Positions 1 through 47,905 of a DNA stretch of 47,905 nucleotides are shown piece after piece. Within the stretch, counting starts at the first letter, position 1. Every line of letters starts with the position of its first letter. The notes beneath the pieces are model-generated. The model ran no database searches. It had not been told where the DNA came from and saw nothing but the letters and a program-made list of their open reading frames with translations. The DNA comes from an uncultured Opitutia bacterium. GTDB taxonomy: Bacteria > Verrucomicrobiota > Verrucomicrobiia > Opitutales > Opitutaceae. The stretch lies in the NCBI GenBank assembly GCA_903919985.1, contig CAIXKG010000149.1, positions 1 to 47,905 of the forward strand, in the 5' to 3' direction. Position numbers and translations under genes: made by a program.

Positions 1-1
1 C

Positions 2-1390
2 AACGCGCTCACGACGGGCCGACCGTTCTTCAATGCCGCCGCGTTTTGCCATCGTGGACGCGTCGTGGCGATGGCGCATAAATGCCTGCTGCCAACCTAC
101 GATGTGTTCGACGAAGATCGTTATTTTGAGCCGGCCGCCTCGCCTCTGGTTGTCGAACACGCCGGCAAGCGCATCGGCATCACCCTCTGCGAGGACATTT
201 GGACGCATCCGATGCTGGGGACGCGCCGCCTTTACCACGGCCTCGATCCCGTGGCGCAACTGGTCGCGCAAAAATGCGATCTGATGGTCAACCTGTCCGC
301 GAGTCCGTGGCACCACGGCAAGGGCGACGTTCGCCAGCGCCTCGTAACCGATGCGGCGTCTGCGTTGCGCTGCCCGGTCGCGTACGTCAACGCGGTCGGC
401 GGCAACGATGAATTGATCTTCGACGGCCGCAGTCTCGTGGCCGATTCCGCGGGTCGGGTCATCGCCGGCCTGGCTGCGTTTCGGGAGGATCTTAGCGTCG
501 TGGAGACTAGCGCCGTGGTCCCGCAAATCGCGCCCGGATTTCAACAGGACGATTTGCCCGACATCTACGCGGCGCTGGTGCTCGGCTTGCGCGATTATGC
601 GGAGAAAAGCGGTTTCAAACGCGCGCTGGTCGCTCTGTCGGGTGGCATCGATTCGGCGTTGGTCGCAGTGGTCGCCGCGGAAGCGTTCGGCGCCGGGAAT
701 GTCACCGGCGTTTCCCTGCCGTCGAGTATCTCATCGCAACACTCACGCGACGATGCCCGGATCCTAGCCGAAAATCTCGGAATACACTTTGAAACCATCG
801 CGATTGCGGGAGCCGTCACCGCCGCGGAGGCCGCGCTGGGCCCGGTGTTCTCCGGCCGGCCGCGGGATGTAGCGGAAGAAAATATCCAGGCCCGCGTTCG
901 CGGCGTTCTGATGATGGGACTTTCGAATAAATTCGGCGCGCTGCTTTTGACGACGGGCAACAAGAGCGAAATGGCCGTCGGCTATTGTACGCTTTACGGT
1001 GACATGTGCGGCGGGCTCGCCGTGATCAGTGACGTTTTCAAGATGCAGGTCTACGCTCTGTCGCGCTGGATCAATCGGGAGCGCGAGATCATCCCGGCCA
1101 ACACGATCGAGAAACCGCCGTCGGCCGAACTTCGGCCGGGCCAGGTCGACCAGGACAGCCTGCCGCCCTATGATCAACTGGACGCGATCTTGAAAGGCTA
1201 CGTCGAACAAGGACTTTCCCGCGGCGATCTCGTCGCGCAGGGTTTCGCGCCGGCGGTCGTCAATGACATCGCCCGCAAAGTGGACCTCAACGAGTACAAG
1301 CGAAAACAGGCCGCGCCCGGTCTGAAGATCACGCCGCTGGCATTCGGCGTCGGCCGGCGGATTCCGATCGTGCAGAAATACGTGAGCTGA
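2..1390 (+). CDS. nadE: NAD+ synthase, glutamine-dependent (5' end outside window)
   Basis: Catalyses ATP-dependent amidation of deamido-NAD+ to NAD+ in the cytoplasm, using ammonia released from glutamine. The frame is open from base 2, so the true start lies upstream; 462 residues are visible. The N-terminal part is a nitrilase-like glutaminase domain: the lysine region [12 protein letters not shown] and the catalytic cysteine in TLCEDIW (Cys codon 188-190) are present. The C-terminal part is the synthetase domain, with the PP-loop SGGIDSAL near base 637 and the conserved TTGNKSE and YGDMCGG segments. The end (IPIVQKYVS) is typical of the family. The next gene, hemL, starts 173 bp downstream. 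Both family and domain order are clear; only the start is missing. Confidence 0.96.
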
Positions 1391-1563
1391 GTGCAGGCCT
1401 GCATGAATTAACCGGCGCCCTTGGCCGAACTCGTCTCGATATTATATTAAAGGATCTCGCGCAGGATCGCAGCGCGGGCCGCCTGGGCCCGCCCAGCGCC
1501 GGCGAATTTTGCGGTTTCCGCATCGACCCGCCCGACATTTGGAATCACAACGATCGCGTCGCT

Positions 1564-2841
1564 ATGCCCGTTTCCGAATCTCTCTTCGATCGCGCTCTCA
1601 AACTCATTCCCGGCGGAGTCAATTCCCCGGTCCGTGCTTTTCGCTCCGTCGGCGGCACGCCGTTTTACGTCAAGTCGGCGCAAGGCGCTACGCTCACGAC
1701 GGCCGACGATCGCGAGTTGATTGATTTCGTCTGCACGTGGGGCCCCGCGATTCACGGGCACAACCACCCGCGCATCAAAGCCGCGATCGCCGCGGCGCTC
1801 GAGCGAGGCACGTCGTTTGGCACGCCCAATCCGTTCGAGGTCGAAATGGCTGAGTTGATTACGCGCCTCGTGCCGTCGATTCAAAAAGTCCGCATGACCA
1901 GCAGCGGGACCGAAGCCACGATGTCCGCCATCCGGCTGGCGCGGGGTTTCACGAAGCGCGACAAGATCGTCAAGTTTGCCGGCTGTTATCACGGGCACTC
2001 CGATTCACTCTTGATCAAAGCCGGCTCGGGCGCGCTCACGCACGGCTATCCAGACAGTGCGGGCATTCCGGCGTCGTTTGCGCGCGAAACGGTTGTTCTT
2101 CCGTTCAACAATGCGGCTGCCCTCGCCGCGGCCTTCGCCGCCAACCCCGGTCAGATCGCGGCGGTCATTCTTGAGCCGCACATCGGCAACGCCGGTTTTA
2201 TTCTCGCCGAGCCGGGTTACCTCGCGGCGGTACGTCGGCTTTGCACCGAAAACGGCGCGGTGCTTATTTTCGACGAAGTCATGACCGGCTTCCGGCTCGC
2301 GATTGGCGGCGTGCAACAGCTCGAAGCGATCGTGCCCGACCTGACCTGTCTCGGTAAAATCATCGGCGGCGGTCTGCCTGTCGGTGCGTTCGGTGGACGG
2401 GCCGAGATCATGGATCTGCTCGCGCCGCTGGGCCCTGTTTATCAGGCCGGCACGTTGAGCGGTAATCCCCTCGCCCTCGCCGCCGGCATCGCGAGCCTGC
2501 GTCTGCTCGAAGAATTGAATCCCTACGCGCGGCTCGACGCGCTGGGCCGGCAGGTGCGGGATGCCGTGCTCGCCGCGGCTCGCGCCAAGGGGATTCCGGT
2601 GCAGGTGCCGCAGCTGGGCTCGATGTTCTCCGTGTTTTTCACGGCGGTGCCGGTGCGGGACTGCGATTCCGCACTCACGTCCGACGCCAAACTCTTCGCG
2701 AATTATTTTTATGGCTGCTTGAAGCGCGGCGTGTACCTGCCCCCGAGCGCATACGAGGCCTATTTCATCAGCACCGCGCATGAAGGCCCGGCGATCGACC
2801 GTGCCTGCGAAGTCATGACTGAGGCCATTCAAGCCATCTGA
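1564..2841 (+). CDS. hemL: Glutamate-1-semialdehyde 2,1-aminomutase
   Basis: PLP-dependent cytoplasmic enzyme converting glutamate-1-semialdehyde to 5-aminolevulinate in the C5 route to haem. The 425-residue length is normal for HemL. The N-terminus ([21 protein letters not shown]), the [16 protein letters not shown] cofactor region, the FDEVMTGFR segment and the PLP lysine in CLGKIIGGG (Lys265) are all recognisable. The ATG at 1564 begins just before the conserved N-terminus, so this start is well supported, although no ribosome-binding sequence precedes it. It stands alone between nadE and the S55 peptidase gene; no other haem gene is nearby. Confidence 0.97.
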
Positions 2842-2881
2842 GTTTCGCGCCGACCAACCTCGGGCTCGTTTTGTCCGCCTT

Positions 2882-4693
2882 ATGAATTTTTTTTCGCTCT
2901 CCGTTCTCGCAATCGTCGGGTCGTTGAGCGGCGCGGTGGTTCGCGCCGAGGTTTCGACCGCGGGGGTACACACCATCGGACTCGAGTCGCTCCACGCCGG
3001 ACAGCACGGCCAGGTGTGGACCGTTTTTCGCGGGACCGAAGCAGAGCCCTTCGACGTTGAAGTCACGGGTGTCGTCCAAAATGCGCTCGGCCCGGGAAAA
3101 TCACTCATCCTCTGTCAGCTCACCGATCCTCGGGTTCAAAACATGGGCGCTGTGGCCGGCATGAGTGGCAGCCCGCTCTACATCGAGGGAAAGCTTGCCG
3201 GGGCCTTGAGCTACCAGATTCAGCGCTTTGAAACCGTGCGTTACGCCGGCTTCACCCCGGCGGCCGACCTGGCCGAAGTGCGCGACCGAGCCGACGCCGT
3301 ACCCGGCGTATTGCCGTCGCTGCCGACGATTCCCATTTCGTCGAAGTCAACGTCTGCGCTCGATTCTTTCTCCCCTCTCCGGCCGGCCTTCACCGTCAGC
3401 GGTCTTTCCCCACGGGTCGCCGATTTGTTCAGTCCTGCCTTCACCGCCCTCGGTCTTGAGGTCTCTGCGCTCGGCGGCAGTCTCAGCTCCGCCGGCGACT
3501 CGCCGTTAAGTCCGACAACTGAAACCGCCGATTCGTCTTCAGGTGTTCCCGTGACGTTGCGCGCCGGCTCGGCCGTCTCGGTCGCGCTCACCACCGGTGA
3601 CATCACGCTCGCCGGTACTGGTACGGTTTCGCGCGTCGACGGCAATCGCATCACGGCGTTCGGCCATCCGATGCTTTCACTCGGCGACGTGGAGCTGCCC
3701 ATGTGCTCTGCGGAAATCGTGACGATTCTTCCTTCAACTCTTCAGTCCTCGAAAATCGCCAACACCGGGCGCGTGATCGGTACCATCACGCAGGACCGGC
3801 TGTCGGCTGTTTCCGGTACCCTCGGTGCGGGCCCGGCGATGATTAAGGTGGAAGTCAACGTTGCCGCCGGCGGCAATTCGTCCCGTCCGGCTCGCACCCT
3901 CCACTTCAATGTCGTCCGCCAGGCCGGACTCACACCCACGCTCATCGCGACCGGGATTACGCAGGCCATCGTCGGCTCGAACGACGCCGGCCTCACCAAC
4001 GGGTTCCGCCTCACCAGTATCATCACTTACTCGCCCGCCCAGACACTCACCTCGCGCAATCTTTTCGCCGGTCCTCAGGCGTTTGCCCAGGGTCTGCAGG
4101 AATTCGTCCGCGGTCTTTCGCAGGATTTGCAGAATCCCTATGAAAAAACATTTCCCGAGCGGGTGACGTTTAGCGTTGAACCGCTGGCGGAAAATCCCGC
4201 CGTGACCTTTGATCTTTTCCAACTCTCCCGTACCAGCGCCCGCGCCGGCGACACGGTGCTCGCGACGATTGGCTGGCGCGACTATCAGGGCGCCGCTCAT
4301 CGTGAGACGATTCCCGTGCCGGTCGATTCGTCGTGGGCCGGGAAAAGCCTCGATGTCATTCTCGCTCCGGGCCGGGCGATTGACGAACTCACCGGGCACC
4401 CATCGATGATCGCGACCGCCCAGTTGCGCAGTTTCAACGCCTACCTGGCAGCCGTCCGCGACAACCGGCCCAACGACGGCCTCGTCCTCGCGGTGTTGGA
4501 AAAATCCGCCCTCTTTAGCGATCAAACCATCGGTACACCCGAGACGCCCGGCTCGATCGAGCGCATCGCCCGGACCGCCGATGAAACCCGCTTCAAAAAG
4601 ACCGACGGTCTCGTGTCGCTCTGGGAGCAACATCTGCTGGCCGACAAACTGGCCGGCGTACTTCTGCGGCGCCCGCTCCGTGTCACGGATTGA
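2882..4693 (+). CDS. Secreted SpoIVB/S55-family serine peptidase-like protein
   Basis: Predicted exported protein of 603 residues. A hydrophobic signal peptide (about residues 1-22, ending near VVRAE) is followed by a domain carrying the motif GMSGSPLY at about residues 93-100, which matches the active-site serine region of peptidase family S55 (SpoIVB). A second family hallmark, AFGHPMLSLGD, lies near residue 260. The C-terminal 200 residues look beta-rich and carry no motif I recognise. In Bacillus SpoIVB is a sporulation signalling protease, but S55 domains also occur in non-sporulating bacteria, and here the function is unknown. The gene lies 94 bp before a large lipoprotein gene in the same orientation, and the two may form one unit. 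Family assignment is good; substrate is unknown. Confidence 0.8.
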   Translation: MNFFSLSVLAIVGSLSGAVVRAEVSTAGVHTIGLESLHAGQHGQVWTVFRGTEAEPFDVEVTGVVQNALGPGKSLILCQLTDPRVQNMGAVAGMSGSPLYIEGKLAGALSYQIQRFETVRYAGFTPAADLAEVRDRADAVPGVLPSLPTIPISSKSTSALDSFSPLRPAFTVSGLSPRVADLFSPAFTALGLEVSALGGSLSSAGDSPLSPTTETADSSSGVPVTLRAGSAVSVALTTGDITLAGTGTVSRVDGNRITAFGHPMLSLGDVELPMCSAEIVTILPSTLQSSKIANTGRVIGTITQDRLSAVSGTLGAGPAMIKVEVNVAAGGNSSRPARTLHFNVVRQAGLTPTLIATGITQAIVGSNDAGLTNGFRLTSIITYSPAQTLTSRNLFAGPQAFAQGLQEFVRGLSQDLQNPYEKTFPERVTFSVEPLAENPAVTFDLFQLSRTSARAGDTVLATIGWRDYQGAAHRETIPVPVDSSWAGKSLDVILAPGRAIDELTGHPSMIATAQLRSFNAYLAAVRDNRPNDGLVLAVLEKSALFSDQTIGTPETPGSIERIARTADETRFKKTDGLVSLWEQHLLADKLAGVLLRRPLRVTD

Positions 4694-4786
4694 TCGATCG
4701 GCCTTCTGCCCGCGCGTTTGCTCGGTCGCCAGCGAGCGCCTCGCCTGGTAATCGGCGCCTCTCCTTTCACCTTTTTATTCCACCAC

Positions 4787-7282
4787 ATGCTCCGTCCATT
4801 TTTTCGCCGTCTCGCTGCTTCCGTGGGCCAGTCCAATGATCACCGTGGCCGGAGTGCCCTCGCCCCGCAAAACAGCGCTCACCTCGCGACGTCAGACTGG
4901 AGTGGCCCATCGACGGCGCTGCGAGCACGGGGCGCCCTGCCCACGACGCTTTTGCTGGGGTGGGCGTTGGTCCTCGCGGGATGCCTTTCCACTGCAATCG
5001 CCGATCCCCTTTCGAAGAAAATCGACCTCGATTTCTTTCGTGAAATTCCCAGTCGCAATCTCCGCGGACTCGCCACGCGTTCAGACGGTCGGATGGTCGC
5101 CGGCCCGGTTCTCTCAGAACTCACCGGTTCTCTGCCCGCCGATCTGCTCTGGTGTCTTACCCCATCGTCGGAAAATCAGTGGCTTATCGGCACGGGCCCC
5201 GACGGCCGGATTTTTGAGGCGACGCTCGATGCGGCCAAAAATAGTTTCACCGCGCGCGAAGTTGCCAAACTCGACGACCCGCAGGTGTTCGCCCTGCGGC
5301 GTTTGAGCGACGGCTCCATCCTCGCCGGCACGTCACCCCGCGGTGGACTCGTGCTCATCCGGGAAGGAAAAGTCGTTGCGCGAGTTTCCCTGCCCGTCGA
5401 TTCCATTTTCGATTTGCTCGTTCTGTCCAACCCGGAGCCCGAAACCCCCAACGCGAAACTTCCGGCAACGCTCGCGCCCGTTTTGATCGCGACCGGAAAT
5501 CCCGGGCGCATCTATCAAGTTTCGCCAACGGTGTTCGCCGCCGCGGGCATCGCCGCCGACAAAGTCACCGATCCGAAAATTCTCGCAGAAAAAGGCATCA
5601 CGCTTTTCGGCGAAATCCGCGACCGCAACGTCCGCCGGCTCGCACGCGTCGGCGATGCAATCGTCGCCGGCTCCTCGCCGCGCGGAAATATTTACCGGTT
5701 TTCGCCACGCGCGAAAAATTCCCCCGCAGCCGGCCCCGTCGCCCCGGTCATCCTCCAGGAAAATCGCGACGCGGAAGTCACCGATATTCTACCTCAGCCC
5801 AACGGCGATTTTTATGCCGCCGTCGTTTTCACCACGGTCGGAGGCGATGCCCGCATCAACACCGGGCCCAAGCCCAAGGACGGCGCCAAGGATGCGCCCG
5901 ATCCGTCCGCCGTTGCATTGTTCTCCGCGCTCGCCGTCCAGGACCGATTCACCGGTCGCAGTGCGTTGCTTTATTTTCCGGCCGGAGGGTTTCCGGAAAC
6001 GCTCACGGCGCGCAACAACGTCGCGTTCTATCAAATCGTGCGGCACGGCGACACCCTCGTCGCCGCCGGCGGCGAGCAAGGCGAACTCGCCGGATATGAT
6101 CTCGGCTCGCGTTTTGCGCTCACCTTCGCCGGGAGCACGTCGGCGCAGATTAACGCCCTCGCCGCGGTCGCCGGTACGCCGGGCCGCTTTCTCGCCCTGC
6201 GCAATAACCCAGCCGGCCTCGCGTCGCTCGATTTCGCCTCCACCGGCGAACGCTCGGCCGAGTCGCGTCGTTTCGACCTTTCGACCCCGGCCACCTTTGG
6301 CGCGCTTCGCTTCACCCGACTGCGCAATCTTTCCGCCGATCAAATTACCGTCGAAATCAAAACCAGTTTTGGCACGGATGAAGTGGAAGGTTGGACCGCA
6401 TGGACCGCCCTGGCCCCCGGCGATCCCGGGGACCCGTCGTGGCGCGGCTCCGATCTCCGCGGCCGTTACGCCAAGCTCAGATTGAAAATTCTCGCGTCCG
6501 CCGCGGCCAACGCTCCGGTCGAACTCGACAAGGCTGAGCTCTATTTTCTTCCGCAGAACCGGCGTCCGCTGCTGCAGGAATTCCGGCTGCTTGCGCCCAA
6601 CGTCGCCGTCGTGCCGGCGTCTGAGCCGACGCCGTCGGTATCCACGTCGCTCAGTCAAATTCTGGCGAATAGCGGCGTGGAGGACAGCAGCAGTAAACGC
6701 ACGAGGTCGAATTTTATGAGCAGCCAAGTCGTGCCCTCGCCCGGCACGCAGGCTGCACTGTGGACGCTAACCGATCCCGATGGCGACAATCTCGCGGCGA
6801 CGTTTTCTATCCGCCGGGAAAATGAAACGACTTGGACAGATCTGGTCGTGGGTACGCGCGATCCCTACGTCCAATTTGAAACGGCGCGCTGGCCCGATGG
6901 GGTTTATTTCACCCGGCTCGTGGCCACCGAACTCGCGCCGCGGGCTGCGGCCGACCGACTCAGCGTCACGTTCGAGACCGACAACCTCATCATCGATCAC
7001 ACGCCGCCGGTCATCCTCGCGGCTACGGCGGCGCCGAGCGCACAGCGGATGGTCATTAATGTGCACGGTCGTGATGCGCTTTCGCTGCTCGATAGCATCG
7101 AGGTCGTTTTCAACAATGGCTACCGCGAGACCCTCGAACACCCCGTCGATGGCATTCGCGATGGCCGCGAGGAGAGTTTCAACCTCGAGGTTCCGATCGG
7201 CAAAGTCACGGGTGCCACGGCCGCGGAAGTGACACTTTACGATTCCATCGGGAACGCCACGACCCGCCGAGTTACCTGGTAG
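4787..7282 (+). CDS. Large predicted lipoprotein with beta-propeller-like repeats
   Basis: Protein of 831 residues from the ATG at 4787; an in-frame start at 4718 would add 23 residues with no signal character. A hydrophobic stretch ending in the lipobox LAGC (Cys66) suggests membrane anchoring. Unusually, about 40 residues of low-hydrophobicity sequence separate the basic N-terminus (MLRPFFRRLA) from the hydrophobic core, and this segment is repeat-derived (see the repeat at 4824-4945). The middle contains repeated short blocks such as GRIFEATLD, LAGTSPRGGLVLI, GNPGRIYQVS and GSSPRGNIYRFS that resemble blades of a beta-propeller. The end looks like one or two immunoglobulin-like domains (IIDHTPPVI onwards). 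It follows the S55-like gene. No enzymatic motif is visible and I do not know its function. Confidence 0.78.
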   Translation: MLRPFFRRLAASVGQSNDHRGRSALAPQNSAHLATSDWSGPSTALRARGALPTTLLLGWALVLAGCLSTAIADPLSKKIDLDFFREIPSRNLRGLATRSDGRMVAGPVLSELTGSLPADLLWCLTPSSENQWLIGTGPDGRIFEATLDAAKNSFTAREVAKLDDPQVFALRRLSDGSILAGTSPRGGLVLIREGKVVARVSLPVDSIFDLLVLSNPEPETPNAKLPATLAPVLIATGNPGRIYQVSPTVFAAAGIAADKVTDPKILAEKGITLFGEIRDRNVRRLARVGDAIVAGSSPRGNIYRFSPRAKNSPAAGPVAPVILQENRDAEVTDILPQPNGDFYAAVVFTTVGGDARINTGPKPKDGAKDAPDPSAVALFSALAVQDRFTGRSALLYFPAGGFPETLTARNNVAFYQIVRHGDTLVAAGGEQGELAGYDLGSRFALTFAGSTSAQINALAAVAGTPGRFLALRNNPAGLASLDFASTGERSAESRRFDLSTPATFGALRFTRLRNLSADQITVEIKTSFGTDEVEGWTAWTALAPGDPGDPSWRGSDLRGRYAKLRLKILASAAANAPVELDKAELYFLPQNRRPLLQEFRLLAPNVAVVPASEPTPSVSTSLSQILANSGVEDSSSKRTRSNFMSSQVVPSPGTQAALWTLTDPDGDNLAATFSIRRENETTWTDLVVGTRDPYVQFETARWPDGVYFTRLVATELAPRAAADRLSVTFETDNLIIDHTPPVILAATAAPSAQRMVINVHGRDALSLLDSIEVVFNNGYRETLEHPVDGIRDGREESFNLEVPIGKVTGATAAEVTLYDSIGNATTRRVTW
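4824..4945. repeat. Palindromic repeat-like segment inside the lipoprotein signal region
   Basis: The arms TGGGCCAGTCCA (4824-4835) and TGGAGTGGCCCA (4898-4909) are inverted copies matching at 11 of 12 positions. A GC palindrome GGGCGCCC follows at 4930-4937. The segment is translated in frame and separates the basic start of the signal peptide from its hydrophobic core. It shares the short string CCATCGACG with the repeat at 10471-10506 in hrpA, so it may belong to a related family; that link is tentative. Confidence 0.45.
5434..5466. repeat. A/C-rich proline-asparagine coding tract
   Basis: A short purine-poor stretch coding for NPEPETPNAKLPATL inside the lipoprotein gene. It resembles the two A/C-rich tracts in the hrpA gene (10962-11040 and 11675-11712), which code for related P, K, T, Q, N and S-rich peptides, in the same strand orientation. 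It is the most degenerate of the three. Confidence 0.35.
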
Positions 7283-7482
7283 GGATCACCCCTGGGACGA
7301 GCCTGTTTCGAATTTTGGGTTTGGCGGTTGAACCGGCGATTCTCGCCCACTTGGCGGCGCGATTTTCGGCTGGGAGGATATCCATGGTTCCGACCTATCA
7401 CGCTACGATGGTTTCGATGGGATCGACCGCGCCTTAGTTACGGGGCTTCGATGAAAATGCGCCTACGCTCTAACCTCCGCCC

Positions 7483-8403
7483 TCATTTCGCCGGCAACCA
7501 GCCGTTGAAGCGCATCCACGATTCGCAGTGCTTCGGCCACTCGGCCGTCGGCCCGAGCGATGCCGCCATGCCCGAGCCGTGCGGCCCCTTCGGATAAAGG
7601 TGCATTTCGATTGGCGCCTTCGCGCGGCGCATGCCTTGGAAAAAGAGCAGGCTGTTCTCGACCTTGGCCGTGGTGTCTTCCGTGGAATGGATGAGAAATG
7701 TCGGCGGCGTATCCTTCGTCACCTGCTCGTCCACCGAGAGATGATGTTTCAATTCCTCCGACGGATTGGACCCGAGGAGATTCTTGCGTGACTCGCCGTG
7801 CGCGACGGGATCCATCATCGTGATCACCGGAAAAATCAGGACCATGAAATCCGGCCGTCCGCTGACCGCGTCGAGCGGGGCGCCGGTGCGGCCCTCCGGG
7901 GCGTCAAACAAGGTGCCCGCCGACGCGGTTAAATGCGCGCCCGCCGAACCGCCGAGCATGCCGATGCGGTCGGGTTTGATTCCCCATTCGGCCGCCCGGG
8001 AACGCACGGTGCGCACGGCGCGCAACGCATCGCGCAATGGGGCCGGATGCCCGTATTCGACGTTCCGGTACTTTAGCACAAAAACTGTGATCCCGAGCGA
8101 ATTCAGCCATTGCGTGACTTCGCCGCCATTTACGCCGACGGCGACCCGCAGGTAACCGCCGCCCGCCGCGTAGATGACGGCCGTGCCGTTGGCCTTGCCC
8201 GCGGGTGGCGCGTACACGAGGAGCGCGGGATGACTGATATGAAGATAGCGGCCGTTCTCCTCCACCTCAGCCGGCGCATCCGTTTTCAAACCGGGAACGC
8301 CTTCAGGCCAAAGATTGATCACGGGCGGCCCTTCGGCGGCGCGAAGTGATACGGCAGCTAAGCTGGAAAACACGATCAGCGAAAACAGGCGGCGGGGATT
8401 CAT
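7483..8403 (-). CDS. Secreted alpha/beta-hydrolase (esterase/lipase-like)
   Basis: Predicted exported hydrolase of 306 residues. I start it at the ATG at 8403, directly before a clear signal peptide (NPRRLFSLIVFSSLAAVSLRAA); a GTG ten codons upstream is less likely. The sequence has the family features AVIYAAGGGYLRV (oxyanion-hole region), the nucleophile elbow GGSAGAH, a catalytic aspartate candidate in HSTEDTTAKVENS and a histidine in YPKGPHGSG. These match the BD-FAE / acetylxylan-esterase-like group often found in polysaccharide-degrading Verrucomicrobia. It is convergent with the lipoprotein gene, with about 200 bp between them that hold nothing I recognise. The substrate is probably an acetylated or feruloylated glycan, but that is inference. 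Confidence 0.85.
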   Translation of the reverse strand: MNPRRLFSLIVFSSLAAVSLRAAEGPPVINLWPEGVPGLKTDAPAEVEENGRYLHISHPALLVYAPPAGKANGTAVIYAAGGGYLRVAVGVNGGEVTQWLNSLGITVFVLKYRNVEYGHPAPLRDALRAVRTVRSRAAEWGIKPDRIGMLGGSAGAHLTASAGTLFDAPEGRTGAPLDAVSGRPDFMVLIFPVITMMDPVAHGESRKNLLGSNPSEELKHHLSVDEQVTKDTPPTFLIHSTEDTTAKVENSLLFFQGMRRAKAPIEMHLYPKGPHGSGMAASLGPTAEWPKHCESWMRFNGWLPAK

Positions 8404-8571
8404 TGAAGATGGGCGGGGATTTCTGAACGACACCTTTGTTGTCGGAGGACCACGATCGAGTCAGGCGCGTAAATAATAATTCAGCATCGGACAGTGCCGG
8501 CTCGGGGTGGTCGGGCCAGGGCGCAAGCGCGCTGACTCAGGGTGGCGGATGATGCGGATCGGCGGGTGCGT

Positions 8572-9096
8572 TTATTCTTCCGCCGCACCCGGCGCGGCAT
8601 TCATCAAGGCGCGGCCGACGGCCACCCGACGACGCAGGTAGTAAATCGCCATGCTGCCTTGGTAGAGCACGGTTAGTCCTCCCACCATTTGAAAGCTCAG
8701 TCGGTAAACGAAGTGCAGGTATTCGTCGGTGCTCCAGCCCAGCTGTGCCGCGGTCGTTTCGACCAGCGTCGCCACGTTCGGCGGAATCGGTGGGATCACC
8801 ACATTTGCCAGGCGAAATGCACAGTAGCCAAGCATCGCCGCCATCATAAAAAACTGGCTGCCAATCACCCAGTTCATTCCTTCCGCATAGCCAGCCTTTA
8901 ACAGCGTGACGCCGTGCAACTCGATCGCGCCGGTCCCGGCCACGAGCAAACCGATGATCGCACCGCGATAGTCGCCGGCGGCGGCCGCGAGCAGGCCAAA
9001 AAAACCCGCGATCGTCAGCACGCTCATGCCGTCGAATCGCGCGAGACGCAGTACGCGCTGCAGAATCACCTCGGGCAGGAGCGGCGGCATTGACAT
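8572..9096 (-). CDS. Small integral membrane protein, unknown function
   Basis: Protein of 174 residues with about four hydrophobic segments: roughly residues 23-40, 43-60, 77-96 and 132-152. A short basic stretch (YYLRRRVAVGRA) near the end should be cytoplasmic. I recognise no family motif. The ATG at 9096 lies only 21 bp from the start of the divergent hrpA gene, so the two promoters must overlap or lie inside each other's coding region. The GC-biased codon pattern and a consistent hydrophobic profile argue that it is a real gene. Confidence 0.65.
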   Translation of the reverse strand: MSMPPLLPEVILQRVLRLARFDGMSVLTIAGFFGLLAAAAGDYRGAIIGLLVAGTGAIELHGVTLLKAGYAEGMNWVIGSQFFMMAAMLGYCAFRLANVVIPPIPPNVATLVETTAAQLGWSTDEYLHFVYRLSFQMVGGLTVLYQGSMAIYYLRRRVAVGRALMNAAPGAAEE

Positions 9097-9117
9097 GGAA
9101 GAGTTGTCATTCCCGCA

Positions 9118-13479
<4,362 letters not shown>

Positions 13480-13787
13480 GCACGCGTGGACGTTATCCAC
13501 CGCTGGTGAAAGTAGTCCTGACTCGTTTGCCGCCGAAACGTTTTGGCGTCGGAGCGTCATGGACTCCGAAATGTTGTCCGCGCGATGAGCAAACTCTGAC
13601 GGCGTAAAGCGAGCGACCCTTTCGGTTCTTTCGTTCCGGCATGCGGGTCGCTGTCCGGCCCCATTTCAACGTCGCTCTCGTCCATGGGCTAAGTGCGTTA
13701 GCCCGGGTGATTTTGCGGACCATCGCGCTGGAAATCGCGTGACAGCCGGGGGATTTTCTTTTTTTAGCTCACGGCTACCAATCTCCC
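13480..13787. other. Intergenic region with hairpins between hrpA and the DUF4337 gene
   Basis: No convincing gene. Two small hairpins lie near its start: CGCCGAAACGTTTTGGCG around 13530, and CGGAG against CTCCG just after. A longer one pairs AGCGACCC (13612-13619) with GGGTCGCT (13645-13652). None is followed by a T-run, so I do not call a terminator. Near the end a T-rich patch (around 13755-13767) may lie in the promoter or leader of the next gene. Confidence 0.4.
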
Positions 13788-14393
13788 ATGAGCGATCATT
13801 TCGACGAATTAAAGGGCCTCGTTGCGACTCTTGAAGCGGACCGTAAAACGCAGAAAGAAAAAGAAAAACGCGACGCGTGGACCAAGTATGTCTCGCTGTC
13901 GATGATCTGTCTCGCGGTGCTGGCCGCCATCGCCACGCAGCGCGGCGCGGGTTATTCATCGGCAACGATGAAGCAACTCAACGAGGCGACCTTCAATCAG
14001 GCCGAAGCGTCCGACCAGTGGGCTTTCTATCAAGCGAAGGGCATCAAACAGAGCATCTACGAACAGGAACGCGACCGCCTCGACACAGTTGGCAATCCCG
14101 ATCCGAAAGTGCTCGCGTCGGTCACCGGCCGCATCGATCGCTACGAAAACGAGAAAAAGCAGATTTCCGCCGACGCCAAAAAACTTGAGGCGAAGCGCGA
14201 CGAGGCCCGGAGTGCGGCAACACTCGCCGCCGATCTCGCTCGAGAAATGGGTCTCGCTACCACGGTTTTCCAGATCGCGATCGCCCTCGGCGGTGTGTGC
14301 CTGGTCGTTAAAAAGCGCTGGTTGTGGTACGTCTCGATGGGCACCGGCACGCTCGCGGCCGCCCAGATGTTTAAAGTTCTGCTGCTTAAATAG
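13788..14393 (+). CDS. DUF4337-type membrane protein
   Basis: Protein of 201 residues whose sequence resembles DUF4337. A charged N-terminal helix (residues 1-30) precedes a hydrophobic segment at about 31-48. Then comes the family-like block NQAEASDQWAFYQAKGIKQSIYEQ, a charged coiled-coil-like stretch (EKKQISADAKKLEAKRDEAR) at about 118-145, and two hydrophobic segments near the C-terminus (about 157-173 and 179-195). The family has no established biochemical function. The start at ATG 13788 gives a normal-looking length. The gene stands alone between hrpA and the NHL-repeat gene. Confidence 0.8.
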   Translation: MSDHFDELKGLVATLEADRKTQKEKEKRDAWTKYVSLSMICLAVLAAIATQRGAGYSSATMKQLNEATFNQAEASDQWAFYQAKGIKQSIYEQERDRLDTVGNPDPKVLASVTGRIDRYENEKKQISADAKKLEAKRDEARSAATLAADLAREMGLATTVFQIAIALGGVCLVVKKRWLWYVSMGTGTLAAAQMFKVLLLK

Positions 14394-14681
14394 AGATCAC
14401 CCCTTGCTCGCCGGCGGCTCCTCCGTTCGCGACCGCGTAAGGGCGATGTTCGCCGCGAAACGTCGCCGGCATTGGCCGGTAGTCAGCCACGGTTGTTTGG
14501 GTGGAGTTATCGCGATCGGCGATATTCAGCGCTGGATGGACCAAGGATCGTTTTTGAATTAAGCGAATGGTTTCGCACCGATCCGTTGGCGTAAGCGAAC
14601 GTAGTGCGACCTCGCACCCCGAACGATCCGAACGCTTGCGCGTCGCGCGCCGGTAATTATCGGCCCACATTTTTTCGCACT

Positions 14682-15767
14682 ATGACCCCATTGTTTCGCC
14701 ATTTCCTGATCGGCCTTGCTTTCGTCTCCGCTGTTGGCCGCGCCGAATGGCAGATTTCCACCGTTGCCGGCACTGGTGTGGCCGGATTTACCGGCGACGG
14801 CGGCCCCGCGAATAAAGCGCAAGTCGATATGCCGTTCGGCGTCGTGCGCGGGCCGGACGGCGCGATCTGGTTCTGTGAGTATAACGGGCAACGCATCCGC
14901 CGGATTGCGGCCGACGGGACCATAAGCACGATCGCCGGCACGGGCAAAAAGGGTTACTCGGGCGACGGCGGGCCGGCCTCGGAAGCGACCTTCAATTTGC
15001 CGCACGAGATCCGTTTCGATGCCGCCGGAAATCTTTTTGTTGCCGACATGTCCAACCACGTGATCCGCCGGATCGACGCGAAGACGCACCTGATCACGAC
15101 GGTCGCCGGCACGGGCAAACGCGGCTATTCGGGCGACGGGGGTCCGGCGCGTGAAGCCATGTTCAATCAACCGCACAGCATTCAATTTGGACCCGGCGGA
15201 TTGCTCTACATCTGCGATGTCGGGAACAACGTAATTCGTCGGGTGGATCTCGCCACCGGCATCGTCAGCCTCTTTTCCGGTACGGGGAAACCCGGCGTCA
15301 CCCCGGATCAGGCACCCATTGCAGGCACGCCGCTGCGGGCCCCTCGCTCGCTCGATTTTGATCAAGCCGGCAATCTCTGGCTCGCGACGCGCGAGGGAAA
15401 TCAGGTGTTCAAATTCGATCTCAAAGCCGGCATCATTCACCACGTCGCCGGCACCGGTGAGTCGGGCTTCACCGGCAATGGCGGTCCGGCGAAACTTGCG
15501 AAACTGAGCGGACCCAAGGGCATCGCGGTCGACGCGGCCGGCAACGTTTGGTTCGCCGACACCGAGAGCCACACTATCAGGCGTGTGAACGCGACGACGG
15601 GTAACATCGAGCTGATCGCCGGCACCGGTGATAAAGGCAACGGCCCCGACGGCGATGCACTCAAATGCGCGCTTAACCGCCCGCACGGAGTTTTTGTCGA
15701 CGCCGACGGCTCAGTCTTCGTCGGTGACAGCGAAGCGCATGGCGTGCGCTTGTTGCGCGAGCGTTGA
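14682..15767 (+). CDS. Secreted NHL-repeat beta-propeller protein
   Basis: Protein of 361 residues. I use the ATG at 14682 because it opens directly onto a signal peptide (TPLFRHFLIGLAFVSAVGRA); in-frame sequence further upstream lacks signal features. After the signal come six similar blocks of about 50-57 residues, each with a core like VAGTGxxGYSGDGGPA followed by AxFNxPHxIxFDxxGNLFVAD. This is the NHL-type propeller pattern, and six blades would close a ring. The fourth block is the most degenerate (FSGTGKPGVTPDQAP). Such proteins are extracellular or periplasmic binding scaffolds; the partner is unknown. It is convergent with the downstream ABC ATPase gene, 26 bp apart. Confidence 0.88.
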   Translation: MTPLFRHFLIGLAFVSAVGRAEWQISTVAGTGVAGFTGDGGPANKAQVDMPFGVVRGPDGAIWFCEYNGQRIRRIAADGTISTIAGTGKKGYSGDGGPASEATFNLPHEIRFDAAGNLFVADMSNHVIRRIDAKTHLITTVAGTGKRGYSGDGGPAREAMFNQPHSIQFGPGGLLYICDVGNNVIRRVDLATGIVSLFSGTGKPGVTPDQAPIAGTPLRAPRSLDFDQAGNLWLATREGNQVFKFDLKAGIIHHVAGTGESGFTGNGGPAKLAKLSGPKGIAVDAAGNVWFADTESHTIRRVNATTGNIELIAGTGDKGNGPDGDALKCALNRPHGVFVDADGSVFVGDSEAHGVRLLRER

Positions 15768-15793
15768 ACCGCGCCGCGGATTGACGGCGCCCT

Positions 15794-16621
15794 TTAGCGC
15801 GCCCGTAGGTTTTCCATTCTCGCCGCGCGGACGTATGCGCGCGCCGCCCACACGAGCTGGAAACGTCCGTGACGTTGGACCAACCGCAGGCGCGCGCCAA
15901 ACGTTGCAGCGAGCCGGCGGCTCGTGAGGATTTTTGCCCGCGGACCCGCCGCTACGACGGCGCCATCCCGCAACAGCAGGGCGTGGGAAAAGCACGGCAG
16001 AATCTCCTCCACGTGGTGGGTGACCATTACGAGCGCGGGCGAGCCCGGCAGTCCGGCCAATCGGCCCAAAAACTCGAGGAAATCCTCGCGCGCCACCGGA
16101 TCGAGTCCCGCGCAGGGCTCATCCAGGATGAGCAGCCGCGGTTTTGCCATGAGCGCGCGAGCGATGAGGACGCGCTGACGTTCCCCTTGGGAAAGAAACT
16201 GCCATTCGCGATCGGCGAGCTGCGGTACCCCAAGCGAGCGGAGAAGTTTCCGCGCGGCGGCCACATCGCGGCGCGTAGGGGTGAGCCACAGATCGAGTTG
16301 CGCATACCGGCCGCTGATCACGGTCTCGATCGCCCGCTCGGCCGCGGGCACGCTGGCCTGCAATGCGCTGGTCACGATGCCTATTTTGAGCCGGAGATCG
16401 CGCCAGTCCGCTTCGCCATAACGCTCACCGAGCAAGGAAATCTCGCCGCTGCTGGCCGATAGGTAGCCGAGCAATACCTTCAGCAGCGTCGTCTTGCCGC
16501 AGCCGTTAGGCCCGAGCACGGCCCAGTGTTCGCCACGAAGAACGCGCCAGTTCACTCCGCGCAAAATAGTGCTAGACCCGCGTTGCACCCGCAGATCGGT
16601 AACTTCGAGAATCGGCGACAT
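15794..16621 (-). CDS. ABC transporter ATP-binding protein
   Basis: ATPase subunit of 275 residues, started at the ATG at 16621, which opens onto the conserved ILEVTDLRVQRG. Walker A is GPNGCGKTT (about residue 37), the signature is LSQGERQR, Walker B is RLLILDEPCAGLD, and the switch histidine is in MVTHHVEEI. The layout resembles stand-alone ATPases of the ModF/YlmA kind or those of iron-siderophore and metal importers. No permease or binding protein gene adjoins it: neighbours are the NHL protein (convergent) and the ArsC-like gene (divergent). The substrate is therefore unknown. The C-terminal 30 residues (LVWAARAYVRAARMENLRAR) are basic and not conserved in the usual families. Confidence 0.88.
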   Translation of the reverse strand: MSPILEVTDLRVQRGSSTILRGVNWRVLRGEHWAVLGPNGCGKTTLLKVLLGYLSASSGEISLLGERYGEADWRDLRLKIGIVTSALQASVPAAERAIETVISGRYAQLDLWLTPTRRDVAAARKLLRSLGVPQLADREWQFLSQGERQRVLIARALMAKPRLLILDEPCAGLDPVAREDFLEFLGRLAGLPGSPALVMVTHHVEEILPCFSHALLLRDGAVVAAGPRAKILTSRRLAATFGARLRLVQRHGRFQLVWAARAYVRAARMENLRAR

Positions 16622-16774
16622 CGTCCCAGTTTGCGGCGCCGGAGTTGCCCCGGTCAACCGCGCTTCCCCAGCGCTCAAAGTGCACGGCATTATCCGGACG
16701 CGCGAAAAAATCCGCTTTGCGTTTGGACGGGCTCCGCCAAGTTACGAGCAGAGTTTCCGTATATTAATTCACCG

Positions 16775-17140
16775 ATGTCCCTCACGATTTATACCTACGC
16801 CAATTGCGATACCTGCCGCCGGGCGATCAAGTGGCTTCAGGCCCACGCGATCACATTTTCCGAGAAACCGATTCGTGAAATTCCTCCGAGTTCGGCCGAG
16901 CTGCGCACGATGCTGGCCGCCCGCGGCGGTGAACTGCGAAAATTGTTTAACACATCGGGCCGGGATTACCGCGCACTCAGCCTCGGCGAGAAATTGCCTG
17001 CGATGACCACGGCGGCCGCCCTTTCCCTCCTGACGGGAAACGGCAATTTGGTGAAGCGCCCGTTTTTAATCGGATCGAATGGCGTCGCAGAAGTTGGCTT
17101 TGACGAGACGGCGTGGTCCGCCGCACTGTTGGCGAAATGA
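16775..17140 (+). CDS. ArsC/Spx family protein (arsenate reductase-like)
   Basis: Thioredoxin-fold protein of 121 residues. The start at ATG 16775 gives the family's usual N-terminus (SLTIYTYANCDTCRRAIKWL), with the redox or catalytic CDTC pair at about residues 12-15. The internal segments RELPPSS-like (REIPPSSAEL), LRKLFNTSGRDYR and VKRPFLIGSNGVAEVGF match the ArsC/YffB/Spx group. The CxxC arrangement and lack of an ars operon suggest a YffB- or Spx-like protein rather than a proven arsenate reductase. Its stop overlaps the start of the next small gene (ATGA), which implies translational coupling. Confidence 0.85.
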   Translation: MSLTIYTYANCDTCRRAIKWLQAHAITFSEKPIREIPPSSAELRTMLAARGGELRKLFNTSGRDYRALSLGEKLPAMTTAAALSLLTGNGNLVKRPFLIGSNGVAEVGFDETAWSAALLAK

Positions 17141-17385
17141 ATCCGCTGCAATCACTGGTGCGCTGGCTCGGCACCCATACGCTTTTCCCGGCAAGCCGGC
17201 TAAATGCCCGCGCCGAGACGATGCTTTGTATCGCAGCGCTCGCGGCGGCAGACGAGGCCGCGGCCCTGGCCGGCACCAGGCATTTAATCAAATCGCGCGA
17301 CGGCGCCAAGGATTCGGCCCTGCGCTCGTACAACTATCGGCGCAATCAGGTTCACTACGTCTGCGACAACAGTGCGAAGGTCTAA
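17137..17385 (+). CDS. Small conserved-looking protein coupled to the ArsC-like gene
   Basis: Protein of 82 residues starting at the ATG of an ATGA overlap with the preceding ArsC-like gene. It has no signal peptide or transmembrane segment that I can see. An alanine-rich helix (about residues 24-42, TMLCIAALAAADEAAALAG) is followed by a basic C-terminal half (HLIKSRDGAKDSALRSYNYRRNQVHYVCDN). I recognise no family. The tight overlap with a redox-type gene suggests joint expression. Confidence 0.6.
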   Translation: MNPLQSLVRWLGTHTLFPASRLNARAETMLCIAALAAADEAAALAGTRHLIKSRDGAKDSALRSYNYRRNQVHYVCDNSAKV

Positions 17386-17716
17386 GGGACGGAGAAAAAA
17401 CCTCGTTCCGCATGCGCAGAGCCGGGCTTAACGCTCCCTCCGCTCGGCCGTGGCGCTCCGAAATCTTCGGGCAAATCTTTTCGGCGCTCGTTTCAGCCCA
17501 GACCTCGTAAGTTTTAGCATTTTTTTCTGATTTCCGGTCTGAGCCCGTCCGCCAACTCCGGGGCCGAATGCGGCCCGTTGGTCCGACGTGTCCATCGGGT
17601 GTTTGTTGTAGTCGTCGCGCTTTCCGAAAGGGAAAAACAATTTCGACGTAGTGCGGTGATCCTCCGCGACGAACATGATTGCCGCCTTGGTGACCGCGCG
17701 CATTTTTCCCGGTCTC
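17386..17716. other. Intergenic region before the MYG1-like gene
   Basis: No convincing gene. A GC hairpin pairs GGGCC and GGCCC around 17560-17576, and TTTCC with GGAAA around 17620-17634. A T-rich patch (TTTTAGCATTTTTTTC) near 17511 has no stem just before it, so it is not called a terminator. Confidence 0.35.
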
Positions 17717-18592
17717 ATGACTCCGTTCTCCACGATACTTACGCATCCCGGCGGTGCTCACAAAGACGAGTTCCTCGCGTGTTGCGTTTTGGTCGCACTA
17801 CGACCGGTGCCAATCCTGCGGCGCGAACCAAGTGCCGCCGACCTGCTCGATCCCGCGATGTGCATCGTAGATGTCGGCCAGCAACACGATCCAGCGCACA
17901 ACAACTACGATCATCATCAGCTGGCGAAAGATCATCCGCCCACGTGTTCGCTCTCGCTCGTCCTGAGGGAGATCGGAATTTACGAGGACGCGCGCCAGTT
18001 CTGCGAATGGCTTGAGCCGGCCGAGTGGTTCGATTGTCGCGGACCATTTGCGACCGCACAGTGGCTCGGCGTGGAACGGGGTGTGTTGGACAAACTAATT
18101 TCCCCCATCGACATCACGTTGCTGCGCCGTTTCGCGTCGCAGTCGCGACTTTCGCCTTCGGAGCCGCTGTGGGAAATCATGCGTATGGTCGGGGAAGACC
18201 TGCTGGAATACGTGAAGTCGCTGCGCTCCCGCCTCGATTTTCTCGCCCGACATACGGAAATCTGGGAGTTCGACCTCGGCGACGGACCGGCCCAAGTTCT
18301 ATTTCTCGCGCGCACTGAACCATTGCCGGACGAGCCCTCTTCAGGGATGGAGCGGTACGTTGAGGGTCGTGGACTCAAAGACAAAGTTGTCGCGATGATC
18401 TACCCGGATCGACGCGGTCAAGGCTACGGTCTTTCCCGTTTCCGCGACAGTATGCGGCTTGATTTCACGCGCATCGCATCGGATCCGCAGGTGCATTTCG
18501 CTCACGCCCGGGGATTCGTGGCCAAAACTTCCGCGACAAGCGTTGCGGAATTAAAGCGCCTGATTGAGCTCGCAGCGGTGCAGCTGGACTGA
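17717..18592 (+). CDS. MYG1-family metal-dependent hydrolase
   Basis: Protein of 291 residues resembling the MYG1 (UPF0160, DHH-related) family. The start at ATG 17717 leads straight into the hallmark LTHPGGAHKDEFLACCVL. The metal-ligand region CIVDVGQQHDPAHNNYDHHQ follows near residue 55-75, and the end (LIELAAV) is family-like. Eukaryotic MYG1 is described as a 3'-5' RNA exonuclease; bacterial members are poorly studied, so the activity here is inferred from motifs only. It is convergent with the osmC-like gene, with about 150 bp between them. Confidence 0.85.
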   Translation: MTPFSTILTHPGGAHKDEFLACCVLVALRPVPILRREPSAADLLDPAMCIVDVGQQHDPAHNNYDHHQLAKDHPPTCSLSLVLREIGIYEDARQFCEWLEPAEWFDCRGPFATAQWLGVERGVLDKLISPIDITLLRRFASQSRLSPSEPLWEIMRMVGEDLLEYVKSLRSRLDFLARHTEIWEFDLGDGPAQVLFLARTEPLPDEPSSGMERYVEGRGLKDKVVAMIYPDRRGQGYGLSRFRDSMRLDFTRIASDPQVHFAHARGFVAKTSATSVAELKRLIELAAVQLD

Positions 18593-18657
18593 GCGGGACT
18601 AGGCAGGCAGGGCGCTTGATCCGTAACGAGCCGACTTGGCGTCGCGCTCGCTCTGAG

Positions 18658-18695
18658 CCGGGTTGCCCAACAGCGTGTTAAAGGATAGCCCGGCC
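18658..18695. repeat. Imperfect hairpin between convergent genes
   Basis: GCCGGG and CCCGGC flank an imperfectly paired interior (TTGCCCAACA against TGTTAAAGGATA). It lies between the convergent MYG1-like and OsmC-like genes and could be a repeat or a bidirectional stop signal. There is no T-run. Confidence 0.3.
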
Positions 18696-18743
18696 TACCT
18701 TCGGAAGGGGCGCACGCCGCGCGTTTCGGCCCGCGCAGCCACC

Positions 18744-19169
18744 CTACGCTAGCGTCGCATCAAGCGTGATGGTCGCGGTGAGTAGGCGGGAGATCGGGCA
18801 GCCAGCTTTGGCCTTGGCGGCGATCTCGTTGAACTGAGCCAGCGCGATTCCGGGAACGGTGGCCTTCGCTCGAAGGTGTGACGCGGTCACGGTCCAGCCC
18901 GCCGGCGGAACATTCTCGAGGCTCACTTCGGCGGTGACTTCGACGCGCTCGGGTTTAAATCCGGCTTCGCCCAGCATGGCCGAGAATGCCATCGCGAAAC
19001 AGCCCGAGTGGGCCGCGGCGATCAACTCTTCCGGATTGGTGCCAACACCCGACGCGAAGCGGGAGTTGAAGGAATAAGCGGCATCCTTCAAAGCGCCACC
19101 CGGGACGCTGAGGGAGCCATTACCTTCTTTGAGTGAACCATTCCAGACGGCGGAGGCGGTGCGTTTCAT
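18744..19169 (-). CDS. osmC: OsmC family peroxiredoxin
   Basis: Cytoplasmic thiol peroxidase of 141 residues that reduces organic hydroperoxides. Both conserved cysteines are present: Cys57 in AAHSGCFAM and Cys124 in KAGCPIS. The motif GTNPEELIAAAHSGC is diagnostic, and the length and N-terminus (KRTASAVWNGSLKEG) are normal for OsmC. It is divergent from trhO with about 160 bp between the starts, an A/T-rich stretch (CAAAAATTTTAAAAAAG at 19216-19232) that probably holds promoters. Whether it belongs to the OsmC or Ohr branch cannot be settled by eye, but the N-terminus favours OsmC. Confidence 0.93.
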   Translation of the reverse strand: MKRTASAVWNGSLKEGNGSLSVPGGALKDAAYSFNSRFASGVGTNPEELIAAAHSGCFAMAFSAMLGEAGFKPERVEVTAEVSLENVPPAGWTVTASHLRAKATVPGIALAQFNEIAAKAKAGCPISRLLTATITLDATLA

Positions 19170-19332
19170 AGGCTCGTACCGCTAGTCTCGCAGACCGGTT
19201 TGGCAAACCCTGTCTCAAAAATTTTAAAAAAGTGGCGCGAGGCTTTGGCGGTCTCGTGCAGTCCGGAACGCGGGTCGAAGATGTGCGCTACTTGAGGGCG
19301 GCGCCTTGATTTATCGCGCGGGCCGCACTCAC

Positions 19333-20211
19333 ATGTTCTCCGCCAAACCGTTTCACGCCGTGTTCATCAACCTATCCGCCTATAAATTCACGCCGCTCGG
19401 GGACCTGCCGGAGCTGCGGGAACGTTTGCGCGACGTGGCGCAGGCGGGGCAGTTGAAAGGAACTATCTTACTCAGTCCGGAGGGTATTAATTTTTTTGTG
19501 GCCGGCGGCCGGACAGAGTTGGACCTCCTGCTCACGGTGCTTCGGGCCGTGCCCGGGTTGGAGCAGCTGACGGCGAAGGAGAGCGAGAGTGTTGACCAGC
19601 CGTTTAACCGGATGCTGGTAAAAATAAAAAAAGAGATCATCGCGTTCGGGGTCGAAGGCATCGATCCCTCGCGTCATCCTACGCGCAAGATCGCGCCGCA
19701 GCTCTTGAAAGCGTGGCTCGACGAAGGGCGGGCGGTCACGCTGCTCGACACGCGCAACGACTACGAGGTGAGCATGGGCACGTTTCAGGGCGCGGTGCCC
19801 GTAGGAATCGATCATTTCCGCGATTTCCCGGAAGCGGTGCGACGTCTGCCGGACGAATTGAAGGAGCGGCCCATCGTGATGTTTTGCACCGGCGGCATCC
19901 GCTGCGAAAAAGCTGGGCCCTACATGGAGCGTGCGGGGTTTCGCAACGTGCACCAACTCGACGGCGGCATCTTGAAGTATTTCGAGGAGTGCGGCGGCGC
20001 TCATTTCCAGGGCGAATGCTTCGTGTTCGACCGGCGCGTGGGCGTGGACTCGGCGTTGCACGAAACCAACTCGGTTATGTGCTTCAACTGTCAGATGCCG
20101 CTGCGCGAGGAAGAACAGCGCGATCCGCGCTACGTGCCGGATGTGAGTTGTCCGCATTGCTTCGGAAAAAAATCGGGCGCAAATGCCGCGGCGAAGAGCC
20201 CCGTCGAATAA
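19333..20211 (+). CDS. trhO: tRNA uridine(34) hydroxylase, rhodanese domain
   Basis: Matches TrhO (YceA), which forms 5-hydroxyuridine at position 34 of certain tRNAs. 292 residues from the ATG at 19333; an upstream TTG at 19306 would add nine residues. The N-terminal ferredoxin-like domain (residues 1-100) contains [17 protein letters not shown]. The rhodanese domain follows, with [15 protein letters not shown] and the active-site loop [10 protein letters not shown] (Cys185). The C-terminal part carries two CxxC pairs (CFNCQMPL and CPHCF) that may bind zinc. It lies divergently from osmC, and downstream it is convergent with the ABC binding-protein gene. Confidence 0.93.
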
Positions 20212-20439
20212 TTTCCGTAAACGATCGGTGTAGATCAGCGCGCTGACCGACGGATCGAAAGCTGTTCTGATAGGCGCTGACGTTTCCCTGCGCCGACAAA
20301 TTCCCCCATGCGGGTGCGTCTGGGTTCAACTCGCGGCCCGTTGGCGCACCGTATTCGCCCGCGAGCCGGAGCGACGACGAGCGGCGGGCGTTGGCGAAAC
20401 GTTTCGTGTCCCGTTGGCGACGGCGGAAATGATTTGTCG

Positions 20440-20462
20440 GCGCCAAGGCGGCGCAATTTTTT
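20440..20462 (+). terminator. Possible intrinsic terminator (plus strand)
   Basis: Stem GCGCC / GGCGC with loop AAGGC, then AATTTTTTCC. It has the shape of a short rho-independent terminator but lies about 230 bp after trhO. Confidence 0.4.
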
Positions 20463-20519
20463 CCCCGGCCGCTACGTCGTTGGCGGCTGCGCTTTCGGTG
20501 AATCCGCGCTACGGGTATA

Positions 20520-20537
20520 ATCGAGTCACGACTCGAT
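20520..20537. terminator. Perfect hairpin just after the ABC binding-protein gene
   Basis: ATCGAGTC and GACTCGAT are perfect inverted copies separated by two bases, ending seven bases before the stop of the minus-strand gene. The plus side runs into CTGCTTTTA. It may serve as a terminator, but the minus side has no T-run. Confidence 0.4.
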
Positions 20538-20543
20538 CTGCTT

Positions 20544-22163
20544 TTATCGCGCCGCGCGCGCGATCGACTCCGCGCGGGCGTAATTTTTACGAAACGCGGC
20601 GCCGAGCTCGTTCGCCATGGTGATTTCGTCGACTTTGTTTTTCGAACCGAGGGCCTGTTTGATGGCTCCGTTGGCCCGCGCGTAGTCCACTGCCGTCAGA
20701 TCCGTGAGCGCGGCCAGCGCCTCCGCCCGCGCTGTCACGGGAGCCGCATTAATTGCGCGCCAAGCGCGCGTCAGTTCCTCGTGGGTGTCCTGACACATTA
20801 CGCGAATAATGAAGGCCATCTCGCGGAAAACGCCGCCCGTCCATTCGGTCCGGTAGATCAGCTGATCAGTCTGGGTAAATGGCATCGCGTCCGGATCACT
20901 CCGCAGCGGACGCAGACTGGTGTCCGCATAAAAATCCTTGCGCAAAGGCAATCGGCGCAGTGCGAAACGCTCCGGCCCGCCGGGCGTACCCGGCTTCAAA
21001 TTCCAAAGTTCCTGCCCTTCCGTCGACAAAACATACTCGATGAACGCGATCGCCGGTTCGCGGTTTTTGGCGCCACGCAACAACGCGATGGGGTCGACGG
21101 AACTCACCGATCCACCTACGGGAGAAACGTAGCCGATTCGTTCCGAGGCATCGCGCCGGCGCACGGCCTCTTCCTGCTGTCGGCCGTAGAAATCGATACA
21201 CATGCCGACGGCGCAATTTCCGGCCGCGACATCGATCGGCGGCTTTTGCGACGTGTCCGTGAAATAGCGCGCGTTGGCCCCGACGATTTGCATCAGCCGC
21301 AAGCCCTCGATCCAGCCTTCGCGCACCGCCTGGGCCTCGCGCGCTTTGGGATCACCCGCCGGATTTGCGCGAACCAAAGCCGCCAAACTTCGCTGCATCT
21401 GCTGTTGAATCACATTTTCAAACGCCTTCGCGATCGAACCGCTCTTTGTCGGATCGCAGAGCGCAACCTCGCCGATCAAAGCCGGATTCTGCAGATCGCT
21501 CCATTGCGCCGGCTCATGTTCGATGCCCAGCCGCCGCAGCGAATCGCGGTTGAAAATAATACCGTACGCACTGAGCACGCAGCCAACCCAGCGCCCTTCC
21601 TTATCCCAATATTCCTCGCCCGCGTACGTCCGCGGAATGACGTCGTCCGTAAACCACTGGGGATGCTTTTTAAGAATTCCGCTGTCCACGATGCGACCCG
21701 CCTTCGCTTGCTTGTCGAAATCGTACGTGCCTCCGCCAAAAAAGAGATCGATTCCGCAGCCGACGTCCGAAGCCATGAATGCCTCTCGCGCCGCGCGGGC
21801 CGCGGGCGAAGCGTCCGCGGGAAGTTTTTGATTTTGAAATCCAGCCTGCACGTCCGTGCTCCACGCTTGGCCGAGTTTTTTCGTCCAGTAATTTTGAAAC
21901 GCGGCCGTGTACTCGCCTTCCATGAACCGCGCGATTTCGCTCGTGCCGCCCAGCACGCGCCAGTCGATCTTCACTGAGCGGCCAGTCTTTGCGCGGTACC
22001 AAGTCTTGAAACCCTGCGCGTATTCATGGCGGATCGCTTCATTGTGCGGAGTTACGAGCACGAGCGTGTCATCCGTTCGTTCGGTTTCCCGCTGTTTGGG
22101 GCGCAAGACGAATGGCAACGCGACGGTCGCCACGAGCGCGAAGACGATGACCCAGCGTTTCAT
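20544..22163 (-). CDS. ABC transporter extracellular substrate-binding protein
   Basis: Protein of 539 residues with an N-terminal signal or anchor (KRWVIVFALVATVALPFVL). The following region (TLVLVTPHNEAIRHEYAQGFKTWYRAKTG) resembles iron(III)- and polyamine-type binding proteins. It is long for that group because of extra sequence in the middle and a C-terminal alpha-helical extension of about 100 residues (QDTHEELTRAWRAINAAPV onwards). The start lies six bases after the stop of the ATPase gene, so they form an operon. No permease gene follows. Ferric iron is a reasonable guess for the substrate, but the residues do not prove it. Confidence 0.85.
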   Translation of the reverse strand: MKRWVIVFALVATVALPFVLRPKQRETERTDDTLVLVTPHNEAIRHEYAQGFKTWYRAKTGRSVKIDWRVLGGTSEIARFMEGEYTAAFQNYWTKKLGQAWSTDVQAGFQNQKLPADASPAARAAREAFMASDVGCGIDLFFGGGTYDFDKQAKAGRIVDSGILKKHPQWFTDDVIPRTYAGEEYWDKEGRWVGCVLSAYGIIFNRDSLRRLGIEHEPAQWSDLQNPALIGEVALCDPTKSGSIAKAFENVIQQQMQRSLAALVRANPAGDPKAREAQAVREGWIEGLRLMQIVGANARYFTDTSQKPPIDVAAGNCAVGMCIDFYGRQQEEAVRRRDASERIGYVSPVGGSVSSVDPIALLRGAKNREPAIAFIEYVLSTEGQELWNLKPGTPGGPERFALRRLPLRKDFYADTSLRPLRSDPDAMPFTQTDQLIYRTEWTGGVFREMAFIIRVMCQDTHEELTRAWRAINAAPVTARAEALAALTDLTAVDYARANGAIKQALGSKNKVDEITMANELGAAFRKNYARAESIARAAR

Positions 22164-22169
22164 CGCCGA

Positions 22170-23243
22170 TCAATCCACCAGCACGACCACGTCCTCGGGC
22201 TCGACCGATGCAAACAACTCGCCGCTCGCCGCCCGCGTGCCGACGTACCGCGGGTTGCGCTCGACCATTTTCAGCGTCGTCCCGTTGCTTACGAAATCGT
22301 ACTGCCCGATCTCGCCGAGATAAACGGAATCACCGATCGCGCCGCGAATGTTGTTCTGCGCTTCCGGCGCCTGCGTGATGGTCCAGCACTCGGGCCGGAT
22401 GGAAACGGTCACGGTTGCGCCGGTCGCCACATTGGCCAGCGGATCGCCCATGATGCCCTGAAAACGACCGACCGAGGTCTCGACCCAAATCTTGTCGCCT
22501 TCGCGTCCGAGCAGTTTTCCCGGAATGAAATCGGTTTCGCCGATGAAGTTCGCGACCGTCTTGCGGTGCGGCCGCTTGTATACCTCGCGCGGCGATCCGA
22601 CCTGCAAAATGTGTCCGCTCTCGAGAATCGCCATGCGGTCCGAAACTGAGAGCGCCTCCTTCTGGTCGTGCGTTACGTACACCGTCGTCAACTTGAACTC
22701 TTTGCACACCCGGCGGATTTCCGTCCGCATCTCAAGCCTCAGCTTCGCATCGAGGTTGGAAAGCGGTTCATCCAGCAAGAGACAGCGCGGCCGGATTACC
22801 AGCGCGCGCGCAAGTGCCACGCGTTGCTGTTGTCCGCCGGAAAGTTGATTGGGGCGGCGCTCCGCATACTGGCCCATGCGTACCGACTCCAAGGCCTCAC
22901 CGACGCGGCGCTTGATTTCATCTTTCGCGACCTTCCGCTCTTCGAGGCCGAAGGCCACGTTCTCCGCGACACTCATGTGCGGCCAAAGGGCGTAGCTCTG
23001 GAACATCATTCCAGTATTTCGCTTGTGCGGCGCGAGCCGCGTCACGTCTTCGTCGCCGAAAAAAATCTTTCCCTCTTCCGGGATGTAGAATCCCGCCATG
23101 CTGCGCAGCAGGGTCGTCTTCCCGCAACCGCTCGGGCCGAGCAGGAAAAAAAGTTCTCCGGGTGCGATCTCCAGATTGAGATGATGCAACGCGGTGACGC
23201 TTCCGAAGCGCTTGGTGAGTTGCTGAATTCGAATGGAAATCAT
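22170..23243 (-). CDS. ABC transporter ATP-binding protein (iron/polyamine/sugar type)
   Basis: ATPase of 357 residues. Walker A is GPSGCGKTT, the signature LSGGQQQRVALARAL, Walker B CLLLDEPLSNLD and the switch histidine is in YVTHDQKEAL. The C-terminal third is a TOBE-type regulatory domain (GKLLGREGDKIWVET and VTVSIRPECWTI). This is the FbpC/PotA/UgpC branch. It is the first gene of a two-gene unit with the binding protein. The upstream region is shared with the divergent hpt gene, with about 120 bp between the starts. The missing permease is unusual, since this branch normally pairs with one or two permease subunits. Confidence 0.93.
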   Translation of the reverse strand: MISIRIQQLTKRFGSVTALHHLNLEIAPGELFFLLGPSGCGKTTLLRSMAGFYIPEEGKIFFGDEDVTRLAPHKRNTGMMFQSYALWPHMSVAENVAFGLEERKVAKDEIKRRVGEALESVRMGQYAERRPNQLSGGQQQRVALARALVIRPRCLLLDEPLSNLDAKLRLEMRTEIRRVCKEFKLTTVYVTHDQKEALSVSDRMAILESGHILQVGSPREVYKRPHRKTVANFIGETDFIPGKLLGREGDKIWVETSVGRFQGIMGDPLANVATGATVTVSIRPECWTITQAPEAQNNIRGAIGDSVYLGEIGQYDFVSNGTTLKMVERNPRYVGTRAASGELFASVEPEDVVVLVD

Positions 23244-23366
23244 GCCGCGCGTAAGCGTCGAGGACGCAAGATTTGGACTAAATCCAAGTCAAAGTAATAA
23301 ACCCTCAGGGTGGCGGCGGAACGGATTGCCACATGTCGCTCACGCCGCCTCGCTCCCAGCACGTCC

Positions 23367-23933
23367 ATGCCGCGCCCGAAGAAAAAATCCCCTTCCCTCC
23401 ATCCCGACCTTGAAAGCGTGCTCTACACGGAAGCGCAGATCAAGAAGCGCATCCGCACGTTGGCCGGCGAACTGAAGGCCGTGTACGGCGACGGCGAGTT
23501 CACCATCGTTTCGCTGATCAACGGCGCGATCATGTTCACCGCCGATCTCATGCGCGAGATCGACAACCCCGTCCGCCTCGACTGCATCCGCATCTCCAGC
23601 TACGGCGCGAAAACCAAATCCGTCGGCGCGCCGCAGCTCATCGCCACGCTCACCCTCGATATCGCGAATCGTCACGTGCTGATCGTCGACGACATCCTCG
23701 ACACAGGCAAAACGCTCACGCTGGTCGCTGGCCTCGTGCGCAAGCTCGGTCCCGCGAGTCTGCGGACCTGCGTGCTACTCGATAAAACCGCGCGCCGCGA
23801 AGTTCCGTTCGAGGCCGATTTCGTGGGTTTTAAAATTCCCGACAAGTTCGTGATCGGGTACGGCCTCGATTATGCCGAGCGCTACCGGAATCTGCCCTGC
23901 ATCGGGGTGCTGAATCCCGCCGCGGCGGGATGA
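23367..23933 (+). CDS. hpt: Hypoxanthine phosphoribosyltransferase
   Basis: Purine-salvage enzyme converting hypoxanthine or guanine with PRPP to IMP or GMP. 188 residues from ATG 23367; earlier in-frame starts code for a basic, non-conserved stretch. The sequence shows LYTEAQIKKRIRTLAGEL, SLINGAIMFTADLMREI, the flexible-loop SSYGAKTKS and the PRPP-binding motif VLIVDDILDTGKTL. The end (FVIGYGLDYAERYRNLPCIGVL) is diagnostic for Hpt. It is divergent from the ABC operon, and about 190 bp separate it from the next gene on the opposite strand. Confidence 0.95.
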   Translation: MPRPKKKSPSLHPDLESVLYTEAQIKKRIRTLAGELKAVYGDGEFTIVSLINGAIMFTADLMREIDNPVRLDCIRISSYGAKTKSVGAPQLIATLTLDIANRHVLIVDDILDTGKTLTLVAGLVRKLGPASLRTCVLLDKTARREVPFEADFVGFKIPDKFVIGYGLDYAERYRNLPCIGVLNPAAAG

Positions 23934-24119
23934 TTCGATGCGAGCCATGGGCCGTGTTGAGCGCCGCGGTGTTCTGCATCCAAGGCGAGCGCGCTTTCCG
24001 GAGCCGCTTTCCGGCGCCGCTTTTTTTCGCTTGGTCGAACGAAGCCAGGAGAAAATCTTGGGCCGACCGACGCTGCTGGGGTTGGAATTGCGGTTGGCTC
24101 GGCTAAGGCCCGGTCGCAC

Positions 24120-25022
24120 TCACTTTGGCGCGTTCAACGCGAGCGTCACGATAACCGGCCGGTGGTCGCTCGCTTCCTTTACACCGGGACCGTCGTAGAT
24201 TCGCGCCGCTCCACCTTTCACTGCGAGCCGTAGCAGCGGGGAAACCAACAGGTGGTCGACGCGAGAGTAGGATTCGATTTTCGCGTAGTAGTGGGTCCAC
24301 GTTTCGCCCCGGCTGTCGGTGGCGGGGAGCAATTCGGCGACGGTCGTTTTCCCCCTCTCCTGGAGATGAGCGAGTGCCTTGCTGGTTTTGTCGTCGTTGC
24401 AGTCACCGAGAATGACGAACCGCTCCGTCGCCGGCGCCGGAAACCGTTGCAACACGCGGTCGCGCACCGCCGTGGCTTCACCCGCGCGCCTCGTGGCCGA
24501 AAGCGGATCGTCGGGCCGGTCCGTAAACCGACTTTTCAAATGGACGGCGAACAGTGTGAGGTCTCCGCCCTCGGTCGCCACGACCACTTCGAGCAGGCCG
24601 CGTTTCACGGTCTCGCGCGATCCCATATAAGCAAAACTCAAGTCGGTGTGCTGAGTGACGCGTTTCAGCGGTCGCTTCGACAGCAAGGCGACGTGCCGGT
24701 CTGCGTCCTTCCCGACCAACAACGCCGCGTACGCGTAGGTCAGACCGTCGCTCTGTAAATCGCGGCGCAATTCCTCGAGATGCGCGGCGTCGCCCATTTC
24801 CTGCAGTACGAGCAGATCAGCATCGAGCGCACGGATGACGCTCCGCAGCGCCCGTTTTTCCGCCTCGGGCTTCGGGTAGTCTGTGCGATAACCGGCCTCG
24901 GTGATGCGATCCGCGGGACCGTAATTCTCCACGTTGTAAGTGGCGATGCTGAGCGTTTCCGCTCCGGCGATCGATGCCGCGCACAGAAACAGTCCGAGCC
25001 ATTTTTTAACCACGGATGCCAC
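24120..25022 (-). CDS. Secreted endonuclease/exonuclease/phosphatase-family protein
   Basis: Exported hydrolase of about 300 residues. The fold's motifs are present: the N-terminal IATYNVENYG, the metal-binding QEMGD region, VHLKSRFTD, the LGDCNDD active-site block and the terminal SDHRPVI. A signal peptide (KKWLGLFLCAASIAGA) starts near the N-terminus. The start is unclear: GTG at 25022 and GTG at 25013 are both possible, and both fall inside a dispersed repeat (25003-25034). The enzyme could act on nucleic acids, phospholipids or sugar phosphates; the sequence does not decide. It is next to the M48 peptidase gene, same strand, about 30 bp apart. Confidence 0.88.
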   Translation of the reverse strand: MASVVKKWLGLFLCAASIAGAETLSIATYNVENYGPADRITEAGYRTDYPKPEAEKRALRSVIRALDADLLVLQEMGDAAHLEELRRDLQSDGLTYAYAALLVGKDADRHVALLSKRPLKRVTQHTDLSFAYMGSRETVKRGLLEVVVATEGGDLTLFAVHLKSRFTDRPDDPLSATRRAGEATAVRDRVLQRFPAPATERFVILGDCNDDKTSKALAHLQERGKTTVAELLPATDSRGETWTHYYAKIESYSRVDHLLVSPLLRLAVKGGAARIYDGPGVKEASDHRPVIVTLALNAPK

Positions 25023-25034
25023 GGATTGAACGGA
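25003..25034. repeat. CGGATGCCACGGAT element, half copy at a start codon
   Basis: Contains TTTTTAACCACGGATGCCACGGATTGAACGG without the 20-base limit being useful; its key parts are TTTAACC, CGGATGCC and CGGATT. It matches the left arm of the complete palindrome at 36382-36445. On the minus strand it reads GGCATCCGTGGTTAAAAA and supplies the candidate start codons of the phosphatase-family gene. Confidence 0.6.
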
Positions 25035-25052
25035 TAAATCGCAGCGAGATTT

Positions 25053-26297
25053 TCAGCCGCCCACCAGCGCGCGCTCGCGCTCGACCAGCGTCGGGTGCGA
25101 ATAATAAAACGCACTGAACCAGGGGTGTGGCGTGAGATTGCTCAGGTTTTTCTGCGCAAGCTTGCGGAGTGCGCCCAACATCGCGGCGGGGCCGCCCATG
25201 GCGTTGCGCGCGAAAGCATCCGCCTCGTACTCATGTTTGCGGGAAAGGCGGTTGCTCACGGGTGAGAACCAAAACGTCACCAGCCCGCTGAGCAGGCCAA
25301 ACAGCAAAAACGCCGGCGCCAGTTCGCCCGCGGGGAAACCGAACGTCAGATTGAACCATGGACTGCGCGCCAACCACGCGATGAGCGCGAAGCCGCCGAG
25401 CAGCGTCGCGGCCGACAACGCGATCATCTTCGGGATGTGGCCGCAGCGGTAGTGTCCGATTTCGTGCGCCAGCACCGCCTCGAGTTCCTCCGGTGTGAGC
25501 TGCGCGATCAAGGTGTCGTACAAAACGATGCGCCGAAACTGGCCAAAGCCCGTGAAAAAAGCGTTCGAATGCCCCGAGCGTTTGCTGCCGTCCATGACTT
25601 GGATCGTCGCGGCGCGAAATCCGGTCCGATCGCCGAGGGCGAGTAGTCGCGTACGCAGTTCACCCTCGGGCAGCGGGGTGAGTTTGTTGAAAAGCGGCAG
25701 GATGAGTTTCGGGTACAGCACGAGCATGAGAAGCTGAAATCCAAACATCAGACCGAACCCCCACATCCACCACGCCGCCCCGACCCAACGCACCAGCGAT
25801 AGCAACGCCCACAAAAGAGGAAACCCGATCGCAAGGGTCACGGCGACGCCCTTGATTTTATCCGCGACCCACAGGCCCGGAGTGCTTTTGTTAAAGCCGA
25901 ACTTCGCTTCGAGGCGAAATTGCGCCCACCAGTCGAATGGCAACGACGGCACGCCAAGCAGCAGGCCGACGATCAGGATAAACAGCGCGTCGTCCCACAC
26001 CGCGCCCGGTGCGCCCCAAGCCGCGACGTGACCGTAGATCACCGGCAGCACTCCACCGAAAATCGCGAGCGCGCCCACGCACGTGTCAAAGATCTCCGTA
26101 ACCACAGCAAACCGCGATTTTTCCAAAGTGTAAGCCACGGACTTCGCGTAGGTCTCGCCATCCATGATGGCCGCTGCGGCCGCGGGAATCGTGAGGGCAT
26201 GGCGCCTCACCTCCGCCCGGTTAAGCGCCGAAAGGATGAGTTCGCCCGCCAGTCGCAGGGCCATCAACGCCGCGGTAATCATCAACACGATATTCAT
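25053..26297 (-). CDS. M48-family membrane metallopeptidase (Ste24-like)
   Basis: Integral membrane zinc protease of 414 residues, started at the ATG at 26297; upstream in-frame sequence overlaps the divergent xseB gene. The zinc-binding motif HEIGHYRCGHI starts near residue 278, and the third ligand lies in RKHEYEADAFA. Several hydrophobic segments surround them (around residues 5-22, 65-85, 105-125, 150-195 and 295-350), as in Ste24/CAAX protease 1. The family cleaves membrane or prenylated proteins; in bacteria the role is usually envelope quality control, which is inference here. Confidence 0.92.
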   Translation of the reverse strand: MNIVLMITAALMALRLAGELILSALNRAEVRRHALTIPAAAAAIMDGETYAKSVAYTLEKSRFAVVTEIFDTCVGALAIFGGVLPVIYGHVAAWGAPGAVWDDALFILIVGLLLGVPSLPFDWWAQFRLEAKFGFNKSTPGLWVADKIKGVAVTLAIGFPLLWALLSLVRWVGAAWWMWGFGLMFGFQLLMLVLYPKLILPLFNKLTPLPEGELRTRLLALGDRTGFRAATIQVMDGSKRSGHSNAFFTGFGQFRRIVLYDTLIAQLTPEELEAVLAHEIGHYRCGHIPKMIALSAATLLGGFALIAWLARSPWFNLTFGFPAGELAPAFLLFGLLSGLVTFWFSPVSNRLSRKHEYEADAFARNAMGGPAAMLGALRKLAQKNLSNLTPHPWFSAFYYSHPTLVERERALVGG

Positions 26298-26372
26298 GCG
26301 CTCCAACACCACGCGAAACGGCCGCCGCGGCCAGTCCAAAGATTGATTGAATCCGGCGCCACCCCACCCATC

Positions 26373-26624
26373 TTGCCACGCGTGGAATCCAAGGCAGCCA
26401 ATCTCTCGTTCGAAGCCGCGCTTACTAATCTCGAATCCATCGTGGAAGCGATGGAGTCGGGCGACGTCCCCCTCGCTGAATTGCTCGCGCAATTTGAGGA
26501 AGGAACGAAATTGCTCAAGATCTGCGAAGCCCGACTGAAGGCCGCCGAGCTGAAAATCGAGCAACTCAAAAAACAGAAGGACGGTGTCAGCTTCGAAAAA
26601 TTCGCCACCGAGCGCGAAACCTAA
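26373..26624 (+). CDS. xseB: Exodeoxyribonuclease VII small subunit
   Basis: Small subunit of the nuclease that degrades single-stranded DNA, 83 residues. The core LSFEAALTNLESIVEAMESGDVPLAELLAQFEEG is diagnostic, and a coiled-coil-like helix (LKICEARLKAAELKIEQLKKQ) follows, as normal. No ATG is available: the likely start is TTG at 26373 or GTG at 26382. The large subunit gene xseA is not in the window. It lies 50 bp before dxs, an association seen in many bacteria (xseB-ispA-dxs), and is divergent from the M48 gene. Confidence 0.92.
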   Translation: MPRVESKAANLSFEAALTNLESIVEAMESGDVPLAELLAQFEEGTKLLKICEARLKAAELKIEQLKKQKDGVSFEKFATERET

Positions 26625-26674
26625 CGCGGCCCGGATTCGGCCGACCCACCTTTATTCTTAATCTAATTTAACTC

Positions 26675-28594
26675 ATGCCCGGCACCAAGCTCCTTAAAAT
26701 CATCCGCGGTCCCGCCGACGTCAAAGCGCTCGACGCCGCTCAGCTGCCCGAGCTCGCGCAGGAAATACGCGACGAGATTATTGCCGTCACCGCCAAAAAT
26801 GGCGGCCACGTCGGCCCGAATCTCGGCGTGGTGGAACTCACGATCGCGCTCCACCGCGTATTTGATACGCCGACGGATCAGTTCGTCTTCGACGTCGCCC
26901 ATCAGGGCTACGTGCACAAGCTCCTCACCGGCCGGCACGGCGATTTTTTCCGCCAGCTCCGCCAGACGAATGGTGCCAGCGGTTTCCTTTATCGCTCCGA
27001 GAGCCCGCACGATAGCTTTGGCGCCGGCCACGCCGGCACCGCGCTGAGCGCGGCCCTCGGCATGGCGACGGCCCGCGATTTGCGCGGCAGCTCGGAACAT
27101 GTCGTCGCCGTCTGCGGCGATGCGGCCTTTACCTGCGGCGTCACCCTCGAGGCTTTGAACAATATCGCGGGAAGCACCAAGCGCCTCATCGTCGTCCTGA
27201 ACGACAACGAGTGGTCCATCGCGAAAAACGTCGGTGCCATTTCCAGCTACCTCAACCGCCTCAGTACGAGTCCGACCTACAACAAGCTCCACCACGACGT
27301 GGAGGGTTTCTTCAAGAGTTTCCCGGCCGGCGAGGAGATGAATCGGATGTACCATAAGTGGAAACGCGAGACGAAGGACTTCTTCGTGGAGTCTTCGCTC
27401 TTCGAGAAATTTGGCCTTCGTTATCTCGGCCCGGTCGACGGCCACGATTTAGACAAGCTCCAGAAAAACCTGGAGTTCGCGAAGCACGCCGACGTGCCTG
27501 TGCTCATTCACGTGCTCACGAAAAAAGGCCGGGGCCTCGACGCCGCCATCGCCCATCCGGAAAAATTCCACGGTCTCGGCGCGTTCGATCCTGTGACCGG
27601 CAAGAGCGAGCCGGCCGCGGTTGGCACGCCGCCCACGTACCAAGATGTCTTCGGCCACGCCCTCGTGCGTTTCGCGACCAAAGATGCGAATATCCTCGGC
27701 ATCACCGGCGCCATGCCAAGCGGCACTGGGCTGATTCACCTCGCGAACGAACTGCCGAAACAATTCTTCGATGTCGGCCTCGCCGAGGAGCACGCCGTTT
27801 TGTTCGCCGCCGGACTTGCGACCAAAGGATTCCGCCCGGTCTGCGCGATCTATTCCACGTTTCTGCAGCGCGCCTACGACCAGATCATCCATGATGTCGC
27901 GCTGCAAAATCTGCCGGTGACGTTCTGCATGGATCGCGCCGGCCTCTCGCCGAACGACGGCCCGACGCACCACGGGCTTTTCGATATTTCGTATCTGCGG
28001 TGCGTTCCCAATGCGACAGTCATGCAGCCGAAGGACGAGGACGAGCTCGTCGACATGTTGCACACGAGCCTGCATTTGCCGGGCCCGGGGTTCATTCGGT
28101 ATCCGCGCGGCGCCGGCACGGGCGTGACGATCAAGGACAAACCCGTCGCGCTGCCGATCGGACAGGCGGAAATTTTGCGCGAAGGTTCCAACGTTATGAT
28201 CTGGGCTCTTGGCCCGATGGTACGCGATGCGTTGAAGCTCGCCGAGCGGCTTGAGCGCGAAGAAAATATTTCGGTCGGCGTGGTAAACGCGCGTTTCGTC
28301 AAGCCGCTCGACCGCACGCTGCTCCTCAGCCACGCCGCGCTCATTCCCCTGCTCGTCACGATGGAAGACCACGTGCTTGCCGGAGGTTTCGGGAGTGCAG
28401 TGCTCGAGGCGTTGCAGGACGCGGAATGCCCGACGGCCGTCGAGCGCATCGGCTGGCCGGACAAATTTGTGGAGCACGGCACCAACGGCCAGATCCTCCG
28501 CGCCGCGTACGGGTTATCGCCCGAAGATATTCACCGTCGCGTGCTCAACCGCTGGCGTAATCTGCGCGCGGAGCACGCCGCGGCGGGCGTGTAA
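26675..28594 (+). CDS. dxs: 1-deoxy-D-xylulose-5-phosphate synthase
   Basis: Thiamine-diphosphate enzyme that condenses pyruvate and glyceraldehyde-3-phosphate in the first step of the MEP isoprenoid pathway. 639 residues, normal for Dxs. The domain order is complete: an N-terminal region with YRSESPHDSFGAGHAG and the ThDP-binding GDAAFTCGVTLEALNN, a middle domain with DVGLAEEHAV and RAGLSPNDGPTHHG, and a C-terminal transketolase domain. Several usually conserved residues differ: the common GHSSTS is GHAGTA and GDGAxTxG is GDAAFTCG. This indicates a divergent Dxs subgroup rather than loss of function, because the catalytic histidine and glutamate regions remain. It follows xseB by 50 bp and probably shares its promoter. 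Confidence 0.95.
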   Translation: MPGTKLLKIIRGPADVKALDAAQLPELAQEIRDEIIAVTAKNGGHVGPNLGVVELTIALHRVFDTPTDQFVFDVAHQGYVHKLLTGRHGDFFRQLRQTNGASGFLYRSESPHDSFGAGHAGTALSAALGMATARDLRGSSEHVVAVCGDAAFTCGVTLEALNNIAGSTKRLIVVLNDNEWSIAKNVGAISSYLNRLSTSPTYNKLHHDVEGFFKSFPAGEEMNRMYHKWKRETKDFFVESSLFEKFGLRYLGPVDGHDLDKLQKNLEFAKHADVPVLIHVLTKKGRGLDAAIAHPEKFHGLGAFDPVTGKSEPAAVGTPPTYQDVFGHALVRFATKDANILGITGAMPSGTGLIHLANELPKQFFDVGLAEEHAVLFAAGLATKGFRPVCAIYSTFLQRAYDQIIHDVALQNLPVTFCMDRAGLSPNDGPTHHGLFDISYLRCVPNATVMQPKDEDELVDMLHTSLHLPGPGFIRYPRGAGTGVTIKDKPVALPIGQAEILREGSNVMIWALGPMVRDALKLAERLEREENISVGVVNARFVKPLDRTLLLSHAALIPLLVTMEDHVLAGGFGSAVLEALQDAECPTAVERIGWPDKFVEHGTNGQILRAAYGLSPEDIHRRVLNRWRNLRAEHAAAGV

Positions 28595-28727
28595 TTTTCA
28601 CGCGCGGGGGTTCAATATCCCGGCGCATCGGCCGTGCGACGATTCCTGTCGAAGCACTGCGGTTGGAAAAATTTAAGTTTCCTTTTTTGAACCGCACCTC
28701 TGTCACCGCTTTCCCCCAATCCCCCTG

Positions 28728-29549
28728 ATGAAATCGCCCGATCGTTTTTTGCGGCATATCCCCTCTCTACGCGGCGTCAGCCTGTCGCTCCTCCTCGTCG
28801 GCAATGCCGCTTTGAGCGCGGCCGAGAGCCCGGTCATAGCCGCGACAGCTCCGGTCGTCGCAGCAGCTGCCGTCGCCCGGCCAAACACCGCGATCATTCC
28901 GGTGCCGCAACGTTCCGAGGACAAACTTCCCCCCAACGCCATCAGCGGTTTTAACACCCGCCACGAACGCTACGTGGGCCTCGCGAAACAGGGTGAAATC
29001 GATCTGCTCTTCCTCGGAGATTCCATCACGCAAAACTGGGGCGGCGTCGGCAAAGAAGTCTGGGCACAGTACTACGGGAACATGAAGGCTGCGGCCTTCG
29101 GGATCGGCTACGACCGGACCCAGCATCTGCTGTGGCGCTTGCAGCATGGCGAGGGCGAGGGCTTCAGTCCCAAGGTCGTCGTGATCATGATCGGGACAAA
29201 TAACATTGGCCTGAATACCCCGCCCGAGATCGCGGTTGGTATCGGTGCGATCGTACACGAAGTGCGGACGCGGTTTGCGTCCGCAAAAATTCTCCTGCTC
29301 GGGATTTTCCCCCGCAACACAAAGGACTCCAGCGATCGTCATCGCGTCGCGGAAGTGAACCAACTCATCGCCCCGCTCAACGACGGCCAGCACGTTTTCT
29401 TCCTCGATCTCGCCGACAAGTTCATCGGGCCCGACGGCGCTATTCCAGCTGCGCTCATGGCCGACCGCGCGGTCCTTCATCCCACCGCCCAAGGTCATGC
29501 GGTTTGGGCCGAAGCGATGAAAGAATCGTTGGGGGAATTATTGAAATAG
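28728..29549 (+). CDS. Secreted SGNH/GDSL-type hydrolase
   Basis: Exported esterase-like protein of 273 residues. A long signal region (residues 1-33, with LLLVGNAALSAAE) is followed by an alanine/valine-rich linker. The SGNH blocks are all visible: LLFLGDSITQNWGG (Ser), the glycine in AFGIGYDRTQ, IGTNNIG (Asn) and DRAVLHPTAQGH (Asp and His). It resembles the platelet-activating-factor acetylhydrolase beta/gamma-like group found in polysaccharide utilisation loci, so carbohydrate deacetylation is plausible but unproven. It stands alone, 133 bp after dxs. Confidence 0.9.
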   Translation: MKSPDRFLRHIPSLRGVSLSLLLVGNAALSAAESPVIAATAPVVAAAAVARPNTAIIPVPQRSEDKLPPNAISGFNTRHERYVGLAKQGEIDLLFLGDSITQNWGGVGKEVWAQYYGNMKAAAFGIGYDRTQHLLWRLQHGEGEGFSPKVVVIMIGTNNIGLNTPPEIAVGIGAIVHEVRTRFASAKILLLGIFPRNTKDSSDRHRVAEVNQLIAPLNDGQHVFFLDLADKFIGPDGAIPAALMADRAVLHPTAQGHAVWAEAMKESLGELLK

Positions 29550-29901
29550 GTGCGCCGACTCGAAGCCGGCCATGCACGGGCGATTTCTTCGAGCGCGCGC
29601 CGATGCTCGGCCGTTTCGCTCCCTGAAAATCCCCGTCCTCCGTCAATTTGCTCCTTGGTCTGCATAAAAAGATCCGGGTCGTGCTTGCGCTTGGTGTACG
29701 CTCGCGCGGTGGCTGGGCCGACTTAGCCGCAAGCTGTCCGGTTGGAACCGAGGTTCTGGGTGACGCCACCGTCGTCGCGCCGGCGGATTCCAACTTGCGT
29801 CGAAAATAATTCTTTTGGCCGGGGCGCCGTCCCGCGCAGGGTGTATTGGTTTTTTACGTTGCGCCGCGACGCGGGCTGCGACTTTTTCAGCGCTCTAGTT
29901 C
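29550..29901. other. Intergenic region before tRNA-Gly
   Basis: No convincing gene. An open frame on the minus strand at 29723-29977 reads through the tRNA and is not real. The A/T-richer stretch around 29805-29865 probably includes the tRNA promoter, but I cannot identify clear -35 and -10 boxes. Confidence 0.35.
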
Positions 29902-29976
29902 GCGGGCGTAGTATACTGGCTATTATGTGTGCTTCCCAAGCATGAGAAGCGGGTTCGATTCCCGCCGCCCGCACCA
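29902..29976 (+). tRNA. tRNA-Gly, anticodon CCC
   Basis: Acceptor stem GCGGGCG (29902-29908) pairs with CGCCCGC (29966-29972), and the discriminator A and encoded CCA follow (29973-29976). The T arm is GCGGG-TTCGATT-CCCGC (29949-29965). The anticodon loop TTCCCAA gives anticodon CCC at 29935-29937, reading GGG. The D stem is short and weak (GTA with TAT), and the anticodon stem has two G-T pairs. Confidence 0.93.
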
Positions 29977-29985
29977 TTTTTATGA

Positions 29986-30017
29986 CTCATCGGGTCCGGC
30001 GTGTGACCGGCGATGAG
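29986..30017 (+). terminator. Hairpin after tRNA-Gly
   Basis: CTCATCG (29986-29992) pairs with CGATGAG (30011-30017), and the inner GGTC pairs with GACC. It lies nine bases after the CCA end. There is no T-run after it, although a T5 run lies between the tRNA and the stem. It could be a processing or termination structure. Confidence 0.35.
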
Positions 30018-30022
30018 AGCTC

Positions 30023-30056
30023 GGGCAATTGCGCTGGCCGTCGGCCAGCCTAGGCG
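30023..30056. repeat. Two adjacent GC hairpins upstream of amtB
   Basis: GCTGGCC-GTC-GGCCAGC is followed by GGCGG-CT-CCGCC. They lie in the leader between tRNA-Gly and amtB. Role unknown. Confidence 0.3.
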
Positions 30057-30091
30057 GCTCCGCCGATCGGGAAAACGGGTTGATTTAAACG

Positions 30092-30110
30092 TTTCATGGA
30101 TTGCATGAAA
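30092..30110. promoter_or_regulatory. Inverted repeat upstream of amtB
   Basis: TTTCATG and CATGAAA are perfect inverted copies separated by five bases (GATTG), 32 bases before the amtB ATG. The symmetry suits a dimeric regulator, but I cannot name one; a part in mRNA folding is also possible. Confidence 0.4.
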
Positions 30111-30142
30111 TCGATGAATGCTTCTCATGGGGCTCCCTTTTT

Positions 30143-31642
30143 ATGATTCGAGCCCCCTTTTTATCGCTCCGTTTTTTTATCGCCCTCGGCCTTTTTCTCG
30201 CCGGCGCCTTTTACGCCGTCGGGCAGCCTCCGGCCAATGCGGCCGCCCCCAAAGCTACGGTCGAGCAACGCCTGGCGAGTCTTGAGGCGTACATGACCAA
30301 TGCCGATCCGGCGGCGGCTTTGAAGGACACGAGCGGCCGGGTACCCGCCGGTCTCACGACCCCGGAAGTGGGAATACCCGGACCAGCCCATAACACCTGG
30401 ATGATGGTGAGCGCGGCGTTAGTGCTGTTCATGACGCTACCTGGTCTCGGCTTGTTCTATGGCGGACTCGTGCGAACCAAGAACGTGCTCTCGGTCATGG
30501 CCTGGTGCCTTGGCATCGTGAGCCTGGTCACCGTCCTCTGGTGGGCGGTGGGTTACAGCTTGGTGTTTGGGAAAAGTTTTCAGAGCGCATACCTCGGGGG
30601 CTCGGAGTTTTTCTTTTTGCGCGGGGTGACCTCGGCGCCGAATCCCGACTATTCCTTCTGGGTTTCGCATAATGTCTTTGCGATGTACCAGCTGGCCTTT
30701 GCCATCATTACGCCAGCGGTGGCGATCGGCTCGATCGTCGAGCGCGTGAAGTTCTCGGCCGTGCTGGTGATCGTATCGCTCTGGTTGCTCGTCGTGTATT
30801 GTCCGCTGGCTCACATGGTGTGGGGCAGCAACGGCCTCATGAATGGCGTGTTCAATACCGCGGCCACGATTAAGGCGATCGACTTCGCGGGCGGTATGGT
30901 GGTCGAGATGGCCTCGGGCTACTCTGCCCTGGTGCTCTGCCTTATCGTTGGGCCGCGTCACGGCCATGGCCGGACGCCGATGCCGCCGCATAGCTTGGTG
31001 CTCTGCGTGGTTGGCACCGGGCTCCTGTGGGTCGGCTGGTATGGGTTTAACGCCGGTTCGGCGATTGCCGCCGATGGCATCGCAGCCAACGCGTTTATGA
31101 CGACCACTCTGGCGGCGGCGGTCGCGGCCGGGGCGTGGGCGCTGCTGGAGCGCATCGTGCGGGGCAAGGCAAGTGTACTTGGTTTTTGCTCGGGCGCCGT
31201 GGCGGGTCTGGTCGCGATCACACCGGCCTGCGGGTTTGTGGATGCGACCGGCTCGCTCGTCGTCGGCGTACTGGGCGGGGCGGTTTCGTACATCGCCTGC
31301 ACCAAGATTAAGTCCATGTTCCGCTACGACGACGCGCTCGACGTCTTCGGAGTGCATGGGGTCGGCGGTACGGTCGGTCTTTTGCTCACGGGTTTGTTTG
31401 CCACCCCCGCAGTGAATGCAAATTTGAAGATCAATCTTGGCGGAGTCGTCGGCCAGTCCCTTTGGTTCGAGCAACTGAAAGGCATCGGGCTGACGCTGAT
31501 CTGGGCGGTGTGCGGGACCTTGCTGGTTACCGGGGTGGTGAAGGCGTTGATGGAACTTCGGCCGACCCTCGAAGAGGAACAAAAAGGTTTGGATATCTCA
31601 GACCACGGCGAGGAAGGCTATATCTTCGAGCCCAAGTCCTGA
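30143..31642 (+). CDS. amtB: Ammonium transporter
   Basis: Inner-membrane ammonium channel of the Amt/Rh family, 499 residues from ATG 30143. A cleavable signal (SLRFFIALGLFLAGAFYAVG) and a periplasmic segment (about residues 25-85) come before the first channel helix. Family marks include LPGLGLFYGGLVRTKNVLSVMAW, the pore histidine regions YCPLAHMVWG and FGVHGVGGTVG, and YSALVLCLIVGPR. The C-terminal tail (EEEQKGLDISDHGEEGYIFE) is the PII-interacting cytoplasmic region. No glnK gene adjoins it, which is unusual. The upstream symmetric site (30092-30110) may regulate it. Confidence 0.96.
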   Translation: MIRAPFLSLRFFIALGLFLAGAFYAVGQPPANAAAPKATVEQRLASLEAYMTNADPAAALKDTSGRVPAGLTTPEVGIPGPAHNTWMMVSAALVLFMTLPGLGLFYGGLVRTKNVLSVMAWCLGIVSLVTVLWWAVGYSLVFGKSFQSAYLGGSEFFFLRGVTSAPNPDYSFWVSHNVFAMYQLAFAIITPAVAIGSIVERVKFSAVLVIVSLWLLVVYCPLAHMVWGSNGLMNGVFNTAATIKAIDFAGGMVVEMASGYSALVLCLIVGPRHGHGRTPMPPHSLVLCVVGTGLLWVGWYGFNAGSAIAADGIAANAFMTTTLAAAVAAGAWALLERIVRGKASVLGFCSGAVAGLVAITPACGFVDATGSLVVGVLGGAVSYIACTKIKSMFRYDDALDVFGVHGVGGTVGLLLTGLFATPAVNANLKINLGGVVGQSLWFEQLKGIGLTLIWAVCGTLLVTGVVKALMELRPTLEEEQKGLDISDHGEEGYIFEPKS

Positions 31643-32215
31643 TGTTGTTCAAAAAATAACCTTGGACCCGAAATGATATTCGGGCGCTGATTCGGGTCGC
31701 AGCCCGAACGTGTTCCCCGAGGTTTCTCGCTCTCGGGACTTGGCTCAACGCGCGTGTTCGTCCGAGCGGTTGGACAGACTTTCGCGGGTGAAGAAACGGC
31801 ACCTTTGTTGGAGCCGGTCTCGGCTGACACCGGGCCTGGCTCAACGATCCCGGCTACAGAGGCCTGACGTTTCTTCGCGTCACGGAAGCTACGTTTGTAC
31901 TCGCGGTGCTGCCCCGGGGAGCGACTCGGCACAAGTGATCGGGCCTGATGGCGGTTCCCGAGTAGCAGCCGTGGCGCCGCGCCTTCAGCCCGCGAGCGTT
32001 CAGGGGCAGATCGTTCGCGAGGTCACGCGTTGACTTCCGCGGCATTCCTAAACACCCCTTTTTTCGGTCTTCGACTACCCCGCAATCGTGACCCAGCTCG
32101 AGCGTTGTACTGTCTGCTCCGCGGCCCCAAACGCCTTCTCTTCGCCCCTTCCCCCTGTCCTCCCCCACCTGAAATAAAACGGTTTTCGCACCACCCGGGC
32201 CCGCGATTCGCACCC
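31643..32215. other. 573-bp intergenic region between amtB and the DUF1552 gene
   Basis: No convincing gene in either strand. An open frame upstream of the DUF1552 start (32030-32215) has no signal or conserved features. GGCTCAACG occurs twice (near 31743 and 31837), and GC-rich pieces such as GCCGTGGCGCCGCGCC are reminiscent of eroded palindromic repeats. A pyrimidine-rich stretch (32140-32170) precedes the DUF1552 gene. Confidence 0.4.
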
Positions 32216-33559
32216 ATGACCACCCTCAAAAAATATCCGAAGGCTCCGTATGTTGCGACCCGGGAGGCGATGGATCGCCGTCATTTTCTGCGATCCGCCG
32301 GCGTGGCGCTCTCCCTGCCGTTTCTCAATTCAATGCTGCGGCCCTTCGCCCGGGCCGCGGAGGCGTCGCCGCTGGGAACGAGCGAAGCGCCTCGTCGTAT
32401 GTTTGGCATATGTAACAACCTCGGCCTGCTGCACGAAAACTTTTTCCCCACGGGTGCTGGCCGCGATTACGTGGCCTCGCCTTATCTCAAATTGCTGGAT
32501 GCGCACCGCAAGGATTTCACGGTTTTTACCGGTGTGTCTCATCCCAATGTCGATAGCGGCCACCCAGCGGACGTCTGCTTTTTAACCGCGGCGCCTCATC
32601 CGGGCGGTGGCGGATTCCGCAACACCATCTCGCTCGATCAATTGATCGCCGAGCGAGTCGGGACCCTCACGCGCTTTCCCTCGCTGACGCTCGCCGTCAA
32701 CAGTCGGGCCCGCAGCCTCTCGTTCACCGGCACCGGAGTCGCCATTCCTCCGCAGGACAAGGCAGCGGAAGTCTACCAACAATTATTTTTCCAAGGGACC
32801 GAAGCCCAGATCGCGGCGCAAATCACGGAACTGGACAACGGCCGCAGCATCCTCGACGCGGTCGCCGCTCAAGCCCGGGATCTCCAGAAAAATTTGGGGT
32901 CCGAGGATCGCGACCGGGTGGAACAATATTTCACGAGCGTGCGCGATTTGGAAAACCGCCTTCAAGCTTCGAAGGGCTGGGAGCGAAAACCGCGTCCGGT
33001 CGTGAGCGCGCCTGCGCCCGTGGATCCGCAGACTCCCGCCCAGTACATGGAAAAAGTAAAAGTCATGTACGATCTGGCGATGCTCGCGTTCCAGACCGAC
33101 TCGACTCGCTCGATCACGTTGATGTTGGACAGCGTGTCCACGCCTGTCGTCGAAGGCATCCCCGGAGTCGCCATCACCGACACTTACCACAACTTATCCC
33201 ACCACGGGAAAGACGAGGACAAGCTGGGCCAGTTGAAGGCGCTGGATCTCGGCCACATGAAATTGTTGGACCGGTTGTATTCGAATTTCAAAGGCGTGGC
33301 GGAAAACGGGGGCAACCTGCTCGATCGCACGATGGTGCTCTACGGTTCGAATTTCGGCGATGCGAACCAGCACGTGAACGTCAACATGCCGATCGTCTTT
33401 GCCGGCGGCGGATTCAAGCACGGGCAGCACCTCGTGTTCGACAAGGAACGAAACTATCCGCTGCCGAATTTATTTGTTTCGATGCTGCACCGGCTCGGCA
33501 TGGAGCAAGATCGTTTCGCCTCATCGACCGGCAGTATGCGCGGGCTCGATCTCATTTGA
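32216..33559 (+). CDS. DUF1552 protein with Tat signal
   Basis: Exported protein of 447 residues from the DUF1552 family. A twin-arginine signal (DRRHFLRSAGVALSLPFL) lies near residues 20-37, so it should be exported folded; the start is ATG 32216 or the internal ATG at 32270. Family blocks include RMFGICNNLGLLHENFFP, GVSHPNVDSGHPADVCFLTAAPHPGGG and YGSNFGDANQHVNVNMPIVFAGGGFKHG. The function of DUF1552 is not established; it resembles alkaline-phosphatase-superfamily-like proteins (DUF1501 group). It is followed 26 bp later by a DUF1592-type gene, the usual partner in Planctomycetes and Verrucomicrobia, so the two probably form one system at the cell surface or periplasm. Confidence 0.9.
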   Translation: MTTLKKYPKAPYVATREAMDRRHFLRSAGVALSLPFLNSMLRPFARAAEASPLGTSEAPRRMFGICNNLGLLHENFFPTGAGRDYVASPYLKLLDAHRKDFTVFTGVSHPNVDSGHPADVCFLTAAPHPGGGGFRNTISLDQLIAERVGTLTRFPSLTLAVNSRARSLSFTGTGVAIPPQDKAAEVYQQLFFQGTEAQIAAQITELDNGRSILDAVAAQARDLQKNLGSEDRDRVEQYFTSVRDLENRLQASKGWERKPRPVVSAPAPVDPQTPAQYMEKVKVMYDLAMLAFQTDSTRSITLMLDSVSTPVVEGIPGVAITDTYHNLSHHGKDEDKLGQLKALDLGHMKLLDRLYSNFKGVAENGGNLLDRTMVLYGSNFGDANQHVNVNMPIVFAGGGFKHGQHLVFDKERNYPLPNLFVSMLHRLGMEQDRFASSTGSMRGLDLI

Positions 33560-33585
33560 AGACCAGCCGCAGCCGAAATTTTTTT

Positions 33586-36354
33586 ATGGCCCGCTTTCGC
33601 GTTCCGTCCCCGCACCCCCGGCCGCCCGGGCTTCTTCGTTGGTTCGCAGCGAGAATGCCGGTCGGTATGTTACTGGCGCTCGCCGCCGGAGCTTCCGCTC
33701 CGCTGCGCGCGGCCGAGTTGGCGAAGCCGATCGCCGATTTCACTGAGCAATATTGCGCGAGCTGTCACAACGGCGCGGACAAGGCCGGCGGACTGGATCT
33801 CGACGCGTTGAAATTTTCTCCGGCAGACAACACCAATTTTCTCACGTGGGTAAAAATTCACGATCGGGTCGTCGCGGGCGAAATGCCGCCGAAAGAGGAG
33901 AAGCGCCCGGACCAGCTCGCCCTGCGGGCGTTTACGACAGAGCTGAAATCTTCCCTCATCCAGCACGAGCAAGCCGCGATCGCGCGGAGCGGCCGGTCGG
34001 TCCTGCGCCGACTAAACCGGTCGGAGTACGAAAATTCCCTGCGCGATATTTTTCAGGCCCCGCTCCTTATCGTGCAAAGCCAGTTGCCGGTTGATGGAGA
34101 AGCCCATCGCTTCAACAAGGTGAGCAAAGCGCTCGAGGTGTCCTACGTACACATGAGCCGTTACATGGAGGCCGCCGACTATGCGATGCGCGAGGTCATG
34201 GCGGAGCAACTGCTCCGTCCGCCCACCGCATCGCGGCGTTACTACGCGCGCGATCAGGCTTCGATGGTCGTATTTTGGAATAACCTGAACAATCCCTCCG
34301 CGCCGCGACATACCTTTCCGGTTCTCGACCAAACCGGCCAGCCAGAGGTTCTCGCGAAGACGGCGCCGATCACTGTTGGCGCCACCAACCCCGAACTCCG
34401 CGAACGGGAAGCGGTGGGCATGATCTCGAGCGAATACGAGGGCTTTGTTTACAGCTTCGACGAGTTTCGCGCGCCCACCACCGGCCGTTACCGGGTCAAG
34501 TTCAGCGGACTGACGGTCTGGGTCGGGACCGGCGGTCACCGGACAATTTACGAGGGACTGGACCGGGTCGGCACCATCGACGAGCCCTATTGGTTTTTCG
34601 GCAAAGGCTCGGACGTCTCTGAGGGAAGGCGTAACGAATCGATCAATGTTTATACCAAGCGCGGACCGTTGAGTGGCCGCCGGGTGGGTGGTTTCGACGT
34701 GAAGCCCGAAGCATCCGTGAGCGATCTCGGCGAAGTCTGGCTTTACGCCACCGAGTCGCTGTCGCCCAACGCCACGCGCTTTTATCGCTCTCGTCCGACC
34801 GGCCACAACTGGCCCTACAATCATACGAATCCGTGGGCGCAAAAAGATGGTCAGCCCGGCGTCGCGTTTCGCTGGATGGAAGTCGAGGGACCGCTCTACG
34901 ACGAATCCGCCGGCGCAGGTTACCGCCTGCTCTTCGGCGATCTGCCCCTGCAACGAGTGGAATCTGAAGCCGGTGCGGTCGCGTTGTCGGTGGCGGCGGC
35001 GGGCAATGGCCGCGGCGGACGGGGCGGTGGTGCGCCACTCACAAAGGTCAACGTGGACGTCGTCTCGACCGATCCCGCGCGCGACGCCGAGCGTTTGTTG
35101 CGGGCTTTCATGCAACGCGTGTATCGCACGCCGGTGAAAGAGAGCGACGTCGCCCTCTTTCTGGAAGTTATCCAGCAACGTCGCGCGGCGGGGCTCGGAT
35201 TTGCCAAGGCCATGTTGGTGGGTTACGCCGCGGTACTGGCGTCTCCCCAATTCATTTTCGTCGAGGAGCCCGTGGGTCGACTCGACGACATGGCGTTGGC
35301 GACGCGCCTGGCGCTTTACCTGTGGAACTCGGAACCGGATCCCGCGCTGCGCGCCCGCGCCGCGCGGGGCGAGCTGCAGCGTCCAGAGGTGTTGCGCGCC
35401 GAGACCGAGCGCATGCTGCGCGACCCCAAGTCGGATCGCTTCGTCGAAGCGTTTTTAGACTACTGGCTCGATCTCCGGAAAATTGCCGACACCACACCGT
35501 CGGCCGTTCTCTACAACGACTACACGCTCGACGATGCTCTGACGGAAGCAGCGGTCGATGAAACCCGCTTGTATTTCGCGGAACAGCTGCGGGCCAATCT
35601 GCCGGTGCGGACGATCGTGGACTCGGATTTCACTTACGTGAACGAGCGGTTGGCTGAGCACTATCAACTGCCGTCGGTCGACGGCGTGAAAATGCGCCGG
35701 GTGCAATTGCCGCCTGGAAACGTCCGCGGGGGATTCATGACCCAAGCCAGCGTCCTCAAGGTGACGGCGAACGGCACGACGACTTCGCCTGTGCTGCGCG
35801 GAAAATGGATTATGGAGCGGATCGTAGGCTACGAGATCCCGCCTCCGCCGGCGTCGGTCCCGGCGGTGGAGCCGGACACGCGGGGCGCCGTGACGATTCG
35901 TCAACAGCTCGACAAACATCGGGCGGATGCCAGCTGCGCCATGTGCCATCGGAAGATCGATCCGCCGGGATTTGCCTTGGAAAGTTTTGATGTGATGGGC
36001 GCGTGGCGCGAAAATTACCGGGCGGCGGCGCCCGGGGGTGGCGAAATCGGATTCGGCAAGGACGGCTGGCCTTTTCAATTTCGCTACGCCCTGCCGGTGG
36101 ATTCCGCGGGCGAACTGTCGCCCGGGCACAGTTTCAAGGATGTGCGGGGACTCAAGCAGCTGCTGCTGGCCGATGAGGATCAGATTGCGCGCAACTTCGT
36201 TCGCCAGCTTACCGTTTTTGCGACCGGTGCGCCCGTCGGATTTAGCGATCGGGAAAAGATTGAAGCCATCCTGCGCAAAACCAAAGCCGGCGGCTACGGC
36301 ATCAGAAGCCTCGTGAGCGAAATCGTCCAAAGTGAACTGTTTCTCAACAAATAA
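33586..36354 (+). CDS. Multi-domain DUF1587/1592/1595/1588/1585 protein with two c-type haem motifs
   Basis: Large exported protein, 922 residues from ATG 33586. After a signal peptide (MPVGMLLALAAGASAPLRAAE), a c-type haem motif CASCH lies at residues 57-61. Then come DUF1587 (LRRLNRSEYENSLRDIF), a long middle region, DUF1595 (RLLRAFMQRVYRTPVKESD), DUF1592 (VLASPQFIFVEEPVGRLDDMALATRLALYLWNS), DUF1588 (RGGFMTQASVLKVTANGTTTSPVLRGKW) and a second haem motif CAMCH at residue 784 before DUF1585. The architecture is typical of planctomycetal and verrucomicrobial cytochrome proteins. Electron transfer coupled to the DUF1552 partner is likely, but substrate and pathway are unknown. Confidence 0.92.
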   Translation: MARFRVPSPHPRPPGLLRWFAARMPVGMLLALAAGASAPLRAAELAKPIADFTEQYCASCHNGADKAGGLDLDALKFSPADNTNFLTWVKIHDRVVAGEMPPKEEKRPDQLALRAFTTELKSSLIQHEQAAIARSGRSVLRRLNRSEYENSLRDIFQAPLLIVQSQLPVDGEAHRFNKVSKALEVSYVHMSRYMEAADYAMREVMAEQLLRPPTASRRYYARDQASMVVFWNNLNNPSAPRHTFPVLDQTGQPEVLAKTAPITVGATNPELREREAVGMISSEYEGFVYSFDEFRAPTTGRYRVKFSGLTVWVGTGGHRTIYEGLDRVGTIDEPYWFFGKGSDVSEGRRNESINVYTKRGPLSGRRVGGFDVKPEASVSDLGEVWLYATESLSPNATRFYRSRPTGHNWPYNHTNPWAQKDGQPGVAFRWMEVEGPLYDESAGAGYRLLFGDLPLQRVESEAGAVALSVAAAGNGRGGRGGGAPLTKVNVDVVSTDPARDAERLLRAFMQRVYRTPVKESDVALFLEVIQQRRAAGLGFAKAMLVGYAAVLASPQFIFVEEPVGRLDDMALATRLALYLWNSEPDPALRARAARGELQRPEVLRAETERMLRDPKSDRFVEAFLDYWLDLRKIADTTPSAVLYNDYTLDDALTEAAVDETRLYFAEQLRANLPVRTIVDSDFTYVNERLAEHYQLPSVDGVKMRRVQLPPGNVRGGFMTQASVLKVTANGTTTSPVLRGKWIMERIVGYEIPPPPASVPAVEPDTRGAVTIRQQLDKHRADASCAMCHRKIDPPGFALESFDVMGAWRENYRAAAPGGGEIGFGKDGWPFQFRYALPVDSAGELSPGHSFKDVRGLKQLLLADEDQIARNFVRQLTVFATGAPVGFSDREKIEAILRKTKAGGYGIRSLVSEIVQSELFLNK

Positions 36355-36381
36355 TACGGAACGCCCCAAGAGCTTCCTTAC

Positions 36382-36445
36382 TTTAACCGCGGATGCCGCG
36401 GATACGCCTTCCCCACCCGTGCCATCCGTGAAATCCGTGGTTAAA
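36382..36445. repeat. CGGATGCC / ATCCGTGG palindromic repeat, full copy
   Basis: TTTAACC (36382-36388) and GGTTAAA (36439-36445) are perfect inverted arms, continued inward by CGGAT and ATCCG blocks on each side. The left arm matches the half copy at 25003-25034. It ends 15 bases before the small secreted-protein gene starting at 36461. Confidence 0.7.
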
Positions 36446-36460
36446 CAAGCTCTGCAGCTC

Positions 36461-36832
36461 GTGCCAAGAAAACGATTTCTCCCTCTGCTCGTGATGGGGT
36501 GGATCCTTTGCGCTGCGCCGCTCTCGGCGGCGGACGCCGCGACTCCAGGTGCAAAGCCGGCTTTCACCGCCGAGCAAGTGACGGCGCTTGAAACGTTGCG
36601 GCGCGAACTAGCCCGGCTCGATCCGATGTTGGAAAAGGTCACCGAACCGGACCACAAGGCCTGGGTGAAATCCAAGGTGGAAAAATTAAAGGCCCGTTTT
36701 CAGGAGCTGGAGAAAACCGCCTTCGACCAAACAAAATTCGACGAGCTGCGCTTTGACCTGAACATCGAATATCAACGCCTCGCCGTCTGGCTGAGGCCAG
36801 CGGCGATTCCCGCCCGCTCCAAAGCGAAATAA
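36461..36832 (+). CDS. Small secreted alpha-helical protein
   Basis: Protein of 123 residues from GTG 36461, with ATG 36494 as an alternative start. The N-terminus is a signal peptide (PRKRFLPLLVMGWILCAAPLSAADA). The mature part is about 95 residues, highly charged and helical (TAEQVTALETLRRELARLDPMLEK and KARFQELEKTAFDQTKFDELRF), probably a helical hairpin. I recognise no family. It follows the DUF1592-type gene by 106 bp and may belong with it. The start lies just after a dispersed palindrome, so an earlier start has probably been displaced or lost. Confidence 0.6.
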   Translation: MPRKRFLPLLVMGWILCAAPLSAADAATPGAKPAFTAEQVTALETLRRELARLDPMLEKVTEPDHKAWVKSKVEKLKARFQELEKTAFDQTKFDELRFDLNIEYQRLAVWLRPAAIPARSKAK

Positions 36833-37026
36833 ATATCCAGCCGAGAAACGGCATTCTCGCACCAGATATTTCAAACCCAAGTCTGGGGCAACGCGCGTTG
36901 ACGTGACCGCCTAAAACGGAGCCGGGCAGCTTTTAGTCTGGGCAACCAGAAAGGAGACTCAGCAGGAACGGCGAACGACATACCTGCACCAGTTTCGCAG
37001 CTCAGCACCGCGCTATCCCTGCGGAG

Positions 37027-37623
37027 TCACTGGTAGTCGCGCCGTCCATCGAGTGCACTCTTGAGTGTCACGGAGTCCGCGTAGAGCACCCCGCCGCCAC
37101 TGGGTAGGCCGAAACCGATGCGGGTGACTTTCAAGCCGGCGGGCACCGCCAGCGTTTCCGTCAAATAGTGACACGTCGCTTCTCCCTCCACGTCGTTGGA
37201 CAACGCCAGGATCAATTCGCGCACGTCACCCGCCGCGATTCGCGCTTGCAGCGCCGCGAGGTTCAAATCGTCCGGGCCGACCCCGTGAATCGGCGAGAGC
37301 TTCCCGTGCAGCACATGGTAACCGCCCCGAAATGCCGCGCTCCGCTCGATCGCCACCAGGTCCGGCACTTGCTCGACCACGCACACCACGCCGTTTGCGC
37401 GTCGCTCATCGGCGCAGATCGCACACTGCTCGCCTTCGGCCAGATTGCCGCACTTCGTGCATCGCCGCACGGTTCGCGCGGCTTCCTCCAATGCCAAGAC
37501 CAGCGCGGGCAAACGCGCCGGTTTTTCCACGAGCAGATGCAAAGCGATCCTCTCGGCCGAGCGGTAACCCAGTCCCGGCAATTGCTTGAGGTGCTGCTGC
37601 AATTTTTCGAAAGCGGGCGTCAT
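37027..37623 (-). CDS. recR: Recombination mediator protein RecR
   Basis: RecFOR-pathway protein of 198 residues. The helix-hairpin-helix (LPGLGYRSAERIALHLL), the four-cysteine zinc finger (CTKCGNLAEGEQCAIC) and the Toprim segment (VVCVVEQVPDLVAIERS) are all present, and the length is normal. The downstream GDDLNLAALQARI-like segment (VGPDDLNLAAL) and the C-terminal KVTRIGFGLPSGGGV fit RecR. It follows ybaB, the usual operon partner, with 96 bp between them. Confidence 0.97.
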   Translation of the reverse strand: MTPAFEKLQQHLKQLPGLGYRSAERIALHLLVEKPARLPALVLALEEAARTVRRCTKCGNLAEGEQCAICADERRANGVVCVVEQVPDLVAIERSAAFRGGYHVLHGKLSPIHGVGPDDLNLAALQARIAAGDVRELILALSNDVEGEATCHYLTETLAVPAGLKVTRIGFGLPSGGGVLYADSVTLKSALDGRRDYQ

Positions 37624-37719
37624 GCTACTTTCGTTTTTCGATTTTTGAATTTCGATTCCCGATCCCGGGCTTCACGTGCGCCGAAATCCAAAATCGTGAA
37701 TCTAAAATAGGAAAACCGG
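37624..37719. repeat. A/T-rich repeat-like spacer between ybaB and recR
   Basis: The 96-bp spacer has A/T-rich runs such as CGATTTTTGAATTTCGATT and ATCCAAAATCGTGAATCTAAAAT, very unlike the GC-rich surroundings. The pieces resemble dispersed A-tract repeats rather than a normal leader. A GGGATCGGGAA-type palindrome (CCCGATCCCGGG) sits in the middle. Confidence 0.4.
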
Positions 37720-38028
37720 TCACATCATTCCGGGCATTTGAAACGCCGAAGTCACTTTCTGCATCTCCGCGTCGTTGTATTCCTTGGCCTGCTTTGCGGC
37801 ATCCTGCGCTGCGGCCAAAACCGTTTCCGCGACGAGCTTGGCGTCTTCCTTGAGAAACTCGGGGTCGAACGTGAACGCGAGAAACTTGCCCGTACCGTCG
37901 ACCTTGACCTTCACCGCGCCGCCGCCCGCCGCGACCTCGATCTCTTTCGTCGCGAGTTGCGATTGAAGCGACTCGATCGAGCGCTGCATTTTCTGAGCTT
38001 GTTTGAGGAGTTTGCCTACGCCGGCCAT
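37720..38028 (-). CDS. ybaB: YbaB/EbfC-family nucleoid-associated protein
   Basis: Small DNA-binding protein of 102 residues. AGVGKLLKQAQKMQRSIESLQSQL at the N-terminus and VKVKVDGTGKFLAFTFDPEFLK in the middle are diagnostic. It sits upstream of recR on the same strand, the normal arrangement (dnaX-ybaB-recR), but dnaX is not in the window. It probably forms a dimer that organises the nucleoid. Confidence 0.95.
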   Translation of the reverse strand: MAGVGKLLKQAQKMQRSIESLQSQLATKEIEVAAGGGAVKVKVDGTGKFLAFTFDPEFLKEDAKLVAETVLAAAQDAAKQAKEYNDAEMQKVTSAFQMPGMM

Positions 38029-38081
38029 ATTGGGAAAATAAGTTAAGGGTTAATGGTTCGCGTTGAGAGACGGTTGTGCCG

Positions 38082-38975
38082 CTAAAGTGACAAGATTTTT
38101 TCGTACCCTTCCCGAAATGTGGGCGCGGACGGCAGCCAACCGGTCAGGCTCTTTAACTTGCCGTTGGCGATGATCCGATCCGGTGTCACCGCCCTCCGTC
38201 CTGCGGCCGGCCCTCCGGTGAACTGCGGCTCTGGCACCCCCAGCCGCCCGGCGAGCCACGTCACGATTTCCATTTTTGTCGCCGCGCCGTCATCGGCCAC
38301 GTTGAAAATTTCCGTCGCCGCCGTGGCGCCGAAAGCAGCCCAGATAGCCGCGCAAATGTCGTCGCGGAAAATCAGATTGAGGTGGAAATCCCCCTGGCCC
38401 GCCACCTCGCCCGACTGTACCTGTTCGAGCAAATGGTGCCTTCCCGGCCCGTAAATTCCGGCGAGCCGCAACACCACCCGGCGGGCGGCCGCTTCGCTTG
38501 TGCCGAGCAGCGTGTCTTCGGTCGCGAGGAGCACGCCCGGACGTTCGGCCAGCCGGTCGACTGCGGCCGTTTCATCGACGCGGATGCCACCACCCTGCGG
38601 ATAAACCGACGTGCTGCTGGTATACACGGCCGTTCCGGCGGCGCCACGAGCACGGAGCCAATCAACCATACTCGCCATGCCGTTTAAATAGCTCCGACGG
38701 TAACCTTCCGCGCCACCGCCGCCCGAGCTCACGCAGTTTAGCACGTAGTCCGGCCCGCCGGGAATCTGCGCATGCCATGTATCGGTGGCCAGATCCGCGA
38801 CAACGACCTGGATGCCGTCCACGCGCAACGCGGCGGCCTTTTCTGTGTTACGGGTGAGCGCGGTGACGCGCATGCCGCGCTCCACTCCTTCCCGCGCCAA
38901 GGCGGCGCCCACGTAGCCGCAGCCGAGGACCACGAGGCGTTTTCCGGTGAATTTTCCATGGGCAAGGTCGATCAT
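38082..38975 (-). CDS. NAD(P)-dependent epimerase/dehydratase-like protein (YeeZ-like)
   Basis: Rossmann-fold protein of 297 residues, started at ATG 38975 just before the nucleotide-binding motif RLVVLGCGYVGAALAREG. The segments YTSSTSVYPQ (with the catalytic-type tyrosine not in the usual YxxxK arrangement), LRLAGIYGPGRHHLLEQV and NLIFRDDICAAIWAAF fit atypical short-chain dehydrogenases of the YeeZ group. The substrate is unknown. It is divergent from the DJ-1-like gene, with only 19 bp between the starts. Together the pair may respond to a shared signal, but that is speculation. Confidence 0.85.
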   Translation of the reverse strand: MIDLAHGKFTGKRLVVLGCGYVGAALAREGVERGMRVTALTRNTEKAAALRVDGIQVVVADLATDTWHAQIPGGPDYVLNCVSSGGGGAEGYRRSYLNGMASMVDWLRARGAAGTAVYTSSTSVYPQGGGIRVDETAAVDRLAERPGVLLATEDTLLGTSEAAARRVVLRLAGIYGPGRHHLLEQVQSGEVAGQGDFHLNLIFRDDICAAIWAAFGATAATEIFNVADDGAATKMEIVTWLAGRLGVPEPQFTGGPAAGRRAVTPDRIIANGKLKSLTGWLPSAPTFREGYEKILSL

Positions 38976-38994
38976 TCCACCCACGTTAAAAACT

Positions 38995-39534
38995 ATGCCC
39001 ACCGTTCTCGCAATTCTTGCCGAAGGTTTTGAGGAAATCGAAACGGTCACGCCGATCGATCTTTTGCGGCGGGCCGGAGTCGCAGTTACGGTCGCCGCAC
39101 TGGCCGAGGGCATTAATGTAACCGGCCGCGCCGGCCTCACGTTGCACGCCGACACGCCGCTCTCGGCGGTCATGGCCCATGATTTCGACTGCGTTTTCCT
39201 GCCCGGCGGTCCCGGCGTGAAAAATCTCCGCGCCGACCCTCGAGTGCGCGAACTGGTGCAACGCCAGTATACCGCCGGTCGCTGGTTGGCGGCGATCTGC
39301 GCCGCGCCCACCGTGCTCAACGACGCCGGCTTGCTGACCGGCCGGCGCTACACGGCGCATTTTTCCGTGGCCGACGAATTGCCTGATATTCTCGCCCACG
39401 AACGGACCGTCACCGACGGCAGACTCCTTACATCCCGCGGCGCCGGGACGGCGCTTGATTTTGGCCTTCAACTGGTCGCCTTGCTTTGTGGCTCACCTAA
39501 AGCGGACGAAGTCGCGCGCTCCATCTGCGCGTGA
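38995..39534 (+). CDS. DJ-1/PfpI family protein
   Basis: Protein of 179 residues from ATG 38995. The family features are the N-terminal TVLAILAEGFEEIETVTPIDLLRRAG with its conserved glutamate, the VFLPGGPG region and the nucleophile elbow AAICAAPTVL with Cys102. The end (SRGAGTALDFGLQLVALL) is normal. Members include deglycase or glyoxalase-like enzymes, chaperones and thiazole-synthesis proteins (ThiJ); the exact role cannot be read from the sequence. It starts 19 bp from the divergent epimerase-like gene. Confidence 0.93.
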   Translation: MPTVLAILAEGFEEIETVTPIDLLRRAGVAVTVAALAEGINVTGRAGLTLHADTPLSAVMAHDFDCVFLPGGPGVKNLRADPRVRELVQRQYTAGRWLAAICAAPTVLNDAGLLTGRRYTAHFSVADELPDILAHERTVTDGRLLTSRGAGTALDFGLQLVALLCGSPKADEVARSICA

Positions 39535-39692
39535 TCCGCCCCAGATTACCGCACGCCACACGTACTTTGAGACGACTTCCGCCCTGCGCGCCGCGCGGTC
39601 CCATCTTCAAGCCGAAGGTGGAGGAGCGACGCACCAAAGATCACCGGCTTGACCGTTGAAGGATCGCCCACGCATGCTTGAACCCGCCCAAA

Positions 39693-40760
39693 ATGAATCC
39701 CCTGAAAAATCATCGCCTGTCCCTCGCGCTTTGCGCCGCTCTCACTGGTCTCGCGGCCAACGCCGCTGAAATTGGTCTCCCTCCGACCCTGTCGCCCGAC
39801 GCCAAGGTCGAAAAATTGGCGACGCTGCCAACTGAAACCTATACCGTGTCTGGCCGCCCGTTCACCGAGGGCACAACCACCGCGCCCAATGGCGACGTCT
39901 ATTTTGTCGAGCAAAACAGCAGCAAGATCATGAAGTGGAGCGTCGCGGACAAGACACTCTCGGTATTCATGCACCCGGCTGGCTTCTCGAATGGCATGTC
40001 CTTCGACGCTAAAGGCAACCTCATCGCCTGTGCCGACGAGCGCAACGAGCTTTGGTCGATCTCGCTGACCAAGACGGAAACCATTCCCTACCCGCAACCG
40101 CTCAATCCGGCTGTCGGCGAAAAGCCATCTGCCGAAAAAATCACCCTACCCGCGCACACGGTCCTGCTGGATGGGCACTACAAGGGAAAACTTTTCGGCG
40201 GCCCTAACGATCTCTGGATTCGTCCTGATGGCGGAATCTATTTCACCGATCCCTACTACGCCCGCCAGTGGTGGGCGCCGGGGCGCGTCCAGGAGCAGGA
40301 ACTGAAAACCGTGTACTTCCTCTCGTCCGACCACAAAACCGTGACGCGTGTCCTCGCCGAATTTAATTCGGCCAAGGGGGCTCCAGGCACCCCGAACGGA
40401 ATCATCGGCACGCCCGACGGTAAAACGCTGTATGTCGCGAATATCGACGGCCGTGAAATCGTCAGCTTCGACGTGCAACCTGACGGCGCTCTGACCAATA
40501 AAAAAATCATCTGCAATTTCGGATCCGACGGCATGACCCTCGATAACCAGGGCAATCTCTACCTAAGTGCCTTCAGCCGGACCCCGGGTGTCACCGTGGT
40601 CAGCACTAAAACCGGCGAGCAGATCGGTTTCATTCCTGTGCCGGAAGCGCCCGCCAACATGTGCTTCGGCGGAAAAAACCACGACACTCTCTACATCACC
40701 GCACGCACCGGTTTCTATTCCGTCCCGACCAACGTAAAAGGCGCCAGCTTGGTCAAGTGA
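39693..40760 (+). CDS. Secreted SMP-30/gluconolactonase-like protein
   Basis: Exported six-bladed propeller of 355 residues, from ATG 39693. The signal peptide is NHRLSLALCAALTGLAANAAE. Family blocks include the metal-binding region EGTTTAPNGDVYFVEQNSSKIMKW, KGNLIACADERNELWSI, GGPNDLWIRPDGGIYFTDPYY and FGSDGMTLDNQGNLYLSAF. Lactonase activity on a sugar lactone is the likely function. The neighbouring genes give no pathway hint. Repeat-bearing intergenic DNA follows. Confidence 0.9.
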   Translation: MNPLKNHRLSLALCAALTGLAANAAEIGLPPTLSPDAKVEKLATLPTETYTVSGRPFTEGTTTAPNGDVYFVEQNSSKIMKWSVADKTLSVFMHPAGFSNGMSFDAKGNLIACADERNELWSISLTKTETIPYPQPLNPAVGEKPSAEKITLPAHTVLLDGHYKGKLFGGPNDLWIRPDGGIYFTDPYYARQWWAPGRVQEQELKTVYFLSSDHKTVTRVLAEFNSAKGAPGTPNGIIGTPDGKTLYVANIDGREIVSFDVQPDGALTNKKIICNFGSDGMTLDNQGNLYLSAFSRTPGVTVVSTKTGEQIGFIPVPEAPANMCFGGKNHDTLYITARTGFYSVPTNVKGASLVK

Positions 40761-41090
40761 TGGACTTGAAAACGCACCGCGGTCCTCGAGGTTGACGCGC
40801 GAAGCGGCAGGGCCGACCTGCTTTCGTGTTTCGGCGGCAGATTCTGGTTCAGGCTCCCGCGTGAAGCTCAACATCGGAAAGTGCTTTGAAGCCCGTGCCA
40901 GCGCTGGCAGGCCGGGCGCCGGCCAGTCTGCGGCGATGCGACGCCGGGTGGCACGGGACCGGGACGCTTGTCGAGGCCCATGTCGAGCTCGGTCCCTTTC
41001 GTTACGGTATGACTGCCACCGCGATTCCGGGAAAACGGTGGCACCGTTGAAATATCAACCGAGATCGTTGCTCCTCCCTACTTATCCTCC
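40761..41090. other. Intergenic region between SMP-30-like and oxidoreductase genes
   Basis: No convincing gene. It holds the 66-nt inverted repeat at 40892-40957. The final 50 bases before the oxidoreductase ATG are pyrimidine-rich (TTGCTCCTCCCTACTTATCCTCC) without a ribosome-binding sequence. Confidence 0.4.
40892..40957. repeat. 66-nt palindromic element
   Basis: CCCGTGCCA (40892-40900) pairs with TGGCACGGG (40949-40957), with GC-rich inner hairpins such as CCGGGCGCCGG. It has the same overall length as the better-matched element at 46758-46823, though the arm sequences differ. Confidence 0.5.
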
Positions 41091-42479
41091 ATGAAATCCT
41101 ACGATTTTGTCAGTATCGGCGGCGGCAGTGCGGGCTTTAACGCCGCCCGGGTCGCGACCGGGCTCGGCCTCCGCACGGCGATTGTTGACGGTGCAAAAGA
41201 CCTCGGCGGCCTCTGCATCCTGCGTGGCTGCATGCCCTCAAAAACCTTGATCTACATGGCCGAGGTTCTGCACCTCGCCCAAAAGGGAAAAACCTTCGGT
41301 CTGAATATTCGTTCCGCCCGCGCCAACATGAAAGCAATGCAGGCGCGAAAGAAGAAAATCATTGCCGAGTTCGCCGCGTACCGGGTTGAGGCGCTGCACG
41401 CAGGTAAATTCGACCTGATTCGAGCCCACGCTTTTTTCATCGATCCGCACACGCTCCAGCTCAGCAGTGGTCAAAAAATTCGCTCTAAATATTTTCTGAT
41501 CGGCACCGGCTCCAAGGTCAGTGTGCCGCCCGTGCCTGGACTCGCCGACGCCAAATGCTGGACGAGTGACGACGTCCTGAACCTCGATTTTATCCCGAAG
41601 AGCGTCATCGTCTTGGGCGGTGGCATTGTAGCCTGCGAACTCGCGCAGTTTCTCAACCGCATCGGCTCGCGCGTGACCTTGATTCAACGCAGTCAGAATA
41701 TACTACGGGATCATTCTGATGCTGCGTCTTCGGTCGTGCAAAAAGCTCTCGCCGACGAAGGCATCGAGCTGTTTGCCGGCACCCAACTACAAAACGTCGC
41801 GCAAAATGCCCGCGGCGTCGCGGTCTCTTTTGTCCACGATGGAAAACTCGTCGTGCGCAGGGCCGCGCATCTTTTCAACGCCCTCGGCCGCGAGCCCAAC
41901 ACCGCGTCGCTCACCCTGCCTGCCGCCGGCGTTAAAACGCGGGGCCGCGGCCGGATTGTTATCAATCGCTGGCAGCAAACCAGTGCGCCGCATATTTACG
42001 CCGCGGGGGATTGCTCCGGTCCGGCTGAGATCGTTCATATCGCGATCCAGCAGGGCGAACTCGCGGCCCGCCACGCCGCCGGCATCAAAAAACTGAAACC
42101 AGTCGATTGGTCGCTGTTGCTCAACGTCGTCTTCACGGACCCGCAGCTCGCCACCATCGGACGCCTCGAACGGGAGCTGACCGAGCAAAATATCGATTAT
42201 CTCACTGCGAGTTATCCGTTCAACGATCACGGCAAATCCATCCTAATGGAGGCGAATTACGGCTACGTGAAAGTCATCGCCGAGCCCAAGCGTGGTCGCA
42301 TTCTTGGGGCCGAAATCGTCGGCAAAGACGCCGGCGAACTCATCCACGCGTTCAGCGGGCCCCTCGCGATGAAGGCCACGGTATTCGATCTGCTCCGCGC
42401 GCCCTGGTACCATCCTACGCTCGGCGAGATCATCACTTATCCGCTCGAAGAAATTGCGGAGAAGATCAACGGGCCGTGA
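41091..42479 (+). CDS. FAD-dependent pyridine nucleotide-disulfide oxidoreductase
   Basis: Class I flavoprotein disulfide reductase of 462 residues. The FAD-binding start YDFVSIGGGSAGFNAA, the redox-active disulfide in LGGLCILRGCMPSKT (Cys-x4-Cys), the NAD(P)-binding SVIVLGGGIVACELAQFL, the second FAD motif HIYAAGDC and the dimerisation domain (VFTDPQLATIG onwards) are all in order. It resembles mercuric reductase-like and dihydrolipoamide dehydrogenase-like proteins. It lacks the usual HxxxxE at the C-terminus in its standard form (HAFSGPLAMKAT and HPTLGEIITYPLEE are nearest), so the substrate is uncertain. It is convergent with hisA, 31 bp apart. Confidence 0.9.
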   Translation: MKSYDFVSIGGGSAGFNAARVATGLGLRTAIVDGAKDLGGLCILRGCMPSKTLIYMAEVLHLAQKGKTFGLNIRSARANMKAMQARKKKIIAEFAAYRVEALHAGKFDLIRAHAFFIDPHTLQLSSGQKIRSKYFLIGTGSKVSVPPVPGLADAKCWTSDDVLNLDFIPKSVIVLGGGIVACELAQFLNRIGSRVTLIQRSQNILRDHSDAASSVVQKALADEGIELFAGTQLQNVAQNARGVAVSFVHDGKLVVRRAAHLFNALGREPNTASLTLPAAGVKTRGRGRIVINRWQQTSAPHIYAAGDCSGPAEIVHIAIQQGELAARHAAGIKKLKPVDWSLLLNVVFTDPQLATIGRLERELTEQNIDYLTASYPFNDHGKSILMEANYGYVKVIAEPKRGRILGAEIVGKDAGELIHAFSGPLAMKATVFDLLRAPWYHPTLGEIITYPLEEIAEKINGP

Positions 42480-42510
42480 ACGCTGCGCCGCGCCCTGCCG
42501 CGCGGGGATT

Positions 42511-43236
42511 CTAAGGCGCGAGGGTGAGCAGGTCGGCCAGGTCCACGCGCTTTTCGTAGATCGCTTTGCCCACGATTACTCCGTCGAGATTCGCATAACG
42601 GCGCGCTAAGCTCACGAGGTTTTTTACATCCTCGCGCTGACTCACCCCGCCACTCGCGATAACGTTAAACTTTCCTGCGGCGAGCATCGCTTCTTGGGCG
42701 GCCAGATTCGGTCCCGTCATCATGCCGTCGGTGCCGATGTCGGTGTAGATGAGGGTCCGTACATCGAGGGCATCCATGCGCTTCGCCAGCGTCAGCGCCC
42801 CGGTGCCCGTGGTGTCGACCCAGCCTTTGACCGCCACCAGACCGTTCTTGGCATCGATGCCGACCGCGATCTTTTCGCCGAAGGCCTGCACGAGTTCGCC
42901 CACAAAGCTTTCGCTCTCCGCGGCGCGCGTGCCGATGACCACCCGACTCACGCCGAATCCGAGCGCGCGCTCCACCGCGGCCCGCGCCCGCAAGCCGCCG
43001 CCGAGCTGGACCTTCATCCCGAGTGCGGCGATGGCCTGGACGACCGCGAGATTCTGGGGCTCGCCCATGAACGCTCCGTCGAGGTCGACCACATGCACCC
43101 ACGCGCTGCCGGCCGCCTTGAACTGCTGCGCGATGTCGACCGGGTTTTCGGCGTAGACTGTTTCCTGATCAGCGCGGCCCTGCGTTAGCCGCACGCAACG
43201 GCCGCCCTTGATGTCGATGGCTGGATAAATCGTCAT
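42511..43236 (-). CDS. hisA: HisA isomerase (histidine biosynthesis)
   Basis: Converts ProFAR to PRFAR (the fourth step of histidine biosynthesis) on a TIM barrel, 241 residues. The catalytic aspartates lie in PAIDIKGGRCVRL near the N-terminus and in YTDIGTDGMMTGPN. The phosphate-binding loops QLGGGLR, VIGTRAAES and VIASGGVS are present. The gene is alone: no other his genes are within the window, so the pathway genes are scattered. It is divergent from the M42 gene with 49 bp between the starts. Confidence 0.97.
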   Translation of the reverse strand: MTIYPAIDIKGGRCVRLTQGRADQETVYAENPVDIAQQFKAAGSAWVHVVDLDGAFMGEPQNLAVVQAIAALGMKVQLGGGLRARAAVERALGFGVSRVVIGTRAAESESFVGELVQAFGEKIAVGIDAKNGLVAVKGWVDTTGTGALTLAKRMDALDVRTLIYTDIGTDGMMTGPNLAAQEAMLAAGKFNVIASGGVSQREDVKNLVSLARRYANLDGVIVGKAIYEKRVDLADLLTLAP

Positions 43237-43285
43237 TTGACAAAAACGTTTTGCGCCGCCGCCCGAAGGGGCGAGACTAAACGAA

Positions 43286-44353
43286 ATGTCATCCTATCAA
43301 GTTCCACCCTTTCTCGCCGAACTGCTGCACGCTCGCTCGCCCTCCGGCTACGAGTTCGAAGCCCAAGCGGTGTTCGATCGCCACGTGAAGCCCGCGGCCG
43401 ATCTCTACGCCAAGGACGCCATGGGGAACCGCCTCGCGACCCTTAATCCCTCGGGCGACCCGGTGCTCATGCTGGCGGGCCACATGGACGAACTCGGTCT
43501 CATCATTACGTTCATCAACAAGGATGGATTTATTTATTTCGACACGATCGGCGGCCATGACCTCAGCATCATCTCGGGTCGGCGCGTCATCATCCAAACC
43601 GAACACGGCCCCGTGAAAGGCGTCACCGGCAAGCGCGCCATCCATCTCATGGACGAGGAGGATCGCAAAAAAGTCCCGAAGAAGCACGAGATCTGGATCG
43701 ATATCGGCGCGTCTTCCAAAACGGAAGCCATTGAACGAGTTGGAATCGGCGACGTCGCCACCTACGATCACGAGTTGGAAATGATTCACGGCAGCATCGG
43801 AACGGCGCGCGCGTTCGACAACAAAGTCGGCGCCTACGTCGTGGGCGAGACACTCATCCGGCTCGCCAAGGAAAGAAAGAAACTCGCCGCAAAAGTCGTC
43901 AGCGTCGCCACGGCGCAGGAGGAAATAGGCGTTCGCGGCGCCACCACGGCGGTCTACACCGTTGATCCTCACATCGCCCTTGCGGTCGACGTCGGGCACG
44001 CCACGGACCATCCCGATTGCGACAATCGAAAATTCGGCGAAACCAAGCTGGGCGGCGGTCCGATCATCTGCCGCGGCGCCAATATCAATCACAAGGTTTT
44101 CGAGCGCCTCGTAAAAGCCGCCAAAAAACTGAAAATTCCTTACCAAATCGAGGCTGATCCCCGTCCGACCGGCACCGATGCCCGCGCGGTGCAAATCGGC
44201 CGCGGCGGCGTCGCGACCGGGTTGGTGAGCATCCCGCTGCGTTACATGCATACTCCAAGCGAAGTCGTGGACCTCCAGGATGTGGAGCGCTGCGTGCAAC
44301 TCTTCGTCGAGTTCGCGAAGGGTCTGGAAAAAGGCGACTACGCGCACTGGTGA
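43286..44353 (+). CDS. M42-family metallopeptidase (glutamyl aminopeptidase/cellulase M-like)
   Basis: Cytoplasmic aminopeptidase of 355 residues that binds two metals. The metal-ligand regions are recognisable: MLAGHMDELGLI, ARAFDNKVGAYV, TAQEEIGVRGA and AVDVGHATDHPD. The downstream RYMHTPSEVVDLQDV holds the last ligand, as in the family. Oligomeric M42 enzymes degrade peptides released by larger proteases. The start ATG 43286 gives the usual N-terminus (HARSPSGYE). It is divergent from hisA and precedes the methyltransferase unit. Confidence 0.95.
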   Translation: MSSYQVPPFLAELLHARSPSGYEFEAQAVFDRHVKPAADLYAKDAMGNRLATLNPSGDPVLMLAGHMDELGLIITFINKDGFIYFDTIGGHDLSIISGRRVIIQTEHGPVKGVTGKRAIHLMDEEDRKKVPKKHEIWIDIGASSKTEAIERVGIGDVATYDHELEMIHGSIGTARAFDNKVGAYVVGETLIRLAKERKKLAAKVVSVATAQEEIGVRGATTAVYTVDPHIALAVDVGHATDHPDCDNRKFGETKLGGGPIICRGANINHKVFERLVKAAKKLKIPYQIEADPRPTGTDARAVQIGRGGVATGLVSIPLRYMHTPSEVVDLQDVERCVQLFVEFAKGLEKGDYAHW

Positions 44354-44487
44354 TCCGAATCCCGAACACGTCAGAGGAGACCGTCCCGCACCACGGCTGG
44401 TGCCGCCCGCTCTGCCCCCTGCAGAGGGCATCGATCGGGCTTTTCCTTTGAGTCCGTGATTTAAAACTTCATCCGAAAGCTATTCCA

Positions 44488-45480
44488 ATGATCGCCACTC
44501 TCGACGCACCTCTGACCGACGCGCTGTGCGATCCGCTCGCGCTCCGGGTTGAGGGCTGGATCCACGGAGATAAGGACCACGAGAATATCATTGGCGTCGA
44601 AATTTGTGCAGACGGCGAACGCGTCGGTTTGACCTACGCCTTGGCGTTGCGCCCGGACGTCGTCGCAGCCCTCGCGCTCCCGGCTGGCATCCGCACCGGA
44701 TTTTTGCTCGACGCGCACTGCCCGGCCGCCCGCTTCGACGCACCCCTCACACTCACGGTTCACGCTGTCTTCCGCGATGGATCGCGCTCGGCTCCGCTCG
44801 TAACCCGCGAGGTGCGGATGATGGCCCGCGACTACCGCCGCAACCATTTCGGAGTTCTGCTCGATCAGAGCACGATCGCGGTGCAACGCCGTGGAAATAT
44901 TTTCGCCACCGGCCCGTCGCTTTCCGAGCCAAGCCCGGAGATTACGCAGCTGCTCGCGCGCTATTTGCCCCGTGCACCGCGCCGAATCCTCGACGTTGGC
45001 TGCGGGATTGGCTCCTATGGTCGCGGCTTAATCGCGCAGGGTTACGACTGGCACGGCGCGGAAGTCAGCGCGTCGGACTGCGCCGAACTCAAACGACTTG
45101 GACTTCCACACACGCACGTCGTTCCGGGCAGGCTGCCGTTTGCTGATGCCACGTTCGATTCGGCCATCGCGATTGAAGTCCTCGAACACATCGAAGAGCC
45201 TCGTCCGTTCCTCACCGAGATTCGCCGCGCCGCGCCGCGTCAGTTGATCGTATCCGTGCCGAATTCCGAGTTGCTCGGCTATCTTTACGATTATCTGGCG
45301 ACGCCGTGGCACATGCTTGAGGGCGATCACAAAAACTTTTTTACCCGCTGGAGTTTGGGTGCGTTGCTGGGTGAATTTTATCCGCGGGTCGAAGTCGGTT
45401 TTCACACGCCCTATCCCTTGCGCACCGTCGAAGGCACGCCGCTGCACTACAATCTCTTCGCGGTCGCCAGTACGCCATGA
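44488..45480 (+). CDS. Class I SAM methyltransferase with N-terminal beta-domain
   Basis: Protein of 330 residues. The first 120 residues look beta-rich and carry no motif I recognise (ALRVEGWIHGDKDHENI and LTLTVHAVFRDGSRSAPL). The C-terminal part is a class I methyltransferase: motif I is ILDVGCGIGSYGRGL, motif II lies in GRLPFADATFDSAIAIEVLEHI, and the following sequence (RQLIVSVPNSELLGYLYDYL) is typical. Its stop overlaps the start of the downstream membrane-protein gene in an ATGA, so the two are coupled. Methylation of a glycan or of a lipid-linked sugar is plausible, but the sequence does not name the acceptor. Confidence 0.85.
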   Translation: MIATLDAPLTDALCDPLALRVEGWIHGDKDHENIIGVEICADGERVGLTYALALRPDVVAALALPAGIRTGFLLDAHCPAARFDAPLTLTVHAVFRDGSRSAPLVTREVRMMARDYRRNHFGVLLDQSTIAVQRRGNIFATGPSLSEPSPEITQLLARYLPRAPRRILDVGCGIGSYGRGLIAQGYDWHGAEVSASDCAELKRLGLPHTHVVPGRLPFADATFDSAIAIEVLEHIEEPRPFLTEIRRAAPRQLIVSVPNSELLGYLYDYLATPWHMLEGDHKNFFTRWSLGALLGEFYPRVEVGFHTPYPLRTVEGTPLHYNLFAVASTP

Positions 45481-46679
45481 GCGGAGTCCCATCGGCCTGG
45501 GCCGCTGCCCGAACGAGGCGCCTGCTCATCGCCTTTGCCGCGGTCGCCCTCGTCGCCGTGCGCAAGTCCGACAGCTTGCTCAATCCGCAATTTTGGGCGG
45601 AAGACGGCGCCCTCTTCTTCATCGAAGCCGAGGGGTACGGCGGCTGGTTTGACCTTTTTCGGGCCTACGAAGGCTATCTTCATTTTATCCCGCGTTTCAT
45701 CGCCGCCACGGCGACTGCGCTGCCCTTGGAGATTGTCCCCGGATTCTACGCGGGATGCGCGTTAGCGGTGACCGGCATGGTGGCGTGGTGGCTGCAGTCG
45801 CCCCGAATTCCGCTTCCTGGCGGCTGGGTCGCAGCACTCGCTATAGGGGCCGTCCCGCACACCGGCGAAGTGTGGCTGACCACTAGCAATCTACAGTGGA
45901 TCACAGCGCTCGGACTTTTCGCGCTCGTCATCGTCCGCGATGCCGACACCGCGACTTCGCGCGGCGGCGAACTCGGTTTCCTGGCGATCACTGGGCTCAC
46001 CGGGCCCTTTATTATTCTGGCGCTGCCGATGTTTTTGTGGCGCGCGATCGAGCGGCGCTCCCGCTGGAGTTGGATCTTGTGCGCCTCGGCCGGGATCATT
46101 GCGGCGTGCCATCTGCCCTCGCTCCTGGCGCGGACGCAGCCGGCCGAAGTTGTGCCGTGGGCGCCCTGGCATCATCTCGCAATCGCAGGACGCCGCACGG
46201 TCGGCACCCTCTTTTTCGGCCACCTCGAGCTGAACGAGATGATCGCGGCATTGCTCGGATTAGGTTTCACCGCCATCATCATTCCCGTGCTGTGGCAGCA
46301 GCGTGCGCGGTTAAAAGGCGGCCTGCCGCTCCTGTTCGCCGCACTCGTGGTGCTGGCCGCCACCGGCTACAAGGCCCGTCCGGACACTTGGACCCTCAGC
46401 GAACTGGGCAACGGCGACCGCTACTTCTTTATACCTAAAGTTATTTTGCTCTGGCTGCTCGCCGCGCTCGCGCTGACGTCGCATGGACGCGTCCGCATCA
46501 CGCTGGTGGCCGCGGGCGTTGTTGCGCTTGCGGCGAACGCGCCACGTTTTTTCATCCCGCCCGCACCAGACCAACACTGGAGCACCTCCTGTGAATTGAT
46601 CGCGCGCGGTCAACCCGTGTGGGTGCCGATTCTGCCAGCCGACAGTTATATGCTCCATCCCGGCCGACGCCCGCGTTGA
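45477..46679 (+). CDS. Multi-pass membrane protein, GT-C-like
   Basis: Integral membrane protein of 400 residues with about eight to ten hydrophobic segments. Near the N-terminus, after the first segment, NPQFWAEDGALFF offers an Asp/Glu pair like the catalytic region in the first loop of GT-C glycosyltransferases. Others that can be seen include TSNLQWITALGLFALV and LLFAALVVLAATGYK. It is coupled by ATGA to the preceding methyltransferase. A lipid-linked-sugar transferase role is inference from topology and the acidic motif, not established. Confidence 0.7.
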   Translation: MSGVPSAWAAARTRRLLIAFAAVALVAVRKSDSLLNPQFWAEDGALFFIEAEGYGGWFDLFRAYEGYLHFIPRFIAATATALPLEIVPGFYAGCALAVTGMVAWWLQSPRIPLPGGWVAALAIGAVPHTGEVWLTTSNLQWITALGLFALVIVRDADTATSRGGELGFLAITGLTGPFIILALPMFLWRAIERRSRWSWILCASAGIIAACHLPSLLARTQPAEVVPWAPWHHLAIAGRRTVGTLFFGHLELNEMIAALLGLGFTAIIIPVLWQQRARLKGGLPLLFAALVVLAATGYKARPDTWTLSELGNGDRYFFIPKVILLWLLAALALTSHGRVRITLVAAGVVALAANAPRFFIPPAPDQHWSTSCELIARGQPVWVPILPADSYMLHPGRRPR

Positions 46680-46940
46680 AGCTCCTAGGTTGGGCGACGC
46701 TTCAGCCGACATTCCGACCTCAGTAGCGGTTTTAGCCTAGCCGTGGCCGTTTTGGGTAGCGGCAGGCGTCTCTGCCTGCCGGATTCCGCGTGCTCGCCTC
46801 GGCACGCAGGGACGCCGGCCGCTGCGTTGTTTGCCGCGAAATCCTTTGCGGCTACGCAAGCGCGATCAAGCGTCGCGCTACTTCCGAATGCGAATTCCCG
46901 CTTCCCGTTGCGCCGTGCGTCTGTCTCTTTTGTGGGCTGA
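46680..46940. other. Repeat-bearing intergenic region upstream of the last gene
   Basis: No convincing gene. Its main content is the large inverted repeat at 46758-46823. The rest shows no clear promoter boxes. Confidence 0.4.
46758..46823. repeat. 66-nt near-perfect inverted repeat
   Basis: The 23-nt arms at 46758-46780 and 46801-46823 are inverted copies that match at 20 of 23 positions. The left arm contains GGCAGGC-GTCTCT-GCCTGCC and the spacer has GCGTGC against GCACGC, so the whole element can fold as one long or several nested hairpins. It lies between two membrane-protein genes. Confidence 0.75.
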
Positions 46941-47905
46941 GTGTTTTTCGAATTTAAAAAAATCATTCCGACGGGTCTCGCCGCCTGCCTTTTCGTTTTC
47001 GTGCTCGGTGCACGTTGGGCGGTGTTCGACCGCTTCGGCATGGACCTGCCTGAATGGGATCAGTGGGACGCCGAGGGACTCAATCTCCTCGCGCCCTGGT
47101 TTACGCATGACCATTTCTGGCGCGCACTTTTTGCGCCGCACAACGAGCACCGCGTGGTCCTCACCAAGCTTCTGAATCTCGGCCTTACGCTGGCCAACGG
47201 GCAGTGGGATCAAAGACTGGAGGCCACGGTGAACGCGGTTCTGCCGGCGACAATTGCCGTCGTTTTTTTCCTTCTCGGCTGGCGGCATCTCAGCGCAAAA
47301 ACGCGCGCACCGCTCTGGGTTTTTCTAGCGGTCGCCTTCGGTCTTCCTCTGGGCTGGCAAAACGTGTTGGGCGGGTTTCATTCGCAGCAATTTTTTCTTG
47401 TTGGCCTGGCGTTTGCCGCGATCGCGCTGCTCCCGCGCAATCCGTCATTTTCCGCCCCGTGGTGGCTCGGCGTACTGGCCGCCGCGCTCGGACTTTTTAG
47501 CATGGCCTCGGGTTTTTTCGCCGCCGTCGCCGTTATCGCGGTGCTTGGGCTCCAACTGTTGCGCCGGGTCAGCACGCTGCGCGCGGCGATGCCCACGATC
47601 TTTGTCTGCGGAATCGTCGCCGCACTCGGCTGGTTCACCCGCCATGAAGTCGATTATCATGCGTCGCTCAAGGCACAGAGCTGGTCGGATTTCGCCCTGA
47701 CGATCCTCTACAGCTTGCAATGGCCGGCGCCGTTTACCCCGTGGTTCGGGCTCGTGATGTGGCTGCCGTGGTCATGGCTCACTTTCCGCGTGCTGCGGTC
47801 ATCGTCGCGACTTTCCGTTCCCGCCTACACTTTCGGCTATCTCGTTATCGGCCTCGGCGCTTGGGTGTGGCTTCAGCTCCTCGCGACGGGCTACGCGCGT
47901 GGGGC
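46941..47905 (+). CDS. Multi-pass membrane protein (3' end outside window), GT-C-like
   Basis: Open frame that runs off the window: 321 residues are visible from GTG 46941, which directly follows an in-frame stop. A first hydrophobic segment (IPTGLAACLFVFVLGARWAVF) precedes an acidic loop with LPEWDQWDAEG and a conserved-looking APHNEHRVVLTK, then several more hydrophobic segments. The acidic loop position matches the catalytic loop of GT-C-type glycosyltransferases, as in the preceding membrane protein, with which it shares layout but little obvious sequence. The start is GTG without a ribosome-binding sequence and is therefore uncertain. Function is inferred. Confidence 0.7.
   Translation, partial: MFFEFKKIIPTGLAACLFVFVLGARWAVFDRFGMDLPEWDQWDAEGLNLLAPWFTHDHFWRALFAPHNEHRVVLTKLLNLGLTLANGQWDQRLEATVNAVLPATIAVVFFLLGWRHLSAKTRAPLWVFLAVAFGLPLGWQNVLGGFHSQQFFLVGLAFAAIALLPRNPSFSAPWWLGVLAAALGLFSMASGFFAAVAVIAVLGLQLLRRVSTLRAAMPTIFVCGIVAALGWFTRHEVDYHASLKAQSWSDFALTILYSLQWPAPFTPWFGLVMWLPWSWLTFRVLRSSSRLSVPAYTFGYLVIGLGAWVWLQLLATGYARG

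Follow-up and report, generated by a model that had tools for sequence, protein, structure and literature searches.

The Host Reading Frame and Its N-Terminus

The locus lies on a contig of an uncultured Opitutia bacterium (CAIXKG010000149.1; 47,905 nucleotides, analyzed over its whole length and referred to here as the window) and centers on an open reading frame (ORF) with a neighboring gene upstream and an HrpA-like RNA helicase gene further downstream (Table 1). The host ORF displayed no match in a Pfam scan and belongs to a protein family kept across Opitutaceae MAGs. Its residues 1–54, from MLRPFFRRLA to ALPTT, comprise a basic start and a mostly hydrophilic remainder, confirming the long, mostly hydrophilic stretch (~54 residues in ORF 4787–7282) that the initial annotation had placed ahead of the hydrophobic core. 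The conserved DPLSKK motif begins at residue 73 (base 5003). From ATG 4787 up to this conserved region, the in-frame ATG, GTG, and TTG codons are ATG 4787 and GTG 4823, which precede the repeat element described below, and TTG 4952 and TTG 4967, which lie inside the hydrophobic core. ATG 4787 is the one in-frame ATG upstream of DPL, and no in-frame ATG or GTG occurs between the element and the conserved region.

Table 1. Coordinates of the features discussed at the locus (window positions).
Feature	Position	Strand	Evidence or remark
Upstream neighbor gene, SpoIVB peptidase S55 domain	2882..4693	+	outside the REP element
Host ORF, 831 aa	4787..7282	+	ATG 4787, stop 7282
Basic start MLRPFFRRLAAS, probable original n-region	4787..4822	+	suggestive homology to relatives' n-regions
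Left REP arm CCGTGGCCGGAGTGCCCTCGCCCCGC	4843..4868	+	matrix 25.6 bits; blastn to other copies
Spacer, 52 bases assuming a right arm at 4921–4946	4869..4920	+	
Probable right REP arm, decayed, TCGTGGGCAGGGCGCCCCGTGCTCGC	4921..4946	-	-2.9 bits, weak
Hydrophobic core LLLGWALVLAG (residues 55–65), then C at 4982–4984	4949..4981	+	mean Kyte-Doolittle 2.28
LSTAIA preceding DPLSKK, A-x-A signal-peptidase-I-like site	4985..5002	+	kept in relatives
HrpA-like RNA helicase gene with two further in-frame REP insertions	9118..13479	+	
REP arm in HrpA gene, encodes GRVPPPAI	10469..10494	+	15.0 bits, moderate; alignment
REPIN near HrpA C-terminus	13098..13180	-	covariance model E 1.5e-5; matrix; alignment

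A Dispersed REP Family and Its Candidate Mobilizer

A GTGG/GTAG-tagged REP palindrome (consensus ATGTGGGCGGGGTGCCCTCACCCCGC) is dispersed in the window's own genome (G000; 2.64 Mb, 79% complete). Allowing at most 2 mismatches, we counted 61 matches to the family core GCGGGGTGCCCTCACCCCGC in G000 and 86 in its relative G006, with 0–11 in each of the other 11 same-genus genomes, while a reversed control of the core gave none in all 13. The family thus has the high copy number of a short palindrome seen in GTAG-type REPs (61 matches in G000; reversed control 0), and its matrix displays the GTAG/GTGG tag at one end of the stem-loop, the window arm having GTGG. The tagged form GTGGGCGGGGTGCCCTCACCCCGC was found within 2 mismatches in 26 of 120 sampled family-level genomes. 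Many copies form inverted pairs whose starts lie ~42–48 bases apart (REP doublets, or REPINs), and a typical copy (L022) folds with a z-score of −8.07 as DNA. This head-to-head dimer arrangement is seen for many family copies, with weak support for the right arm of the window copy. Copies were scored with a 26-base matrix (consensus ATGTGGGCGGGG) derived from 61 arms that all lie outside the window, and with a whole-element covariance model from an alignment (A2) of 13 complete copies of 74–80 bases each.

The arrangement of a RAYT was present in G006, where contig C306 carries, directly after hemA, a 152-aa Y1_Tnp ORF with a PDHVHLF motif and family REPs on both sides. G000, at 79% completeness, yielded no RAYT with REPs on its flanks; the corresponding hemA site has one REP, followed downstream by DNA matching what lies beyond the transposase in G006, an arrangement that fits both loss of the transposase in G000 and its gain in G006. 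We infer that this transposase mobilizes the family. Its homologues in G008 and G004 (L141–L143) had no REP within the stretches fetched. The one Y1_Tnp match in G000 (L056, C75) was rejected as a partner because the repeat on its flanks is a different one, containing GGGGTCAG, a sequence that fits the GGGGWSAS motif assigned to TIR-flanked transposases in the sections of PMC3733652 cited here. The copies flanking L056, which contain GGGGTCAGGTTGCCCATTT, are inverted, as for the TIR-flanked transposases in those sections.

A Probable, Decayed REP Doublet in the Signal Region

A blastn search of 4800–4960 against G000 returned, apart from itself, two other places, weakly, both of which are family copies. 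The left arm scored 25.6 bits with the matrix, compared to a maximum of 16.0 bits in 60 shuffled windows. For the right arm, a score of −2.9 bits is expected 10.7 times per window and ~0.04 times in this segment, and the covariance model favors a decayed right arm elsewhere (~4895–4918), scoring the copy poorly as a whole (21.0 and 17.7 bits; E 0.07 and 0.26). A stable hairpin in the window copy was rejected, as the fold is no better than that of shuffled sequences (z −0.75 as RNA and 0.20 as DNA). Given the weak right-arm score, the low covariance score, and the fold at shuffle level, we read the copy as a decayed REP doublet, with uncertainty as to its right arm and its precise limits; with no stable stem-loop in this copy, its assignment to the family is based on the left arm and on descent.

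The inverted repeat reported in the initial annotation is not this element. One ungapped inverted pair matching in at least 11 of 12 bases does occur in 4824–4945, but it is near chance, as pairs of at least 11 of 12 were also found in 5 of 100 Markov-shuffled copies and in 2 of 100 other 122-base segments of the window, and a repeat search with a 9-base seed reported no inverted repeat. The palindrome GGGCGCCC, likewise, is present at 4930 (one of two in the window), though again near chance. We therefore rejected the 11-in-12 inverted repeat as the key feature of the segment, the actual repeat being the REP palindrome. It might be argued from the low whole-element score, together with the near-chance inverted repeat and fold, that the segment has nothing to do with REPs, being G+C-rich by chance or belonging to an n-region that is long by nature. 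However, the left arm lies far above the shuffled windows and blastn ties the segment to dispersed copies of the family, making this explanation highly improbable.

The reading frame is open throughout the element, with RG..AL.P in the left arm and R..G..PT in the right arm, and the + strand over the right arm (4921–4946) encodes RARGALPT. This frame resembles that of another family copy in G000, L097 (PGALTPRN...KRGEGAPPTS). In L092, L074, L075, and L097, we noted REPs directly ahead of, and in frame with, apparent starts, where they are probably leader sequence.

Comparison with Orthologs

Ortholog matches were present in 12 of the 13 same-genus genomes (the window's own included), and 10 loci with a readable N-terminus were used for the same-genus comparison. 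Named MAGs, most of which carry the label Opitutaceae or Opitutae, supplied a further 15 rows; L113, whose N-terminus is missing, was left out. The resulting 25 rows correspond to ~23 genomes, as L103 and L037, and L104 and L044, look identical. The signal peptide is free of REPs in all 25 rows. In the MAG loci, a scan of the 400 bases ahead of the RNLRGLATRSDGR-like motif found one REP only, in L103; in G006 this single REP is located upstream of the ATG, at a position that differs from that in the window. The distance from the outermost in-frame M to (D/E)PLS is 26–58 residues in all 10 same-genus rows vs. 72 in the window, and that from the upstream stop to (D/E)PLS is 120–227 bases in these rows vs. 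309. An equally long n-region was thus found in 0 of 10 rows when the ortholog N-termini were compared as the initial annotation had proposed, and its suggestion that an insertion stretched the n-region is supported, with the inserted DNA deriving from a dispersed REP/REPIN family and the orthologs being without it. In the wider rows, two upstream distances (295 bases in L108 and 374 bases in L115) are near or above that of the window, and 10 of the 15 lack an in-frame ATG and hence a readable start.

The leader DNA could not be reliably aligned, with 80, 43, and 34 of 300 shuffles reaching the scores of G006, G005, and G004, respectively, and the alignment was therefore not used as evidence. 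In the best alignments to G006 and G004, moreover, the window's ATG falls into a different register, which is at odds with a simple pairing of one ATG with the other. Given both points, ATG 4787 as the ancestral start and MLRPFFRRLAAS as the ancestral n-region are not proven from DNA.

The assignment of the host protein as a lipoprotein is doubtful. While LAGC resembles a lipobox, none of the 25 ortholog rows has one upon inspection by eye (a Cys does occur at this position in L116, but within SLGC), and the relatives end in A-x-A/G just ahead of (D/E)PLS. Processing by signal peptidase I, judged from these ends and the missing lipobox in relatives, is more likely than lipoprotein processing.

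Whether the element is translated depends on the start codon. Initiation at the internal TTG 4952 or 4967 would leave the REP in a 5′ leader, a reading in line with the view, expressed in the sections of Di Nocera et al. (PMC3733652) cited here, that N-terminal REPs are often extragenic through misannotation, with the single REP upstream of the ATG in G006, and with the 10 of 15 wider rows lacking an in-frame ATG, from which non-ATG starts seem common in the protein family. Against this, both TTGs lie within the hydrophobic core and are not preceded by a basic residue, whereas the relatives keep an Arg near the core, and neither ATG nor GTG follows the element in frame; a start after the repeat is thus unlikely. 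Only two bases separate the end of the element (4946) from the first core codon (4949), with no ATG between, indicating that the coding sequence itself was split. A REP inserted before the original start would have left a start and basic residues after the element; as there are none, the element is probably coding.

REP Insertions in Other Genes

The HrpA-like gene in the window was aligned with 14 other sequences. The first insertion, in a linker of the HA2 region, is absent from all 12 covering sequences (L120 has a different insertion there); its arm at 10469–10494 scores 15.0 bits, below the 16.0-bit maximum of the 60 shuffled windows, and leans on the alignment. Of the 13 sequences covering the second site, 12 are without the insertion, the exception being G006 (L139), which has it in the same GVPxP-type frame. 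The HrpA gene of G006 carries one more REP at the end of a contig, close to residue 856 in window numbering. In the window gene, a weak REP-like match at 12738–12763 (− strand; 9.9 bits) falls within the range of the shuffled windows.

Elsewhere in G000, the HrpB gene (L096, G000:C151:11263) contains an in-frame REP in its HA2_N domain, where the match takes 54 residues for 29 profile positions; the site is similar to that of the first HrpA insertion. Similar REP-encoded tails (GGGVPSPR) were noted on HemA in G000 (L065, C82) and G006 (L063, C306). Among 28 G000 ORFs spanning a hit to the REP pattern and scanned against Pfam, a domain match crosses the hit in 4, namely HrpB, HrpA, an AMP-binding enzyme (L007), and a lactonase (L083). 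The last of these was rejected as a chance match, with 3 mismatches to the REP pattern and no clear extra residues. In L007, the crossing Pfam match has no net extra residues, and a true in-gene REP is likely but not proven.

Proposed Origin and Comparison with Known Systems

We consider the most probable reading to be that a GTGG/GTAG REPIN inserted into the signal region of an exported protein and is translated there as a linker, with export probably kept (probability roughly 0.73, as judged from sequence). A REP doublet would have inserted, presumably via transposition by a RAYT, between the basic start and the hydrophobic core of the region encoding the signal peptide. Being stop-free in the frame used, and of a total length that keeps the frame open, the element would then be translated from a putative start at ATG 4787 as a hydrophilic linker of ~35–41 residues, forming a long n-region, and would have decayed after insertion while the frame stayed open. 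The likeliest product, as predicted, includes the REP-encoded residues. With the core intact, and with two arginines encoded by chance in the right arm (RARGALPTT) just ahead of it, Sec export and cleavage at the conserved A-x-A site probably continue. It is possible, if rather doubtful, that these REP-encoded residues were exapted as the charge source of the n-region, which would make the MLRPFFRRLAAS start a now dispensable N-terminal extension.

A long polar stretch between a basic start and the core is atypical of signal peptides, and the insertion could instead have ruined the signal, leaving an export-dead allele whose ORF has yet to decay. The copy is decayed, however, and hence probably not recent, yet 831 codons remain open, and we regard a dead allele as improbable. 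The host ORF offers a natural test of the sequence tolerance of the Sec n-region. Intragenic N-terminal REPs are often dismissed as misannotated starts; here, with the REP between start and core and no ATG or GTG after it, translation through the REP is directly testable. The HrpA insertion common to two genomes provides material for measuring selection on REP-encoded peptides.

REPINs were reportedly described by Bertels and Rainey in 2011 as two inverted REPs acting as one unit. The architecture of the family here is alike, while the window copy differs in lying inside a coding sequence and in its decayed second arm.

A close likeness is to the GTAG REPs of Opitutus terrae, a species that belongs to the same broad bacterial group, the named relatives here being Opitutaceae-type MAGs. 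According to the sections of Di Nocera, De Gregorio, and Rocco 2013 (PMC3733652) cited here, intragenic GTAG REPs are abundant in this species, at the highest number in that study, and most elements of its GTAG-20 family are GTGG-tagged. Like GTAG-20 as described in those sections, the family here has a majority GTGG tag, head-to-head dimers, and intragenic copies, a likeness in tag, pairing, and placement, and RNA helicases are among the targets of both (PMC3733652). The same sections make no mention of a split between n-region and hydrophobic core, nor was such a split found in the titles and opening lines of abstracts on REP or palindromic elements and signal peptides.

Rickettsia palindromic elements are described in parts of PMC10969869 and PMC3733652 as palindromic repeats in frame in unrelated protein genes, and the family here shares this habit of in-frame insertion in unrelated genes. 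The likeness is an analogy in insertion habit; the intragenic R. conorii repeats are assigned to the CGTC class in the cited sections of PMC3733652, unlike the GTGG/GTAG family here. The extension also differs from the long signal sequences of autotransporters, as outlined in part of PMC2805444, in being lineage-specific and repeat-derived. The decoration of proteins by REPs is already known, and it is the site of this insertion, between a charged start and a hydrophobic core, that is unusual.
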